This document shows positions 1-64,000 of a stretch of 64,000 nucleotides of DNA, piece after piece. The DNA comes from Isoptericola cucumis (GTDB lineage Bacteria; Actinomycetota; Actinomycetes; Actinomycetales; Cellulomonadaceae). The notes beneath the pieces are model-generated. The model searched no databases. It had not been told where the DNA came from and saw only the letters and a program-made list of their open reading frames with translations. Numbering within the stretch: position 1 is the first letter of the stretch; each line of letters starts with the position of its first letter. Both the position numbers and the translations under genes were made by a program. The stretch covers positions 310,001 to 374,000 of the forward strand of contig NZ_BMDG01000001.1 in assembly GCF_014635665.1 (NCBI RefSeq). The letters are read 5' to 3'.

Positions 1-2220
<2,220 letters not shown>

Positions 2221-2285
2221 TGCCGAGGTAGGCCCGCCGAGGCAGGCCTGTCCCGCTGAAGCAGGCCCACCCTGCCGAGGCAGCA

Positions 2286-2315
2286 CGCCCCGTCGTCCGT
2301 CAGGACGGCGGGGCG
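2286..2315 (+). terminator. Hairpin terminator after icd
   Basis: A 13-bp stem (2286-2298 with 2303-2315, one G-T pair) with a 4-base loop lies 66 bases after the icd stop. It has no T-run, as is usual for very GC-rich actinobacterial terminators. The bases between the stop and this hairpin hold three degenerate copies of a gccgaggcaggcc-like unit. Confidence 0.6.
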
Positions 2316-2326
2316 TCGTCGTCCCC

Positions 2327-2400
2327 CATCCCCTTCGAGAACGTCATCGTGGACGTCTCGAGGCCTTGTTTCGTCCACGATGACGTTCTCGAAGGGGATG
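2327..2400. repeat. 29-bp perfect inverted repeat, 16-base loop
   Basis: Arm 2327-2355 is exactly reverse-complementary to 2372-2400 with no mismatch; the loop is 2356-2371. It lies between the convergent ends of icd and the membrane-protein gene on the minus strand, so a bidirectional terminator role is possible. The stem is unusually long and has lower G+C than its surroundings, and the icd hairpin already lies just upstream. It may instead be a dispersed palindromic repeat or a recombination remnant. A genome-wide copy count cannot be done from this window. Confidence 0.85.
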
Positions 2401-2409
2401 ACCTGGGGC

Positions 2410-2808
2410 CTACCAGGACCAGCCGCGGGAGCTGAGCTCCAGCTCCTCACGCAGCCTCTCGTCCGCCGCGGTCCGCTCGTCGGCGCGCAGGGGCGCCTCG
2501 ACGACCGGGAGGCCCGACAGCCGGCACGCCTCGCGCAGCAGCGCGTCGTAGGCGCTCTGCACGGCACGCCAGTGGTGGGCTCGCGCGAAGACGTCCGGGT
2601 CGTCGGTCAGCCGGTGCAGCTCGCCGGCGAGCTGGCCGAGCCTGACCTGGATCGCCAGGGTCACGAGCGGGTCGGCCGTCGCCGCACGACGACGCAGGTC
2701 GCGCCGCGCCATCGCCTCTCCATGGCTGTCGGAGCGCAGCCACGACCGGGAGGCGAACGCCGCCACCAGGACGACCGTCACCACCACGAACGCCAGCTGC
2801 CACGTCAT
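2410..2808 (-). CDS. Small single-span membrane protein, function unknown
   Basis: This 132-residue protein has one N-terminal transmembrane helix (about residues 3-18, LAFVVVTVVLVAAF) followed by a charged, mostly helical cytoplasmic part rich in Arg, Glu and Ala, with a Trp-rich end (SSRGWSW). A GAGGTG Shine-Dalgarno lies five bases before the ATG. It is monocistronic and points toward icd across the 29-bp inverted repeat. I do not recognise a family. Coding is supported by the start signal and by codon bias, not by homology. Confidence 0.6.
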   Translation of the reverse strand: MTWQLAFVVVTVVLVAAFASRSWLRSDSHGEAMARRDLRRRAATADPLVTLAIQVRLGQLAGELHRLTDDPDVFARAHHWRAVQSAYDALLREACRLSGLPVVEAPLRADERTAADERLREELELSSRGWSW

Positions 2809-3076
2809 CGGTGCACCTCACCCGGACCCGCGATCCTCCTTCACCATAGGATTCCGCGGCCGTGCTCGCGACCACCGGGGCGACGAACCGCCACCGACGT
2901 CACGGCGACCGACCCTCGGGCGACGAAGGCTCGCCTGGCCTTGCTGGCGGACCCGGCCCACCCTCCCTATCCTGGAATCGTTCAAGAAAACGAGCCGCCC
3001 TTCAGGCGGAACGACGAGCATGCGGGTGACCGCCGCACGACCCGGGCGATCAGCCGCGAGGAAGCGAGGCGCACCG

Positions 3077-3568
3077 ATGTCCGCACCCACGATCAAGCGC
3101 AACACCGCCCGAGCCGAGGCGTCCGACAAGCTGCGCGCCCACCTGCAGCGCCTGCTCGTCGCGCTGGTCGACCTGCACGTCCAGGGCAAGCAGGCCCACT
3201 GGAACGTGACCGGCCGCGGGTTCCGCGACCTGCACCTCCAGCTGGACGAGCTCGTCGACGTCGCGCGCGAGCACAGCGACGTCATCGCCGAGCGGCTGCG
3301 CGCCCTCCAGGCGGTGCCGGACGGCCGCACGGAGACCGTCGCCACGACCACCGACCTCTCCCCGTATCCGGCCGGGCTGGTGTCCGTCGGCGACACGGTC
3401 GACGCGATCGTCGAGCGCGTGGCGCAGACCGTCGAGGTCGCGCGCGAGGTCCACGACGACGTCGACGCCGAGGACCCCACCACCGCCGACCTGCTGCACG
3501 AGGTCATCACCGACCTCGAGAAGCAGGCGTGGATGATCTCGTCCGAGAACGCCGAGACCGGGGCCTGA
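3077..3568 (+). CDS. dps: Dps-family DNA-binding ferritin-like protein
   Basis: This 163-residue protein is expected to form a dodecameric shell that oxidises and stores iron and protects DNA in starvation or peroxide stress. The ferroxidase signature is visible: HVQGKQAHWNVTG (His plus the Trp next to it), then LHLQLDELVDVAREHSD, which carries the Asp and Glu ligands shared between subunits. The N-terminus is basic (PTIKRN), suited to DNA contact. The ATG at 3077 is preferred over an upstream GTG at 3020 because a purine-rich GAGG-type segment precedes it and the family begins near this residue. A strong bidirectional terminator follows. The 268-base gap before it shows no convincing sigma-70 promoter to me; the TATCCT at 2968-2973 is a weak candidate. 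Confidence 0.9.
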   Translation: MSAPTIKRNTARAEASDKLRAHLQRLLVALVDLHVQGKQAHWNVTGRGFRDLHLQLDELVDVAREHSDVIAERLRALQAVPDGRTETVATTTDLSPYPAGLVSVGDTVDAIVERVAQTVEVAREVHDDVDAEDPTTADLLHEVITDLEKQAWMISSENAETGA

Positions 3569-3601
3569 CCCCGGGCGCCGACCTCGGCGCCGGCACGACG
3601 C

Positions 3602-3640
3602 ACGACGGCGCGGCTCCCTGGACAGGAGCCGCGCCGTCGT
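3602..3640. terminator. Bidirectional terminator between dps and gdhA
   Basis: A perfect 16-bp stem (3602-3617 with 3625-3640) and a 7-base loop stand between the two convergent genes, about 30 bases after each stop. Confidence 0.8.
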
Positions 3641-3664
3641 CGTGTGCGCAGGGACGTGCGCCGG

Positions 3665-5062
<1,398 letters not shown>

Positions 5063-5064
5063 TC

Positions 5065-5113
5065 ACTATGGCAGTCTCGCCACGGAACGAGTCTTTGTCT
5101 CATTTTGCGAGAC
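5065..5113 (-). promoter_or_regulatory. gdhA promoter region with GTCTC-N7-GAGAC inverted repeat
   Basis: On the minus strand a CATAGT box (5070-5065) lies 63 bases before the gdhA ATG. Upstream, GTCTC (5097-5101) and GAGAC (5109-5113) form an inverted repeat, and a further GAGAC copy lies nearer the -10. The A+T content is well above the surroundings. A nitrogen regulator site is a natural guess, but the motif does not match a GlnR or AmtR box that I know. Confidence 0.4.
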
Positions 5114-5170
5114 CGTGACCCCGGGCTGGGACGGTCGTCAGCCGAGCCGTCTGTCGGTTGAGTCTGCGCC

Positions 5171-7519
5171 TCAGCCGAAGATGCGCGGCAGGGTCGCCTC
5201 GTGCGCCTCGCGCGCCTCCGCCAGCGGCAGCGTGAAGGAGCCGCCGTCGAACCCGCCCGCGACGACGACCGACTCCCCGCCGGTCTCGCCCAGCCGGAGC
5301 ACGGGCACGCCCGCCGCCTCGGCCACCTCGACGAGCTCCAGCTCGTGCTCGGGGTCGACGGCGACGAACGCGCGCGCCGTCGACTCGCTGAAGAGCGCGG
5401 CGAACGGGCTCACGCCGTCGCGGCCGGTGACGCCGTCGACGGCCACCGAGGCGCCGACGCCGAAGCGCAGCGACGCCTCGACCAGGCCCTGGAGCAGCCC
5501 GCCCTCGGAGAGGTCGTGCGCGGCCGCGACGAGGCCCAGCTCACGGCCGCGGACGAGCACGGACGCGAGCGCCCGCTCGGCGGCCAGGTCGACGCGCGGC
5601 GGCAGGCCGCCCAGGTGCCCGTGCTCCACGTCCGCCCAGGCGGAGCCGTCGAGCTCGTCGGCGGTCGTGCCGAGCAGCAGCACCGACAGGCCGTCGCGCT
5701 GCCAGCCGGACGGCACCGCGGTGCGGACGTCGTCCAGCACCCCGAGCACCCCCACGACCGGCGTCGGGTGGATGGCCGAGTCGATCTGGCCCGGCTCGCC
5801 GGTGCCGTTGTAGAGCGACACGTTGCCGCCCGTGACGGGCACGCCGAGCTCCTGGCACGCGTCGGCCAGGCCCTCGATCGCCTCGACGAGCTGCCACATG
5901 GAGTCCGGGTGCTCGGGCGAGCCGAAGTTCAGGCAGTCGGTGACCGCCATCGGCGTCGCGCCCGTCGTCGCGACGTTGCGGTACGCCTCCGCGAGCGCGA
6001 GCTGCGCGCCCGTGCGCGGGTCGAGCTTGCCGTAGCGCCCGTTCGCGTCCGTCGCGAGCGCGACGCCGCGGCCCGTGGCCTCGTCGACCCGGACCACGCC
6101 ACCGTCGTCGGGCTGCGCGAGCGCGGTGTTGCCCTGCACGAAGCGGTCGTACTGGTCGGTGACCCACGCCTTGGAGGCGAGGTTGGGCGACGCGAGCAGG
6201 CGCAGCGCGGTCGCGCGCAGGCCGTCCGCCGACGTCGGGCGCGCCAGCCCGGCGGCCACCGTGGTGTCCGCCGACAGGGCGTCCTGCCAGGCCGGCCGTG
6301 CGTAGGGGCGCTCGTAGACCGGACCCTCGTGCGCGACCGTCTTCGGGTCGACGTCGACGATCCGCTGGCCGTGGTGGTCGATGGTGAGGCGGCCGGAGTC
6401 GTTGACCTCGCCGACGACGGCGGTCTCGACGTCCCACCTGCCCGTGATCGCGAGGAACTCGTCGAGCTTCTCCGGCCGGACCACGGCCATCATGCGCTCC
6501 TGCGACTCCGACATGAGGATCTCGCCCGCGTTGAGCGTGGGGTCGCGCAGCAGCACGTCGTCGAGCCACACGTGCATGCCGCCGTCGCCGTTGGAGGCCA
6601 GCTCCGAGGTGGCGCAGGAGATGCCCGCGGCGCCGAGGTCCTGGATGCCCTCCACCACCTGCGCGGCGTAGAGCTCGAGGCAGCACTCGATGAGCACCTT
6701 CTCCATGAAGGGGTCGCCCACCTGCACGCTCGGGCGCTTGGCGGGGACGCCGTCCTCGAACGTCTCCGACGCGAGGATGGAGGCGCCGCCGATGCCGTCG
6801 CCGCCGGTGCGCGCGCCGAAGAGCACCACCTTGTTGCCGACGCCCGAGGCGTTGGCCAGGTGGATGTCCTCGTGCCGCAGCACGCCGACGCACAGCGCGT
6901 TGACGAGCGGGTTGCCCTGGTAGGAGGCGTCGAAGACGAGCTCGCCGCCGATGTTCGGCAGGCCGAGGGAGTTGCCGTAGCCGCCGACGCCGCTCACCAC
7001 GCCGTGCACGACGCGCGCGGTGTCGGGGTGGTCGACGGCGCCGAAGCGCAGCTGGTCCATCACGGCCACCGGGCGGGCGCCCATCGAGATGATGTCGCGC
7101 ACGATGCCGCCGACGCCGGTCGCGGCGCCCTGGTACGGCTCGACGAACGACGGGTGGTTGTGCGACTCGACCTTGAAGGTGACCGCCCAGCCGTCGCCGA
7201 CGTCGACGACGCCCGCGTTCTCGCCGATGCCCACCAGCAGGTGCTTCTTCATCTCGTCGGTGACGCGGTCGCCGAACTTCTTGAGGTGCACCTTGGACGA
7301 CTTGTACGAGCAGTGCTCGGACCACATCACCGAGTACATCGCGAGCTCGGCGGCCGTCGGGCGGCGGCCCAGGATGTCGCGGATCCGCTGGTACTCGTCC
7401 GGCTTGAGGCCCAGCGCGGCGAACGGCTGGACCTCGTCGGGGGTGGTGGCGGCGTGCTCGACGGTGTCGAGCTGCTGGTCGACCTGCTGGTCGACCTGCT
7501 GGTCGGGTGCGGCGGTCAT
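5171..7519 (-). CDS. purL: Phosphoribosylformylglycinamidine synthase subunit II (FGAM synthase, PurL)
   Basis: Catalyses ATP-dependent conversion of FGAR to FGAM in de novo purine synthesis, receiving ammonia from PurQ in a complex with PurS (neither is in the window). The 782 residues fit the small, multi-subunit PurL. Motifs include [12 protein letters not shown] (catalytic His region), [21 protein letters not shown], and the tandem AIRS-type domains with [13 protein letters not shown] and GNVSLYN. The ATG at 7519 is preceded by GAGGGAAG; an upstream start at 7606 would add residues absent from the family. Residues 6-14 contain a DQQV-type tandem repeat (12-base units), probably a harmless disordered tail. 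A 20-bp palindrome lies about 60-80 bases upstream. Confidence 0.96.
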
Positions 7520-7579
7520 CAACTTCCCTCGGGTCGCACGAGTACTCGGACTGCTGCTCAGGGCCCCGGTCCGGGTGAT

Positions 7580-7599
7580 CACCGCACCGCGGTGCGGTG
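7580..7599. repeat. 20-bp perfect palindrome upstream of purL
   Basis: CACCGCACCG followed directly by its reverse complement. It lies 61 bases before the purL ATG and 114 bases after the end of the ABC permease operon on the same strand. It could be the terminator of that operon, a leader hairpin or an operator of purL; the sequence alone does not decide. Confidence 0.6.
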
Positions 7600-7712
7600 C
7601 CGGCATCCGGCGTCGGTCCGGGCGGGAGCGCCCCCACGGCGCGCGGCCAGTCTACCGGCGACCCCGCGGAGCCCGGACCGCCGATCCTGCCCGCGGACCC
7701 GGCACCCCGTCC

Positions 7713-8579
7713 TCAGCCCTTCACCGACCCGGACGCCAGGCCGGCGACGTAGTAGCGCTGCAGCGCCACGTACAGCACGACGCACGGGATCATCGCGACC
7801 ACCGAGCCCGCGGCCAGCAGCCCGAAGTCCACCTGGCCGTAGGCGCCCTGCTGCAGGTTCACCAGCGACACGGGCAGCGTGTAGAGCGACGAGTCGGTGA
7901 GGAACGTCAGCGCCCCGAGGAACTCGGTCCACGACGCGAGGAACGCGTACAGCGCCGCCGTCGCCGCGCCGGGGAGCACGAGCGGCCGCAGGACGGAGGC
8001 GATCATGCGGGCGGTGCCCGCCCCGTCGACGTGCGCCGAGTCCTCGATCTCGCCCGGCACCGCCTCGAACGCGTTGCGCATGACGAACACGCAGAACGGC
8101 AGGTTGACCGTGACGTAGAAGAGCACGAGGCCGAGCAGGCTGTCGGTGAGCCGCATCGCGTTCATCTGCAGGTACAGCGGGGTGAGGATCGCCTGGAACG
8201 GCACCATGAGCGTCACGAGGACGAGCCCGAACAGCACGCCGCGCCCCCGGAAGCCGAACTTCGCGAAGCCGTAGCCGGCGAGCGTCGCCAGGAACGCCGT
8301 GAGCAGCGCCGTCACGACCGACACCACCACGGAGTTCACGATGCCGCGCCAGATCTCCGGCTGGTCGAGGATCGCCCGGAAGTTGACCCACGACAGGTCG
8401 AGGAAGCGTCCGTCCGGCGCCGCGACGACGACGTCGCCCGGCTGGCCCGAGCGCACGAGCGCCAGCAGCAGCGGCACCACGAAGACCAGCGCGGCGAGGA
8501 CCCCGCCGACCACGTACAGCGTGCGGCGGACGCGGGTGTCCCGCTCCGGCCCCGCGGGCGGGGCGAGGGTGGCGGCCAT
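7713..8579 (-). CDS. Carbohydrate ABC transporter permease, MalG type
   Basis: Inner-membrane permease of a CUT1 sugar importer, 288 residues with about six helices. The EAA loop that docks the ATPase is clear (EIEDSAHVDGAGTARMIASV, about residues 184-203). It ends with the SVKG-type tail common in MalG-like proteins. It is the last gene of the GH127 / binding-protein / permease operon, separated from the preceding permease by a single base. No ATPase gene is present, so a shared MsiK-type ATPase encoded elsewhere is likely. The arabinose-containing substrate is inferred from the GH127 gene, not from this protein. Confidence 0.9.
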   Translation of the reverse strand: MAATLAPPAGPERDTRVRRTLYVVGGVLAALVFVVPLLLALVRSGQPGDVVVAAPDGRFLDLSWVNFRAILDQPEIWRGIVNSVVVSVVTALLTAFLATLAGYGFAKFGFRGRGVLFGLVLVTLMVPFQAILTPLYLQMNAMRLTDSLLGLVLFYVTVNLPFCVFVMRNAFEAVPGEIEDSAHVDGAGTARMIASVLRPLVLPGAATAALYAFLASWTEFLGALTFLTDSSLYTLPVSLVNLQQGAYGQVDFGLLAAGSVVAMIPCVVLYVALQRYYVAGLASGSVKG

Positions 8580-8580
8580 G

Positions 8581-9534
8581 TCAGCTCCTCTCCCGCAGCA
8601 GCCAGAACTGCGCCGCGGTGACCAGTCCGGTGATGACGACCAGGACCAGCGACATCGCCGTCGCGGCCCCCAGCTGCAGCTGCACGAACGCCCGCCGGTA
8701 GATCGCCATCACCACGGTCGTGGTGTCCGAGCCGGGGCCGCCCTGGGTCAGGATGTAGAACTGCGTGAACGCCAGCAGCGACCCGATGACCGACAGCACG
8801 ACCGTCATCGCGATGGTGCGGCGCAGCATCGGCACCGTGATCGAGCGCTCCCGCACCCACCACGACGCGCCGTCCAGCTCGGCCGACTCGTAGACCTCGC
8901 GCGGGATGCCCTGCATCCCGGACATGAGCAGCACCATGGTGAGGCCGGAGACCGCCCAGATCACCATGACGCACAGCAGGCCGGTCGCCAGCGGCCCGTC
9001 GACGAGCCACGCCGTCGTGCCGTCGGTGATCCCGAGGGCCTTGAGGACCACGTTGACCATGCCGCTGTTCGGCTGCGCCTCGAGCAGCATGAGGAAGCTC
9101 AGCGTGGTGAGGCCGATGACGTAGGGGACGAAGAAGATCGTGCGCAGCACGGTCGCCCCGCGGCGGTTGGACCGCACGACCACCGCGAGCGCGTAGCCCA
9201 GCGCGAGGATCGGCAGCGTGACGATCGCCGTGTACAGCAGCGTGTACCCGACGGACCGCCAGAACGCGGGGTCGGTCAGCACCGACGCGTAGTTCTCCAG
9301 CCCGATGAACCGCCACGGCCCGATGAGCGGCAGGTTGGTGAACGAGATGCCCACCGCCGAGACGAGCGGCACCAGCACGAACACGACCACGAACGCGACG
9401 GCCGGCGCGACGAGCAGCAGGCCGGTGCGGGCGGGGTGCGTGAGGGTGCCGTGCCGCCGACGGTCCGGGCGGCGCGCGACGGCGGCGCGCGCGGTGCCCG
9501 CCGCGGCGTCCCGGACGACCGCCGGGGCGCTCAT
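8581..9534 (-). CDS. Carbohydrate ABC transporter permease, MalF type
   Basis: First permease of the CUT1 importer, 317 residues. A short basic N-terminus precedes a strong helix (LLLVAPAVAFVVVFVLVPLV), and the EAA motif reads REVYESAELDGASWWVRE. Its ATG (9534-9532) overlaps the stop of the upstream binding-protein gene as ATGA, showing translational coupling, and its own stop is followed at once by the MalG-type gene. Function is shared with those partners: heterodimeric channel for an oligosaccharide delivered by the lipoprotein. Confidence 0.9.
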   Translation of the reverse strand: MSAPAVVRDAAAGTARAAVARRPDRRRHGTLTHPARTGLLLVAPAVAFVVVFVLVPLVSAVGISFTNLPLIGPWRFIGLENYASVLTDPAFWRSVGYTLLYTAIVTLPILALGYALAVVVRSNRRGATVLRTIFFVPYVIGLTTLSFLMLLEAQPNSGMVNVVLKALGITDGTTAWLVDGPLATGLLCVMVIWAVSGLTMVLLMSGMQGIPREVYESAELDGASWWVRERSITVPMLRRTIAMTVVLSVIGSLLAFTQFYILTQGGPGSDTTTVVMAIYRRAFVQLQLGAATAMSLVLVVITGLVTAAQFWLLRERS

Positions 9535-10856
9535 GCCTGGGCCTGCCGGAGGATGCGGTCGTACGTGGTCTGGGCCTCGTCCATGGCGGCGTCGACCTCC
9601 CCGTCGAAGACGGCCCGGCGGAACATGCGCAGCCAGGGTCCGTCCTGCTGGTTGTAGATGAGGTTGTAGGCGAGCGTGGTGGGGGCGTACCCGGAGCCGA
9701 GGGTCGTCAGCGGCGGGGTGACGAGCGGGTGCTCGGCCCTGAACTCGGGCGTCACGACGTCGGAACGGATCGGCGAGTAGAAGCCGTCGGGCATCCGGGC
9801 CTGCTGCTCGAGGGCGACGGCGAAGCGGATGAGCTCGGTCGCCGCCTGCGGGTTCTTCCCGCCCTCGGGCATGCACAGGTTGTCGCCGCCGTCGAAGAAC
9901 GCGCGGCCGCCGTCCGGGCCGGGCAGCAGCACCACGCGGCTGCGCTCCAGCAGCTCGGGCGACGCGTTCGGCGCCACGACGCCATACCCGGAGGGGAACA
10001 TCCCGAGCCGGCCGGCCACGTAGTCGGCCGACCAGCGCGACCCGTCGTCGGAGAAGCAGCCCGGCGGCACCAGCTGCTCCGCCCACAGCGTGCGCTCGAG
10101 GTCGAGGGTGCGCCGCACGGCGTCGTTGCCGGCGACGTTCCCGCGCTGGTCGCCGACCTCGCCGGCAATCAGGTCCGTGCCCGCGGCCCACACGTGCGGC
10201 TGCACCGTGAACCCGAGCGCCCCCGACGCGTTGCCCGGGAAGGACCAGCCGTACGTGTCGTCGTCGAGCGCGGCGATCGCGCGGGCGGCCTCGAGCAGAC
10301 CGTCGAACGACGCGGTGTGCTCGTCGACGTCCAGCCCCGCCCGGTCGAACAGCTCCGTGTTGCAGAACAGCACGGAGAAGTCGCCCAGGAACGGGACGCC
10401 GTGGTGCCGCCCGTCCTTGGTGGCGAGGGCCAGGTGGCCCGGGCTGAGCGCGTCGCCGAGGGCGAGGTCCTCGACCAGCGGCGTGAGGTCGGTGAACACG
10501 TCGCGGAACGCGAACATCGTCGAGTAGATGTCGTCGATGTCGATGACGTCGGGCACCCGGCCGCCGCGGATCGCGGTGGCGACCTTGGTGACGTACTGGC
10601 CGTTCTGGATCGGCGTGAGCCGCACCGTGATCCGGTCCTGCGCCGCGTGGAACGCGTCCACGACCGCCTGCACGCCGTTGACCGTGTCCGAGCGGCACCA
10701 CATCTCCACCGTGCCGCTCGCGCCCTCCCCGAACCCCGGGGCGCCGACGTCGACGGCGGTGACGTCGCGCGCGCAGCCGGCCAGGCCCACGCCGGTGGCC
10801 GCGGTCGTGGCGCCCGCGCCGAGCAGCGCGAGCAGCTGCCGTCTGGTGAGCTCCAT
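9531..10856 (-). CDS. Extracellular solute-binding lipoprotein of a sugar ABC importer
   Basis: This 441-residue receptor begins with a basic Tat-like segment (ELTRRQLLALLG) and a lipobox LAGC around residue 25-28, so it is expected to be lipid-anchored outside the membrane. The body is a family-1 binding fold (AVVDAFHAAQDRITVRLTPI, later RGGRVPDVIDIDD). A very strong GAGGAGGAG Shine-Dalgarno precedes the ATG at 10856; the upstream in-frame start at 10889 lacks one. It stands second in the operon behind GH127, after a 76-base gap holding two hairpins that may favour its higher expression. Substrate is probably an arabino-oligosaccharide, by context only. Confidence 0.9.
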   Translation of the reverse strand: MELTRRQLLALLGAGATTAATGVGLAGCARDVTAVDVGAPGFGEGASGTVEMWCRSDTVNGVQAVVDAFHAAQDRITVRLTPIQNGQYVTKVATAIRGGRVPDVIDIDDIYSTMFAFRDVFTDLTPLVEDLALGDALSPGHLALATKDGRHHGVPFLGDFSVLFCNTELFDRAGLDVDEHTASFDGLLEAARAIAALDDDTYGWSFPGNASGALGFTVQPHVWAAGTDLIAGEVGDQRGNVAGNDAVRRTLDLERTLWAEQLVPPGCFSDDGSRWSADYVAGRLGMFPSGYGVVAPNASPELLERSRVVLLPGPDGGRAFFDGGDNLCMPEGGKNPQAATELIRFAVALEQQARMPDGFYSPIRSDVVTPEFRAEHPLVTPPLTTLGSGYAPTTLAYNLIYNQQDGPWLRMFRRAVFDGEVDAAMDEAQTTYDRILRQAQA

Positions 10857-10870
10857 CGCTCTCCTCCTCC

Positions 10871-10920
10871 GCGCCCCTCGGGGCGCCACATCCGTGCCCG
10901 CGGGCGCCGGTGCCCGCGGG
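10871..10920 (-). promoter_or_regulatory. Two intercistronic hairpins between GH127 and the binding-protein gene
   Basis: Stem 10871-10877/10880-10886 (7 bp) and stem 10897-10905/10912-10920 (9 bp, 6-base loop) fill the only sizeable gap of the operon. Such hairpins before binding-protein genes often protect or partly terminate the transcript so that receptor mRNA exceeds the rest. Role inferred. Confidence 0.5.
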
Positions 10921-10932
10921 AGGTGCTGCGGT

Positions 10933-12855
10933 TCAGGCCACGGGCAGCCAGACGCGCATGGCCTGCGCCCCCCGGTTCGCCCACAGGTGGTACGGGACGG
11001 CCCGGAGCGTCACCGTGCCGCCGGCCGCCGGGCCGGTCTCGGACGCGGGCCGGTACGGCCCGTCGCCCGCGGCGGTCGCCGGGCGCCCCTGCACCGTGCC
11101 GGTCGCGGTCACGACGACCACCCCGCCCAGCAGCTCGGGCCGTTCCTCCTCCCCGAGCGGGCGGGCGACGTCGATCCGCACGTCGTCGACGACGGCGCCC
11201 GCGTCCTGGTCGGCCTGCTCGAGGGCGTAGACGAGCGGCCCGCGCTCGATCGCGACGCAGCCGCGCGCGTCGTCGACCCGAGGGTCGGCCGCGGTGAGGC
11301 GCGGCACGACCGGCAGCTCGAGGACGACGGCGTCGCCCGCCGCGAGCGGCCGTCCCACGGTCGCGTACGCGCCGGCCGCGACCGGGGCGCCGTCGAGCGT
11401 GGCGCCGTCGGCCCATCCCGGCACCCGCAGCGCGAGGCCGGCGCCCCCCGACGCCTCCTCGACGTGCAGCGTCACCCGGCCGTCGTGCGGGTACTCCGTC
11501 TCGACGCGGACGCGCAGCGTCCCGGCGGGCAGGTCCGCGACGATCGTGCCGGGCGCGTACTGGTGCACCTGGAGCGCGTCGTCGGTGACCGTCGCGAGGT
11601 ACCCCTCGAGGCTGGACAGGGTGCGCATGATGTTGGGCGGGCAGCAGGCGCAGCCGAACCACGGGCGGCGCCCCGCGGCCGGGTTGCGTTCCTCCTCGGC
11701 GTGCGCGCCGGTCCGCAGCCGCAGCGGGTTGACGTAGAAGTACTCGGTCCCGCCGAGCGAGAGCCCGGCGAGGAAGCCGTTGAGGAGCAGCCGCTCGATC
11801 TGGTCGGCGTAGCGCGCGTCGCCCGTGGCCAGCAGCAGCCGCCAGGCCCAATGGACGCCGCCGATGGCCGCGCACGTCTCCGCATAGGCGCGGTCGTTCG
11901 GGAGCTCGTGCGGGTCGCCGAAGGACTCGCCGTCCCACCGGGAGCCGAGGCCGCCGGTGAGGTACTGCTTGCCGTCGACCATCGCCGCGTACTGCCGCTC
12001 GAGCGCGGCGAGCAGCTCGTGGTCGCCCGTCTCCACCGCGACGTCGGTGGCGCCCGCGCCCAGGTAGACGGCGCGGACGGCGTGCCCCTCGACCGTCGTG
12101 GCCTCGCGGACCCGCACCCGGTCGGAGAAGTACGTCGGCTGCTTGCCGTGCCCCTCGATGATCCCGGTGCCCCGCGCCTCGACGAACCAGCGGGCGAGGT
12201 CGAGGTAGGCGCGCGTGCCGGTCTCCCGGTACAGCTCCACGAGGGCGGACTCCACGACCGGGTGGCCGTCGACCTCCCGCAGCTGCCCCTCGCCGTCGCC
12301 GAACGTCTCGACGAGGTGGTCCGCGAGCCGCACGGCGACGTCGAGCAGCTCGTGCCGGCCGGTGGCGCGGGACTGCGCCACGGCCGCCTGGACGAGGTGG
12401 CCGGCGCAGTAGTGCTCGTGGCTCCAGGGCAGGTCGGAGTAGCGGGGGACGCCGCGCAGCTGCGGCACGGAGTCGAGGTAGCCGTCCGGCGCCTGGGCGC
12501 CGGCGACGGCGCGGGTGACCTCGAGGATGTCGGCCAGCAGCCCCTCGTCGGGCGCGCGCCCGTACTCCCACGCGGCGGCCTCGAGCCACTTGTGCACGTC
12601 GGAGTCGGCGAAGACCGGACCGGTCGCCTCCCCCTCCGCGAGGCCCGCCGCGATCTCCAGGTTGCGCACGTTCCCGTACTCGCGCAGGTGCCCCAGCCCT
12701 TCCGGCACGGAGGCCTCGCGGTTGACCCGCAGGCGGTGGCCCCACAGCCCGCCGTCCACGGTCGCGCCGCCGGACGGCAGCGGGCGCAGTGCCGCCAGGG
12801 CGGCAGCCGTGGGCTCCGCCGGGCCACGAGCATTCCGGGACGTCGTCGTCGTCAT
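10933..12855 (-). CDS. GH127 family glycoside hydrolase, probable beta-L-arabinofuranosidase
   Basis: A 640-residue cytosolic enzyme (no signal peptide) that should release beta-L-arabinofuranose from imported oligosaccharides. The family hallmark is the cysteine cluster WFGCACCPPNIMR (about residues 396-408); in characterised GH127 enzymes neighbouring cysteines bind zinc and one is the nucleophile. WSHEHYCAGHLVQA and EYFYVNPL are further typical segments. It is the first gene of the operon, preceded by a canonical promoter with an operator on its start site and divergent from the LacI regulator. The ATG at 12855 follows GGGAGAGG. Some family members act on other L-sugars, so the exact linkage is inferred. 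Confidence 0.88.
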   Translation of the reverse strand: MTTTTSRNARGPAEPTAAALAALRPLPSGGATVDGGLWGHRLRVNREASVPEGLGHLREYGNVRNLEIAAGLAEGEATGPVFADSDVHKWLEAAAWEYGRAPDEGLLADILEVTRAVAGAQAPDGYLDSVPQLRGVPRYSDLPWSHEHYCAGHLVQAAVAQSRATGRHELLDVAVRLADHLVETFGDGEGQLREVDGHPVVESALVELYRETGTRAYLDLARWFVEARGTGIIEGHGKQPTYFSDRVRVREATTVEGHAVRAVYLGAGATDVAVETGDHELLAALERQYAAMVDGKQYLTGGLGSRWDGESFGDPHELPNDRAYAETCAAIGGVHWAWRLLLATGDARYADQIERLLLNGFLAGLSLGGTEYFYVNPLRLRTGAHAEEERNPAAGRRPWFGCACCPPNIMRTLSSLEGYLATVTDDALQVHQYAPGTIVADLPAGTLRVRVETEYPHDGRVTLHVEEASGGAGLALRVPGWADGATLDGAPVAAGAYATVGRPLAAGDAVVLELPVVPRLTAADPRVDDARGCVAIERGPLVYALEQADQDAGAVVDDVRIDVARPLGEEERPELLGGVVVVTATGTVQGRPATAAGDGPYRPASETGPAAGGTVTLRAVPYHLWANRGAQAMRVWLPVA

Positions 12856-12880
12856 GCACCTCTCCCTTGAGGTAGGAAAC

Positions 12881-12927
12881 TAGGAATCCGTTTTCCTAAC
12901 GGTACGGAGCACCGGTCCGGTCGTCAA
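12881..12927 (-). promoter_or_regulatory. Promoter and LacI-type operator of the GH127 operon
   Basis: On the minus strand TTGACG (12927-12922) and TACCGT (12904-12899) are 17 bases apart. Directly after the -10, at the expected start site, lies an 18-bp element 12881-12898: arms TAGGAA and TTCCTA around a central CG, the layout of LacI-family operators. A second TAGGAA copy adjoins it at 12873-12878. Binding of the divergent LacI regulator here would block transcription; its inducer is unknown. Confidence 0.7.
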
Positions 12928-13011
12928 GCACCAGCAACAGACTTGCGATCACGTATCATCGCTGCAGCGCTCGATCACCGGGCGGAACAGCAGGAAAGCC
13001 AGGGAGGGCTC

Positions 13012-14034
13012 ATGACGGACGCTCCGGGAGTCGTGCGGATCACCGACGTGGCCGCACTGGCGGGGGTGTCCCCCAGCACCGTCTCGAAGGCGCTCAACGA
13101 CACCGGGTCGCTCCGCCCTGCCACCCGCGCCAAGGTCCGCGAGGCCGCCGAGCGCCTGGGGTTCGTCCCCGACGCCACCGCCCGGTCGCTGTCGGCGCGA
13201 CGGAGCTTCACCGTCGGCCTGCTGAGCACGGACTCCGCCGGGCGCTTCTCGCTGCCCGTGGTGCTCGGGGCGGAGAACGCCCTCGTCGGCGGCCAGATCT
13301 CCGCGCTGCTCGCCACCGCCCGGCACGACGCCGTGCGCGAGCAGCACCACGTGCGCAGCCTCGTGGCGCGGCGCGTCGACGGCATCATCGTCACCGGCCG
13401 GACCACCGAGCCACGCCGGCCCATCCGGGTGCCGATGCCCGTCGTGTACGCGTTCGCACCGTCGCAGGACCCCCAGGACGCCTCCGTCGTCCCCGACGAC
13501 GACGCCGGGATGACGGCGGTCGCCGAGCACCTGACGTCGCTCGGGCGCCGCCGGGTGGCCTACGTGGGCGGCCGCGGCGACCAGGCCGCGTCGACGCAGC
13601 GGCACGACTCGTTGCGGACCGCGCTCCGCGGGCACGACGGCACGCTCGTCGGCGATCCGCTCTACGGCGAGTGGTCCGAGCGCTGGGGCCGCCTCGCCGT
13701 CGACCTCGTCCTGGGCGACCACCGCGCGGGAGACCCCCTGCCGGTCGACGCCATCGCGTTCGCGTCCGACCAGCTCGCCCGCGGCGGCTGCGACCGGCTG
13801 CGCGACCGCGGGGTCCGGGTGCCCGAGGACGTGGCCGTCACCGGCTACGACGACTGGGACGTCATGACCCTCGCGAGCCGCCCGCCGCTGACCACGGTCG
13901 ACCCGCAGCTGGAACGCCTGGGGCAACGCTCCGCCGAGCTGCTCCTGGCCGCCATCGACGGCCGCCCCAGCTCCGGCGTCGAGCTGTCGCCGCCCCGGCT
14001 CGTCGTCCGGGCGTCGACGATGGGCGACGCCTGA
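13012..14034 (+). CDS. LacI-family transcriptional regulator of the GH127/ABC operon
   Basis: A 340-residue repressor with the LacI helix-turn-helix and hinge at the N-terminus (ITDVAALAGVSPSTVSKALN, then RLGFVPDATARSLSARRS) and a periplasmic-binding-like effector domain (AGRFSLPVVLGAENAL, DAIAFASDQLARGG, VTGYDDWD). The ATG at 13012 has AGGGAGGG in front; an upstream start at 12943 has none and would lengthen the DNA-binding domain unusually. It is divergent from GH127, whose promoter carries a matching operator, so local control of arabinoside uptake is likely. Autoregulation is possible, but its own promoter is not clear. Confidence 0.93.
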   Translation: MTDAPGVVRITDVAALAGVSPSTVSKALNDTGSLRPATRAKVREAAERLGFVPDATARSLSARRSFTVGLLSTDSAGRFSLPVVLGAENALVGGQISALLATARHDAVREQHHVRSLVARRVDGIIVTGRTTEPRRPIRVPMPVVYAFAPSQDPQDASVVPDDDAGMTAVAEHLTSLGRRRVAYVGGRGDQAASTQRHDSLRTALRGHDGTLVGDPLYGEWSERWGRLAVDLVLGDHRAGDPLPVDAIAFASDQLARGGCDRLRDRGVRVPEDVAVTGYDDWDVMTLASRPPLTTVDPQLERLGQRSAELLLAAIDGRPSSGVELSPPRLVVRASTMGDA

Positions 14035-14043
14035 CGTGGATCC

Positions 14044-14616
14044 TCAGCCGCGCCCGTCGTCGCCGGTGGCCACGGCGCGCGGCGGCTCGAGCAGGGTGGC
14101 GCCGGCGGCGAGCGCCCCGACGATCAGGCCGACCCGGGTGTGCGGCAGCGCGAGGCCCTTCGCGCGCCACTTCTCGCCGCGCCGGTAGGCCCACTTCTCC
14201 CCTGCCACCGCGACCACCGTCATGACGCCCAACACGCCGACGACAGCGGCGCCGGCCAGCCGGGGGTCCACCTGCGAGGCGGGCTCGTCGTCGGGGGCGG
14301 GGGTGCCGTTCTCGTCACCGTGCTGCTCACCGTGCTGCTCGGCAGGCCGCCCGGTGGGCTGCTCGGCGGCACCGGGGGCGGCCGACTCCTCCGGGGCCGT
14401 GAGGGCCCGCAGGCCCTCGCGCGCCGCACGTCCCTCCGCGGTGGCCAGCAGGCCGACGCCCACTCCCGCGGCGGCGACGCCGACCTTGGCCAGGGCACGC
14501 CCCCAGCGCGGCCGGACGAGGTCCGGGACGGCGTACCAGCCGAGCGTGGTGAGCCCCGTGATCACGGCACTGCTCGGGTCCGGCCCGGCAGCCTTCCGGG
14601 TCGCGTCGTACGTCAT
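14044..14616 (-). CDS. Membrane protein of unknown function with acidic/Gln-rich linker
   Basis: This 190-residue protein has two hydrophobic segments near residues 40-60 and 125-140 and perhaps a third near 165-180. The linker between them is rich in Glu, Pro, Ala and Gln and contains a short EQHGEQHG repeat (12-base tandem units). GGAGGTGGG precedes the ATG at 14616. The stop lies only ten bases from the convergent LacI gene, leaving no room for a terminator. No family recognised. Confidence 0.6.
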   Translation of the reverse strand: MTYDATRKAAGPDPSSAVITGLTTLGWYAVPDLVRPRWGRALAKVGVAAAGVGVGLLATAEGRAAREGLRALTAPEESAAPGAAEQPTGRPAEQHGEQHGDENGTPAPDDEPASQVDPRLAGAAVVGVLGVMTVVAVAGEKWAYRRGEKWRAKGLALPHTRVGLIVGALAAGATLLEPPRAVATGDDGRG

Positions 14617-14739
14617 CCCACCTCCAGTCGTCGGTCCGGCGCCGGGTCGCACCGTCTCGTCGGGACCAACGCCCGGCGCCCGGGCATCGTTCCGGCGAGC
14701 GGCGGTCCGCGCCGCCCTGCGGCGCGGCGACCAGCACTT

Positions 14740-14878
14740 TTGACCTTTCGCGGTGCGATCTTTTCGCATCTTCTACCGCTGGCACACCGTCGGCGGCGGA
14801 AAGTGCTGCGCCTCCGTGACACACACCACCGAGACGCCCCTGACCACCCGGGGCTTTTGCCTTTTACCACAAGGTGGT
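14740..14878 (+). promoter_or_regulatory. Leader of the DUF1851 gene: TTGACC box, terminator-like hairpin, small hairpin over the ribosome site
   Basis: A TTGACC hexamer (14740-14745) opens an unusually A+T-rich stretch; no clear -10 box is seen. Then GCCCC (14836-14840) and GGGGC (14850-14854) form a 5-bp stem followed by TTTT, a rare intrinsic-terminator form in this window. A tiny stem ACCAC/GTGGT (14866-14870/14874-14878) overlaps the AAGGTGG sequence before the gene. This could be an attenuator; the evidence is only pattern-level. Confidence 0.35.
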
Positions 14879-14889
14879 TTGATGCGCTC

Positions 14890-15378
14890 GTGGAAATCCT
14901 TCGTGCCTTCTCTCCCGACGCGTTCGCGTACGGGCTGGCGTCATGGTCGTGGCTGGGGGTCCAGGACAAGACGCCGCGCTTCACGACGGCGTTCGGTGAC
15001 GTCTTCCTCGAGACTCTCGAGGGCTGGTGGTTCCTCGACACCCTCGAGGGGTCGCTCGAGCTCCGCTGGCTCACCGCCGTCGAGATGTACGCCGAGCTCG
15101 ACTCCGAGGACGGGCGTGCCGACCTGCTCCTGGAGGACCTGTGCCTCGAGGCGGCCGAGCGGGGCATCACGCCCGCGCCGGACGAGGTCCTCACCCTCTC
15201 GCCCCACCCCGCCGTCGGCGGGCGCCTGCACGTGGACCACGTGGGGCCGCTGCGGCTCGAGCTGGCGCTGCGCCTCACGGGCGACATGCATCTCGCGCTG
15301 CGGCGGCAGGCCGGCGGCGTCCCCGAGAACCTCCTGCTGGGTCACGCCCAGGCCCCCGCGCACTCCTCCTGGTGGTGA
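14890..15378 (+). CDS. DUF1851 / T6SS-immunity Tdi1-like protein
   Basis: A 162-residue soluble protein with the features I associate with DUF1851: a central TTAFGDVFLETLEGWWFLDT segment followed by a C-terminal HPAVGGRLHVDHVGPLRLEL stretch. Family members elsewhere are immunity partners or stand-alone proteins of unknown role. No toxin gene and no type VI secretion gene lies in the window, so it would be an orphan. The start is uncertain: GTG at 14890 is used because the upstream leader runs through a terminator-like hairpin, but its spacing from AAGGTGG (14871-14877) is long. An overlapping ATG at 14882 is in another frame. Confidence 0.6.
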   Translation: MEILRAFSPDAFAYGLASWSWLGVQDKTPRFTTAFGDVFLETLEGWWFLDTLEGSLELRWLTAVEMYAELDSEDGRADLLLEDLCLEAAERGITPAPDEVLTLSPHPAVGGRLHVDHVGPLRLELALRLTGDMHLALRRQAGGVPENLLLGHAQAPAHSSWW

Positions 15379-15550
15379 CGCCGGCTCCCTGACCTCCGGC
15401 GGCCGATCCCCCGCGACAGCACCCGGCGGCCGTCCCGCGGCGCGACCGTGATGCACATGTGACCGGATCAACCGCCCCTGCGGATGCAGTACCGCCCGAG
15501 GTGTCGTCTCCTGGGAGGAGCACGGAAGAGGCGGACCGTGGGAGGTAGGC

Positions 15551-15856
15551 ATGAGGCGTGTGCTCGTCGCAGGGCTCGCACTGGCGACGGTCGACGGAGC
15601 GGCGCTCGGCGCGTTCGCCGCTCTCGGCTGGACCCTGGCGGCGGTCGTGGCCCTCGTGGCCGGCCTCGCCGGAGCGTTCGTCGTCGCGTTGCTGACCCCG
15701 CCGCCCCGGGCCGCCGCCCGGCCGTCCACGGTCACCCTGGGGCTGCCGCTGCGCGACGCGCAGGCCGTCGAGGAGGAGCCGCAGCCCGTCGAGGCAGAGC
15801 CCGCCGAGGTCGAGCCCCTGCGCCAGCCGGCCCGCACCGCACCCGCCGCGGCCTGA
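15551..15856 (+). CDS. Small membrane protein with Pro/Glu-rich tail
   Basis: This 101-residue protein has two closely spaced hydrophobic helices (VLVAGLALATVDGAALGAFA and TLAAVVALVAGLAGAFVVAL) and a cytoplasmic tail rich in Pro, Glu and Ala. GGGAGGTAG lies before the ATG. A perfect terminator hairpin follows. No family recognised. The 172 bases before it hold no gene or clear signal that I can support. Confidence 0.6.
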   Translation: MRRVLVAGLALATVDGAALGAFAALGWTLAAVVALVAGLAGAFVVALLTPPPRAAARPSTVTLGLPLRDAQAVEEEPQPVEAEPAEVEPLRQPARTAPAAA

Positions 15857-15886
15857 CGTCCCCCGCCGAGAGTCGACGAGAGACGA

Positions 15887-15916
15887 CGAACCCCGGACCA
15901 CCTGGTCCGGGGTTCG
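15887..15916. terminator. Bidirectional terminator, 14-bp stem
   Basis: CGAACCCCGGACCA (15887-15900) is perfectly complementary to 15903-15916. It separates the small membrane gene from the convergent acyl-CoA dehydrogenase gene. Confidence 0.8.
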
Positions 15917-15940
15917 CCGTGTCTCGCAGGAGCGCTCGCG

Positions 15941-18046
15941 TCAGCGCTGCTTCTTCGCCTTCTTCAGCGCCTTCTCGCTGAGGGGCGCGGACCCGTCGGC
16001 GCGCTGCGCCGCGTAGTACGCGCGGGCCTCGTCCTGCCGCTCCGCCTCGATGCCCGAGGCGATGACGGCACGCAGGTGGTCGGGGCCGTAGCCCCAGGCG
16101 TCCACGAGGTCCACGGCGTGCGGGCGGAGCCGGTCCAGCAGGCGGTCGACGTAGGACGTGACCGTGCGGGCGCGCTGCGCCGACAGCCGCCCGTTGATGA
16201 GGTACCAGGCGAGGTTGCGCTCGATGAGGGTGAGGCCGAAGACGTCGCGCACCCAGGTCATCACGCGGCGGGTGCCCGGGTCGGAGATCTGCTCGAGCGC
16301 CTCGGTGAACGCCGACCAGCGCAGCAGGTCCGCGTGCGCCTTGGCCGCCTCCACCAGCTGCACCTGGTTCTCGTCGAAGATGCGCGCCGCGGTGACGGGG
16401 TCCGCCTTCTGGGCGGGCCGCAGCGCCATCGCGACGTCCTCGACGATGGTCGCGACGCGGTCGGCGAGCAGCTCCCGCTGGGTCTCGGCGTCCCGCAGGT
16501 GGCCGGCGGCCCGGCGCGGGTCGCCGGCGTCGGCGATCGCCTGGCCGAACCGGCGCAGGCCGGTGCGGTGCAGGGCGGCGTCGGTGGCCTGGTCGACGAC
16601 GAACCGGGCGATGCCGGCCGGCGACGACGTCGTGCCCTTGAGGTGCTTGGCGTAGTCGCCGACGAGGCGCTTGGCGACGAGCTGCAGCAGCACCGTGTTG
16701 TCCCCCTCGAACGTGGCGTACACGTCGAGGTCGTGGTGCAGGCTGGTGATGCGGTTCTCGGTGATGAAGCCGGCGCCGCCGCACGCGACGCGGCACTCCT
16801 GCAGCGTGTCCAGGACGAACGTCGTCGACGTCGCCTTCAGCGCCGCCGCCATCGTCTCCAGGTCCTCGCGCTGCTCCGGCGTGTCCTTCTCGCCGGAGAA
16901 GACGTCGTCGAAGAGGTCGAGCAGCCGGTCGTGGGCGAAGTGCGTCGCGTAGGTCTCGGCGATGCGCGGGAACAGGCGCCGGCGGTGGGTCGCGTAGTCG
17001 AGCAGCACGGTCTCTTCGACGGGCGACGACGACGTGAACTGGCGGCGCTCCGCGCCGTACCGCACGGCGATCGCGAGGCCGAGCTTCGACGCCGTGGAGG
17101 CGGCGCCGTCGAGCGACACCCGCCCCTGGACGAGCGAGCCGAGCATCGTGAAGAACCGGCGTCCCGGGCTGTCGATCGGCGACGAGTAGGTGCCGTCGGC
17201 CGCGACCGCGCCGTAGCGCGCGAGCAGGTCGGTGCGCGGGACGCGGACCTGATCGAACGCCAGGCGCCCGTTGTCGACGCCCCGCAGGCCGCCCTTCAGC
17301 CCGTCGTCGTGACCACTGATCCCGGGCAGGAACTCCATGGTCTCCGGGTCGCGCACCGGCACGTAGAAGCAGTGCACCCCGTGGTTGACGCCGTTCGTGA
17401 TGAGCTGCGCGAACACGGTGGCCGCCGTGGCGTGCACGGCCGCGTTGCCGAGGAACTCCTTCCACGCCGCGCGGAACGGCGTGTGGATGACGAACTCCTC
17501 GGTCTGAGGGTCGTACGTCGCGGTGGTCGCGACCGACGCGACGTCCGAGCCGTGCCCGATCTCCGTCATGGCGAACGCGCCGGGCACCGACAGGTCCATG
17601 GCGCCGGGCAGCAGGCGGTCCTGCTGCTCCGGGGTGCCCAGGTGCAGGATGGCGGAGGCGAACAGGCCCCACTGGACGCCGGCCTTGATCTGCAGCGACG
17701 GGTCGGCCACGACGAGCTCCTCGAAGCCGGCCAGGTTGGCTCCGGGGGCGTCCCGCCCGCCGAGCCGCTCCGGGAACCCGAGCCACACCTGGTGCTTCTC
17801 GTCCGAGGCGAGCAGGCGCATCTGCTCGAGCGCCCGCTCGCGGTGCTCCGCCATCGACAGCGACTCGTCCTTCCAGAACGCGGAGTCGGTCGCGCGCCGG
17901 CGGGCGTACCGGCGCCACTCGGGCCAGCGGCCGAGCAGCTGCTCGGACAGGCCGGCGACGTCGACGCGAGGTGCGGGCTTGGCGGTGACGGCGGCCCCGG
18001 CGCCGCTCGTGGGGAGCGTCGCGGGACGGTCGGACGTGGTGGTCAT
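15941..18046 (-). CDS. Acyl-CoA dehydrogenase / oxidase, large (ACOX-like) type
   Basis: A 701-residue flavoprotein for the first alpha,beta-dehydrogenation of acyl-CoA in beta-oxidation. The length and order of segments (FAMTEIGHGSDVASVATTAT, PGRRFFTMLGSLVQGRVSLD, ECRVACGGAGFITENRI, FEGDNTVLLQLVAKRL) resemble peroxisomal acyl-CoA oxidases more than short bacterial FadE; whether it passes electrons to ETF or to oxygen cannot be told from sequence. It ends in a Lys-rich tail. Its ATG overlaps the TetR stop as ATGA, so the two are co-translated. Across the intergenic region lie thiolase, FabG and MaoC genes that complete a beta-oxidation-type cycle. Confidence 0.9.
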   Translation of the reverse strand: MTTTSDRPATLPTSGAGAAVTAKPAPRVDVAGLSEQLLGRWPEWRRYARRRATDSAFWKDESLSMAEHRERALEQMRLLASDEKHQVWLGFPERLGGRDAPGANLAGFEELVVADPSLQIKAGVQWGLFASAILHLGTPEQQDRLLPGAMDLSVPGAFAMTEIGHGSDVASVATTATYDPQTEEFVIHTPFRAAWKEFLGNAAVHATAATVFAQLITNGVNHGVHCFYVPVRDPETMEFLPGISGHDDGLKGGLRGVDNGRLAFDQVRVPRTDLLARYGAVAADGTYSSPIDSPGRRFFTMLGSLVQGRVSLDGAASTASKLGLAIAVRYGAERRQFTSSSPVEETVLLDYATHRRRLFPRIAETYATHFAHDRLLDLFDDVFSGEKDTPEQREDLETMAAALKATSTTFVLDTLQECRVACGGAGFITENRITSLHHDLDVYATFEGDNTVLLQLVAKRLVGDYAKHLKGTTSSPAGIARFVVDQATDAALHRTGLRRFGQAIADAGDPRRAAGHLRDAETQRELLADRVATIVEDVAMALRPAQKADPVTAARIFDENQVQLVEAAKAHADLLRWSAFTEALEQISDPGTRRVMTWVRDVFGLTLIERNLAWYLINGRLSAQRARTVTSYVDRLLDRLRPHAVDLVDAWGYGPDHLRAVIASGIEAERQDEARAYYAAQRADGSAPLSEKALKKAKKQR

Positions 18047-18810
18047 CGGTTCTCCTGCGTGCGGTGACGGATGGAAATGTCGGAAGCGTCGGTGGTCGCG
18101 GGGGTCGGGCCGTCGTGGTGCAGCACGCCGACGGGCCCGTTCCACAGCCAGAGCGTGACCTGCTCGGTGAGGTCCTCGCGGGCCTGCCGGTCGGAGCCGC
18201 CGTGGCCGAGCCACCACTCGCCCGCGCCGCGGACGAAGCCGACGGCCCCGGCCGCCCACGCGGCCGCCGTCGCGGCGGGCACGTGGACGGCGCGCGCGAA
18301 GGGGGCGGCGACGAGCTCGATGACGGAGTCGAGGTAGGCGCCGAGCGCCTCGACCGGGCCGGACAGGCCGCCCGCGTCCGTCGCGGGCTCGTTGCCCCCG
18401 ATCGCGGTGCGGGTGACGAACCAGTACACGTTCGGCGAGTGCTCGATCATCTCGAGGTAGACGCGGACCATGGCGCGCAGCGCGGCCTGAGGCGTCGGCG
18501 CCGTCTCGGCCGCCTCGCGCAGCGCGTCGTGCATGGTCGCGACGACGTGGGCGGCGACGGCGAGCCGCAGCCCCGCCTTGTCGTCGAAGTACCGGTAGAC
18601 GATGGACTTCGACGTGCCGGCCTCGGCGGCGATCTCGTCCATGGAGACTCCCGGCCCCCCGCGGTGGACGGCCTTGCGCGCGGCGTTGACGAGCTGCGCC
18701 CGGCGCGCGGCACGATGGTCGTCCCACCTCGTGGAACGACCGTCCGACCGCCCGACCGCCCGACCGTCCATCGTCGAGCGTCCGTTGAGCTCTCGCCCTG
18801 CGGCCGTCAT
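18043..18810 (-). CDS. TetR-family regulator of the fatty-acid cluster
   Basis: A 255-residue regulator with an N-terminal TetR DNA-binding domain (VSMDEIAAEAGTSKSIVYRYFDD at about residues 56-78) and a larger ligand-binding part with several Trp, likely for an acyl-CoA or similar lipid. It is the first gene of an operon with the acyl-CoA dehydrogenase (4-base overlap) and diverges from the thiolase operon. Two inverted repeats lie in the shared promoter region. ATG 18810 is preferred over GTG 18819 because AGGGTG is well spaced to it; ATG 18771 is a third possibility. Confidence 0.85.
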   Translation of the reverse strand: MTAAGRELNGRSTMDGRAVGRSDGRSTRWDDHRAARRAQLVNAARKAVHRGGPGVSMDEIAAEAGTSKSIVYRYFDDKAGLRLAVAAHVVATMHDALREAAETAPTPQAALRAMVRVYLEMIEHSPNVYWFVTRTAIGGNEPATDAGGLSGPVEALGAYLDSVIELVAAPFARAVHVPAATAAAWAAGAVGFVRGAGEWWLGHGGSDRQAREDLTEQVTLWLWNGPVGVLHHDGPTPATTDASDISIRHRTQENR

Positions 18811-18828
18811 CGGCCGCACCCTGTGACT

Positions 18829-18872
18829 GGTCTCACGAGACCGAGAGTATCAGGTACTGTGAGTCCTACCTG
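18829..18872. promoter_or_regulatory. Two inverted repeats between TetR and thiolase genes
   Basis: GGTCTC-AC-GAGACC occupies 18829-18842. CAGGTA and TACCTG (18851-18856, 18867-18872) form a second, wider repeat. Both sit in the 88-base gap shared by two divergent operons and are plausible TetR operators. The TACTGT at 18855-18860 is a possible -10 for the thiolase operon inside the second repeat. Confidence 0.55.
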
Positions 18873-18898
18873 ACCGACGGAGTGAAGGAACTACCGCT

Positions 18899-20278
18899 GT
18901 GGCTACACGCAAGCCGTCCGGGTCCGCCAGCCGGACCACCTCCCGTGCCGCGACCAGTGCCGCGTCCGAGGCCCGTCCGTCGGGCGTGCGCGACGCCGTC
19001 ATCGTGGGCGGGAACCGCATCCCGTTCTCCCGCGCCGGCAAGAAGTACTCCGACGCGTCCAACCAGGAGATGTTCACCGCCGCGCTCGAGGGTCTCGTCG
19101 CCCGCTTCGGCCTGCAGGGCGAGCGGCTCGGGGAGGTCGTGGGCGGCGCCGTGCTCAAGCACTCCCGCGACTTCAACCTCGTGCGCGAGTCCGTGCTCGG
19201 CTCGTCGCTGTCGTCGCAGACGCCCGCCTTCGACCTGCAGCAGGCGTGCGCGACCGGCCTCGAGGCGGCCATCAACGTCTCCAACAAGATCCGCCTCGGC
19301 CAGATCGACTCCGGCGTCGCCGGCGGCACCGACACGGTCTCCGACGCGCCGATCGCCGTGAGCGAGGGCCTGCGCCGGGTGCTCCTCGAGGCCTCGCACG
19401 CCAAGACGGTCCAGGCCCGCCTCAAGGCCCTCGCCAAGCTGCGCCCGAGCGACCTCAAGCCGCTCTCTCCCGGCACCGACGAGCCGCGCACCGGCCTGTC
19501 CATGGGCGAGCACCAGGCGATCACCACCGCCCGGTGGGGCATCACCCGCGAAGCGCAGGACGAGCTCGCGCTCGCCAGCCACCAGCACCTCGCCGCCGCC
19601 TGGGAGTCCGGGTTCTTCGACGACCTCGTCACCCCGTTCCGCGGCCTGACCCGAGACGACAACCTGCGCCCCGACACGTCGCTCGAGAAGCTCGCCTCCC
19701 TGAAGCCGGTGTTCGGCAAGAACCTCGACGAGCCCGCGAGCATGACCGCCGGGAACTCGACCCCGCTCACCGACGGCGCGTCGGCCGTGCTCCTGGCCAC
19801 CGCCGAGTGGGCCGCCGCCCGCGACCTGCCGGTGCTCGCCCGCTTCGTCGACGCCGAGACGGCCGGCGTGGACTTCGTGCACGGCCACGAGGGCCTGCTC
19901 ATGGCCCCCGCCCACGCGGTGCCGCGCCTGCTCGCCCGCAACGGCCTGACGCTCGACGACATCGACTTCTTCGAGATCCACGAGGCGTTCGCGTCGACGG
20001 TGCTCACCACGCTCGCCGCGTGGGAGGACGCCGACTACTGCACCGGCGAGCTCGGGCTGCCGGGCGCGCTCGGCTCGGTCGACCGCAGCAAGGTCAACGT
20101 CAACGGCTCCTCGCTCGCCGCCGGGCACCCGTTCGCGGCGACCGGCGGGCGCATCGTCGCCACCGCGGCGAAGCTGGTCGCGGCCAAGGCCGCCGAGACC
20201 GGGAAGCCGGCCCGCGCGCTGATCTCGATCTGCGCCGCCGGCGGCCTCGGTGCCACCGCCATCGTCGAGTCCGTCTGA
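18899..20278 (+). CDS. Acetyl-CoA C-acyltransferase (thiolase), FadI/FadA2-like
   Basis: A 459-residue thiolase that cleaves 3-ketoacyl-CoA to acetyl-CoA. Catalytic Cys in FDLQQACATGLEAA, His in NGSSLAAGHPFAATGGR and the second Cys in ISICAAGGLGATA are all present. The insert-rich length (family of about 430-460) matches FadI-type rather than 390-residue enzymes. A low-complexity Ser/Ala/Arg leader of about 27 residues precedes the fold. GTG 18899 is preceded by GAAGGA. It is the first gene of a three-gene operon with FabG and MaoC. Confidence 0.93.
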   Translation: MATRKPSGSASRTTSRAATSAASEARPSGVRDAVIVGGNRIPFSRAGKKYSDASNQEMFTAALEGLVARFGLQGERLGEVVGGAVLKHSRDFNLVRESVLGSSLSSQTPAFDLQQACATGLEAAINVSNKIRLGQIDSGVAGGTDTVSDAPIAVSEGLRRVLLEASHAKTVQARLKALAKLRPSDLKPLSPGTDEPRTGLSMGEHQAITTARWGITREAQDELALASHQHLAAAWESGFFDDLVTPFRGLTRDDNLRPDTSLEKLASLKPVFGKNLDEPASMTAGNSTPLTDGASAVLLATAEWAAARDLPVLARFVDAETAGVDFVHGHEGLLMAPAHAVPRLLARNGLTLDDIDFFEIHEAFASTVLTTLAAWEDADYCTGELGLPGALGSVDRSKVNVNGSSLAAGHPFAATGGRIVATAAKLVAAKAAETGKPARALISICAAGGLGATAIVESV

Positions 20279-20294
20279 GAGGGGAAGCACACCG

Positions 20295-21650
20295 ATGACC
20301 GACAGCTACACCAGGGCCGTCAACACCGGCTTCACCAAGACTCTCGCGAAGAAGCTCGGCCTGCCGCGCCCCGCGGTCCTGCGCCGGTTCCGTGCGGGTG
20401 ACCCGCTCACGGTCGGCCCGGTGCTCGTCGTCTCCGACGACGCGTCCCGCGGCGACGCGGACGCCCTCGCCACGACCCTCCTCGGCTGGGGCCTCGACGT
20501 GCGCCGCGAGCCGACCGACGACGCCCGCTGGGGCGCCGTCCTGCTGGTGCTCACCGAGGCCTCGCACCCCACCGACGTGTCCGGCGCCGTGCTGGCCGTC
20601 GGCTCGGTGCTGCGCAGGCTCGCCCCCCAGGGCCGCGTGGTCACCGTGTCGCGACCGGCCGCCGACGGCGACGCGCCGGAGGTGGCCGCCGTGCGCAACG
20701 GGGTCGACGGCTTCCTGCGCTCCCTCGCCAAGGAGCTGCGCGCCGGCGCCACCGGCAACGGGATCGTGCTCACCGACGGCGCCGCGGCGGACTCGCCGTC
20801 GGCCCTCGCCACGCTGCGCTTCTTCCTGTCCGCCCGCTCGGCGTATGTCGACGGCCAGCTGCTGCCGGTCGGGCCGTCGACGGCCGAGCTGCCCGCCGAC
20901 TGGGACCGGCCGCTGGCGGGTCGCGTCGCCGTCGTGACCGGCGCCGCGCGCGGCATCGGCGCGGCCATCGCCCGCACGCTCGCCCGCGACGGCGCCCAGG
21001 TCGTGTGCGTGGACGTCCCCGCCGCCGGCGAGGGCCTCGCCCGCACGGCCAACGCCGTCGGCGGCACCGCCCTGCAGCTCGACGTCACCGCCGAGGACGC
21101 CGGCACGCGCATCCTCGAGCACGCCCGCACCCGGCACGGCCGGCTCGACATCGTGGTGCACAACGCGGGCATCCTGCGCGACAAGCTGCTCGCGAACATG
21201 AAGCCCGCCCAGTGGGACTCCGTCATCGCCGTCAACCTCGCCGCCCAGCTGCGGATCAACGCCCAGCTGCTCGGCGCCGACGGGGGCGCAGGCGTCCCGG
21301 GCCTGCACATCGTGTCGCTCGCCTCGACCTCCGGCATCGCCGGGAACAAGGGCCAGACCAACTACGGCTTCTCGAAGGCCGGCGTCATCGGGCACACGCG
21401 GGCCACGGCGCCGCTCGTGGGCGCGCAGGGCGGCACGGCCAACGCGGTCGCCCCCGGCTTCATCGAGACCGACATGACGTCGTCCATCCCGTTCGCCACC
21501 CGCGAGGTCGCGCGGCGGCTGTCGTCGCTGCAGCAGGGCGGCCAGCCCGTCGACGTCGCGGAGGCCATCGCGTTCCTCGCGTCCCCCGCCGCGGCCGGCG
21601 TCAACGGCCAGGTGCTGCGCGTGTGCGGTCAGAACCTGGTGGGTCGGTGA
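20295..21650 (+). CDS. Two-domain 3-oxoacyl reductase, FabG4-like
   Basis: A 451-residue short-chain dehydrogenase carrying an extra N-terminal domain of about 210 residues (VGPVLVVSDDASRGDADALA), as in mycobacterial FabG4 (high-molecular-weight FabG). The catalytic domain starts near residue 215 with VVTGAARGIGAAIA and holds the Ser-Tyr-Lys set in SLASTSGIAGNKGQTNYGFSKAG. It would interconvert 3-oxoacyl- and 3-hydroxyacyl-CoA/ACP. It lies 16 bases after thiolase and overlaps the MaoC start as GTGA. Confidence 0.92.
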   Translation: MTDSYTRAVNTGFTKTLAKKLGLPRPAVLRRFRAGDPLTVGPVLVVSDDASRGDADALATTLLGWGLDVRREPTDDARWGAVLLVLTEASHPTDVSGAVLAVGSVLRRLAPQGRVVTVSRPAADGDAPEVAAVRNGVDGFLRSLAKELRAGATGNGIVLTDGAAADSPSALATLRFFLSARSAYVDGQLLPVGPSTAELPADWDRPLAGRVAVVTGAARGIGAAIARTLARDGAQVVCVDVPAAGEGLARTANAVGGTALQLDVTAEDAGTRILEHARTRHGRLDIVVHNAGILRDKLLANMKPAQWDSVIAVNLAAQLRINAQLLGADGGAGVPGLHIVSLASTSGIAGNKGQTNYGFSKAGVIGHTRATAPLVGAQGGTANAVAPGFIETDMTSSIPFATREVARRLSSLQQGGQPVDVAEAIAFLASPAAAGVNGQVLRVCGQNLVGR

Positions 21651-22657
21651 GCGCGCACCGGCCGGCCACCAGCTCCGGGGAGCCGCTCCGGGTCGAGACG
21701 CTGCCCACGCTGCCGGGGCTGGGCTCCCTGTACGCGCGCGGGGCGGCGTCGTCGGGCCGGATCGCGGCCGGCCGGGCGCTGCCCGGCCTGCCCGGGATCG
21801 GCGCGGGCCGTGGTGACGGCGAGCCGGACGGCGACCAGCCGCTCACCCTGCCGGACGTCGCGCTGCACGTCCCCGGCGTCCCCACGGCGAACCTCGCGGG
21901 CCACCTGCACGACTACCAGCGGCTCCTCCACGAGCCGGTGACGGACGTGCTGCCCGCCGGCTACCTGCACGTGCTCGCGTTCCCGCTGGCGACGGCCGTG
22001 ATGGTCCGCGGCGACTTCCCGCTCCCCCTGCTGGGCATGGTGCACCTGGCGAACCAGGTCGAGCTGCACGGCCCGGTCCGCGTCGGCGACCTGCTCGAGG
22101 TGCGCGCCTGGTCGGAGAACCTGCGCCCGCACCGGCGCGGCGTCCAGGTGGACCTCGTGGCCGAGGTGCGCCGGGCGGGCGACACCGCCCTCGTGTGGCG
22201 CGGGGTCTCCACCTATCTCGCCAAGGGCTTCCACCTGCCCTGGAGCGAGGCGGAGAACGGCGCCACCGGACCGGCGGAGGGCGAGGACCGCGCGCCGGCC
22301 GGCACCTGGGTGCCGCCGCTGCCCACCGGCCGCTGGGCTCTCGGCCCGGGCACCGGCCGCGCCTACGGCGCGGTGTCGGGCGACCGGAACCCGATCCACC
22401 TCTCCGCGCTGTCGGCGAAGGCGTTCGGCTTCCCCCGCGCCATCGCCCACGGCATGTACACCGCCGCCCGCGCGCTGGCCGACGTCGGCCACGCGCGCGG
22501 CGAGGCCTACCGGTGGACCGTCGAGTTCGCGAAGCCGGTGCTGCTGCCGGGCGCCGTGGACGTCGCCGTGACCCCGTCCGGGCAGGGCTTCGAGTACGTG
22601 GGCTGGAACGGCGGCCGCAGGCAGAAGCACTTCGAGGGCACCGTCACCCCGCTCTGA
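21647..22657 (+). CDS. MaoC-like (R)-specific enoyl hydratase / dehydratase, HtdX-like
   Basis: A 336-residue double hot-dog protein. The C-terminal half carries the hydratase-2 motif AVSGDRNPIHLSALSAKAFG with catalytic Asp and His; the N-terminal half (YLHVLAFPLATAVMVRGDFP) is the degenerate hot dog. It hydrates or dehydrates 3-hydroxyacyl thioesters. GTG 21647 overlaps the FabG stop, so the three genes are translationally linked. Together with the divergent dehydrogenase it forms a full fatty-acid oxidation or elongation-type set comparable to mycobacterial fadE5-fadA2-fabG4-htdX. Confidence 0.88.
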   Translation: MSAHRPATSSGEPLRVETLPTLPGLGSLYARGAASSGRIAAGRALPGLPGIGAGRGDGEPDGDQPLTLPDVALHVPGVPTANLAGHLHDYQRLLHEPVTDVLPAGYLHVLAFPLATAVMVRGDFPLPLLGMVHLANQVELHGPVRVGDLLEVRAWSENLRPHRRGVQVDLVAEVRRAGDTALVWRGVSTYLAKGFHLPWSEAENGATGPAEGEDRAPAGTWVPPLPTGRWALGPGTGRAYGAVSGDRNPIHLSALSAKAFGFPRAIAHGMYTAARALADVGHARGEAYRWTVEFAKPVLLPGAVDVAVTPSGQGFEYVGWNGGRRQKHFEGTVTPL

Positions 22658-22666
22658 CCGCCCCGT

Positions 22667-22700
22667 CGCCCCCGATGCCGCCCGTTCGGCATCGGGGGCG
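22667..22700 (+). terminator. Terminator after the thiolase-fabG-maoC operon
   Basis: A perfect 14-bp stem (22667-22680 with 22687-22700) and a 6-base loop begin ten bases after the MaoC stop. Confidence 0.8.
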
Positions 22701-22750
22701 CTCGCGGTTGTACGGTGACGGGTGACGACGCCGGCGACGAGGAGGTCACC

Positions 22751-23338
22751 GTGGCCGAGGTCCTGCTCTTCCACCACGCCCAGGGCCTGACGCCGGGGAT
22801 CACCGCGTTCGCGGAGCGTCTGCGCGACGCCGGGCACACCGTCCACCTGCCGGACCTCTTCGATGGCCGCACGTTCGACACCCTCGACGCCGGGATGGCC
22901 CACGTCGAGGGGCTCGGGTTCGGCGAGGTCCTCGAGCGCGGCACGCGGGCGGCCGGGCCGCTGCCCGCCGAGCTCTTCTACCTCGGGTTCTCGCTCGGCG
23001 TGCTGCCGGCCCAGAAGCTCGCCCAGACCCGCCCCGGTGCCCAGGGCGCGGTGCTCTGCTACTCGTGCGTCCCGTCGTCCGAGTTCGGCGGCTGGCCGGC
23101 GGGCGTGCCCGCACAGGTCCACGGCATGGACCACGACCCGGTCTTCGTCGGCGAGGGCGACCTCGAGGCCGCCCGGGCGCTCGTCGCCGAGTCCGGGACC
23201 GCCGAGCTCTTCCTCTACCCGGGTGACCAGCACTACTTCGCCGACAGCTCCCTGCCGAGCTACGACCCGGCCGCCACCGAGCTGATGACCGCACGGATCC
23301 TCGAGCTCCTGGGCCACCCGCTCATGACCGGGGCGTGA
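22751..23338 (+). CDS. Dienelactone-hydrolase-like alpha/beta hydrolase
   Basis: A 195-residue single-domain hydrolase of the DLH type. The nucleophile elbow reads YLGFSLGVLPAQ: Ser stands where classic dienelactone hydrolase has Cys. The His is in LYPGDQHYFAD and an acid in GMDHDPVF. The substrate is unknown; many such proteins are not real dienelactone hydrolases. GTG 22751 is chosen because GGAGG sits five bases before it; the earlier GTG at 22715 has no such site. It stands alone after a terminator. Confidence 0.82.
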   Translation: MAEVLLFHHAQGLTPGITAFAERLRDAGHTVHLPDLFDGRTFDTLDAGMAHVEGLGFGEVLERGTRAAGPLPAELFYLGFSLGVLPAQKLAQTRPGAQGAVLCYSCVPSSEFGGWPAGVPAQVHGMDHDPVFVGEGDLEAARALVAESGTAELFLYPGDQHYFADSSLPSYDPAATELMTARILELLGHPLMTGA

Positions 23339-23408
23339 CCCGAGCATCCGTGTCCGGGCGGGCGGATGTGGGCGGGCGGATGTCGGTGCGGACCGGCAGG
23401 ATCGCGGC

Positions 23409-24329
23409 ATGACGACGATCGGCTGCATCCTTGCGCCCTACGGCAACCCGCCCTCGCGGTTCGTCCCGTTCGCCCGCACCGCCGAGGCGGCGGGCCTCGA
23501 CGAGGTGTGGTTGTGGGAGGACTGCTTCCTCGAGTCCGGCCCCGCCGCGGCGTCGGCGATGCTGAGCGCCACCGAGCGGCTGCGCGTCGGGATCGGCGTC
23601 ATGCCGCTGCCGCTGCGCAACGTGGCCCTCACCGCGATGGAGACCGCGACCCTCGACGGCATGTTCCCCGGCCGCTTCCTGCCCGGCGTCGGGCACGGCG
23701 TGCAGGAGTGGATGGGGCAGGTCGGCGCGCGGGTGGCGTCGCCTCTGACGCTCCTGCGCGAGCAGGTGACCGCGCTGCGGGCGCTGCTCGCGGGCGAGCG
23801 CGTCACCACCTCGGGCCGCTACGTCACCCTCGACGACGTCGCCCTCGACTGGCCGCCGGCGGCCGCTCCCCCGGTGCTGGCCGCGGCCAAGGGGCCGAAG
23901 ACTCTGCGGCTGGTCGGCGAGGTGGCGGACGGCGTCGTCATCGACGGCGACTCGGGCGTCTCCGGGGCGCGACGGGCGGTCGCCCTGCTGGACGAGGGCC
24001 GCGCGGCGGCGGGGCTGCCGCCGGTCGCCGAGTCCGGGCCGGGCAGCGAGCACCCGTTCCGCGCGGTCGCGTTCGCGCAGACCGCCACCGGCGACGGCGC
24101 GCCCGCCCGGCTGCGGTCGTCCCTGGCACGGTGGCAGGTCGACGCCACGTCCGACGAGGTGCTCGCCGACCACGCCACCTGGGGCTCCGCCGAGCAGGTC
24201 GCCGACGGGTTCCGCCGGTTCGCCGCCCTCGGCGTCTCGACGGTGGTGGCGCAGCCGACGCTCGACGAGCCCGACCTCGACGGCTTCGCGGCGTTCCTCG
24301 GCGAGGAGGTCGCGCCCCTCCTGCGCTGA
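23409..24329 (+). CDS. LLM-class flavin-dependent oxidoreductase
   Basis: A 306-residue luciferase-like (beta/alpha)8 oxidoreductase using FMN or F420. Typical segments: EVWLWEDCFLESGPAA, RLRVGIGVMPLPLRN, FPGRFLPGVGHGVQEWMGQV and PPVLAAAKGPKTLRL. The substrate cannot be inferred. A CAGGAT box ends six bases before the ATG, suggesting a leaderless message. It is monocistronic and convergent with the GNAT gene, only 19 bases away. Confidence 0.88.
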   Translation: MTTIGCILAPYGNPPSRFVPFARTAEAAGLDEVWLWEDCFLESGPAAASAMLSATERLRVGIGVMPLPLRNVALTAMETATLDGMFPGRFLPGVGHGVQEWMGQVGARVASPLTLLREQVTALRALLAGERVTTSGRYVTLDDVALDWPPAAAPPVLAAAKGPKTLRLVGEVADGVVIDGDSGVSGARRAVALLDEGRAAAGLPPVAESGPGSEHPFRAVAFAQTATGDGAPARLRSSLARWQVDATSDEVLADHATWGSAEQVADGFRRFAALGVSTVVAQPTLDEPDLDGFAAFLGEEVAPLLR

Positions 24330-24348
24330 GCCGGCCGGCGCCGCGGAG

Positions 24349-24921
24349 CTACGGCGCCACCAGGCGCCGCTCCAGCCCGGCGCGGACCTCGGGCCACTCG
24401 TCGTCGACGATCGAGTAGTACGCGGTGTCTCCGACCGTCCCGTCGGCGGCGACGCGATGCTTGCGCAGCACGCCCTCCGGCTTCGCCCCGAGCCGCTCGA
24501 TCGCGGCGCGGGAGCGGGCGTTGCGCGCATCGGCCCGCAGGGCGACCCGCCGCAGGTTCCACGTCTCGAACGCGTGGCCCAGCATGAGGAGCTTGCAGGC
24601 GGGGTTCGTCGTCCCGCCCCACCACTCGCGACCGTAGAACGTGGCGCCGATCTCGACCCGCCCGGGGACGAGGGCGAGGTCGTAGAAGCGGGTCGAGCCC
24701 CGCACCTCGCCGTCGTCCCCGACGACGGCGAACGCCTGAGTGCCGGCCGTGGCCACGCCCTTGTCGATCCAGGCCTCGACGTCGCCGACCGAGGTCGGGG
24801 TGGGCGACGCGAGGCCGAACCACAGGCCCTCGTCGATCAGGGGGAGCAGGCCGGCGGCGTGCCGGGTGGCGAGAGGTTCGAGCCGGACACCGTGGCCGGC
24901 CAGGACGAGGTCGTGGGTCAC
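24349..24921 (-). CDS. GNAT N-acetyltransferase
   Basis: A 190-residue GNAT of the RimJ/RimL-like group, with a GHGVRLEPLATRHAAGLLPL opening, ATFYGREWWGGTTNPACKLL in the core and a RADARNARSRAAIERLGAK segment (acetyl-CoA pyrophosphate loop region). The acceptor is unknown; protein or antibiotic amines are both possible. The GTG start at 24921 is set by family length; a GAAGAT box ends six bases before it, again suggesting leaderless translation. It diverges from the amidase. Confidence 0.82.
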   Translation of the reverse strand: MTHDLVLAGHGVRLEPLATRHAAGLLPLIDEGLWFGLASPTPTSVGDVEAWIDKGVATAGTQAFAVVGDDGEVRGSTRFYDLALVPGRVEIGATFYGREWWGGTTNPACKLLMLGHAFETWNLRRVALRADARNARSRAAIERLGAKPEGVLRKHRVAADGTVGDTAYYSIVDDEWPEVRAGLERRLVAP

Positions 24922-24985
24922 CCCACCATCTTCGCCGAGGGCGGAGCCGGGCGGGAGCGCGGGGCGGGTGGGTAGCGTGCGGAGC

Positions 24986-26461
24986 ATGGATGACCTGCAC
25001 GAGCTGACCGCCGTCCGGCTGCGCGACCTCCTGCGGACGGGCGAGCTCGCCCCCGCCGAGGTCGCGGACCACTTTCTCGCCCGCATCGAGCGGGCGAACC
25101 CGGACCTGGGCGCGTTCGTCGCCGTCACTCCCCGCGAGGCCCGGGAACGGGCCGCCGCGCTGGAGCGGGACGGCGCGGGCAGGCACGCGACCCTGTGGGG
25201 CCTGCCGAGCGGCGACAAGGACCTGTGGGCCCGAGCGGGGGTGCCGACGGGGTTCGGCTCGCGCGCCTTCGCCGGCGCGGACGCCGTCGTGCCGCCCGCG
25301 AGCGACGAGATCGTCGAGGTGCTGGACGCGGCCGGCACGGTGAGCCTGGGCCGCACCACCGCGCCCGAGCTGGGCTTTCCCGCCTACACCGAGCCGCTGG
25401 CCGGGCCCGTCGCCCGCAACCCGTGGGACACCTCGCTCGGCGCGGGCGGGTCGAGCGGCGGGGCCGCCGTCGCGGTCGCCGCCGGGCTGCTCCCGTTCGC
25501 GCCGGGCTCCGACGGCGGCGGGTCGGTGCGCATCCCCGCCGCGGCGTGCGGGGTCGTCGGGCTCAAGCCGAGCCGTGGCCTCGTGCCGGCGGGGTCGGGC
25601 CAGGAGTCCCTCGGCGGCCTGGTGGTGAACGGGCCGCTCGCGCGCACCACCGCCGACACGGCGCTGCTGCTGGAGGGCATGCTCACGTGGGGTCCGGACG
25701 GACGCGTCGCGCACCCGCTCACCCTGCGCGCGCCGTCGGCCCGCGCCGGCGAGTACCTGGCCGCGGCGACGCGGGGCGAGGTCGGCGGCAGCGGCGGCGA
25801 GGACGTCCGGGGCCGGTTCCGGGTCGGCGTCACGACGGACTCCGCGTGGGACGACTTCTACGAGATCACGACCTCGCCCGAGGCGCGGGCCGCCCTCGAC
25901 GCGGGCGTCGGCGTGCTGGTGGGCCTCGGCCACGACGTCGAGGAGACGGCGCTGGAGGCGGCGCCCGAGTACGGGCCGGCCTTCCGCACCCTGTGGATGG
26001 CGGGGGCGTCTGCGGTGCCGATCGACGACCCGGCGGTGCTGGACCGGCTGGAGCCGCTGACCCGCTGGCTGATCGGCCGGGGGCGCGAGGTGCCGGCGCG
26101 CGAGGTGTCCGAGGCGCTGCGCACGCTGACGGCGTACGAGCGGCGGCTCCTCGCGCAGGTGGCCCGGTACGACGTGGTCGTGACGCCGGCGCTGGCGATG
26201 ACGCCGCGCCCCGTGGGCTGGTTCGACCCGCAGGACCCGGAGCGCAACTTCGCCCAGCAGTGCCAGTACACGCCGTGGACGTCGATGCTCAACGTGGCCG
26301 GCCTGCCCGCGATCACCGTGCCGACGCACCGGACCGACGAAGGCCTGCCCATGGGGGTCCAGCTCGTCGGCTCCCCCGGCCGCGAGCGCACCCTGCTGGC
26401 GGTCGCCGCCCAGCTCGAGGACCGCCTGCACTGGGCCGACCGGCACCCGCCGGTCTGGTGA
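24986..26461 (+). CDS. Amidase (amidase-signature family)
   Basis: A 491-residue hydrolase with the Ser-Ser-Lys triad of the amidase signature: Lys in LPSGDKDLWARAG, the GAGGSSGGAAVAVAAGL loop, and SDGGGSVRIPAAACGVVGLK with the acyl-accepting Ser. It is related to GatA but lacks GatB/GatC neighbours and is annotated as a stand-alone amidase of unknown substrate. A TAGCGT box (24973-24978) ends seven bases before the ATG, so the message is probably leaderless. Confidence 0.9.
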   Translation: MDDLHELTAVRLRDLLRTGELAPAEVADHFLARIERANPDLGAFVAVTPREARERAAALERDGAGRHATLWGLPSGDKDLWARAGVPTGFGSRAFAGADAVVPPASDEIVEVLDAAGTVSLGRTTAPELGFPAYTEPLAGPVARNPWDTSLGAGGSSGGAAVAVAAGLLPFAPGSDGGGSVRIPAAACGVVGLKPSRGLVPAGSGQESLGGLVVNGPLARTTADTALLLEGMLTWGPDGRVAHPLTLRAPSARAGEYLAAATRGEVGGSGGEDVRGRFRVGVTTDSAWDDFYEITTSPEARAALDAGVGVLVGLGHDVEETALEAAPEYGPAFRTLWMAGASAVPIDDPAVLDRLEPLTRWLIGRGREVPAREVSEALRTLTAYERRLLAQVARYDVVVTPALAMTPRPVGWFDPQDPERNFAQQCQYTPWTSMLNVAGLPAITVPTHRTDEGLPMGVQLVGSPGRERTLLAVAAQLEDRLHWADRHPPVW

Positions 26462-26504
26462 CGGGCGCGCAGGGCCTCGACACGCCCGACCGGCAGGCGT
26501 AAGT

Positions 26505-26536
26505 TACCCCTCAGGGGTATATACCCCTGAGGGGTA
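26505..26536 (+). promoter_or_regulatory. 32-bp perfect palindrome: two tandem CsoR-type operators
   Basis: Two copies of TACCCC-N3-GGGGTA (26505-26519 and 26522-26536) face each other across TA, giving a perfect 32-bp palindrome. TACCC/GGGTA inverted repeats are the recognition form of CsoR-family repressors (copper, other metals, persulfide). A TATATA at 26518-26523 in the centre could be the -10 of the gene starting at 26556. The regulator itself is not in the window. Confidence 0.75.
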
Positions 26537-26555
26537 CACGAGGGAGTGAACCGCC

Positions 26556-27221
26556 ATGTCCGAGCCCGACGCGACCGCCGCCCGACCTGCCGCCCGACCC
26601 CCTGCCCGGTCCGCCGCACGCCACGAGCGCGGGACGCCGCCCGCCGCCCCACCACGAACCACCAGCGCGGGCGTCAACGCGCTCTGGGTCGTGGCGGGCG
26701 TCCTGTCCGGCCTGGGCATCGTGCTCGGCGTGGGCGCCGGCGGCGACGTGCCCGCAGGGTCGGCGGCCGAGACCACCACCGCCGCGGTGCCCGCCACCGC
26801 GGTCGGCGTCGCCGCCGTCTGCTACCTCGCCGCCGCGGCCACGGGCAGGCGCTGGGTGGGGTGGGCCATGGTGCCGGTCGCCAGCGCGCTGCCGTTCCTC
26901 GAGTACGCGGGCGTGCCGCGCTGGGTCTCGTTCGGCGCGGCGGGCCTGGCCTTCCTGCTGTACGGGCTCGCCCGCCGCCGCCCGACGACGCTCGCACAGG
27001 CCGGCGCCATGGTCGGGTACCTCGGCGTCGCGGTCGCGGCGGTGGCCATGCCGGCACGTGTCGGGCTCGTCGTCGCCGCGCTGGCGCTCGCCGCGCACGT
27101 CGCCTGGGACCTGGTGCACTACCGGCGCGACGTCGTCGTGCACCGCTCGCTCGCCGTGTGGTGCATCGGCCTCGACCTCACCGTCGCCGCCCTCTGCGTG
27201 GCGTTCGCCGTCGCCGCCTGA
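26556..27221 (+). CDS. Seven-helix membrane protein under a CsoR-type operator
   Basis: A 221-residue protein with a 38-residue Arg/Pro/Ala-rich leader and about seven hydrophobic helices. Between helices 6 and 7 lies AAHVAWDLVHYRRDVVVHRS, three His plus Asp, followed by a Trp-Cys pair: possible metal or haem ligands. I do not recognise the family. The operator immediately upstream suggests derepression by copper, another metal, or reactive sulfur, so a role in metal or sulfide handling is a reasonable hypothesis. GGGAG lies ten bases before the ATG. No chaperone, P-type ATPase or csoR gene is next to it. Confidence 0.72.
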   Translation: MSEPDATAARPAARPPARSAARHERGTPPAAPPRTTSAGVNALWVVAGVLSGLGIVLGVGAGGDVPAGSAAETTTAAVPATAVGVAAVCYLAAAATGRRWVGWAMVPVASALPFLEYAGVPRWVSFGAAGLAFLLYGLARRRPTTLAQAGAMVGYLGVAVAAVAMPARVGLVVAALALAAHVAWDLVHYRRDVVVHRSLAVWCIGLDLTVAALCVAFAVAA

Positions 27222-27308
27222 CCACGGCTGACGCCGCCGGGATGCGAACGGGCCGGAGCGCGCCTAGCGTCGGTGTTCGAGGTCGTTCGTTCGACGGAAG
27301 GAGCACCG

Positions 27309-27479
27309 ATGGGACTCGGCGACAAGGCCCGGCACCTCGCGGAAGAGGGGGAGGGCAAGGCCAAGGAGGCACAGGGCAAGCTCACCGACGACGAGAAGCG
27401 GGAGGCCGAGGGCAAGGCTCAGCAGGCCAGCGCGAACCTCAAGCAGGCGGGTGACGACGCCAAGGACGCGTTCAAGTAG
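27309..27479 (+). CDS. CsbD-family small stress protein
   Basis: A 56-residue, highly charged Lys/Glu/Ala-rich helical protein (MGLGDKARHLAEEGEGKAKE, then a repeat-like GKAQQASANLKQAG). CsbD proteins are general-stress products of unknown mechanism. GAAGGAG precedes the ATG at 27309; a TAGCGT box at about 27265 is a possible -10. A strong terminator follows directly. Confidence 0.85.
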   Translation: MGLGDKARHLAEEGEGKAKEAQGKLTDDEKREAEGKAQQASANLKQAGDDAKDAFK

Positions 27480-27489
27480 ACGCCCGCAC

Positions 27490-27529
27490 GACGAGGGGGT
27501 GCGACCGCGGCAGGTCGCACCCCCTCGTC
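27490..27529. terminator. Bidirectional terminator, 17-bp perfect stem
   Basis: 27490-27506 pairs perfectly with 27513-27529 around a 6-base loop, between csbD and the convergent desulfurase-like gene. Confidence 0.85.
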
Positions 27530-27551
27530 ATGCCCTCACCGCGGGCGACGG

Positions 27552-29018
27552 TCAGACATCGCCCGGCAGGCAGCCGAACGCCTCGTCGGCCCCCAGCGCG
27601 GCGGTAGCGAGCAGGCCCTCCAGCCCGGAGCCCTCGGGGACGGGACGCGGGTCGTCGACGACGACCCACAGGCCGTCCACGACGTCGTACCGCGCCCGGG
27701 GCCCCTCGGTGACGAGCGCCCGCACGGCGGCGACGAGGCGCTCCACCTCCTCGCCGGCGGTCCCCAGGCCGACCGACGCCCGCACGGCGCCGGCGTCGAA
27801 GCCGAGCCGGCCGAGCAGCGGGTGGGCGCAGAACCGGCCGTCGCGCACGCCGATGCCGTGCTCGGCGGACAGGTAGGCGGCCACCAGGCCGGGGTCGTAG
27901 CCCGCGACGGTGAAGGTCACCACGCCGACCGGGTCCACGGCGTCGTCCCACACGTGCACGACCTCGACCCGGTCGAGCCCGCCGAGGCCGGACACCAGCC
28001 GGCGGCGCAGCGCGTCCTCGTGCGCCCGCACCTGCTGCGGGTCGAGGGCGGCCAGCTCGTCGCACGCCGCCGCCAGGGCGACGGCGCCGATGACGTTGGG
28101 CGAGCCGGCCTCGTGCCGCGCCGGACCGGAGTGCCAGTCGGTCGCCGCCGCGCGCACGCGGCGCACTGCGCCGCCGCCCGCGAGGTACGGGGTGCCGACG
28201 TCGAGCCAGTCGCGGCGGCCGACGAGCGCGCCCGCGCCGAACGGCGCGTACGTCTTGTGGCCCGAGAACGCGACGTAGTCGACGCCCGTCTCGGAGAGCG
28301 AGAACCGGCGGTGCGGCACGAGCTGCGCGCCGTCGAGCACGACCCGCGCCCCCGCGCCGTGCGCGGCGGCGACGACCTCCTCGACGGGCAGCGCCTCCCC
28401 CGTGACGTTCGAGGCACCGGTGAGCGCGAGCAGCGCGTACGGGCGCCCCTCCGCGGCACCGGCACGCAGCTCCGCGTCGAGCTCCGCGAGCGTCGCGGCG
28501 ACCGTGGGGCCGCCCGTGACGACGGTCGCGTCCGTGACGCGCTGCCAGGGCAGCAGGTTCGCGTGGTGCTCGATGTCGAGCACCAGCACCCGGCCGGGCT
28601 CGCCCGTGACCGGGTCGGCCGGGACGCAGCCCGCGAGCAGGTTGAGGGAGTCGGTGGTGTTGCGGGTGACGACCGTCAGGTCGTCCTCGCGCGCGCCGAC
28701 GAACGCACCGACGGTGCGCCGCGCCGTCTCGTAGAGCGCGGTCGAGACCTGCGACAGGTAGCCGGCGCCGCGGTGCACGCTCGCGTACAGCGGCAGCACC
28801 CGGGCGACCCGGTCGGCGACCGCCTGCAGCGCCGGGGCCGACGCCGCGACGTCGAGGTTGGCGTAGCCGACCCGGCGCCCGTCGACGAGCGGGACGAGCG
28901 TGTCGCCGCCGACGACGGGCAGCACCGGCGGCAGGTCGAGCACGGCCGCGGCGGTCGTGGCCGTGACGGCTGTGGCGTCAGGCGTCCCCGGGGCGGGCGC
29001 GGTGGTGAGCGTGGTCAT
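27552..29018 (-). CDS. Cysteine-desulfurase-like PLP enzyme (class V aminotransferase, SufS/Csd type)
   Basis: This 488-residue enzyme likely takes sulfur from cysteine as a persulfide. The PLP lysine is in VDYVAFSGHKTYAPFGAGAL, the aspartate/His pair in VLDGAQLVPH, and the persulfide Cys in RFCAHPL, aligned with the GHHCAQPL of SufS. It is longer than SufS (about 410) through a 35-residue N-terminal leader and a C-terminal tail of roughly 60 residues. No suf or isc genes adjoin. Instead a SAM-IV riboswitch precedes it, and a rhodanese-metZ operon diverges, pointing to methionine/sulfur supply rather than Fe-S assembly. GAGGAGG precedes the ATG. Confidence 0.85.
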   Translation of the reverse strand: MTTLTTAPAPGTPDATAVTATTAAAVLDLPPVLPVVGGDTLVPLVDGRRVGYANLDVAASAPALQAVADRVARVLPLYASVHRGAGYLSQVSTALYETARRTVGAFVGAREDDLTVVTRNTTDSLNLLAGCVPADPVTGEPGRVLVLDIEHHANLLPWQRVTDATVVTGGPTVAATLAELDAELRAGAAEGRPYALLALTGASNVTGEALPVEEVVAAAHGAGARVVLDGAQLVPHRRFSLSETGVDYVAFSGHKTYAPFGAGALVGRRDWLDVGTPYLAGGGAVRRVRAAATDWHSGPARHEAGSPNVIGAVALAAACDELAALDPQQVRAHEDALRRRLVSGLGGLDRVEVVHVWDDAVDPVGVVTFTVAGYDPGLVAAYLSAEHGIGVRDGRFCAHPLLGRLGFDAGAVRASVGLGTAGEEVERLVAAVRALVTEGPRARYDVVDGLWVVVDDPRPVPEGSGLEGLLATAALGADEAFGCLPGDV

Positions 29019-29040
29019 GCCTGGTCCTCCTCGGTCGTGC

Positions 29041-29085
29041 CGGGGAGAGACCTCCCCGCGCTTGCCCGACGCCGGTCGGCGCGGG
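29041..29085 (-). promoter_or_regulatory. Overlapping hairpins after the SAM-IV aptamer (expression platform)
   Basis: On the minus strand a stem CCCGCGC/GCGCGGG (29085-29079 with 29061-29055) contains an inner CCGAC/GTCGG stem. A second hairpin, 7 bp with a 4-base loop, spans 29058-29041. The two share bases 29055-29058, so they are mutually exclusive: the arrangement of a switch between the aptamer and the GAGGAGG ribosome site. Confidence 0.5.
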
Positions 29086-29172
29086 CCAGGTCGTCACCCG
29101 GGGCACCCCGCCGCGAGAGGAGGGTTGCCGGCCAGCGAGCCGGGGCTTCGCGCTGGCGCTCTTGACCTGTGC
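29086..29172 (-). promoter_or_regulatory. SAM-IV riboswitch upstream of the desulfurase-like gene
   Basis: Read on the minus strand: GGTCAAGAGCGCCAGCG, AAGCCCCGGCTCGCTGG, CCGGCAACCCTCC, GCGGCGGGGTGCCCCGGGTG and ACGACCTGG occur in the order and spacing of the actinobacterial SAM-IV aptamer. P1 pairs 29164-29169 with 29087-29092; P2 is CCAGCG/CGCTGG. A TTGACG (29204-29199) with GAGCAT 17 bases later places the transcript start at the first base of P1. SAM binding is expected to lower expression of the downstream gene. Confidence 0.85.
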
Positions 29173-29426
29173 ACCATGCTCAGGTCGGCCCGCCGCGTCG
29201 TCAAGCGCTGGGACGGTGCTTCTCACGATGCGGTCAGCCGGAGGGTGCCCGCGCGCCGGGTGGGCGCGCCGTGGCCTCCGAAGCCGCCGCCCAACCCCCC
29301 TCACCACACCACCGCGGGAGGTCGTCGGCACCCTGGACCTCCGGCCGGTCGTGGGGGCGCACGGGCGGCGGGAGCGACACACGTTCGCTTCGCGAGACGG
29401 GGTGCCCAGCAGGCGGACGGCTGTCG

Positions 29427-29556
29427 TACGATCGCCAGGACCATCCCGAGCGGCCGAGTGACGTGGCACGTCGACGCCGCAGCAACCCGCGGGCCGGGGT
29501 CGCCGCCTGTCGGCGCACCACCGTCCGGACGAGGGTGCTACCGCCACGACCGATGG
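29427..29556 (+). promoter_or_regulatory. SAM-I (S-box) riboswitch upstream of rhodanese-metZ
   Basis: From 29441: CCATC (P1), CGAGCGGCCGAGTGACGTGG, GACGCCGCAGCAACC, a variable P3 hairpin, GGGTGCTACCGCC, then GATGG (29552-29556) closing P1. These are the core blocks of the S-box aptamer in its actinobacterial form. A TACGAT -10 (29427-29432) puts the start at about 29439, so P1 begins the transcript. The closing strand of P1 overlaps the GGGAGG ribosome site (29555-29560), which implies that SAM-stabilised P1 hides the Shine-Dalgarno. Confidence 0.85.
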
Positions 29557-29566
29557 GAGGAGTGCG

Positions 29567-30082
29567 ATGACCGCGCCTGCACCGACACCTGGCTCACGCC
29601 CCGACGCCCGACCGGCCACCGGCTACGCCGGCGACCTGACCCCCCAGCAGGCGTGGGACCTGCTGGCCGGCGACCCCGACGCCGTCCTCGTCGACGTGCG
29701 CACCGACGGCGAGTGGCGCGCCGTGGGGGTGCCCGACCTCGCCGGGATCGACAAGCGCGCCGTCCTCGTCGAGTGGGTCAAGGCCGGCGGCCGCCCCAAC
29801 GCCGGGTTCCTGGCCGACCTCGGCGCCGCGGGCGTCGGGCCGGGCCGCCCGGTCGTGTTCCTGTGCCGCTCGGGGCAGCGCTCCATCGGCGCCGCCCGGC
29901 TCGCCACGTCGGCCGGCATCGGCCCGGCGTACAACGTGCTGGAGGGCTTCGAGGGCGGCGCCGGGTTCGACGGCGTGCGCGACCGCGAGGGCTGGAAGGT
30001 CCGCGGCCTGGCGTGGGCGGCGTACGACGACGAGCAGGACGACGCCGCGCCGCGCGGCCCCCAGGAGGAGCAGGCCCGGTGA
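29567..30082 (+). CDS. Rhodanese-like sulfurtransferase domain protein
   Basis: A 171-residue single rhodanese domain. DPDAVLVDVRTDGEWRAVG opens the domain and VVFLCRSGQRSIGAARLA holds the active-site Cys loop (CRSGQRS). It carries persulfide sulfur. The ATG follows GGGAGGAG, which is part of the SAM-I switch. Its stop overlaps the metZ start as GTGA, so the two are made together; a plausible job is to feed or recycle sulfur for homocysteine formation, possibly from the persulfide made by the divergent desulfurase-like enzyme (inference). Confidence 0.9.
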   Translation: MTAPAPTPGSRPDARPATGYAGDLTPQQAWDLLAGDPDAVLVDVRTDGEWRAVGVPDLAGIDKRAVLVEWVKAGGRPNAGFLADLGAAGVGPGRPVVFLCRSGQRSIGAARLATSAGIGPAYNVLEGFEGGAGFDGVRDREGWKVRGLAWAAYDDEQDDAAPRGPQEEQAR

Positions 30083-31344
30083 CCGACGCGCAGACCCCCA
30101 CCGGCCCCGGCGCCGACCCCGAGACCTCCGGCGGCTCGCGCCCGCTGCCCGCGAGCGCCCGCCCCGCGACGCTCGCCGTCCGCGGCGGGCACCGGCGCTC
30201 GGACTTCCTGGAGATGTCCGAGGGCCTGTTCCTCACCCAGGGCTACACCTACGGCTCCGCGGCCGACGCCGAGGCGGCGTTCGCGGGCGAGCGGTCGCAG
30301 TTCCTGTACTCCCGGTACGGCAACCCCACGGTGCACACGTTCGAGGAGCGGCTGCGCCTCATCGAGGGAGCCGAGGCCTGCTACGCGACGGCGTCGGGCA
30401 TGTCGGCGGTGTTCAACACCCTCGCCGCGCTGGTGCGCTCCGGCTCGCGGATCGTGTCCGCGCGGGCGCTGTTCGGCTCCACCAACGTCATCTACGACGA
30501 GATCCTCGCCAAGTGGGGAGTGCAGGTCGACCTGGTCGACGGGCACGTGACCTCGCAGTGGGAGGAGGCCCTCGCCACGCCGGCCGACGTCGTGTTCTTC
30601 GAGTCGCCGTCCAACCCCATGCAGGACCTCGTGGACGTGCGGCGCGTGGCCGGGCTCGCGCACGCCGCGGGCGCCGTCGTCGTGGTGGACAACGTGTTCG
30701 CGACGCCGGTGCTGCAGAAGCCGCTCGAGCTCGGGGCCGACGTCGTCGTGTACTCGGCCACCAAGCACATCGACGGCCAGGGGCGTGTGCTCGGCGGCGC
30801 GATCCTCGGGTCCGAGGAGTTCCTCTCGGGGCCGGTGCAGACGCTCGTCCGCAACACCGGCCCGTCGCTGAGCCCGTTCAACGCCTGGGTGCTGCTCAAG
30901 GGCCTCGAGACGCTCGACGTGCGCGTGCGCGCCCAGAACGCGGCGGCGCTGCAGGTCGCGACGGCGCTGGAGCAGCTCGACGGGATCACCGGCGTGCGCT
31001 ATCCGTTCCTGCCGTCGCACCCGCAGCACGAGCTGGCGAAGTCCCAGCAGTCCGGCGGCGGCACGGTCGTGACGTTCGACCTCGACGTGCCCGACGGCAC
31101 CGAGCCCCAGGAGGCGAAGAAGCGGACGTTCGCGTTCCTCGACGCCCTGCAGGTCGTGGACATCTCCAACAACCTCGGCGACGCGAAGTCGATCATCACC
31201 CACCCCGCCACGACCACGCACCGCAAGCTCGGCCCCGAGGGCCGCGCGAAGGTCGGCATCGCCGAGACGACGGTGCGCCTGTCGATCGGGCTGGAGGACC
31301 CGCTCGACATCCTCGAGGACGTCGAGCAGGCCCTGCGCGCCTGA
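30079..31344 (+). CDS. metZ: O-succinylhomoserine sulfhydrylase
   Basis: A 421-residue Cys/Met-metabolism PLP enzyme that makes homocysteine from O-succinylhomoserine and sulfide. Visible are GYTYGSAADAEAAFAGE, YSRYGNPTVHTFEERLRLIE, CYATASGMSAVFNTLAAL and the PLP lysine in VVYSATKHIDGQGR. The GTG at 30079 overlaps the rhodanese stop. SAM-I control upstream fits methionine biosynthesis. MetZ and O-acetylhomoserine enzymes are close, so substrate preference is by best resemblance. Confidence 0.9.
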   Translation: MTDAQTPTGPGADPETSGGSRPLPASARPATLAVRGGHRRSDFLEMSEGLFLTQGYTYGSAADAEAAFAGERSQFLYSRYGNPTVHTFEERLRLIEGAEACYATASGMSAVFNTLAALVRSGSRIVSARALFGSTNVIYDEILAKWGVQVDLVDGHVTSQWEEALATPADVVFFESPSNPMQDLVDVRRVAGLAHAAGAVVVVDNVFATPVLQKPLELGADVVVYSATKHIDGQGRVLGGAILGSEEFLSGPVQTLVRNTGPSLSPFNAWVLLKGLETLDVRVRAQNAAALQVATALEQLDGITGVRYPFLPSHPQHELAKSQQSGGGTVVTFDLDVPDGTEPQEAKKRTFAFLDALQVVDISNNLGDAKSIITHPATTTHRKLGPEGRAKVGIAETTVRLSIGLEDPLDILEDVEQALRA

Positions 31345-31372
31345 GCCCGCCTGAAGCCGTCTGAAGGCGGGC
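31345..31372 (+). terminator. Terminator after metZ
   Basis: GCCCGCCT (31345-31352) pairs with AGGCGGGC (31365-31372) right after the metZ stop, facing the convergent alditol oxidase gene. Confidence 0.6.
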
Positions 31373-31374
31373 GC

Positions 31375-32670
31375 TCAGGCCTGCGGCAGGCCGAGCACCC
31401 GCTCCAGGTACCGGTTGCGGAACGTGCGGCCCGGGTCGGACTCCTCCGCGAGCGCGCGGAAGTCCGCCGCCCGCGGGTACGACGACCGCACGGCGTCCCC
31501 GTCGAGGGTGAACCACTTCCCCCAGTGCGGGCGCGGCGCGAACGGCTCGAGCGCCGCCTCGACGACGGGGAGCACCTCGAGCACCTCCGCCGGGCTGTTG
31601 CGCCACGTCAGGTGGATGCCCAGCGACTCCCGGCCGTGCGACGGGCTCAGCCACAGGGTGTCGGCGGCGACGCTGCGCAGCTCCGAGACCAGCACCAGGG
31701 GCGCGAACCGCTCGGCGACCGCCCGCAGCGCCCGGAGCGCGTCGGCTGCGTCCGCGCGGTCCACGAAGTACTCCGTCTGGATCTCGTCGCCGCGGCTCGG
31801 GCTGGCGTCCGGCCGGAAGTGCGGCAGGCGCTGCCACCACGGGCCGGGCACGCCGCCCTGGACGGTCTGGTTGGGGTTCTGGCCCTCGGCGAGCTCGCCC
31901 GCGTCGGTCCGGGCCCAGCGCGCGCCGAACGCCGCCGGGTCGAGGGCGGGGTCCCACGCGTCGGTGCGCGACTTGAGCCAGACCTTCCCCGCGACCTGGG
32001 GGTCGCCCCAGCGCGGCATGACCGAGACGCTGAACGCCGCGCCCACGATCGCGTCGAGGTTCTCGAGCAGCGCCGGCCACGACAGGTCGAACCACACGTC
32101 CTGCCGCACGTCGAACGCGGGCACCAGGTCGAGGGTGACGGCCGTGACGACGCCGTGGGCGCCGAGCGCGAGCACGCGCCCGCCGAAGCCGGGGTCGTCG
32201 CCGCGGGTGTGGCGACGCAGCTCGCCGTCGGCGCCGACCGTCTCGACGGCCGACACGGCGGTGGAGAGGTTGCGGTTGCCGTCGCCGGAGCCGTGCGTGC
32301 CGGTGGCGCACGCCCCGGCCACGGAGATGTGCGGCAGGGAGCCCATGTTGTGCAGCGCCCGCCCGGTGTCGGCGAGGCCGGCCGCGACCTCGCCGTACGT
32401 GCTGCCCGCGGACACGGTCACCGTCCCGGCCGCGGCGTCGAGGTCGAACCGCGGCGGCAGGTCCCGCACGCTGACCAGCACGCCCTCGGTGTCGGCCACG
32501 TCGTTGAACGAGTGCCGCGACCCCAGGGCGCGCACGCGCGGCGCCGCGGCCACGAGCTCCTGGAGCTCGGCGACCGAGCGCGGGGCGGCCAGGCCCTGGG
32601 CGCCGAACCGGTAGCACCCGGACCAGGTCGCCCCGGGCCCGGAGAGCGCGGGGGCGACGGCGGCGCTCAC
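31375..32670 (-). CDS. FAD-linked alditol (xylitol/sorbitol) oxidase-like enzyme
   Basis: A 431-residue oxidase of the VAO/aldonolactone-oxidase family that oxidises a terminal hydroxyl of a polyol with oxygen. RALGSRHSFNDVADTEG contains the His to which FAD is covalently bound in Streptomyces AldO; HISVAGACATGTHGSGDGN and the C-terminal HWGKWFTLD are also AldO-like. GTG 32670 overlaps the stop of the upstream MHS transporter as GTGA. Coupling to a transporter suggests an imported polyol or sugar acid, and the divergent ROK/sulfatase operon shares the promoter element. Confidence 0.88.
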   Translation of the reverse strand: MSAAVAPALSGPGATWSGCYRFGAQGLAAPRSVAELQELVAAAPRVRALGSRHSFNDVADTEGVLVSVRDLPPRFDLDAAAGTVTVSAGSTYGEVAAGLADTGRALHNMGSLPHISVAGACATGTHGSGDGNRNLSTAVSAVETVGADGELRRHTRGDDPGFGGRVLALGAHGVVTAVTLDLVPAFDVRQDVWFDLSWPALLENLDAIVGAAFSVSVMPRWGDPQVAGKVWLKSRTDAWDPALDPAAFGARWARTDAGELAEGQNPNQTVQGGVPGPWWQRLPHFRPDASPSRGDEIQTEYFVDRADAADALRALRAVAERFAPLVLVSELRSVAADTLWLSPSHGRESLGIHLTWRNSPAEVLEVLPVVEAALEPFAPRPHWGKWFTLDGDAVRSSYPRAADFRALAEESDPGRTFRNRYLERVLGLPQA

Positions 32671-34034
32671 GCGGTCACCGTCCGCCCGGAGCCGCTCCCG
32701 TCGGCCGCCACCGGCTCGCCGCCGGTCGTGTCGGCGAGGTCGTTGCGGAACGTCTCGCCCGCACGCCAGATGCACAGGGCGCTGATCACGCAGGCGAGCA
32801 CGAGGTAGGCGCCCGCCGGCCACCACGACCCGGCGAGGGCGGTGAGCCCCACGGCGATCGCGGGCGTGGGCCCGCCGCCGATGAGGGCCGAGCCCTGGTA
32901 CACGACCCCGAGGCCGGTGTAGCGCACGCGCGTGCCGAAGAGCTCGGCGAACAGGGCGCTCTGGATGCTGAACATGAGGCCCGTCCCGATCGCGTGCACG
33001 ACGACGATGATCGCCCACGTGGAGAAAGCGTTGCCCATCGCGATGATCGGGAAGTAGAGCAGCCCGCCGCCGACCGCGCAGATCGCGATCCCGGTCAGGT
33101 AGACGGGCCGCCGCCCGATCCGGTCGGAGATCCGCCCCGCCAGCGGGAGCACGGCGAGCTGGACCGCGGAGGAGATCACGAAGCCCGCGAGGATGAGGTC
33201 GCTGCTCATGCCGAGGTAGGTCGTGACCCAGGAGACCGCGAACACGTTGATGATGTTGAAGGTGACGGCGTCGGCCATCCGGGCCCCGATGCCGAGCAGC
33301 ACGGCCTTGGGCTGCTCGCGCAGCAGGGCCAGGAAGGGCGACTTGCGCTCGGACTGGGCGTCGGCGCGGAACGCCGAGGTCTCGGGCAGGTTCTTGCGGA
33401 TGTAGAAGCCGAGGGCCAGGAACGGGCCGCTCAGGAGGAACGGGATGCGCCAGCCCCAGCTCAGGAGCTGGTCCTCGGGCAGCTGCTCCACGAGCGCGAA
33501 GATGCCCGTGGACGCGAGGAGCGCCGCCGGGGTGCCGAGCTGGTGGAAGCTCCCGGCCAGGCCGCGCTTGCCCTTCGGCGCGTTCTCCAGCGCGAGCAGC
33601 GACCCGCCGCCGTACTCCCCGCCGATGCCGATCCCTTGGACAAGCCGGAGCAGGATGAGCAGCACTGCCCCGAGCGAGCCCGCGACGGCGTAGGAGGGCA
33701 GCACCCCCATGAGGAAGGTGCCGCCCCCGATGAGGAACACGGTGACGAGCAGGACCGGCTTGCGGCCGACCTTGTCGCCGAAGTGCCCGAAGATGATGGC
33801 GCCGAGGGGGCGGGTGACGAACGCGACGGCGAACGTCCCGAAGGACTGGAGCAGCGCGACCGTCGGCGAGGCCTCGGGGAAGAAGACCCGGGGGAACACC
33901 AGCGCGGCGGCGGTGCCGAAGATCCAGAAGTCGTACCACTCGAGGAACGCGCCGGAGAACGCCGCGATCGTGGCACGCCGGGAGGTCACCGGAGCAGGGG
34001 GCGCCGACTCCGGGCGGGAGCGGGGAGACGTCAT
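32667..34034 (-). CDS. MFS transporter, metabolite:H+ symporter (MHS) family
   Basis: A 455-residue, 12-helix carrier. The MHS signature appears at the start (AAFSGAFLEWYDFWIFGTAA) and the MFS loop as GHFGDKVGRKPVLLVTVFLI, with a second one at GRISDRIGRRPVYLTG. Members carry organic acids, betaine or shikimate; here the partner alditol oxidase hints at a polyol or uronic-type substrate. A TTGACG-N17-TAGCGT promoter lies about 80 bases upstream, with the mirrored operator over its -35. Confidence 0.9.
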   Translation of the reverse strand: MTSPRSRPESAPPAPVTSRRATIAAFSGAFLEWYDFWIFGTAAALVFPRVFFPEASPTVALLQSFGTFAVAFVTRPLGAIIFGHFGDKVGRKPVLLVTVFLIGGGTFLMGVLPSYAVAGSLGAVLLILLRLVQGIGIGGEYGGGSLLALENAPKGKRGLAGSFHQLGTPAALLASTGIFALVEQLPEDQLLSWGWRIPFLLSGPFLALGFYIRKNLPETSAFRADAQSERKSPFLALLREQPKAVLLGIGARMADAVTFNIINVFAVSWVTTYLGMSSDLILAGFVISSAVQLAVLPLAGRISDRIGRRPVYLTGIAICAVGGGLLYFPIIAMGNAFSTWAIIVVVHAIGTGLMFSIQSALFAELFGTRVRYTGLGVVYQGSALIGGGPTPAIAVGLTALAGSWWPAGAYLVLACVISALCIWRAGETFRNDLADTTGGEPVAADGSGSGRTVTA

Positions 34035-34115
34035 CGTCGGCCTTCCTTCGTCTCGGGCGTCACCCCGGTCAGGGGCGACACGTCGCGGCGACGCTCGTCG
34101 CCCGCGATCCCCAGG

Positions 34116-34161
34116 ACGCTAAGGAGCACGCTTTTTTCCGTCAACAACTCGACAGAAAACT
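34116..34161 (-). promoter_or_regulatory. Promoter of the MHS transporter-alditol oxidase operon with left copy of a mirrored operator
   Basis: TTGACG (34144-34139) and TAGCGT (34121-34116) are 17 bases apart. The element 34132-34161, read on the minus strand, begins AGTTTTCTGTCG and after five bases runs TTGACGGAAAAA over the -35. It matches the copy at 34284-34313 in 24 of 30 positions, in inverted orientation. Confidence 0.75.
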
Positions 34162-34283
34162 CCTCGCCCGCACGCCCGACGGCTCGGCGACCCGGCGTCC
34201 GTCGCGCCGGGAAGCGGCCCGAAACCCCCGGTGCCGACAGGCGGTGGCGTGCAGTTCTGTCGCGGTCACGAAGGTTGCCGGGC

Positions 34284-34330
34284 AGTTTTCTGTCGGGACC
34301 TTGTCGGAAAAACGGGGCCGTTCCTACCCT
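34284..34330 (+). promoter_or_regulatory. Promoter of the ROK-sulfatase operon with right copy of the mirrored operator
   Basis: AGTTTTCTGTCG (34284-34295), five bases, then TTGTCGGAAAAA (34301-34312), which includes the -35 TTGTCG; TACCCT (34325-34330) is the -10 after 18 bases. The ROK GTG begins seven bases past the -10, so the message is leaderless. GTTTTC and GAAAAAC arms resemble ROK-type operators. A partial copy, AGTTCTGTCG, lies at 34253-34262. Confidence 0.75.
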
Positions 34331-34336
34331 GACGAC

Positions 34337-35569
34337 GTGACGACGACCACCGGGGGCCCCGCCCTCGTCCGCTGGCGGCACGAGGCGCACGTGCTCGCCG
34401 CGCTCCGTGAGCACGGCGCGCTGCGCCGTGCCGAGCTCGCGGCGGCCACGGGGCTGTCGCGCACCACGCTCTCGGAGATCGTCGGCGACCTCGTCGGGCG
34501 CGGGGCGGTCCGCGTCGTGGCGACCGACGCCGCCGGCCGGCGCGGCTCCGGGCGGCCCGCGGAGATGCTCGCGCTCGACCCGACCTCCGGCCAGTACCTC
34601 GGCATCGACCTCGCGCACGCGGCGGTGCACGTCGCGGTCGTGGACGCGAGCCACGACGTCATCGCGTCGGAGCACCGCGAGGTGAGCCCCGACGCCGCGT
34701 GGGACGCGCGCGTGGGCGCGGCGCTCGAGGTGGTCGACGAGATCGCCGCCGGCGGCACCCGCCTCGACGCCCTCCAGGGCGTCGGCGTCGGGCTGCCCGG
34801 CCCCTACTCCCCTGCCTGGTCGGCGGGCCACGCCGGGGCGACGGAGTCGTCGGCCGCCGCCCGCCGGCAGGTCGAGGACGCCGTGCACGACCGGTTCGGG
34901 CTCTCGCCCCTGCTGGACACCAACACCCGGCTCGCCGCGCTCGCCGAGGCGGTGCGGACGCCGGGCACCGACCGCGACCTCGTCTACCTGCGCGTGGCCA
35001 CCGGCATCGGCGGCGGCATCGTCGTCGGCGGGCGGCTCGTGCACGGTGGCCGGGGGCTGTCCGGCGAGCTGGGGCACGTCACGGTCCGCCAGGACGGCCG
35101 GCGCTGCCGGTGCGGCAAGCAGGGCTGCCTGGAGACCGTGGCCTCCGTCCCGGCGATCCTCGCCACCTGCGCCGAGCGCGGACTCGACCTCGGCTCGCTG
35201 CGCGAGCTCGAACGGGCGGTCGACCGCGCCGACCCGACGCTCGAGGCCGTCCTGCGCGAGGCGGGGACCGCCACCGGCCAGGTCCTCGCGTCGACCGTGC
35301 TCGCGCTGAACCCCACCGACGTGGTCGTGGGCGGCGCCCTGGCCGCGGTCGCCCCGCCGTTCGTGCAGCAGGTCGCCTCGACCGTCACGTTCCAGGTCCA
35401 CCCGATCGACGGCGCGCGCCCCCGGGTGCGGGCCTCCGACCTCGGGGACTCGGGCGGAGCCGTCGGGGCGGTCGTCGCCCTGCAGCACCGCACGTCCCTG
35501 CTCGTCGACTATCCCGGGAGCCCCGGCGCTCCCACCGTCTCGTCCCCCACCCGAAGGAGCACCTCATGA
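34337..35569 (+). CDS. ROK-family transcriptional regulator
   Basis: A 410-residue regulator: an N-terminal winged helix (EHGALRRAELAAATGLSRTT at about 21-40) followed by a ROK domain with LQGVGVGLPGPYSP, VATGIGGGIVVGGRLVHG and the zinc motif RCRCGKQGCLET. It likely senses a sugar or sugar phosphate. The GTG start is fixed by a -10 box seven bases upstream (leaderless). The stop overlaps the sulfatase ATG. The mirrored operators in front of it and of the divergent transporter make it the obvious local regulator. Confidence 0.9.
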   Translation: MTTTTGGPALVRWRHEAHVLAALREHGALRRAELAAATGLSRTTLSEIVGDLVGRGAVRVVATDAAGRRGSGRPAEMLALDPTSGQYLGIDLAHAAVHVAVVDASHDVIASEHREVSPDAAWDARVGAALEVVDEIAAGGTRLDALQGVGVGLPGPYSPAWSAGHAGATESSAAARRQVEDAVHDRFGLSPLLDTNTRLAALAEAVRTPGTDRDLVYLRVATGIGGGIVVGGRLVHGGRGLSGELGHVTVRQDGRRCRCGKQGCLETVASVPAILATCAERGLDLGSLRELERAVDRADPTLEAVLREAGTATGQVLASTVLALNPTDVVVGGALAAVAPPFVQQVASTVTFQVHPIDGARPRVRASDLGDSGGAVGAVVALQHRTSLLVDYPGSPGAPTVSSPTRRSTS

Positions 35570-37101
35570 CCGCTGCGACCGGACCGAGCGACGCGAGGCG
35601 CACGAACGTGCTGTTCCTCATGACCGACCAGCACCGGGTGGACACCCTCGGCGGCTACGGCAACCCGATGGCGCACACCCCGGTGCTCGACGCGCTCGCC
35701 GCGAGCGGCACCCGGTTCGACCGCTGGTACACGCCGACCGCCATCTGCACGCCCGCCCGGGCCAGCCTGCTGACCGGGCAGGCGCCGTTCCGGCACAAGC
35801 TGCTGGCCAACCACGAGCGCAACGTCGGGTACCTGGAGGACCTCGCCGACGGCGTCTTCACGTTCCCGCAGGCCCTGCGCGAGGCGGGCTACAACGCCGG
35901 CCTGATCGGCAAGTGGCACGCGGGCACCCACAAGGAGCCGGCGGACTTCGGCCTCGACGGGGTCCACCTGCCCGGGTGGCACAACCCCGTCGACCACCCC
36001 GACTACCTGGACTACCTCGCCGAGCACGACCTGCCACCGTACGAGATCAGCGACCGCATCCGCGGCACGCTGCCCAACGGCGGGCCGGGCAACCTGCTCG
36101 CGGCGCGCCTGCACCAGCCGCTCGAGGCGACGTTCGAGCACTACCTCGCCACCCGCACGATCGAGATGCTCGAGCGCTACGCCGACGACTTCCGCAGCGG
36201 CGCCAGGCCGTTCTTCCTCGAGCTGAACTTCTTCGGGCCGCACCTGCCGTACGTCGTGCCGGACGAGTACTTCGACCTGGTCGACCCCGAGACGGTCCCG
36301 CTGCCGCGCTCCATCGCGGAGACCTTCGCCGGCAAGCCGCCGGTGCAGGCGAACTACAGCGCGCACTGGACGTTCGACACGATGCCGCTGGAGACGACGC
36401 GCAAGCTCATCGCCGTCTACTGGGGCTACGTCGCGATGATCGACCGCGAGATCGGCAGGGTCCTCGAGGCCCTCGACCGGCTCGGCCTCACGGACGAGAC
36501 CGCGGTCTTCTTCTCCTGCGACCACGGCGAGTTCACCGGCTCCCACCGCCTGCACGACAAGGGCCCGGCGATGTACGAGGACATCTACCGCACCCCGGGA
36601 ATCCTCAAGATCCCCGGCGGGCCGGCGGGGCAGGTGCGCACCGAGTTCGTCAGCCTGCTCGACTGCACCGCGACGATCCTCGAGCTCGCGGGCATCGACC
36701 CCGCGCCCGCCGTGGACTCCCGGTCGCTCGTCCCGCTGGCGGCCGGCGAGAGCCCCGAGTGGGCCGAGGACATCGTCTGCGAGTTCCACGGGCACCACTT
36801 CCCGTACCCGCAGCGCATGCTGCGCACCGACCGGTACAAGCTCGTCGTCAACCCCGACTCGACCAACGAGCTGTACGACCTCGAGCTCGACCCCGACGAG
36901 CTCATCAACGTCTACGACCACCCCGAGCAGGCCGGGACCCGGGCCGCGATGCTGCGCCGCCTCTACCTGCTGCTGCAGGAGCGGGGCGACAAGTTCTTCC
37001 ACTGGATGACGTCCATGTACGAGGTGGGCGAGGTCTCCTACGACCCCACGATGAGCGGGCTCGACGAGTCGACCTACGAGGAGGCGGCCGCGCGGCCCTG
37101 A
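35566..37101 (+). CDS. Sulfatase (type I, formylglycine-dependent)
   Basis: A 511-residue cytosolic sulfatase without signal peptide. VLFLMTDQHRVDTLGGYGNP holds metal-binding Asp; TAICTPARASLLTGQ is the C-x-P-x-R motif whose Cys becomes formylglycine; IGKWHAG and FFSCDHGEFTGSHRLHDKGP complete the active site. The maturase is not in the window. The substrate is a sulfate ester, possibly of a sugar, polyol or choline-like compound. ATG 35566 overlaps the ROK stop, with GAAGGAG before it. Cytosolic location implies the sulfated compound is imported, perhaps by the divergent MHS carrier. Confidence 0.92.
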   Translation: MTAATGPSDARRTNVLFLMTDQHRVDTLGGYGNPMAHTPVLDALAASGTRFDRWYTPTAICTPARASLLTGQAPFRHKLLANHERNVGYLEDLADGVFTFPQALREAGYNAGLIGKWHAGTHKEPADFGLDGVHLPGWHNPVDHPDYLDYLAEHDLPPYEISDRIRGTLPNGGPGNLLAARLHQPLEATFEHYLATRTIEMLERYADDFRSGARPFFLELNFFGPHLPYVVPDEYFDLVDPETVPLPRSIAETFAGKPPVQANYSAHWTFDTMPLETTRKLIAVYWGYVAMIDREIGRVLEALDRLGLTDETAVFFSCDHGEFTGSHRLHDKGPAMYEDIYRTPGILKIPGGPAGQVRTEFVSLLDCTATILELAGIDPAPAVDSRSLVPLAAGESPEWAEDIVCEFHGHHFPYPQRMLRTDRYKLVVNPDSTNELYDLELDPDELINVYDHPEQAGTRAAMLRRLYLLLQERGDKFFHWMTSMYEVGEVSYDPTMSGLDESTYEEAAARP

Positions 37102-37108
37102 CGCCGCG

Positions 37109-37149
37109 GGCCCGGGCGAATTCCCTGGAGGGGCGCGCCCGCCCGGGCC
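37109..37149 (+). terminator. Terminator-like hairpin after the sulfatase gene
   Basis: GGCCCGGGCG (37109-37118) pairs with 37140-37149 over a 21-base loop, seven bases after the stop. Confidence 0.5.
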
Positions 37150-37161
37150 TACGGTCTCCCC

Positions 37162-37896
37162 ATGCCCGACGCGATCTTCGCCGACCCCACGCTCGCCCGG
37201 CTGTACGACCCGCTGGACCCGGACCGCCGCGACCTCGACGCCTACCTCGCGATCGCCCACGAGCTCGGGGCGCGGAGCGTGCTCGACGTCGGGTGCGGCA
37301 CGGGGACGTTCGGGGTGCTGCTCGCGGCCGAGGGGTTCGACGTCGTCGGCGTGGACCCGGCGGGCGCGTCGCTCGACGTCGCCCGGGCCAAGCCGGGGGC
37401 CGGCCGGGTGCGCTGGCTGCACGGCGACGCCACCACGCTGCCGCCGCTGCAGGTGGACCTCGCGACGATGACGGGCAACGTCGCGCAGGTCTTCCGCACC
37501 GACGACGACTGGGCGGCGACGCTGCGCGGCGTCCGTGCGGCGCTCGTCCCCGGCGGCCACCTCGTGCTCGAGACCCGCGACCCGGCACGCCGCTACTGGG
37601 AGCGCTGGACCCGGGAGCAGACGTACGCGCGCACCGAGGTGCCCGGGTTCGGCGTCGTCGAGAGGTGGACCGACCTGGTCGACGTCTCCGCGCCCTTCGT
37701 CACGTTCCGCGGCACCTTCGTCCTGCCCGACGGGCGGGAGCTGCGCTCCGACTCGACGCTGCGCTTCCGCGAGCACGAGGAGGTCGAGGCGTCGCTGGCA
37801 GAGGCGGGCTACGTCGTCGAGCAGGTGCGCGACGCCCCCGACCGGCCCGGGCTGGAGTGGGTGTTCGTCGCCCGGGCCGGCCGGGGCCGCGCGTGA
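37162..37896 (+). CDS. Class I SAM-dependent methyltransferase
   Basis: A 244-residue methyltransferase with motif I SVLDVGCGTGTFGVLLA, acidic motif II end GVDPAGASLDVARAK and VDLATMTGNVAQVF as motif IV. The acceptor is unknown. A TACGGT box (37150-37155) ends six bases before the ATG, so the message is probably leaderless. It is convergent with the reductase gene, with only four bases between the stops. Confidence 0.88.
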   Translation: MPDAIFADPTLARLYDPLDPDRRDLDAYLAIAHELGARSVLDVGCGTGTFGVLLAAEGFDVVGVDPAGASLDVARAKPGAGRVRWLHGDATTLPPLQVDLATMTGNVAQVFRTDDDWAATLRGVRAALVPGGHLVLETRDPARRYWERWTREQTYARTEVPGFGVVERWTDLVDVSAPFVTFRGTFVLPDGRELRSDSTLRFREHEEVEASLAEAGYVVEQVRDAPDRPGLEWVFVARAGRGRA

Positions 37897-37900
37897 GCGG

Positions 37901-38917
37901 TCAGCCCGCGGTGCGGACGACCATCTTCCCGATGTTGCCGCCGCGCATCATGTCGAGGAACGCCTGCGGGGCGTTCTCGATCCCGTCGACGACGGTCTCG
38001 TCGTAGGCGATCTTCCCGGCGGCGAACCACTCGGTCATCCGCTCCTGGAACTCCGGCCCGTGGTGCAGGTAGCTGGGGAGCGTGAAGCCCTTGAGCATCA
38101 GGCCGCGGGTCACGGCGTTCGCCATGTTGTCCGGGCCGGCCGGGCGCTCGGTGGCGTTGTAGGCGGAGATGGCGCCGCAGAGGGCGAGGCGCCCGCCGTC
38201 GTTCATCCGGTCGAGAGCCGCCTCGAGGTGGTCGCCGCCGACGTTGTCGAAGAACACGTCCACGCCGCCGGGGGTGACGTCGCGCAGCTGGCGGCGCACG
38301 GGCCCGTCCTTGTAGTTGAAGGCCGCGTCGTAGCCGTACTTCGAGGTGAGCAGCTCCACCTTCTCGGCCGACCCGGCCGACCCGACGACCCGCTCCGCGC
38401 CCAGCAGCCGCGCGATCTGCCCGACGGCGGTGCCCACGGCCCCGGCGGCCCCGGAGACGAACACGGTCTCGCCGGGCTGCAGGCCGGCGATCGCGGTGAG
38501 CCCGACGTACGCGGTCATCCCCGTCATGCCGAGGATGCCGAGGCGCAGCGACAGCGGGGCGCCGGGGATCTCCGGGACGACCTGGAAGTACTTCGCCTCC
38601 GCCTGGGCGACGTCGCGCCAGCCGAGCTGGTGCAGCACCACCGCGCCCACGGGGACGTCGTCGGACGCGGACGCGACGACGCGGCCGACGGCGGCGCCCG
38701 TCATCGTCTCCCCGAGCGCGTACGGCGGGACGTAGCTCTTCACGTCGTTCATCCGGCCCCGCATGTAGGGGTCGACGGAGACGAACTCGTTGACCACGCG
38801 GACCTGCCCGGGCTCCGGGTCGCCGTACATGACCTGGACGGTGCGGAAGTCGTCCGCGGTGGGCCACCCGGTGGGGCGGGCGGCGAGCTGGACCTGGGTG
38901 CTGACGATCGTGGACAT
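37901..38917 (-). CDS. Zinc-free MDR oxidoreductase (NADP-dependent enone/curcumin reductase type)
   Basis: A 338-residue medium-chain reductase of the prostaglandin/leukotriene reductase group that reduces alpha,beta-unsaturated ketones with NADPH. GETVFVSGAAGAVGTAVGQIARLLGA is the nucleotide-binding region; YKDGPVRRQLRDV and VFFDNVGGDHLEAALDRMND are typical, and there is no zinc-binding cysteine set. It follows the DUF1304 gene in one operon that diverges from a TetR gene, pointing to induction by an electrophile or quinone. Confidence 0.9.
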   Translation of the reverse strand: MSTIVSTQVQLAARPTGWPTADDFRTVQVMYGDPEPGQVRVVNEFVSVDPYMRGRMNDVKSYVPPYALGETMTGAAVGRVVASASDDVPVGAVVLHQLGWRDVAQAEAKYFQVVPEIPGAPLSLRLGILGMTGMTAYVGLTAIAGLQPGETVFVSGAAGAVGTAVGQIARLLGAERVVGSAGSAEKVELLTSKYGYDAAFNYKDGPVRRQLRDVTPGGVDVFFDNVGGDHLEAALDRMNDGGRLALCGAISAYNATERPAGPDNMANAVTRGLMLKGFTLPSYLHHGPEFQERMTEWFAAGKIAYDETVVDGIENAPQAFLDMMRGGNIGKMVVRTAG

Positions 38918-38950
38918 GCGTCGAGGATGCCTTTCGGGTGGGGGGTGCGG

Positions 38951-39349
38951 TCAGAGCGCGAGGCCGACGGCGAGCGCGACGACGGCGAGCAGCGGCAGCG
39001 TGCCCTGCTTGACGGCCGCGCCGCGCTTGGCGGGTGAGGACAGGAACAGCACGAGCGCGGCGGCGAGCATGCTGCCCGTGCCGGCGAGGGCGAGCGCAGC
39101 CCCGGCGCCCGTGACGCCGGCGGCGCTCCCGAGTGCGAGGAGCACGATGCCGACGCCCGTCACCACGGCGAGGAACAGGTTGTAGAAGCCCTGGTTGAAC
39201 GCCAGCTCGCGGGTGGCGGCGGCCTCCTGCTCGGTGGTGCCGAACGTGGCTCGCGCCCGGCTCGTGGTCCACGCGAGCGACTCGAGCCAGAAGATGTAGA
39301 CGTGGAGCGCGGCGGCGGCGCCCGCCAGGACGAGTCCGGCGACGATCAT
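38951..39349 (-). CDS. DUF1304 family membrane protein
   Basis: A 132-residue, four-helix protein with the DUF1304 pattern: HVYIFWLESLAWTTSRARAT at the end of helix 1, then LAFNQGFYNLFLAVVT in helix 2. Function unknown; members are often next to TetR or MarR regulators. ATG 39349 follows AGGAGCA; the longer version to 39424 would run through the operators. It is the first gene of the operon with the reductase. Confidence 0.85.
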   Translation of the reverse strand: MIVAGLVLAGAAAALHVYIFWLESLAWTTSRARATFGTTEQEAAATRELAFNQGFYNLFLAVVTGVGIVLLALGSAAGVTGAGAALALAGTGSMLAAALVLFLSSPAKRGAAVKQGTLPLLAVVALAVGLAL

Positions 39350-39378
39350 GGTCTGCTCCTGGTCCGGCACGGGGCCTG

Positions 39379-39428
39379 TTGTGCAACGGTCGTTCCACAA
39401 TCTATTCTGTACCGGTCGTTGCACACAA
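39379..39428. promoter_or_regulatory. Divergent TetR/DUF1304 promoters with two palindromic operators
   Basis: Site 1 (39379-39400) is TTGTG-N-AACG-N2-CGTT-N-CACAA, a 22-bp palindrome broken at one arm pair and the centre. Site 2 (39406-39425) shares the right half CGTTGCACA and 6 of 9 bases in the left. Centres are 26 bp apart. TTGTGC-N18-TATTCT (39379-39408) drives the TetR gene and TTGTGT-N18-TAGATT (39428-39399, minus) drives DUF1304; both promoters lie within the sites. Confidence 0.75.
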
Positions 39429-39440
39429 CCGGAGGCGCTG

Positions 39441-40028
39441 GTGGGTCGGTCACAGTCGTACGAGACGGGCCACGCGGTGCGGGCCGCGCGCGAGGTTTTC
39501 TGGCGCTCGGGCTACGAGTCCGCCTCGGTCCCGGCGCTCGAGCGCGCCACGGGGCTGAACCGGTCGAGCATCTACCACGCCTTCGGGTCCAAGCGCGGGC
39601 TCTTCGACGCGGCCGTGCAGAGCTACCTCGACGAGGTGGTGCGCCCGCGGCTGCGGCCGCTGGTCGCCGACCACGTCGACCCCGGCGCCGTCGTCGACTA
39701 CCTCGCCGGCCTGCGCGCCGCGCTCGCCCGGGCGGACGAGATCCAGGGCACCTCCGGCTGCCTGCTCGTCAACACCTCCAGCGCCCCCATCGCGCGCGAC
39801 GACGCCGTCCGCCAGACCGTGGCCGCCTATCGCGCCGAGCTGCGGGGCGCCTTGCGCCGCGGGGTCGCGGCGCACCTCCCCGACGCAGCGGCGGACGAGT
39901 TGGACCGGCTCGCCGACGTCTGCACCGCCCTCGTGATCAGCGCGTTCACCCTCGTGCGGGTGGACCCGCCCAGCGCCCTGCACTGCCTGGACACCGCCGT
40001 CGCCCTGCTCGACGACGCGCGCCGCTAG
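39441..40028 (+). CDS. TetR-family regulator
   Basis: A 195-residue regulator with an N-terminal HTH (SVPALERATGLNRSSIYHAF) and a C-terminal domain of the TetR_C_16/YcdC-like kind containing GTSGCLLVNTSSAPIARDD with one Cys. GTG 39441 is supported by GGAGG six bases upstream; the open frame from 39348 would cross the promoter. It very probably represses itself and the divergent DUF1304-reductase operon through the two palindromes. Confidence 0.9.
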   Translation: MGRSQSYETGHAVRAAREVFWRSGYESASVPALERATGLNRSSIYHAFGSKRGLFDAAVQSYLDEVVRPRLRPLVADHVDPGAVVDYLAGLRAALARADEIQGTSGCLLVNTSSAPIARDDAVRQTVAAYRAELRGALRRGVAAHLPDAAADELDRLADVCTALVISAFTLVRVDPPSALHCLDTAVALLDDARR

Positions 40029-40037
40029 CGCAAGACC

Positions 40038-40079
40038 GCAGGCCGGGCCGGCGGGCACGTGCCCGCCGGCCCGGCCTGC
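40038..40079. terminator. 42-bp perfect palindrome, bidirectional terminator
   Basis: 40038-40058 is the exact reverse complement of 40059-40079. It lies between the convergent TetR and amylase genes, ten bases after the TetR stop. It has no unpaired loop in the sequence; the centre is CACGTG. Confidence 0.8.
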
Positions 40080-40099
40080 AGCCGTCGGCTCCGGACGCC

Positions 40100-41587
40100 C
40101 TACGCGCCGGCCGGGAGCAGCGCGACCGCACCCCTCGCGGGCACGGTCGCGGTGAACGTGCCGTCGGCGGCGACGGTGTACGTCTCGGCGCCGTCGCCGG
40201 CGGCGACGTTCGTGTACTCGCCGGCGGGCAGCGACGTCGTGTAGGTGTGCTCGGCCTCGCCGTCGCCGTTGTTGAGGGCGACGAAGCCGGCGTCGCCGCG
40301 GCCGAAGGCGATCTGGTCGCCGCCGTCGTCCCACCAGTCGGTGAGCTCGGTGCCGGCGACCGCGTGGTGGAACGTCACCATCCCGGCGATGGCGGGGTCG
40401 CGCTGGATGCAGCTCCAGGCGTCGCTGTCGCAGTCGGCGTCGTCCACGCCGGTGGCGGTGGCCCCGGGCGCGCCGGCGTCCTTGTCGTCGAACGTGTACC
40501 CCGTGTACAGCGAGGGCGAGCCATAGGGGTGCGCGAGCATGAAGATGCTGGCGAGCCGGTAGGCGTCGCCGTCCTTGTAGGTGAGGGTCTCGCCGTTGCG
40601 CTCGGTGTCGTGGTTCGTGACGAACACGCCCGCCTGGTCCGAGGGCAGCTTGCCCTCGGCGATGCCCTGCAGGCTGGCCAGGTTCCCGCCGAACGCGGAC
40701 TTGAGCTGGCGGCCGTAGTCGAACTCGTGCGAGTCGCCGCTGCCGACGTACTCGGACGGCTGGATCGGCTCGCCGGCGGCGCCGATGACCTCCTGCACCC
40801 AGTAGATGTCCGGGTTGCTCAGCTTGGACTTGATGGCGGCGAGATCCTCGGCCGGCATGTGCTTGGCGGCGTCGATGCGGAAGCCCTGCACGCCCAGGTC
40901 GATCAGGTCGTTCAGGTAGCCCGCGATCTTGTCCTGCACGTCCGGGGAGGCCGTACGCAGGTCCTGCAGCGACACCAGGCGGCAGTTCTGCACCTCCTGC
41001 CGGTCGCCGTAGTTCGCGATGTTCTCACGGCAGTCGTTGAAGTCGCCCGGGCCGTAAGGCACGCCGGGGAAGTCGTCGATCGCGAACGAGGTGCCCGCGA
41101 CGCCCGTCCCGGCGCCCTGGTCCGCGCCGGTGGTGTGGTTGATGACGGCGTCCGCCACGACGCCGACGCCGGCCTCGCCGCAGGCGTCGACCATGGCCTC
41201 GAACTCCTCGCGGGTGCCGAGCTTGGACTCGATCTTGTAGCTCACCGGCTGGTAGGACGTCCACCACTCGGTGCCCTGGATGTGCTCCTGCGGCGGGGAC
41301 ACCTGGACCGCGTCGATGCCGGCCGGACCGACCGTGCTGGTGCACTCCTGCGCCACGGACGTCCACGTCCACTGGAACATGTTGAGGATCACGTCACCGT
41401 GACCGACCGCGGCCGGGTCGGCCTGCGCCGGCTCCTGCGCGGCAGGCTCCGGCACGGTCGGGGCCGACGTCGCGGACGTCGCCGTCGTGACCAGGCCGGC
41501 CGTCACGACGCCGGCGGCCAAGGTCGCGCCGACGGCGCGCCTGCCTCTCCGGCGACGAGTCGTGGTGGTGGTGGGTGCGAGCGTCAT
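40100..41587 (-). CDS. Secreted alpha-amylase (GH13)
   Basis: A 495-residue starch-degrading enzyme. A long twin-Arg/Arg-rich leader (TRRRRGRRAVGATLAAG) and hydrophobic core end in Ala-Pro-rich sequence, so export is expected. GH13 regions are all visible: VVADAVINHTTG (I), GFRIDAAKH (II, nucleophile Asp), WVQEVIG (III, acid Glu), FVTNHDTERN (IV, Asp). The start QWTWTSVAQECTSTVGPAGID resembles the actinobacterial GH13_32 group. There is no starch-binding domain at the C-terminus, only domain C. A 20-bp palindrome lies about 130 bases upstream. Confidence 0.93.
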   Translation of the reverse strand: MTLAPTTTTTRRRRGRRAVGATLAAGVVTAGLVTTATSATSAPTVPEPAAQEPAQADPAAVGHGDVILNMFQWTWTSVAQECTSTVGPAGIDAVQVSPPQEHIQGTEWWTSYQPVSYKIESKLGTREEFEAMVDACGEAGVGVVADAVINHTTGADQGAGTGVAGTSFAIDDFPGVPYGPGDFNDCRENIANYGDRQEVQNCRLVSLQDLRTASPDVQDKIAGYLNDLIDLGVQGFRIDAAKHMPAEDLAAIKSKLSNPDIYWVQEVIGAAGEPIQPSEYVGSGDSHEFDYGRQLKSAFGGNLASLQGIAEGKLPSDQAGVFVTNHDTERNGETLTYKDGDAYRLASIFMLAHPYGSPSLYTGYTFDDKDAGAPGATATGVDDADCDSDAWSCIQRDPAIAGMVTFHHAVAGTELTDWWDDGGDQIAFGRGDAGFVALNNGDGEAEHTYTTSLPAGEYTNVAAGDGAETYTVAADGTFTATVPARGAVALLPAGA

Positions 41588-41714
41588 TGCTTCTCCTTCT
41601 CGGGTCGTCCGACCCCCTCGGGGGACCGCTGACACCGACCCGGCGTCGCTGCCGGGACGTCGTGCACGGCGCGTGGCCGCGGCGGCGATCCACCCGGATG
41701 TGGGGATGTCGCCG

Positions 41715-41734
41715 TTTCAGCAACCTTGCAGAAA
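41715..41734. promoter_or_regulatory. 20-bp palindrome between amylase and carboxypeptidase genes (MalR/LacI-type operator)
   Basis: TTTC-A-GCAA-CC-TTGC-A-GAAA: symmetric except for the central pair and the single A on each side. GCAA..TTGC cores are typical of maltose regulators of the LacI family in actinobacteria. It stands 128 bases from the amylase ATG and 130 from the carboxypeptidase GTG, so it may serve either. Confidence 0.6.
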
Positions 41735-41863
41735 TCGGAGCAACTGTCTACCCGGGCGACTCCCGGCGCGCCGAACGCGCCGGTCGACGCAAGGATGCTG
41801 CCCACCGGCACGAGGAGGTGCCGGGCAGCACCACGGACGACCACCACCCACCCGGAGGTTCAC

Positions 41864-43102
41864 GTGCGTCATCAGTCCTCTCCCCGTTCCCGACGGCTCG
41901 TCGCCGCGCTCGCAGCCGGGGCCACCGTCGCCGGGCTGACCGCCACGGCGGCGGCCGCCCCCGCGACGGCCGCCCCGCCCGACGAGAACGGCACCTGCAA
42001 GACCTTCGACGACCCGCAGTTCAACGGCTGGACCACCCACGCCGAGCTGAAGCGCGACCTCACGCAGCTCGAGCGCACCAGCGGCGGCCGCGTGCAGGTC
42101 GACGTCGCCGGGCACACCCAGCAGGGCCGCGAGCTGTACACCGCGCGCGTCGGCACCGGCGACCGCGTCCTCATGGTCCAGAGCGCCATCCACGGCAACG
42201 AGCGCACCGGCACCGAGGCGCTGCTCGGCATCCTCAAGAAGCTCGGCAGCGGGAGCGACCCCGCGACCCGGCGGGCGCTGGAGAACGTCACGCTCGTCGC
42301 GATGCCGATGGTCAACCCCGACGGCGGCGAGCTCAACCGGCGGGCCAACGTCGTGGCGTGGGACGACGTCGTGACGCAGTACCCGCAGCTCGACGGCGCC
42401 CCGCGCGCCTGGTACCACTCGCTGACCGGCGACGGCATCGACCAGCCCGGCTTCGACCTCAACCGGGACTTCAACGCCGACCTCGACTACGTGCCGCAGC
42501 CGCAGGACCTGCCCGGCGACCCGAAGGACGCCGGGTTCTACCTCTCGGCCGAGTCCCGCACGATCCGCGACGTCTACGTCGGGCTGGCCGAGGAGTTCGG
42601 CGAGGTCGACGCGGTCGTCGACCTGCACCACATGGGCCCGTGCGACGAGCTGACCGGCGGCCCGCAGGACGGCAAGCACATCTCCGTCTCGCTCGACTAC
42701 CCGCCGCTGGGCGTGGACGACGGCGCGGCGTACCTCGAGGACTGGCCGCTGCTCGACCAGGACTCCTCCCGCCGGTACGCGCTCGCCGTGGCGAACGGCA
42801 TCCAGGAGCAGTACGGCACGCAGTCGCCGCTCGCCGCCGTCGGACGCTACTTCCACCCCGACGAGCGCGAGTACGCGGGCCAGGGCCGGTCGGCGTTCGC
42901 GCTCAACGGCTCGGCCACCGTGCTGTTCGAGGTGCGCGGTCAGCAGGACGACCTCGGCCAGAAGCTGCACGGCATGCTCGTGCAGACCGTGCGCACCGGC
43001 GTCGAGTCGCTGATCGACGCCATGGCCACCGGCGAGGTCGACACGCTCGACGGCGACGCCTTCTTCGAGCTCCCCGACTACGGGTGGGAGGACGCCGACT
43101 GA
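41864..43102 (+). CDS. Secreted M14 zinc carboxypeptidase
   Basis: A 412-residue exported protease: signal peptide with basic start and AAGATVAGLTATAAAAPATA region. M14 features are HGNERTGTE (zinc His and Glu), the NPDGGELNRRANV and FDLNRDFNAD stretches (substrate Arg/Asn region), VVDLHHMGP (third zinc His) and ATVLFEVRGQ (catalytic Glu). GTG 41864 is favoured by GGAGG and by the position of the signal peptide; the open frame to 41726 has no export start. Its stop overlaps the next ATG (TGATG). Confidence 0.88.
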   Translation: MRHQSSPRSRRLVAALAAGATVAGLTATAAAAPATAAPPDENGTCKTFDDPQFNGWTTHAELKRDLTQLERTSGGRVQVDVAGHTQQGRELYTARVGTGDRVLMVQSAIHGNERTGTEALLGILKKLGSGSDPATRRALENVTLVAMPMVNPDGGELNRRANVVAWDDVVTQYPQLDGAPRAWYHSLTGDGIDQPGFDLNRDFNADLDYVPQPQDLPGDPKDAGFYLSAESRTIRDVYVGLAEEFGEVDAVVDLHHMGPCDELTGGPQDGKHISVSLDYPPLGVDDGAAYLEDWPLLDQDSSRRYALAVANGIQEQYGTQSPLAAVGRYFHPDEREYAGQGRSAFALNGSATVLFEVRGQQDDLGQKLHGMLVQTVRTGVESLIDAMATGEVDTLDGDAFFELPDYGWEDAD

Positions 43103-45081
43103 TGACCACGGTGCTGCGGTCCGAGGTGCTGGGGCTGCCCGTCGCGACGCCCGGGGCGGAGGGGCCCTTCCCGCCGCTCGGGCCAGAGCCCGTGGCCCGC
43201 CCGACCCCGGACCGCGGCACCGTCCCCGCGGACATCGCCGACCGGGTCGAGGCAGCGCCCGCGCCGTCGGTGTTCCCCTACCACCCGCAGTCGGCCTACG
43301 ACCGGCGGCGCGCACCCGGGCGCCTGGACGCCGTCGTGCTGGAGAACGCGCACCTGCGGGCGACGGTCGTGCCCGGGCTCGGCGGCCGCGTCTGGTCGCT
43401 CGTCGACGTCCCCACCGGCAGGGACCTCGTCTATGCCAACCGCGTGCTCCAGCCGGCGAACCTCGCCCTGCGCGACGCGTGGTTCGCCGGGGGCGTCGAG
43501 CTCAACCTCGGCACGCGCGGCCACTCGACCACCACCTGCGCGCCGCTGCACGCGGCCGTCGTGACCGGCCCGGACGGCGCGCCCGGCCTGCGCCTGTGGG
43601 AGTACGAGCGGGTGCGCGGCGTCGTCTTCCAGGTCGACCTCCACCTCGGCCACGACGCGTCGCTGCTCGCGGTGCACGTGCGGGTGACCAACCCCGGCGA
43701 GGCCGCGGCGCCGATGTACTGGTGGACCAACGTCGCGGTGCCCGAGGAGGACGACACCCGCGTGTTCGCGGCCTCGCGCGCCACCTACGTCTCGGACTAC
43801 ACCGGCGGCCTGACGGGGATGACCGCGCCGTGGCGCGGCGACGTCGACATCACCCGGCCGGGGCGGCACCCGGAGGCGGCCGACTACTTCGCCGACTGCC
43901 GGGGCGCCGACGTCCCGTGGGTCATGGCGGTGGACCCGTCGGGCGTGGGCCTGCTGCACGCGAGCACCCCGCGGCTGGCCGGACGCAAGCTGTTCTGCTG
44001 GGGGTCCGGCCGCGGCGCCCGCCGCTGGCAGGAGTGGCTCTCGCCGGCCGGCGGGCGCTACGCCGAGATCCAGGCCGGGCTCGCGACCACCCAGTACGAG
44101 TACCTCGAGCTGCCCGGGCGCCAGGAGTGGTCGTGGACGGAGGCGCTCGGGCGCGTCGACGTCGGGCCCGTGCCGGCGGCGACCTCCCCGGAGGACGGGT
44201 ACGCCCGGGCCGAGGCCGCCGCGGAAGCCCGGGTCAGCGCCGGGCGGCTGGCGTCGCTCGACGACGCCCTGGCGAGCGCGGCGCGTCGTGCCCCCGACGA
44301 GATCCTCGCCACCGGGTCGGGCTGGGGGCACGTGGAGGCGCTGCTGCGTGGCCCGGCGGGGTGGGTCGACGAGACGGCGACGCCGTTCCCCGACGTGCCC
44401 GCCGGGCCGCACCGCGTCTGGCAGGAGCTCGTGACGACTGGCCGGGCACCTGCGACCGTGGACACGGCCGCGCACGTGCGGGGCCCGCTCTGGCACGACC
44501 TGCTCACCGCGGCGGCCGGCGAGGGCGGCGCGTTCGCCCGCTACCACCTCGGCGTCCTGGAGCTCGTCGACGGGGGCGGCCCGGGCGCCACCGACGAGGC
44601 GCGCCGGCACCTGCGCGCCTCGCTGGCCGCGGCCCCGAGCGCCGCGGCCCACCGCGCGCTGGCGCACGTCGAGCTCCGCGCGTCCGACGCCGGCGCCGCC
44701 GTCCGGGCGTTCGGCGACGCGCTCGCGCTCGCCGGACCGGGTTCCGCCGAGCGGCCGGTGCTCCTCCTGGAGCTGCTGCGGTGCCTGCTCGACGCCGGGT
44801 CCTTCGAGGCGGCGCGCGACCTCGCGCGCGCCACCCGCCAGGGCCCGCCGGCGCGGGCGACGCGGTCGCAGCACGCGCGGTTCCGGCTGGCCGAGGTGGA
44901 GGCGCTGCTGGGGCTGGGCGACAGGCCGGCAGCGCGGCGGATCCTCGAGTCGGACGACGTCGTCCCGGCGAACCTCCGCGAGGGCGAGACGCGCCTCGCG
45001 GCGCTGTGGCACGACGCGTCCGACGGCGCGCCGCTCCCCGCGCGGCTCGACTTCTCGATGCACGGGCACGCCCAGGGCTGA
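43102..45081 (+). CDS. DUF5107 domain protein with C-terminal TPR-like helices
   Basis: A 659-residue cytosolic protein. Residues about 75-370 look like the DUF5107 beta-sandwich, a galactose-mutarotase-like fold (LRATVVPGLGGRVWSLVD, YANRVLQPANLALRDAWFAG, GGVELNLGTRGHS, PMYWWTNVAVPE). The last 150 residues are Ala/Leu-rich helical repeats compatible with TPRs. Such proteins appear in carbohydrate loci but have no settled activity. Translational coupling to a secreted peptidase is unusual. Confidence 0.8.
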   Translation: MTTVLRSEVLGLPVATPGAEGPFPPLGPEPVARPTPDRGTVPADIADRVEAAPAPSVFPYHPQSAYDRRRAPGRLDAVVLENAHLRATVVPGLGGRVWSLVDVPTGRDLVYANRVLQPANLALRDAWFAGGVELNLGTRGHSTTTCAPLHAAVVTGPDGAPGLRLWEYERVRGVVFQVDLHLGHDASLLAVHVRVTNPGEAAAPMYWWTNVAVPEEDDTRVFAASRATYVSDYTGGLTGMTAPWRGDVDITRPGRHPEAADYFADCRGADVPWVMAVDPSGVGLLHASTPRLAGRKLFCWGSGRGARRWQEWLSPAGGRYAEIQAGLATTQYEYLELPGRQEWSWTEALGRVDVGPVPAATSPEDGYARAEAAAEARVSAGRLASLDDALASAARRAPDEILATGSGWGHVEALLRGPAGWVDETATPFPDVPAGPHRVWQELVTTGRAPATVDTAAHVRGPLWHDLLTAAAGEGGAFARYHLGVLELVDGGGPGATDEARRHLRASLAAAPSAAAHRALAHVELRASDAGAAVRAFGDALALAGPGSAERPVLLLELLRCLLDAGSFEAARDLARATRQGPPARATRSQHARFRLAEVEALLGLGDRPAARRILESDDVVPANLREGETRLAALWHDASDGAPLPARLDFSMHGHAQG

Positions 45082-45099
45082 CCTCTGCCCGACCCCGGC

Positions 45100-45867
45100 T
45101 CAGCGGTCGGCGAGCGCGGCCTCCCGGCCGGCCGGGCGGGCGGTGCCCGGACCCGGCGGCGGGTCGCCCGCGGGTCGCACGCCGAGCGCCCGGCCCAGCC
45201 GGCTGCGGAAGACCGGCCGGTGGCCCAGGAGCGCCACCGCGAAGGCGAAGGCGACCACGAGGTTCATCACCGCGACCTCCCCGCCGTCCTCCGCCGTCAT
45301 GAGGGCGAGGTTCAGCGCGCCGACGTCGGCGATCCCGTGGACGAAGTCCACGACGACCCCCGCCGCGAACAACGCCGCCCCGAGCAGGACGAGCACCCCG
45401 GAGACCGCGCGCCCCTCGGCGTCGGAACGCAGGTGGAGCACGACCAGGACGCCGCCCACGACGGCCGCGACGGCGACGAGCCACACGAGCTCGCCCACGT
45501 GCGAGTGGGGGACGGCGGGCAGCCGGTCGCTGATCAGGCCGCCCGCCTGCTCGTGCAGCATCAGCCGTTCGTCGACGAGGAGCACCGCGAAGGCGCCGGC
45601 CCAGCCGGCCAGGACCGGCATCCGCGCGCGGACGGCGGCCCAGGCGAGGAGGCCGACCGCCCAGACGTTCTGGACGGCGAAGAAGACCTCACCGTAGCCC
45701 CACTCCTGCCCGAGGCCGAAGTTCTGCTCACTGGGCCAGCCGACCGTGCGGCGGCCCACGTGGGCGGCGACGAGCCCGGCGGTGGTCGCCAGGAGCATGA
45801 CCGCGAGCGCCGCGGCGGGGCCACGGTGCAGACCCAGCAGGGTCACCGTGCTGCGCAGGACCGACAT
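45100..45867 (-). CDS. Seven-helix membrane protein of unknown function
   Basis: A 255-residue protein with about seven hydrophobic helices. Notable are LLVDERLMLHEQAGGLISDR (two acidic residues and a His in or near a helix) and VVDFVHGIADVGALN. The C-terminal tail is Pro/Arg-rich. ATG 45867 follows GAGGAG; a TAGCGT -10 at 45905-45900 and two GATGAGA direct repeats lie upstream. No family name can be given with confidence. Confidence 0.65.
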   Translation of the reverse strand: MSVLRSTVTLLGLHRGPAAALAVMLLATTAGLVAAHVGRRTVGWPSEQNFGLGQEWGYGEVFFAVQNVWAVGLLAWAAVRARMPVLAGWAGAFAVLLVDERLMLHEQAGGLISDRLPAVPHSHVGELVWLVAVAAVVGGVLVVLHLRSDAEGRAVSGVLVLLGAALFAAGVVVDFVHGIADVGALNLALMTAEDGGEVAVMNLVVAFAFAVALLGHRPVFRSRLGRALGVRPAGDPPPGPGTARPAGREAALADR

Positions 45868-45899
45868 CGACCCGGTCTCCTCTCGACGCGTCGCGCCGT

Positions 45900-45932
45900 A
45901 CGCTAGGGGGCGTTGATGAGACGCGGATGAGA
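45900..45932 (-). promoter_or_regulatory. Promoter with 11-bp-spaced direct repeat
   Basis: On the plus strand GATGAGA occurs at 45915-45921 and again at 45926-45932, eleven bases apart, one helical turn. On the minus strand they lie ten bases upstream of a TAGCGT -10 box (45905-45900), occupying the -35 zone of the membrane-protein gene. Activator binding of OmpR/PhoB style or by the neighbouring response regulator is possible. Confidence 0.4.
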
Positions 45933-45963
45933 AGCGTCCGCGGACCCCCGTGGGGCCCGCTGG

Positions 45964-45982
45964 GTCGGCCGTGAGGGCCGAC
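45964..45982 (-). terminator. Terminator after the response regulator gene
   Basis: GTCGGCC/GGCCGAC (45964-45970, 45976-45982), 7 bp with a 5-base loop, four bases after the stop on the minus strand. Confidence 0.6.
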
Positions 45983-45985
45983 GGG

Positions 45986-46645
45986 TCAGGCGCCGGGCAC
46001 GACCAGGCCCGCGTCGTACGCCCACACGACGAGCTGCACGCGGTCCCGGGCACCGGTCTTCGTCATGATGCGGCTCAGGTGCGACTTCACCGTGCTCGGC
46101 TCGAGGAACAGCGCGGCGGCGATCTCCGCGTTGGACGACCCGCGGCACAGCAGCGTGACGATCTCGCTCTCGCGGGCCGTGAGCAGGCCGACGGCGGCGG
46201 CGTCGGGGGCGACCGGCCCGCGGCGACGGGCGAACTCGTCGATCACCCGGCGGGTGAGGGACTGGTCGACGAGCCCGTCGCCGTCGGCCACGCGCCGTAC
46301 GGCGTCGGCCAGCACCTCGGGCTCGGCGTCCTTGAGCAGGAAGCCGGACGCGCCCGCCTCCAGGGCGCCGAAGACGTAGTCGTCGAGGTCGAAGGTGCTC
46401 ACCACGAGCACCGGCACCGGGTCCGCGACGCCGGGGCCGGCGAGCTCGCGCGTCGCCGTGATGCCGTCGCCGCCGGGCATGCGCACGTCCATGCAGACGA
46501 CGTCGGGGCGCACGCGCCGCACGACGCGCACCGCGTCGGCGCCGCTGGACGCCTCGCCGACCACCTGCATCCCCTCGCTCTCGAGGATCACGGCGATCCC
46601 GGCACGCACCATCGCCTGGTCGTCCACGAGCACGACGCGGGTCAT
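45986..46645 (-). CDS. NarL/DesR-family response regulator
   Basis: A 219-residue regulator: receiver domain with VVLVDDQAMVRAG, phospho-acceptor Asp in VVCMDVRMPGGDG and Lys in GFLLKDAEP, then a LuxR-type HTH (LTARESEIVTLLCRGSSNAE, STVKSHLSRIMTKTGARDRV). ATG overlaps the histidine kinase stop as ATGA. With the kinase and the ABC exporter genes upstream on the same strand it forms a cell-envelope or drug-response module. Confidence 0.93.
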   Translation of the reverse strand: MTRVVLVDDQAMVRAGIAVILESEGMQVVGEASSGADAVRVVRRVRPDVVCMDVRMPGGDGITATRELAGPGVADPVPVLVVSTFDLDDYVFGALEAGASGFLLKDAEPEVLADAVRRVADGDGLVDQSLTRRVIDEFARRRGPVAPDAAAVGLLTARESEIVTLLCRGSSNAEIAAALFLEPSTVKSHLSRIMTKTGARDRVQLVVWAYDAGLVVPGA

Positions 46646-47946
46646 CGGGCCTCCTCCTGGGTCTCGGGCACGGCCGCCGGCGAGGCCGACGGTCGCGGGA
46701 CGGTGAGCCGCACGCGCCAGCCGCCGCCCGGCACGGGACCGGCGTCGAGCGTCCCGGCGACGAACTCGGCCCGCTCGCGCATGCCGATGAGGCCGTGCCC
46801 GGGGGCCTCGGGCGCGGCGAGCGGCCCGTCGTTGCGCACCGTCACCACCAGGCCGTGCTCCGCGTACTCGGTCGTGACCTCGACCGGGTGGCCGGGGGCG
46901 TGCCTCCGGGCGTTCGACAGCGCCTCCTGCAGCACCCGGTAGACCGTGAGCTGCACCGTCGGCGGCAGGTCGAAGGGCTCGCCGCGGCCGACCTCGCGCA
47001 CGCTCGCGCCGGTGCTGCGCGCCAGCTCGACGAGCTCGGGGACGTCGGCGAGGGTCGGCTGGGGAGCCGCCGGCCCCGGCTCGCCCTGCTCGGCGTCCGC
47101 GCGCAGGATGCCGACGACGAGCCGCAGGTTGTCGAGGGTCTCGCGCCCCTGGGCCCGGATCCAGCGCAGCGACTCCTTGGCCCGGTCCGGGTCGCGCTCG
47201 ACCAGCCGCTCGGCCGCCGACGCCTGGACGACGATGCCCGACAGGTGGTGCGCGGCGACGTCGTGCAGCTCGCGCGCCATCCGGCCGCGCTCCTCGAGCA
47301 CCGCCTGGGCCGCGAGCGCCTCCCGCTCCCGCTGCGCCTGCAGCACCTGGGCGCGCAGCCCGGCGAGGAGCTCGCGCCGCGTGGCGACGTAGCCGCCGAC
47401 GAGCGCCGCGCCGAGGTAGGTGATGAGGGCGGACACGAGCCCGCCCCACAGCTGGGTCCCCACCGGAGCGCCGAGCTCGGCCGCGGCCTCCGCGCCGCCG
47501 AGCACGAAGCCGACCAGCACCTGCACGACGGCGACCGCCCCCGCGCCCCACACGGCCGTCCTCCGCGGCCCGTACGCGCCGAGGGAGTAGGCGGCGACGA
47601 TGCCCGCGGGCGCCTGGAACGACACGTACGGCGGCAGCAGGAGGACCAGCGCGAGCTGGCCGGCCAGCGTCAGCGCCAGGCAGGCCAGCGGCGCCCGGCG
47701 GCGCAGCGTCAGCGCCGCCGCCTGCGCGACGAGCACGGCGCACACCGCCACGGTCCGCCCCGCGGTCATGCCCGCCAGCACCGGACCGGCGCCGAACGCC
47801 GTGCCGAGGTCGGACGAGACGAGCCGCAGGATCATGAGGAAGAGCGTGACGCTCCCCGCCGCGACGACGGCTGCGAGCAGGGCGTCGCGGCCCGTCGCCG
47901 TCCGGATGCCGACGGCGTCGAGCCGGCGGTGCAGCACGTCGAGCAC
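46642..47946 (-). CDS. DesK-like sensor histidine kinase
   Basis: A 434-residue kinase with about six N-terminal helices (sensor), a HisKA_3 dimerisation helix with phospho-acceptor His in ARELHDVAAHHLSGIVVQAS, and a HATPase domain (VLQEALSNARRHAPG, then GHGLIGMRERAEFVAG). The signal is probably sensed in the membrane. GTG 47946 is fixed by GGAGG five bases upstream; the longer frame is an overlap of the neighbouring region. It lies 80 bases after the ABC permease gene. Confidence 0.9.
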   Translation of the reverse strand: MLDVLHRRLDAVGIRTATGRDALLAAVVAAGSVTLFLMILRLVSSDLGTAFGAGPVLAGMTAGRTVAVCAVLVAQAAALTLRRRAPLACLALTLAGQLALVLLLPPYVSFQAPAGIVAAYSLGAYGPRRTAVWGAGAVAVVQVLVGFVLGGAEAAAELGAPVGTQLWGGLVSALITYLGAALVGGYVATRRELLAGLRAQVLQAQREREALAAQAVLEERGRMARELHDVAAHHLSGIVVQASAAERLVERDPDRAKESLRWIRAQGRETLDNLRLVVGILRADAEQGEPGPAAPQPTLADVPELVELARSTGASVREVGRGEPFDLPPTVQLTVYRVLQEALSNARRHAPGHPVEVTTEYAEHGLVVTVRNDGPLAAPEAPGHGLIGMRERAEFVAGTLDAGPVPGGGWRVRLTVPRPSASPAAVPETQEEAR

Positions 47947-48026
47947 GGCGTCCTCCGGGGTGGTGTGGGTCGGCGCGCGGCGCCCGGCCCCAGGGTACGG
48001 GGCGGGCGCCGCGCGGTACGGGCGGC

Positions 48027-48935
48027 TCAGGCCAGGTCGCGGCGGCGGAAGACGACCGCGGCGACCGCGAGGCCTGCCGCCGCCCAGGCCGCCAGGCCCG
48101 CGAGGGCGGGCAGGGCGCCCACGGGCGACGAGCCGCCGAGCAGGTCCGCGGCCCCCTGACCCGTGGACGCGAGCGACCCGAGGGTGAGCGGCAGCCACGA
48201 CGTCACCGCGGACGTCCCGCCGGACAGGATGAGCGCCGCCGCCTGCACGAGCGGCTCCACCAGCGCCAGCGACGCCACCACGACGATCGCCGCGACCTGC
48301 CCGCGCACGAGCGTGCCGACCGCGAGCCCGAGCCAGGTGAGCAGCACGAGCACCACCAGCCCCCGGCCCCAGACGGCGAGCGCCTCGCCGGGGCCGAGCG
48401 CCAGGGTGGCGCCGGGCGTCGTCGCGACGGCGAGGACCAGGCCCACCACGGTGAGCAGCGCCAGCGCGGCGCCGGTGAGGAGCGCGACGACGGCCGTCGC
48501 CCCGGCCTTGCCGGCCAGGACCCGCAGCCGGTCGGGGACGACGAGCGCGGTGGGGACGATGCCGCCGGTGCGGAAGTCGGTCGTCACCGCGAGCACGCCG
48601 AGCAGCAGCATGCACAGGGCGGTGACGCCGGACGAGCCCGCTCCCCCGGCACCGTTGCCCAACAGGTCGAGCATGCCGCGCTGCGCGTCGGCGGAGCCGA
48701 GGTCGGTGAGCGCGGTGAGCTCCGGGACCAGGTCGGCCGACATCTCCGGGGGAGCCTGCACCCCGACGGAGAGCCCGGAGCCCTCCATGGACGCCAGGGC
48801 GCTGAGGGTGCGCGGCAGCACCAGGTGCAGCACCTGGGTGAGGGCCATCCCCGCGAGCGCGACGGCGGCGATGATCCAGGGCGTGCGGGTGGTCCGCAGC
48901 TTGAGCAGCTCGGCCCTGAACACGGCGAGAGACAT
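48027..48935 (-). CDS. ABC-2 type exporter permease
   Basis: A 302-residue permease with six or so helices and a large outside loop after the first helix (residues about 40-100). The start LAVFRAELLKLRTTRTPWII is typical of ABC-2 subunits. It overlaps the ATPase gene by one base (TGATG). With the ATPase it likely exports a lipid or peptide antibiotic, as many DesK/DesR-linked exporters do; the substrate is not known. Confidence 0.88.
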   Translation of the reverse strand: MSLAVFRAELLKLRTTRTPWIIAAVALAGMALTQVLHLVLPRTLSALASMEGSGLSVGVQAPPEMSADLVPELTALTDLGSADAQRGMLDLLGNGAGGAGSSGVTALCMLLLGVLAVTTDFRTGGIVPTALVVPDRLRVLAGKAGATAVVALLTGAALALLTVVGLVLAVATTPGATLALGPGEALAVWGRGLVVLVLLTWLGLAVGTLVRGQVAAIVVVASLALVEPLVQAAALILSGGTSAVTSWLPLTLGSLASTGQGAADLLGGSSPVGALPALAGLAAWAAAGLAVAAVVFRRRDLA

Positions 48936-49648
48936 CAGCGCACTCCTTCGGTGGTGGCGGTGAGGTCGAGGTACACGTCCTCGAGGGACCGGTCGGTGAC
49001 GAGGTCGTCCAGCGGGCCGTCGGCGACGACCCGGCCCTGGCCGATGACGACCAGGGCGTCGGCCACCTGGGCCACCTCGGCGAGCACGTGGCTCGCGAGG
49101 AGCACGGTGCCGCCGTCGGCGGCGAAGGACCGCAGCAGCTCGCGCAGCCAGCGCATCCCGGCGGGGTCGAGGCCGTTGGCGGGCTCGTCGAGGACGAGCA
49201 CCTCCGGGCGGCCCAGCAGGGCGGCCGCGATCCCGAGCCGCTGCTTCATGCCCAGCGAGTACGTGCGCACGCGGCGGTCCGCGGCGGGCGTCATCCCCAC
49301 GAGGTCGAGCACCTCGCCGACGCGCCGCGCCGGCAGCCGCACCGCCGTGGCGAGCACCCGCAGGTGGTCCCGGCCGGTGCGGCCCGGGTGCAGGCCGCCG
49401 GCGTCGAGCAGCGCCCCGACCACGCGGGCCGGGTGCTCGAGGTCGGCGTACCGGCGGTCGTCGAACGTCGCGGTCCCCGCGTCGGCGGAGGCGAGCCCGA
49501 GCAGCACGTGCAGCGTCGTGCTCTTGCCCGCGCCGTTGGGCCCCAGCAGGCCCACGACGCTCCCCGGCCGGGCCGTGAACCCGACGTCGTGCACGGCCTC
49601 GAAGGCCCCGTAGGACTTGTGCAGCCCGTCGATCCGGATGGCGGTCAT
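48935..49648 (-). CDS. ABC transporter ATP-binding protein
   Basis: A 237-residue ATPase with Walker A GLLGPNGAGKSTTLHV, a variant signature TYSLGMKQRLGIA (in place of LSGGQ), Walker B VLVLDEPANGLDP and switch His in LLASHVLAE. Similar to BcrA-type drug-resistance ATPases. It is the first gene of the exporter/two-component operon. ATG 49648; the longer frame upstream has no start signal. Confidence 0.92.
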   Translation of the reverse strand: MTAIRIDGLHKSYGAFEAVHDVGFTARPGSVVGLLGPNGAGKSTTLHVLLGLASADAGTATFDDRRYADLEHPARVVGALLDAGGLHPGRTGRDHLRVLATAVRLPARRVGEVLDLVGMTPAADRRVRTYSLGMKQRLGIAAALLGRPEVLVLDEPANGLDPAGMRWLRELLRSFAADGGTVLLASHVLAEVAQVADALVVIGQGRVVADGPLDDLVTDRSLEDVYLDLTATTEGVR

Positions 49649-49844
49649 CCGTCCTCCCCTCCTGTTCCCGGCCGGCCCCGCCAGCTCCTCGCGAGGCCCG
49701 CGCCGGTAGTGACCAGCCTTCCGGCGGGGCACCTCTGGCGTCTTGCGCCGCAGGACGGAACCTGCGTTGCGTCTCCCGAGGGAACTGTCGCCCCGGTGTC
49801 CCGAACTCGGCGCCGCGCGCTCCCCACAGCCATGAAGTCCGGGA

Positions 49845-49865
49845 CGGCCCGCACCGTGCGGGCCG
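49845..49865 (+). promoter_or_regulatory. Leader hairpin before the secreted choice-of-anchor-L gene
   Basis: CGGCCCGCA/TGCGGGCCG, 9 bp with a 3-base loop, ends 24 bases before the GGAGG of the 815-residue protein gene. The rest of the 254-base divergent gap shows no promoter that I can support. Confidence 0.4.
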
Positions 49866-49902
49866 GACAACGGGCCGCGTCCCGCGGCCGTCGGAGGAAC
49901 TC

Positions 49903-52350
49903 ATGCGTCACCTGTTGCGGTACGGAACTGCGGCGCTCACGAGCGCAGCTCTGGTCGTCGGCGGAGCCGTCGGGGCGCACGCCGCGCCGAAAGGCACCGG
50001 GACCATCGAGGTCACCTTCAGCACGCCCGACGGCGTGCCCGGCCAGCTCAACCTGACGAGCAAGGAACAGCAGTTCGTCGCCTCGAAGTCCCTCGAGGGC
50101 TCCCAGAGCGTCGTCGAGTGGGACGCGCCGTCGGGTCGCTACTCCGTCGACGTCGACCCGGTCATGGCGGGCAACCTGCGCTACGTCGGGGTGGCGGAGA
50201 AGCTGCGCAACATCCAGGTCAAGCCGGGGGCGACCACCGAGGTCACCGTCACGTACTTCCGCTCCCAGGGCGTCCAGAAGGTGCACCAGGTGGGCGCGGA
50301 GCCCGACCGCGTGACCCTCGCCTGGGACGCGCCGGAGCACACGTCGGTGCAGGTGCGGCGCACGCGCGGCAGCGAGCCGGCGACCAGCCCGTCCGAGGGC
50401 GTCCGCGTCGAGGCCGACGCCGACGGCCTGGTCGACACCGGGCTCGAACCCGGGACGCGCTACACCTACGCCCTGTGGGCGAGGCCCGGCGACGCCGCGC
50501 ACGGCGTGGCCCACCGGGCCGACCCGGTGGCACTGACCGTGGGCACGCCCGATCCCGAGCGCCCCGAGATCGCCAGCTACACCGTCAGGCAGATGACGAT
50601 GCTGGCGACCCACGACGAGGTCCTGTCCGCGCAGCCGACGGGAGACGGCGTGCGCGTCGCGCTCGCCGAGGGCGTCGACGCCCCGGCACCGGGCACGGCC
50701 GTCGTGCTCCCGGTCTCGGACGCCCTCGCCGCCGGGTACGTCGGTGTGGTCGACGACGTGTCGCTCGACGGCCGCACGCTGGGGCTCGCTGCCGGCGGCG
50801 TCGGCGACAGCCTCGACTACCTGGACCTGTCCGTGGCCGACCTCGGTTCCGCGCCGCTGCAACAGGTCGAGGCCGAGGGCGCGGGCGAAGGCCCCGCACC
50901 CCAGCCCCTGGCCACGGACGCCCGTGCACGGGGCGTCTCCCCGGCGCAGGAGCAGCCCGGCACCCAGGCGGTCGGCGAGTGCAACAACCTCGGCGCCGAG
51001 CTCGGCAGCATCGGGTTCGACCCCGGTTTCGAGATGGACGGCCACATCGACGTCACCGTCGACAAGTACAACGTGCTCGGCGTGGACATCCCGTCCGGCC
51101 TCGCCATGGACACCGAGGTCGCGGTCACGGTCTCCGGCGCCCTGAGCGCGACGGCGAAGGCCGCCTACGAGTGCAACATCGTCCTCCCCTCGCTGATGAA
51201 GACGTTCGCCGCGGGCCCCGTGCCCCTGGCGCTCCTCATCAAGCCGGCGGTGAAGATCGGGGTCTCGGGCGAGCTGAAGATCTCGAACGTCGGTGCCGCA
51301 GCGACGCTGGGCTTCGCGGCCGAGGGGTACGTGGGGCTCGAGGGCGACAACCACTTCGACACGGACCTGATCGCCGAGGTGGAGCCCCTCACCCCGAAGG
51401 TCGAGGGCGCTGCCGCGACCATCCAGGCCGACGTCGCCGGGGACCTGGTCTTCGGGCCGGGGGCCGGCACCACCGATGCCGGCGTGATCGCCGGGATCGG
51501 CGGCACCCTCACCCTCGTGAGCGCGAAGGCGGCGATCTCCTTCCCCGGCGGCGACCCGTGCGTCGAGCTCGGGCTGGGCGGCAAGATCGCGATGATCCTG
51601 ACCGCCCGGGCCTGGCTCGGCGTCTTCGAGGTCAAGGCCGAGACGGAGCTGCTCAGCGAGGACTTCCAGTACGCGGGCAGCCCGTGGCACTTCCCGAGCG
51701 GCTGCAACGAGGCGCCTGACCCCACCGGCGACCTGCTCGGTGACGGCGTGACCATGGTCGACGACGAGGTCGTCGGCGACGCCGGTCAGTGGGGCCACGT
51801 CGAGGGCTACGCGCCCGGCACGAAGACCTGGGTGCTCAGCACCGGCTCTGTCGAGGACGCCAAGGGCGACCCGAGCCACCTCGCGAGCACCGACCTCGAC
51901 GGGCCGGGCCACGACGCGCTGGACGGCCTGACCGGCGTCGACACCTTCGACGCGGCCGCCTACCGCGTGCGCCTCGTCCCGACGGGCGACACGCTCCGCG
52001 TCCGGTACGTCTTCGCCAGCGAGGAGTACCCGGAGTTCGTCGGCAGCAGGTTCAACGACGCGATGGGGGTATTCGTGGACGGGCAGAACTGCGCTACCGT
52101 GCCGGGCACCGCGAGTCCCGTCTCCGTCGCGACCGTCAATGCCGACACCAACGCGCAGTACTTCGTCGACAACGCCGCGGGCGCGCCGGGGTACGACACG
52201 GCGCTCGACGGCCTCACGGTCCCGCTGGACTGTGCGGTGCCCGTGGAACCAGGCGTCGCGATCGACGTCGTGATCGCGGTCGGCGACGTCGGCGACCGGA
52301 ACGTCGACAGCGCGGCCGCCGTCCCCGACAACGGAATCTGGTCCGACTGA
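49903..52350 (+). CDS. Large secreted protein with choice-of-anchor-L domain
   Basis: This 815-residue protein has a Sec signal peptide ending at about AHA-AP (residue 28). Residues about 125-205 look like a fibronectin-III domain (VTLAWDAPEHTSVQVRR, TGLEPGTRYTYALWA). A long beta-rich middle follows, and the last 200 residues hold the choice-of-anchor-L hallmark VRYVFASEEYPEFVGSRFND. The end, DNGIWSD, lacks the LPXTG or helix anchor often found after this domain, so it is probably released or bound non-covalently. GGAGG precedes the ATG. Function unknown; adhesion or matrix roles are guesses. Confidence 0.8.
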   Translation: MRHLLRYGTAALTSAALVVGGAVGAHAAPKGTGTIEVTFSTPDGVPGQLNLTSKEQQFVASKSLEGSQSVVEWDAPSGRYSVDVDPVMAGNLRYVGVAEKLRNIQVKPGATTEVTVTYFRSQGVQKVHQVGAEPDRVTLAWDAPEHTSVQVRRTRGSEPATSPSEGVRVEADADGLVDTGLEPGTRYTYALWARPGDAAHGVAHRADPVALTVGTPDPERPEIASYTVRQMTMLATHDEVLSAQPTGDGVRVALAEGVDAPAPGTAVVLPVSDALAAGYVGVVDDVSLDGRTLGLAAGGVGDSLDYLDLSVADLGSAPLQQVEAEGAGEGPAPQPLATDARARGVSPAQEQPGTQAVGECNNLGAELGSIGFDPGFEMDGHIDVTVDKYNVLGVDIPSGLAMDTEVAVTVSGALSATAKAAYECNIVLPSLMKTFAAGPVPLALLIKPAVKIGVSGELKISNVGAAATLGFAAEGYVGLEGDNHFDTDLIAEVEPLTPKVEGAAATIQADVAGDLVFGPGAGTTDAGVIAGIGGTLTLVSAKAAISFPGGDPCVELGLGGKIAMILTARAWLGVFEVKAETELLSEDFQYAGSPWHFPSGCNEAPDPTGDLLGDGVTMVDDEVVGDAGQWGHVEGYAPGTKTWVLSTGSVEDAKGDPSHLASTDLDGPGHDALDGLTGVDTFDAAAYRVRLVPTGDTLRVRYVFASEEYPEFVGSRFNDAMGVFVDGQNCATVPGTASPVSVATVNADTNAQYFVDNAAGAPGYDTALDGLTVPLDCAVPVEPGVAIDVVIAVGDVGDRNVDSAAAVPDNGIWSD

Positions 52351-52352
52351 CA

Positions 52353-52937
52353 GTGAAGAAGGAACGCCGAGGCCGCTCGCAGGGCGGCCCGCATCCCCGG
52401 CAGGTCCCCGGCTACGACGACGCCCGTCGCGCCGGGGGCCTGCCGGTCGTCCCCGACCAGCCGCCGACACTGGACGTCCGACCGACGGCCAACGGCCTGT
52501 TCCTCCGCTTCGTGGCGTTCGCCGGCGGCGGCCTGGCCGCGATCCTCGCGGTCGTCCTGCTGCTGGGCGCGCTCGACGTCCCCGACGCGTGGCGGGCCCC
52601 CGTGTTCGGCGTCCTCGGCCTGGCCTGGTTCGTGCTGCTGTTCCGCCGGCTGTCAGCCGTCGGACGGCAGTCCGCCGCCGAGCTGCAGCGCGGGTACACC
52701 ACGCTGGTCCTGGACTTCGGGGGGTTCTGGGTCGGCGAGGGCCCGCTGACCCTCTCCGGCGACATGCGCGCCGCCTGGGACTACCGCGGCACCTGGCACC
52801 TCGGCCACCGCGACGGGCACGTGATCCGGGCTCCCGACCGCAGCATCGACCCGCCGGGGATGTACCCCTCGCCGCACCGCCCCGGGCAGTACGAGCTGTG
52901 GACCGGAGCCACGTGGCTCGGGCACTACGCGGACTGA
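52353..52937 (+). CDS. Two-helix membrane protein, function unknown
   Basis: A 194-residue protein starting two bases after the upstream stop, so probably co-translated. A basic, Gly/Pro-rich head is followed by two adjoining helices (LRFVAFAGGGLAAILAVVLL and VFGVLGLAWFVLLF) and a cytoplasmic tail with many aromatic residues (YTTLVLDFGGFWVGEG). It may support export or localisation of the secreted protein before it. GTG is the only early in-frame start, without a clear Shine-Dalgarno. Confidence 0.6.
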   Translation: MKKERRGRSQGGPHPRQVPGYDDARRAGGLPVVPDQPPTLDVRPTANGLFLRFVAFAGGGLAAILAVVLLLGALDVPDAWRAPVFGVLGLAWFVLLFRRLSAVGRQSAAELQRGYTTLVLDFGGFWVGEGPLTLSGDMRAAWDYRGTWHLGHRDGHVIRAPDRSIDPPGMYPSPHRPGQYELWTGATWLGHYAD

Positions 52938-52973
52938 CTACTCGACCTTGCTTCCCACGTCGAGCACTCCCGT

Positions 52974-53747
52974 TCATGCTGCAAGGATGCGGAGTGCCGC
53001 CCGGCCGTCCTTGCGGGCACCCTCGGGAAGCGCGCTCCAGTGCCGTGCGTCGTCGGGAAGGTTCCGCACCAAGGTGTTGATCCGCTGACGGTCTGAGCCG
53101 ACGAACTGCTCTCGCACCTCGAACGGGTCGGTCAGGCAGCACAGCAGGGCAGCGGCGTCCTGGAGATGACGCTCCCGGTCGCGGGAGTCCGTGCGGAAGG
53201 CGGCGGCCTTGAGCACGAGCGCGCCGAACACGTTCGGCACACTCACGGTCGTTGCGCGTCCTTCGACGATCGACAGGCTGGCGTTCACGGTCCGGCGCAG
53301 TGCTTGGGTGCCGCCCTCGATGGCGACCATGTCTCGACCACGCAGCCTCTCCACGACCCGCGGCGCTGCGTGGTCGGCAACCAGCACGTCGACCACATCA
53401 GGGCTGCCGGTGATCAGGTCGACCGTTGCCTCACCACGAACGAACCGGTGAGCAGTACGCTCGCGCCGGTCGATCGACGTCAGCATCTCGTAGCCGACGG
53501 ACTCGAGGGCGCGAGCGGCCTTGGAGGCCATTCCGCGCGTGGTCTCCACGTGTAGCACGACGTCCACGTCGTTGGTCGGACGCACGACGTCCAACCCGCG
53601 GTGGATGGTGTGGATCTGGGTCATCAATCCGCCGACGAGTGTCCACGCCGTATGAGGGAGTACGTCGACGATCTCGGCCACGTTCGGCCACGGTGCACCC
53701 CAGCCGCCGGACGGGTTCGGGACCGCGATGGTGGGACGGTCAGCCAC
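52974..53747 (-). CDS. AbiEii/MenT-like nucleotidyltransferase, putative toxin
   Basis: A 257-residue protein with the minimal nucleotidyltransferase pattern: TLVGGLMTQIHTIHRG (hGG...), RPTNDVDVVLHVE (the two metal-binding Asp) and ATVDLITG (third Asp). The rest is helical with LVLKAAAFRTDSRDRERHLQD, as in AbiEii/AbiGii-type toxins where a Lys and a late Asp are conserved. MenT-type members block translation by adding nucleotides to tRNA ends. It overlaps the HTH gene by eight bases and follows it, the usual antitoxin-toxin order. G+C is clearly lower than in the neighbours, suggesting transfer. Confidence 0.75.
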   Translation of the reverse strand: MADRPTIAVPNPSGGWGAPWPNVAEIVDVLPHTAWTLVGGLMTQIHTIHRGLDVVRPTNDVDVVLHVETTRGMASKAARALESVGYEMLTSIDRRERTAHRFVRGEATVDLITGSPDVVDVLVADHAAPRVVERLRGRDMVAIEGGTQALRRTVNASLSIVEGRATTVSVPNVFGALVLKAAAFRTDSRDRERHLQDAAALLCCLTDPFEVREQFVGSDRQRINTLVRNLPDDARHWSALPEGARKDGRAALRILAA

Positions 53748-54405
53748 GGTGCCTCCCCAAGGCTTCGCTGAGAGCGTCGAGGCCTACGCGCCGTTCGCGC
53801 GTGTCCAGCGACTCGGCCAGGTCGAGCCCGGCGAGGACGACGCCGGACTGCGCAAGCTCGCGGACGGTGCCGATCGGGAAGGTCGTCGCCCGGATCGTGA
53901 ACTGGCCCTCGTCGTCGGGGACCAGTCCGTAGTGCCGGACGAGCTCCACCAGTTCCTCAGCATCGATGTAGCCATCGACGCGCGCGGACTGGGCGAGCCC
54001 GAGACTCATACCCACGGCAGCGGTGTCGACAAGGACGTCTCGTACACGCCAGGTCGCTGCGGAATGGCCCGCGAACTGCTTCACCTGGGCACGCTCGCGG
54101 GCCCGGGCGAGGAATTCGACCGCCGTCACGGACCGCAACGCGGCCTTGAGCCTGGACCGCTGCGTCGTCCCCATCCAGACGGCATCGACACCGGTGAGGA
54201 TCGCGACCGCGCCCCACGCGGTCGACTGTGACCACGGGCGAGTGCGGCGAGTCGCGCCGCGCACGGCAAGGAAATGGTCGATCGACATCGACTCGATGAC
54301 TCCTCGCGCCGGTGCCCTGAGCTCACCGCGAGCGACCAGATGCTGCACCTGCCGGGCAGAGACCCCTAGACGCTCGGCAGCCTCGCGAACCGCAACCAAC
54401 GACAT
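53740..54405 (-). CDS. HTH protein paired with the nucleotidyltransferase, putative antitoxin
   Basis: A 221-residue protein with an N-terminal MerR/excisionase-like HTH (REAAERLGVSARQVQHLVAR) and a longer C-terminal domain (about residues 60-221) that I do not recognise; it contains GVDAVWMGTTQRSRLKAALR and ends basic. In the AbiEi/AbiEii scheme the first gene is a DNA-binding antitoxin that autoregulates. An inverted repeat lies directly before the gene. ATG 54405 is chosen since the HTH begins there; the extension to 54447 covers that repeat. Confidence 0.7.
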   Translation of the reverse strand: MSLVAVREAAERLGVSARQVQHLVARGELRAPARGVIESMSIDHFLAVRGATRRTRPWSQSTAWGAVAILTGVDAVWMGTTQRSRLKAALRSVTAVEFLARARERAQVKQFAGHSAATWRVRDVLVDTAAVGMSLGLAQSARVDGYIDAEELVELVRHYGLVPDDEGQFTIRATTFPIGTVRELAQSGVVLAGLDLAESLDTRERRVGLDALSEALGRHRG

Positions 54406-54412
54406 GACAGAC

Positions 54413-54431
54413 AGTTTCGCTGAGGCGAACT
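54413..54431. promoter_or_regulatory. Inverted repeat before the HTH-nucleotidyltransferase operon
   Basis: AGTTTCGC-TGAG-GCGAACT, eight bases from the HTH gene start, in the A+T-richest part of the region. TTGACC on the minus strand lies just upstream. A probable operator for autoregulation by the HTH protein. Confidence 0.5.
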
Positions 54432-54555
54432 CATCGGTCAATACCAAATACCACCACAGTCTTCATCGCGAGCAGCCGGGTCTCGCTCCAGCCACCTTCC
54501 GGACGCCTGGGGACCACCGGGGGCCCGTGTCGGCGGGGGCCCGTAGCCTGGCCGC

Positions 54556-57500
54556 GTGCTGCACATCCACCGCTCCGAGCGCGCCGACGCGCTGGTCGCT
54601 CCCCTGGCGGACGTGTTGGCGCAACCCCCCGAGGACCCGTTCACCCCCGACGTCGTCGCGGTGCCCACGCGGGGCATCGAGCGGTGGCTGGCGCAGCGGC
54701 TGTCGCACCGGCTCGGCGTCCCCGGGTCACCGGGCGCGGGGCCCTCCGGCGCGGGGGTGTGCGCCAACGTGGACTTCTCGTCGCCGTCGCGGCTCGTCGC
54801 GGCCGCGGTCACGGCAGTCACCGGCGTCGAGCCCGACGACGACCCGTGGCGGCGCTCCCGGCTGGTGTGGCCCGTGCTGGAGACGGTCGACGCGTCGCTG
54901 GACGAGCCGTGGGCGGCGCCGCTCGCGCGGTACGTCGGCCAGGACGGCGACGGCGTCCGACGCTCGCGCCGGCTCGCCCTCGCGCAGCGCGTGGCGGGCC
55001 TCTTCTCCGCGTACGCGCAGCAGCGCCCGAGCCTGCTCGCCGCGTGGCTGGAGGGGCGCGACGACGACGGCGCGGGGGCGCCCGTGCCCGACGACCTGGG
55101 GTGGCAGCCGCGCCTGTGGCGGCAGGTGCACGACCGCGTGGACGCGCCGGGGCCGGCCGAGGTGCTGGCGCAGGCGGTCGCCGCGCTGCACACCGACCCC
55201 GGGGCCGTCGACCTGCCCGCGCGGCTGTCCGTCTTCGGTCCCACCCGCCTGCCCGAGGACCAGCTGCGCGTGCTGCGCGCGCTCGCCCACCACCGCGACG
55301 TGCACCTGTGGCTGCCGCACCCCTCGCCCGCGCTGTGGGACGCGGTCGCCGCGCTGCCCGGCTCCCCGGGCCCGGGCACCCGCCGCGACGACCTGCCCCC
55401 GGTGGCGCGGCACCCGCTGCTCGCGTCGACGGCACGCGACTCGGTCGAGCTGCAGCTGCGGCTGTCGGACGGCGGCGGCAGCGGCGTCAGCGACGTGAGC
55501 GGCGGGGACGACGGCACGGCCCGCGAGGCGCCGGAGGTCCGGGCGACCTCGCACCCGGCGCCGGCGCCGCCCGCGACGCTGCTCGGCGCGCTGCAGGCGA
55601 CGCTGCGCGCCGACGACCCCGACCCGGCGCCGCACGACGTCGCCCCCGCGGACCGCAGCGTCCAGGTGCACGCGTGCCACGGGCGCTCCCGCCAGGTCGA
55701 GGTGCTGCGCGAGGTCCTCACGGGCCTGTTCGCCGCCGACCCGACGCTCGAGCCCCGCGACGTGATCGTCATGTGCCCGGACGTCGAGGCCTTCGCGCCC
55801 CTGGTCACCGCCACCTTCGGGGCCGCCCCCGACGGCGTCACGCAGGTGCACCCGGGCCAGCGCCTGCGGGTCGGGCTGGCCGACCGGGGCCCGGGCGTCG
55901 TCAACCCGGTGCTCGGCGTGGTGGCCACGCTGCTGCGCCTCGCCGACGGCCGGGTCACCGCGTCCGAGGTGCTCGACCTGGCCGCGAGCGAGCCCGTGCG
56001 CCGCCGCTTCCGGCTGTCGGACGACGACCTGGACCGGTGGCGCGACTGGGCCGTCGAGGTGGGGGTGCGCTGGGGCGAGGACGGGTCGCGGCGGGCCCGC
56101 TTCGGCATCGACGCCCGCGTCCGCCAGGGCACCTGGGACGCCGCGCTGGACCGGGTGCTGCTGGGCGTCGCGATGGCCGAGGAGGACTCCCGGTTCGTGG
56201 GCCCGGCGCTGCCGCTGGACGACGTGGGGTCCACCGACGTGGAGGTCGCGGGCCGGTTCGCCGAGCTGGTCGCCCGGCTCACCGGGCTGCTGGCCGACCT
56301 GGACGGCGAGCACCCGCTCGCGCACTGGCTCGACGTCCTCGACCGGGCCGTGACGCTGCTGACCGACCCCGCCCCCGACGACGCCTGGCAGACCACGGCG
56401 GCCCGCCGCGTGCTCGGCGACGTGCGCGCCGCCGGCACCGCCGGCGGTCCCGGCGACGCCGGCGCGGGGCTGCGCCTGGAGGACGTGCGCGCGCTGCTGG
56501 CCGACCGGCTCGCCGGCCGGCCCACGCGCGCCGGGTTCCGCACGGGCGCGCTCACCGTGTGCTCGCTGGAGCCGATGCGCGCCGTGCCGCACCGGGTGGT
56601 GGTGCTGCTCGGCATGGACGACGGCGCGTTCCCCCGGTCGGCGAACCCGGACGGCGACGACCTGCTCGCCCGCGACGCCTGCCTCGGCGAGCGCGACCGG
56701 CGCAGCGAGGACCGGCAGATCTTCCTCGACGCGATCACCGCGGCGCGCGAGCACCTGGTGGTGCTGCACACGGGCGCCGACGAGCGCACGGGGGCCCCGC
56801 GCCCGCCCGCGGTGCCCGTCGCCGAGCTCCTCGACGCGCTCGACCGCGTCGGGGCGGCGCCGGGCGGCGCGGTGCGGTCCCAGGTCGTGGTGCGCCACCC
56901 GCTGCAGGTGGTGGGCGAGCGGAACTTCGTCCCGGGCGCGCTCGGCGCCACCGGGCCGTTCAGCTTCGACGCCGCCGCGCTCGACGGTGCGCTCGCCGGC
57001 CGGGCGGAGCGTGCCGAGCCCGGGCTGCTCGTGCCGCGGCCGCTGACGGTGCCGTCGCCGCCCCCGGGCGACACGGTGGACCTCGACGACCTCGTGGCCC
57101 TGCTCGAGCACCCGGTGCGGTGGTTCCTGCGCACGACCCTCGACGTGCGCATCGCGCAGGACGAGGACGAGGTGGACGACCGCCTGCCGCTGACGATGGC
57201 GCCGCTGGCCGCGTGGGGCGCCGGCGACCGCATCCTCGCGGCGCTGCTGGCCGGCACCGACCCGGACCGCGCGTTCCAGGCGGAGTGGCGCCGCGGGCAG
57301 GCGCCGCCGCGCCGCCTCGGCTTCGCCGCGCTGCGCGACGTCGTCGAGCGGGTGCAGCCGGTGCGCGCGACGGCGCAGCAGGCGACGTCCGTCGGCGAGC
57401 CCCGCCCGGTCGACGTGGCCGCCGTCCTCCCGTCCGGGGCGCAGGTCACCGGCACCGTGCCCGGGGTGCACGGCGGCCGCGTGGTGCGCGCCGAGTACTC

Positions 57501-58032
57501 GCGGCTGGCGCCGAAGCACCGGCTGCGGGCGTGGGTGCAGGTGCTCGCGCTCGCCGCGTCGTCGGGCCGGGCGTCGTCCGGGCCCCCGCCCGGCCAGCAG
57601 TGGCACGCCGTCACCGTCGGCCGGGCGCCCGGCCGCGGCGCCAAGGCGGCGTGGAGCCTGCTCGACGCGCCGTCGCCCGACGACGCCGCACGCCTGCTCG
57701 ACGACCTGGTCGCCCTGCGCGCCGCGGCCCTCCGCGGCCCGCTGCCCCTGCCGCCGGAGGCCGCGCACGCCTACGCCGTCTCCCGCGGCGGCGGCACCGG
57801 CGACCCCGGGCAGGCCCTCGGCGAGGCCCGGTACACGTGGAACGGCGGGTTCGAGAAGTCCGACCCGTACCACGTGCTCTGCTGGGGCGACGGCGCCCGG
57901 CTCGACGAGTTCGCCGGCGTGCCGGACGACGACGACCGGCGCGCGTCCGGCGACGAGCCCACCCGGTTCGGCGCCCTCGCCCGGCGTGTGTGGGACCCGT
58001 TGTTGTCGCACGAGCAGAAGGGCACGTCGTGA
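54556..58032 (+). CDS. recC: Exodeoxyribonuclease V gamma chain (RecC)
   Basis: The 1158-residue RecC subunit of RecBCD, which repairs double-strand breaks and degrades foreign linear DNA. The start LHIHRSERADALVAPLADVL and VAVPTRGIERWLAQRLSHRLG are the usual RecC opening; VIVMCPDVEAFAPLV and MDDGAFPRSANPDGDDLLA are typical later blocks. It carries inactive helicase- and nuclease-like folds that recognise Chi. A TAGCCT box (54544-54549) ends six bases before the GTG, so the operon is probably leaderless. Stop overlaps recB as GTGA. Confidence 0.95.
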   Translation: MLHIHRSERADALVAPLADVLAQPPEDPFTPDVVAVPTRGIERWLAQRLSHRLGVPGSPGAGPSGAGVCANVDFSSPSRLVAAAVTAVTGVEPDDDPWRRSRLVWPVLETVDASLDEPWAAPLARYVGQDGDGVRRSRRLALAQRVAGLFSAYAQQRPSLLAAWLEGRDDDGAGAPVPDDLGWQPRLWRQVHDRVDAPGPAEVLAQAVAALHTDPGAVDLPARLSVFGPTRLPEDQLRVLRALAHHRDVHLWLPHPSPALWDAVAALPGSPGPGTRRDDLPPVARHPLLASTARDSVELQLRLSDGGGSGVSDVSGGDDGTAREAPEVRATSHPAPAPPATLLGALQATLRADDPDPAPHDVAPADRSVQVHACHGRSRQVEVLREVLTGLFAADPTLEPRDVIVMCPDVEAFAPLVTATFGAAPDGVTQVHPGQRLRVGLADRGPGVVNPVLGVVATLLRLADGRVTASEVLDLAASEPVRRRFRLSDDDLDRWRDWAVEVGVRWGEDGSRRARFGIDARVRQGTWDAALDRVLLGVAMAEEDSRFVGPALPLDDVGSTDVEVAGRFAELVARLTGLLADLDGEHPLAHWLDVLDRAVTLLTDPAPDDAWQTTAARRVLGDVRAAGTAGGPGDAGAGLRLEDVRALLADRLAGRPTRAGFRTGALTVCSLEPMRAVPHRVVVLLGMDDGAFPRSANPDGDDLLARDACLGERDRRSEDRQIFLDAITAAREHLVVLHTGADERTGAPRPPAVPVAELLDALDRVGAAPGGAVRSQVVVRHPLQVVGERNFVPGALGATGPFSFDAAALDGALAGRAERAEPGLLVPRPLTVPSPPPGDTVDLDDLVALLEHPVRWFLRTTLDVRIAQDEDEVDDRLPLTMAPLAAWGAGDRILAALLAGTDPDRAFQAEWRRGQAPPRRLGFAALRDVVERVQPVRATAQQATSVGEPRPVDVAAVLPSGAQVTGTVPGVHGGRVVRAEYSRLAPKHRLRAWVQVLALAASSGRASSGPPPGQQWHAVTVGRAPGRGAKAAWSLLDAPSPDDAARLLDDLVALRAAALRGPLPLPPEAAHAYAVSRGGGTGDPGQALGEARYTWNGGFEKSDPYHVLCWGDGARLDEFAGVPDDDDRRASGDEPTRFGALARRVWDPLLSHEQKGTS

Positions 58033-61000
58033 CCTCCCCCGACGCCGTGACCGGCGCCCCGGACCGCCCCGTCTTCGACGTCTGCGGCCCGCTGCCCGAG
58101 GGCACCACGGTGCTGGAGGCGAGCGCCGGCACCGGCAAGACGTTCACCATCGCCGCGCTGGCGACGCGGTTCGTCGCCGAGGGCCGCGCGGAGCTGCGCG
58201 AGCTCATGCTGGTGACGTTCGGCCGCGCCGCGACGTCGGAGCTGCGCGATCGCGTCCGCGAGCGCCTGGTGAGCACCGAGCGCGCGCTGCGGGGCCCCGA
58301 CCCGGCGGCAAGCGACGACCCCGTGGTGGCGCTGCTCGGGGACGTCGACGCGGCCGAGCTGGCCCGACGGCGGGGCCGGCTCACGGCCGCGCTGTCGCAG
58401 CTCGACGCGGCCACGATCACCACCACGCACGGCTTCTGCCAGCAGATGCTGGTCGCCCTCGGCATCGCGGCCGACGTCGACCCGGCGGCGACGTTCGTGC
58501 CGGACGTCGCCGACCTGGTCCGCGAGGTCGCGGACGACCTGTACGTGCGGCGCTTCGCCGACGAGGCGAAGCCTGCGCTCACGCCGTCCCTGGCCGCCGA
58601 CCTCGGCCGCGCCGCCGTCAGCGACCACCAGGCCGACGTCGAGCCCGCCGAGGCCGGCGGCGCGCCGCCGTCCACCCTCGGCGCCCTGCGGCAGGCCGTG
58701 TCCGCCGAGACCCGCGACGAGACGCTGCGACGCAAGCGCACCCGGCACCTCATGGACTACGACGACCTGCTGGTGATGCTGCGCGACGCCCTCGCCGACC
58801 CCGTGCACGGGCCGACCGCCGCCGAGCGCGTGCGGTCGGCGTACCGGGTGGTCATGGTCGACGAGTTCCAGGACACCGACCCCGTGCAGTGGGAGATCCT
58901 GCGCACCGCCTTCCACACCCGCCGCACCCTGGTGCTCATCGGTGACCCCAAGCAGGCGATCTACGCCTTCCGCGGCGCCGACGTCGTCGCCTACCTCGAC
59001 GCGCAGCGGGAGGCGACGACGATCGCGACGCTCGGCACGAGCTGGCGCAGCGACGGCCCGCTGCTGCGCGCCCTGGACACCGTGCTGGGCGGCGCGGCGC
59101 TCGGGGACGAGCGCATCGTCGTGCGGCCCGTGGACGCGGCGCACCCGGCGTCGAGGTTCGACGGCGGGCCGCCCCTGCGGCTGCGGCAGGTGACCCGCGG
59201 CTCGCTCGGCATCTCCCCCGGCGAGACGCCGGCCGTCGGGGTGCCGCGCGCGCTGGTCGCGGCCGACGTGGCCGCCGACGTCGCCGCACGCCTCGGGCGC
59301 GACCGGCTGCTGGACGACGACGGCGGCGAGAGCGAAGGCGGCTGGCGGGCGCTGGAGCCGCGCGACGTCGCCGTGCTGACCCGCACGAACGCGCAGGCCG
59401 AGGCGGTGCGCTCGGCGCTGGTCGTGCGGGGCGTGCCCGCGGTCGTGTCGGGGCTGTCCAGCGTGTTCGCCACGCCGTCGGCCCGCGACTGGCTGACGCT
59501 GCTGGCCGCGCTCGAGCAGCCGGGCGCGCACGGGCGTGCCGCGGCGCTCGCCCTGACCCCGTTCGTCGGCTGGGACGCCGAACGCCTCGCCACGGCCGGT
59601 GACGCCGCCCACGACGCGCTCGCCGACACGGTGCGGCGCTGGTCGCGGCTGCTGGCGACCCGCGGGGTCGCGGCGCTGCAGGAGGCCGTGACACGCGACG
59701 GGCTCGCCGAGCGGCTGCTCACGACGACCACGGGCGAGCGCCGGCTCACCGACCTGCGCCACGTCGGCGAGGTGCTGCACGTCGCGGCGGTGACGGAGGG
59801 GCTGGGCGCCTCGGCCCTCACCGGGTGGCTGCGCCGCCGCATCCGCGAGGCCGGCGACGACTACGACGAGGAGCGCAGCCGCCGCCTCGAGACGGACGCG
59901 GCGGCGGTGCAGGTCGTGACGGTGCACGCGAGCAAGGGCCTGGAGTTCGGCGTCGTGTACGTGCCGTTCGCGTGGGACCGGTTCGAGCAGCAGCGCCCGG
60001 AGGTGCTGCGGTTCCACACCGACGACGGGCGGCGCATCCTGCACGTCGGGGGGCCCGGGTCGTTCGGGTACGACGCGGCGCTGGAGCGGCACCGCACCGA
60101 GGAGCGCGGCGAGGACCTGCGCCTGCTGTACGTGGCGCTCACGCGCGCCCGCCACCAGGTGGTGGCGCACTGGGCGCCGTCGAAGGCGAACACGGCCAAG
60201 GGCGCGCTGACCCGCGTCGTGCTGGCCGACCGCACGCTGGGCGCCGAGCCCGCGCCGCACGCGTCGCAGCAGGCGATGCGGGACGACGCGGTGCGCAGCG
60301 CCCTGGGCGGGATCGCCGAGCGGTCCGGCTGGACCGTCGCCGTCGAGGAGGTGCCTGCCTCCCCCGCCACGGAGCGCTGGCGGCCGGCCGGGCGGGAAGC
60401 GCCCGCGCTGGACGTGGCGCACCTGGACCGCGTGCCGGACCAGGCGTGGCGCCGCGCGTCGTACTCCGCGCTGACCGCGGCGGCGCACGCCGGTCCCGCG
60501 CGGGGCGGTACGGGGTCGGCGGCCGGGGCCGCGACGACGGGCGCCGGGAGCGCCCCCGGCGCGGTCGGCGCCGTGGAGTCCGAGCCGGAGGACGGCGGGC
60601 TCCAGGACGAGCCCGACGCCCCCGCCGCGGGGGTGCTCCCCGTCGGGCCGGGCGCCGCCGCGGCCGACGACGCCCCCGGTCGCGACCTCCCGTCGCCCAT
60701 GTCGGGGCTGCCCGCGGGCACCGGGTTCGGCCTCCTGGTGCACGAGGTGCTGGAGTACGCCGACACGTCCGCGCCGGACCTGCAGGCCGAGCTGCTCGCC
60801 CGGTGCGCGGCCGCGGCGACCACGCGCGTGCCCGGGACCGACCCCGGCGAGCTCGCCGCCGCCCTCGGCGTCGTCGCCCGCACCCCGCTGGGGCCGCTCG
60901 CCGCGGGGCGCACGCTCGCCGACGTCGCCCCCGCCGACCGGCTCGCCGAGCTCGAGTTCGAGCTGCCCCTGGCGGGCGGGGACGGCGACGCGGGCACGAC

Positions 61001-61550
61001 GTCGGCCGGCGCGAGCCTCGCCGACGTCGCCGCGCTGCTCGCCGCGCACCTGGGCGAGGGCGACCCCTTCGCCGCATACCCGGCCGACCTCGCGGCCCTC
61101 GCCGCCGCCGACCCGGCCGAGCGCCGGCTGCGCGGCTACCTCACGGGGTCGATCGACGCGGTGCTGCGGGTGCCCGGCGACCAGACCGACGACGGCGCGC
61201 CCCGCTTCCTCGTCGTGGACTACAAGACGAACCGGCTGGGCGTGCCCGACACCCCGCTCACCGCGCACGACTACCGGCCCGAGGCCACCGTCGAGGCGAT
61301 GCGGCACGCGCACTACCCGCTGCAGCTCGTGCTCTACCTCGTCGCGCTGCACCGCTACCTGCGCTGGCGGCTGCCCGGCTACGACCCCGACGTGCACCTG
61401 GGCGGCGGGCTGTACCTGTTCGTGCGCGGCATGTGCGGGCCCGCCACGCCCACGGGCCCGGACGGGTCGCCGTTCGGCGTCGTGGCGTGGACGCCGCCGT
61501 CCGGCCTGGTGCCCGCGCTGTCCGACCTGCTCGACGGAGGGACCGCATGA
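58029..61550 (+). CDS. recB: Exodeoxyribonuclease V beta chain (RecB)
   Basis: A 1173-residue helicase-nuclease. UvrD-type motifs: Walker A VLEASAGTGKTFTIAALA, Walker B VVMVDEFQDTDP, motif III LIGDPKQAIYAFRGADV, and motif V VQVVTVHASKGLEF. The C-terminal nuclease shows VVDYKTNRLG (catalytic Asp and Lys). A Pro/Ala-rich linker (about residues 810-895) separates the two. The 4-base overlaps on both sides keep stoichiometry with RecC and RecD. Confidence 0.96.
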   Translation: MTSPDAVTGAPDRPVFDVCGPLPEGTTVLEASAGTGKTFTIAALATRFVAEGRAELRELMLVTFGRAATSELRDRVRERLVSTERALRGPDPAASDDPVVALLGDVDAAELARRRGRLTAALSQLDAATITTTHGFCQQMLVALGIAADVDPAATFVPDVADLVREVADDLYVRRFADEAKPALTPSLAADLGRAAVSDHQADVEPAEAGGAPPSTLGALRQAVSAETRDETLRRKRTRHLMDYDDLLVMLRDALADPVHGPTAAERVRSAYRVVMVDEFQDTDPVQWEILRTAFHTRRTLVLIGDPKQAIYAFRGADVVAYLDAQREATTIATLGTSWRSDGPLLRALDTVLGGAALGDERIVVRPVDAAHPASRFDGGPPLRLRQVTRGSLGISPGETPAVGVPRALVAADVAADVAARLGRDRLLDDDGGESEGGWRALEPRDVAVLTRTNAQAEAVRSALVVRGVPAVVSGLSSVFATPSARDWLTLLAALEQPGAHGRAAALALTPFVGWDAERLATAGDAAHDALADTVRRWSRLLATRGVAALQEAVTRDGLAERLLTTTTGERRLTDLRHVGEVLHVAAVTEGLGASALTGWLRRRIREAGDDYDEERSRRLETDAAAVQVVTVHASKGLEFGVVYVPFAWDRFEQQRPEVLRFHTDDGRRILHVGGPGSFGYDAALERHRTEERGEDLRLLYVALTRARHQVVAHWAPSKANTAKGALTRVVLADRTLGAEPAPHASQQAMRDDAVRSALGGIAERSGWTVAVEEVPASPATERWRPAGREAPALDVAHLDRVPDQAWRRASYSALTAAAHAGPARGGTGSAAGAATTGAGSAPGAVGAVESEPEDGGLQDEPDAPAAGVLPVGPGAAAADDAPGRDLPSPMSGLPAGTGFGLLVHEVLEYADTSAPDLQAELLARCAAAATTRVPGTDPGELAAALGVVARTPLGPLAAGRTLADVAPADRLAELEFELPLAGGDGDAGTTSAGASLADVAALLAAHLGEGDPFAAYPADLAALAAADPAERRLRGYLTGSIDAVLRVPGDQTDDGAPRFLVVDYKTNRLGVPDTPLTAHDYRPEATVEAMRHAHYPLQLVLYLVALHRYLRWRLPGYDPDVHLGGGLYLFVRGMCGPATPTGPDGSPFGVVAWTPPSGLVPALSDLLDGGTA

Positions 61551-63487
61551 CCGCCGACACCCTCGCCGGGGACGTGCGCGTCGCCGTCGCCGCCCCCGAG
61601 CTGCTCGCGGCGTTCAACGCGGCCGGGGTCGTCGCCGCGACGGACGTGCACGTCGCGACGCGCCTCGGCCGGCTCACGGACGAGCAGGACCCGACGGTGC
61701 TGCTCGCCGTGGCCCTCGTCGTGCGGGCGCTGCGCGGGGGGTCGGTGTGCGTGCGCCTCGACGACGCGGACGAGCTGGCCGCCCTCGCCCTCCCCGAGGA
61801 CACCGACCCGGCGGGCGACCGCGGCGCCCCGCCCGCCGACCCGCCGCCCTGGCCCGAGCACGCGGCCTGGGTGCGGGCGATCGAGGCGAGCCCGCTCGTC
61901 GCCGCCGGCGTGGCCGGGCCCGCGGACCGGCCCGCGCGCTGGGTCGGCGGGCGTCTCTACCTCGACCGGTACTGGCGCGACGAGCTCACGGTGCGCCGCC
62001 TGGTCGACGCGCGCCTGGTCGCGCCGCCGCTGACGGTGGACCAGGCGCGCCTCGACGCCGCGCTGGCGCGGCTGTTCCCCGGCGCGAGCGACGTGCGCCA
62101 GCGGCTCGCCGCCGAGCACGCCGCCGGGCGCCGGCTCACCGTACTCACGGGCGGGCCCGGCACCGGCAAGACGACGACGGTGGCGCGGCTCCTCGCCGTC
62201 CTGCAGGACGGCGACGGCCCGCCGCTGCGCGTCGCGCTCGCGGCTCCGACGGGCAAGGCGGCGGCGCGCCTGCAGGAGGCGGTGCGCGACGTCGTCACCG
62301 ACCTCGACCCGCAGGACCGGGACCGCACGGGCAGCCCCGAGGCCACGACCGTGCACCGGCTGCTCGGCTACCGCAGCGCGACCCGCTTCCGGCACCACGC
62401 GGGCCACCACCTGCCCCACGACGTCGTCGTGGTCGACGAGACCTCCATGGTGCCGCTGTCCCTCATGGCCCGGCTGCTGGAGTCGCTGCGTCCCGACGCC
62501 CGGCTGGTGCTCGTCGGCGACCCGGACCAGCTCGCCTCCGTCGAGGCCGGCGCCGTCCTCGGCGATCTGGTCGCGCGCCCGCCCGTGGCGGCGCCCGTCG
62601 AGACGCGGACCGACCGGTCCGACCGACCCGCCGACGACCTCGACGGCCTCGACGACGAGGCGCGCGCGGGCGTGGGCAACGGCGTCGTGCGGCTCGTGAC
62701 GGTGCACCGCCAGGGCTCCGACTCCGCGATCCTGCCGCTCGCGGCGGCGATCCGCGACGGCGACGCCGACACCGTGCTGGACGTCCTGCGCGCCGGGACC
62801 GGCGGCGTCGAGCTGGTGGAGGCCGACACCGAGCGCCTCGACGAGCACGCCGTCGCGGGGCTCCGGGACGACGCGATCGACGCCGGGCGCCGGCTCGTGT
62901 CCGCCGCGCGCGCCGGCGACGCCGCCGGGGCGCTCGACGCGCTGGCGGCGCACCGGGTGATGGTCGCCCACCGCCGCGGTCCGGTGGGCGTCGCCCGCTG
63001 GGCGGCGCAGGTCGAGGCGTGGGTCGAGGAGGCCACGGCCGGCGTCGCCGCGCCCGCGCACGCCTCGACCCCGTGGGTCGTCGGCCGCCCGCTGCTGGTG
63101 ACCAGCAACGACGCCGAGGTCGGCCTGTACAACGGCGACACCGGCGTGCTCGTCGCCGAGGGCGAGGCGGCGCCGGCGGGCGACGCGGGCGCGGTGGTGG
63201 CGGTGTTCGGCGACCCGCGCGCGCCGCTGCGGGTGCGCACGCACCGGCTGCCGCCGGTGGAGACGGTGCACGCGATGACGGTGCACCGTGCGCAGGGCAG
63301 CCAGTTCCGCCGCGTGTCGCTCATCCTGCCGCCCGCCACGTCGCCGCTGCTGACCCGCGAGCTGCTGTACACGGCGGTGACCCGCGCCCAGGAGCTCGTG
63401 CGCGTGGTGGCGACCGCCGACGCCGTGCGGGCCGCCGTCGGGCACCCGGTACGGCGCGCGAGCGGCCTGCGCGACCCCCTCCCCTGA
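61547..63487 (+). CDS. recD: Exodeoxyribonuclease V alpha chain (RecD)
   Basis: The 646-residue 5'-3' helicase of RecBCD. Walker A LTVLTGGPGTGKTTTVARLL, APTGKAAARLQEAV, Walker B VVVVDETSMVPL, GDPDQLASVEAGAVLGDL and the end motif MTVHRAQGSQF are clear. ATG overlaps the recB stop (ATGA). Downstream of the stop lies a 73-base gap before the SdpI-family gene. Confidence 0.96.
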   Translation: MTADTLAGDVRVAVAAPELLAAFNAAGVVAATDVHVATRLGRLTDEQDPTVLLAVALVVRALRGGSVCVRLDDADELAALALPEDTDPAGDRGAPPADPPPWPEHAAWVRAIEASPLVAAGVAGPADRPARWVGGRLYLDRYWRDELTVRRLVDARLVAPPLTVDQARLDAALARLFPGASDVRQRLAAEHAAGRRLTVLTGGPGTGKTTTVARLLAVLQDGDGPPLRVALAAPTGKAAARLQEAVRDVVTDLDPQDRDRTGSPEATTVHRLLGYRSATRFRHHAGHHLPHDVVVVDETSMVPLSLMARLLESLRPDARLVLVGDPDQLASVEAGAVLGDLVARPPVAAPVETRTDRSDRPADDLDGLDDEARAGVGNGVVRLVTVHRQGSDSAILPLAAAIRDGDADTVLDVLRAGTGGVELVEADTERLDEHAVAGLRDDAIDAGRRLVSAARAGDAAGALDALAAHRVMVAHRRGPVGVARWAAQVEAWVEEATAGVAAPAHASTPWVVGRPLLVTSNDAEVGLYNGDTGVLVAEGEAAPAGDAGAVVAVFGDPRAPLRVRTHRLPPVETVHAMTVHRAQGSQFRRVSLILPPATSPLLTRELLYTAVTRAQELVRVVATADAVRAAVGHPVRRASGLRDPLP

Positions 63488-63560
63488 CCCACCCGTGATG
63501 CTGTCGGTCGCGCCGATGGTGACTGGTCGCGACGCCGGCCGATGGCTAAGGTCTTCGGCG

Positions 63561-63947
63561 ATGGACGAGGACCTGGTCGCGAGGATCGTGCTGTCCGTCG
63601 TCATGCTCGGCTCGGGCGTGCTGCTGGTGTGGATGGCCCGTGCCGCAGCGTCAGGGAAGCTGAAGCGCAACCAGGTCGCGGGCATCCGCATCCCGAGCAC
63701 CATGTCGAGCGATGAAGCCTGGCTGGCGGCTCACGTCCGTGCAAAGCGACCGACGATGTTCGCGGGACTCGCGTCGATGGCGAGCGCGGTGTTCGCTCTC
63801 CTCCCAGTGTCCGTGCCACTCGTGGTCACCGGGGTGTCCGTGGGGTGCGTGGTGATGCTCGGTCTCGTGCTCTACGGCGCCCGGGTCGGCAGTCGAGCAG
63901 CGCAGCAGGTGACGGCGACCCGCGACGCAGCCGCGGAGCAGCTGTGA
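63561..63947 (+). CDS. SdpI-family membrane protein
   Basis: A 128-residue, three-helix protein. Between helix 1 and 2 the SdpI-type loop reads KRNQVAGIRIPSTMSSDEAW, close to the N-x-x-x-G-I-R-x-P-x-T family pattern. SdpI of Bacillus protects against a killing factor; homologues are mostly uncharacterised. A TAAGGT box ends eight bases before the ATG, pointing to leaderless translation. G+C is somewhat lower than in recBCD. The 53 bases after it to the window end show no gene. Confidence 0.75.
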   Translation: MDEDLVARIVLSVVMLGSGVLLVWMARAAASGKLKRNQVAGIRIPSTMSSDEAWLAAHVRAKRPTMFAGLASMASAVFALLPVSVPLVVTGVSVGCVVMLGLVLYGARVGSRAAQQVTATRDAAAEQL

Positions 63948-64000
63948 CGACGTCGGCGGAATGTCGCCCGCCGGCTCCCGGTTGACCTGGGCGATGAACA

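Follow-up and report, generated by a model that had tools for sequence, protein, structure and literature searches.

Two SAM-clan aptamers of different architecture back to back between a desulfurase-like gene and rhodanese-metZ in Isoptericola cucumis and other Actinomycetota

The locus described herein raises the question of why a desulfurase-like gene and a rhodanese-metZ operon diverge from one intergenic region in which two SAM-clan aptamers of different architecture lie back to back, and whether both units might be placed under joint control by SAM. The window, i.e. the whole stretch of 64,000 nucleotides analysed in the present study, is part of the 4.46-Mb genome of Isoptericola cucumis, and the region between the minus-strand gene and the plus-strand operon (29567-31344) comprises 548 bases (Table 1). 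Profile searches bore out the gene calls of the initial annotation, which had named a desulfurase-like protein, a rhodanese and MetZ. The MetZ scores exceed the curated cut-offs of two models (618 bits for NF005870 and 510.05 bits for TIGR01325), and the start of metZ overlaps the stop codon of the rhodanese gene. The desulfurase scored under the cut-off of every NCBIfam model listed for it, the nearest being SufS (TIGR01979, with a curated cut-off of 475.1 bits). Lys255, His152, Asp229, Gln232 and Cys397 of this protein are unchanged in an alignment of 17 homologues, and by comparison with SufS we take Lys255 to be the PLP lysine and Cys397 to be the catalytic cysteine; the C-terminal extension is also largely conserved in 17 relatives. 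Two more homologues, with 38% identity over the matched parts, are encoded in the same genome, and the gene is therefore not the sole desulfurase candidate of this organism.

Table 1. Features of the divergent region and its flanking genes, in window coordinates
Feature	Position	Strand	Basis
SufS-like class V aminotransferase, putative cysteine desulfurase, 488 aa	27552..29018	-	PF00266 262 bits; TIGR01979 278.5 bits
Shine-Dalgarno GAGGAGG of the desulfurase gene	29026..29032	-	sequence
Hairpin GGGGAG...CTCCCC 3' of the SAM-IV aptamer, probable expression platform	29042..29057	-	tail stem counts
SAM-IV aptamer (P1, P2, P3, PK-1, P5, PK-2 tail)	29053..29167	-	RF00634 99.1 bits, full model 1-116
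Probable PK-2 3' strand GCGCGG	29056..29061	-	sequence and the available text of PMC6890682; exact strand is our own reading
Predicted -35 box (TTGAC) 37 nt upstream of P1, desulfurase promoter	29200..29204	-	conserved spacing
Predicted -10 box (TACGAT) 14 nt upstream of P1, rhodanese-metZ promoter	29427..29432	+	conserved spacing
P4-less SAM-I-type aptamer	29438..29559	+	RF00162 30.7 bits; R1 77.4 bits; pair counts, 77 distinct relatives
SAM-I-type P1	29441-29445/29552-29556	+	
SAM-I-type P2a	29450-29454/29476-29480	+	
SAM-I-type P2b	29458-29460/29467-29469	+	
SAM-I-type PK-1	29462-29466/29544-29548	+	
SAM-I-type P3	29481-29487/29534-29539	+	
Shine-Dalgarno GGGAGGAG of the rhodanese gene	29555..29562	+	first two G are the last two P1 bases
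Single-domain rhodanese, 171 aa, loop CRSGQRS	29567..30082	+	PF00581 34.2 bits, cut-off 22.2; loop from translation
metZ, O-succinylhomoserine sulfhydrylase, 421 aa	30079..31344	+	NF005870 708.1 bits; TIGR01325 570 bits

The two aptamers fared differently in searches with the Rfam models. On the minus strand, the SAM-IV assignment of the initial annotation was upheld by RF00634 at 99.1 bits against a cut-off of 38 (E 6e-17 over the whole window), with the correction that the span first proposed, 29086-29172, misses the 3' part of the element, i.e. some of P5 and the PK-2 tail. The alignment is full-length, takes in P5 and the CAAGCGCGG tail 3' of P1, and has no P4. On the plus strand, RF00162 gave 30.7 bits, under its cut-off of 44.4 (E 6.8e-5, 621 bases), so that for this strand the refuting condition set in the initial annotation, a covariance score under the gathering threshold, formally applies. 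The RF00162 alignment skips most P4 model positions and reads a long P3, and the low score is attributed to the element being of a P4-less actinobacterial form. A model of this form, R1, was built from 36 relatives, with the window's own sequence left out and without PK-1, and it matched the window at 29438-29563 with 77.4 bits (E 4.7e-18), the next match in the 64 kb reaching 13.2 bits. The other SAM-I element of the genome is also P4-less and is located upstream of a metF homologue (TIGR00676, 220.9 bits, under the cut-off of 293.7). In addition, a second, weaker SAM-IV element (61 bits; locus L004, contig C8:82462-82578, minus strand) precedes an open reading frame of about 250 aa with CxxC pairs.

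The spacing of both elements to predicted promoters and ribosome-binding sites is conserved. The initial annotation had placed each transcription start at the first P1 bases by means of a predicted -10 box, and motif statistics over the relatives are consistent with starts near these positions on both strands. The -10 box itself is retained for the SAM-I-type side, where TANNNT occurs 13-15 nt upstream of P1 in 66 of 72 distinct upstream regions, against 5 at the best single position in shuffles. For the SAM-IV side the conserved mark is a -35 box instead: TTGAC is found 36-38 nt upstream of P1 in 87 of 104 distinct upstream regions (3 at the best shuffle position), and the same positional test revealed no conserved -10 motif in these 104 regions. 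At the 3' end of the SAM-I-type aptamer, a GGAGG or GGGAGG built from the last GG of P1 was observed in 67 of 71 distinct elements, and the start codon follows P1 by 5-10 nt in 65 of the 71; this overlap and this spacing fit a mode in which the ribosome site is blocked directly. In the tail of the SAM-IV aptamer, the probable PK-2 strand has two bases in common with the next hairpin. The GG of this strand opens a stem of 5 bp or more in 80 of 87 distinct SAM-IV tails, compared with 28.1 expected from shuffles, and the two structures would thus be in competition for these two bases. A clean model of Shine-Dalgarno sequestration for SAM-IV was rejected, because the effect in partition-function folding was weak: among the 87 tails, PK-2 lowered access to the Shine-Dalgarno sequence by more than 0.1 in 14, raised it in 1 and left it little changed in 72, a shift beyond 0.1 in 15 of 87.

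The arrangement noticed in the initial annotation, in which a single divergent intergenic region holds two architecturally different SAM-clan aptamers, is conserved far beyond the genome of origin. Within the family, SAM-IV was detected in 134 of 150 genomes, and so was SAM-I. Forty family stretches of 7 kb were inspected, 39 of them around the best SAM-IV match of a genome and one (L083) around a SAM-I match. The desulfurase is present in 34 and absent from 6 of these stretches, and all 34 carry the SAM-IV motif upstream of it. Rhodanese lies on the opposite side in 31 of the 34 desulfurase loci, with the SAM-I motif between the two genes in 30 of the 31; the motif was not found between them in L104, and no rhodanese was found within the 7-kb stretch in three loci. 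For named genomes, the best 80 of at least 562 confirmed desulfurase relatives were used, a set in which close relatives dominate. SAM-IV directly precedes the desulfurase in 77 of these 80 loci according to model R2 (the exceptions are L196, L211 and L215), and divergent rhodanese and metZ genes lie beside it in 48, every one of which has a P4-less SAM-I according to R1. The 48 loci come from Isoptericola, Promicromonospora, Xylanimonas, Xylanimicrobium, Myceligenerans, Oerskovia, Paraoerskovia, Cellulosimicrobium, Sanguibacter and Cellulomonas and from two broadly named MAGs. Neither metZ nor rhodanese was found beside the desulfurase in the other 32 loci, within flanks of up to 5 kb (shorter in L175 and L192, owing to contig ends). 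These belong to Nocardioides, Rhodococcus, Arthrobacter, Geodermatophilaceae, Jiangella and others, including one cut Cellulomonas contig, and R1 detected no P4-less SAM-I beside the desulfurase in any of them; one (L200) has such an element about 4.5 kb away, and the R1 matches of two (L198 and L201) are weak, at 20-24 bits. Two loci titled Proteobacteria MAG (L162) and Sporosarcina (L206) are of the actinobacterial type, and their binning or naming appears doubtful.

Related arrangements were also observed elsewhere. In five loci in which the genes are 1.1-3.1 kb apart (L070, L071, L075, L085 and L102), the riboswitches remain next to their respective genes, suggesting that each controls its own gene and that proximity of the two is favoured. 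In another family of the same order (f14), a SAM-IV-desulfurase unit faces a P4-less SAM-I followed by metF in L254, L255 and L290; metE comes next in L254, where metF and the partial metE score under the cut-offs of their models. By their coordinates, the two aptamers lie 138-161 nt apart in five f14 genomes among the matches listed. In family f13 (L291), SAM-IV-desulfurase and P4-less SAM-I-rhodanese-metZ diverge, the aptamers being about 1.6 kb apart. Outside the family, at the level of the order, the P4-less SAM-I precedes rhodanese-metZ, with the desulfurase not in view, at 7 distinct sites in a set of 51 loci, each about 3 kb long. A Klenkia MAG (L192) contains two SAM-IV elements back to back, at 2875-2984 (minus) and 3080-3192 (plus), one before an NtaA/DmoA-type FMN monooxygenase and the other before the desulfurase. 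Some f14 genomes are rich in SAM-clan riboswitches in general, with 13 SAM-I and 7 SAM-IV in G222.

Herein, we propose that the locus is probably governed by two independent, back-to-back SAM-OFF switches, which jointly repress desulfurase, rhodanese and MetZ and are likely to gate the transfer of sulfur to homocysteine. The sequences show the elements, their conservation and pairings, the promoter spacing and the overlap with the ribosome site; SAM binding, the direction of switching and the sulfur route are what we infer. The joint control by SAM that the initial annotation had suggested finds its support as co-regulation in architecture and synteny. Both transcripts would begin close to the first base of P1. 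On the plus strand, SAM would stabilise the P4-less SAM-I-type aptamer, and the closure of P1 would tie up the first bases of the Shine-Dalgarno sequence, resulting in blocked translation of rhodanese-metZ. On the minus strand, SAM would stabilise the SAM-IV aptamer including PK-2, and the choice between PK-2 and the hairpin with which it shares two bases would set the access to the ribosome-binding site of the desulfurase gene. At high SAM, desulfurase, rhodanese and MetZ might all be lowered together. The sulfur of cysteine would pass through a protein persulfide to the rhodanese and then to MetZ, which would use it with O-succinylhomoserine to yield homocysteine, and the likely purpose of the arrangement would be to make this sulfur transfer available only when methionine or SAM is low. 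Such a persulfide-fed route to homocysteine is plausible; it may nevertheless be wrong, since the desulfurase is under the cut-offs of all NCBIfam models listed and metZ was not found in 32 of the 80 named loci.

It is also quite possible, if short of probable, that both switches are real and serve unrelated purposes, the two units sharing a promoter region while the desulfurase meets a cofactor or Fe-S, thiamine or organosulfur demand. Such a division would be consistent with the 32 named loci in which metZ was not found beside the desulfurase (two of them with short flanks), with the FMN monooxygenase as the divergent partner in Klenkia, with the 7 order-level places in which rhodanese-metZ follows a P4-less SAM-I and no desulfurase is in view, and with the filing of a SAM-IV-led desulfurase of Streptomyces lividans under thiamine metabolism in the available text of PMC8079986, but it does not readily accommodate the finding that more than one family has a SAM-controlled methionine operon as the partner (rhodanese-metZ, or metF, with metE added in L254), nor the P4-less SAM-I present in all 48 named loci with rhodanese-metZ beside the desulfurase.

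The preferred reading, joint repression by two SAM-OFF switches, takes the plus-strand element for a variant of SAM-I. The label SAM-I given in the initial annotation is right for the core and wrong for P4, which is missing: the window element has 12 nt between GGUGCU and GAUGG in its place, and this stretch is short and hairpin-free in the 36 relatives. Among 127 distinct elements, the linker measures 12 nt in 118, 11 nt in 4, 13 nt in 2, 25 nt in 2 and 42 nt in 1, a count that leans because some of the loci came through R1, itself without P4. In an alignment of 84 elements (A4; 77 distinct, from 81 sources of our choosing), at most 3 aligned bases separate the PK-1 strand from P1. P1, P2a, P2b, P3 and PK-1 are paired in 99.0% of the cells of the 77 distinct relatives, and 62 cells are changed on both sides, compared with 8.8 in shuffles. 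PK-1 is paired in 98.4% of its cells, and three of its five pairs show compensatory changes (one pair occurs as C-G, G-C or U-A, another as U-A or C-G); since R1 had no PK-1, this count is independent of the model. The split P2, i.e. P2a and P2b, also shows compensatory changes, and its putative kink-turn was judged from the sequence. Across the 77 distinct relatives, no variation was seen in the AUC/GAU of P1 or in six of the seven P3 pairs counted. Columns 24 and 138 of A4, the nucleotides immediately 5' of PK-1 and 3' of its partner strand, tend to covary as well (A/A in 55 and U/U in 10 of the 77 distinct rows), and this co-change might reflect a non-standard contact.

Three published architectures are relevant to the class of this element. 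According to the available text of PMC6890682, SAM-IV lacks P4 and has PK-1, P5 and PK-2 at the 3' end, and SAM-I/IV lacks the split P2 and PK-1 and has P4; in the part of PMC7270179 consulted, the P4 hairpin in the core is listed as one of the features that separate SAM-I from SAM-IV. The spacing from P1 to the Shine-Dalgarno sequence and the start codon appears to leave no room for PK-2 or P5 3' of P1, and with neither P4 nor, by this spacing, PK-2/P5, the element is called SAM-I-type, not textbook SAM-I. Membership of SAM-I/IV was rejected, as RF01725 gave no match at the element in a search of the own genome with E values up to 10. We consider it very improbable that the element represents SAM-I/IV or another SAM-clan class, or that it binds another ligand, e.g. 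SAH: the absence of P4 is a trait of SAM-IV as well, but the split P2 and the supported PK-1 are both lacking in SAM-I/IV as described in the same part of PMC6890682, P1 AUC/GAU and six of seven P3 pairs do not vary, and the neighbours that could be identified are methionine genes. That the element might be a decayed or non-functional SAM-I relic, as its RF00162 score under the cut-off could suggest, is scarcely credible and was rejected, because this score goes with the missing P4 and the long P3, and the nearly invariant core, the compensatory changes in 77 distinct relatives and the maintained promoter and Shine-Dalgarno spacing all argue against decay.

The P4-less form recurs in the order and beyond it. 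Of the 149 genomes of the order, 74 contain a match to R1 and 74 a match to RF00162, which is above the RF00162 cut-off in 67 of them. P4 is absent, as judged by eye or by alignment to R1, from 24 of 26 new RF00162-derived loci of the order (L249-L274), the other two (L249 and L251, of one family) carrying a P4-like insertion, and all 30 RF00162-derived loci of the family (L035-L064) fit a pattern that allows up to 25 nt at the place of P4. Confinement of the form to the order was rejected, as 11 RF00162 loci elsewhere in the phylum (L275-L283, L288 and L289) show linkers of 10-12 nt (eight by pattern matching; L278, L288 and L289 by reading); these loci were picked for shortness and demonstrate the existence of the form there, not its frequency. 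In two longer RF00162 matches in the phylum (L284 and L285), the space is sufficient for P4. Among the 30 best-scoring phylum loci (L219-L248), linkers of about 22-50 nt were located by pattern in all but L223, with L229 and L244 judged by eye; this sample leans to P4, since RF00162 rewards it. From these sequences, the P4-less form appears as a recurring actinobacterial variant, much of it already caught by RF00162, and not as a local oddity. In one locus (L064), two P4-less SAM-I elements are located on the same strand at 385-487 and 1501-1597, 1.1 kb apart, and the listed coordinates suggest the same kind of doublet in G014, G037 and G068. A more far-reaching proposal, which we regard as tentative and rather doubtful, is that a minimal SAM-clan architecture across Actinomycetota, with the SAM-I core, split P2 and PK-1 and without P4 or P5/PK-2, would be a plausible intermediate between SAM-I and SAM-IV, and that the pair would mark an undescribed SAM-controlled persulfide route in which desulfurase and rhodanese feed MetZ.

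Several parts of this arrangement have precedents. A SAM-IV riboswitch upstream of a cysteine desulfurase, together with an S-box SAM riboswitch in the same genome, is reported for S. lividans in the part of PMC8079986 seen, and the consulted section of PMC2258182 describes, for SAM-I, a ribosome-binding site that forms part of the 3' strand of P1. In the available portion of PMC1262725, no conserved RNA structure is reported before the methionine operons of the Actinobacteria studied, and in that of PMC3766115, 13 SAM-IV sites are counted and grouped among narrowly spread motifs. Compared with known SAM-IV (RF00634), the minus-strand element is alike in its full-length match and in having PK-1, P5 and a probable PK-2 but no P4, and differs in facing a second SAM-clan switch on the opposite strand. 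The plus-strand element shares the P1, split P2, PK-1 and P3 core and the overlap of P1 with the ribosome site with SAM-I/S box (RF00162), and differs in having about 12 nt instead of P4 and in scoring under the cut-off, which many P4-less relatives pass; with SAM-I/IV (RF01725) it shares the SAM clan and gives no match. Tandem SAM riboswitches (double SAM-I; SAM-II/SAM-V) likewise place two or more SAM aptamers close to a single gene set, but these are arrays on one transcript, as described in the parts seen of PMC9481103 and PMC12452182, whose main texts do not contain the word "divergent", whereas the present pair lies on two diverging transcripts. A partial literature search brought up no paper that we recognised as describing divergent SAM-I/SAM-IV pairs or P4-less SAM-I. 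Thus, SAM-IV before a desulfurase and the overlap of P1 with the ribosome site were already known. Neither the P4-less form nor the conserved back-to-back pair turned up in the literature searched.

These findings have several implications. First, the pair, which is retained in much of the family, offers a natural setting in which SAM-I-type and SAM-IV switching could be compared side by side within one cell and at one SAM concentration. Second, the P4-less form suggests that P4, which is used as a mark of SAM-I, is dispensable, and it bears on the origin of SAM-IV. Third, that a widespread desulfurase is paired repeatedly with metZ or metF points to a role of this enzyme in methionine supply that is so far undescribed.
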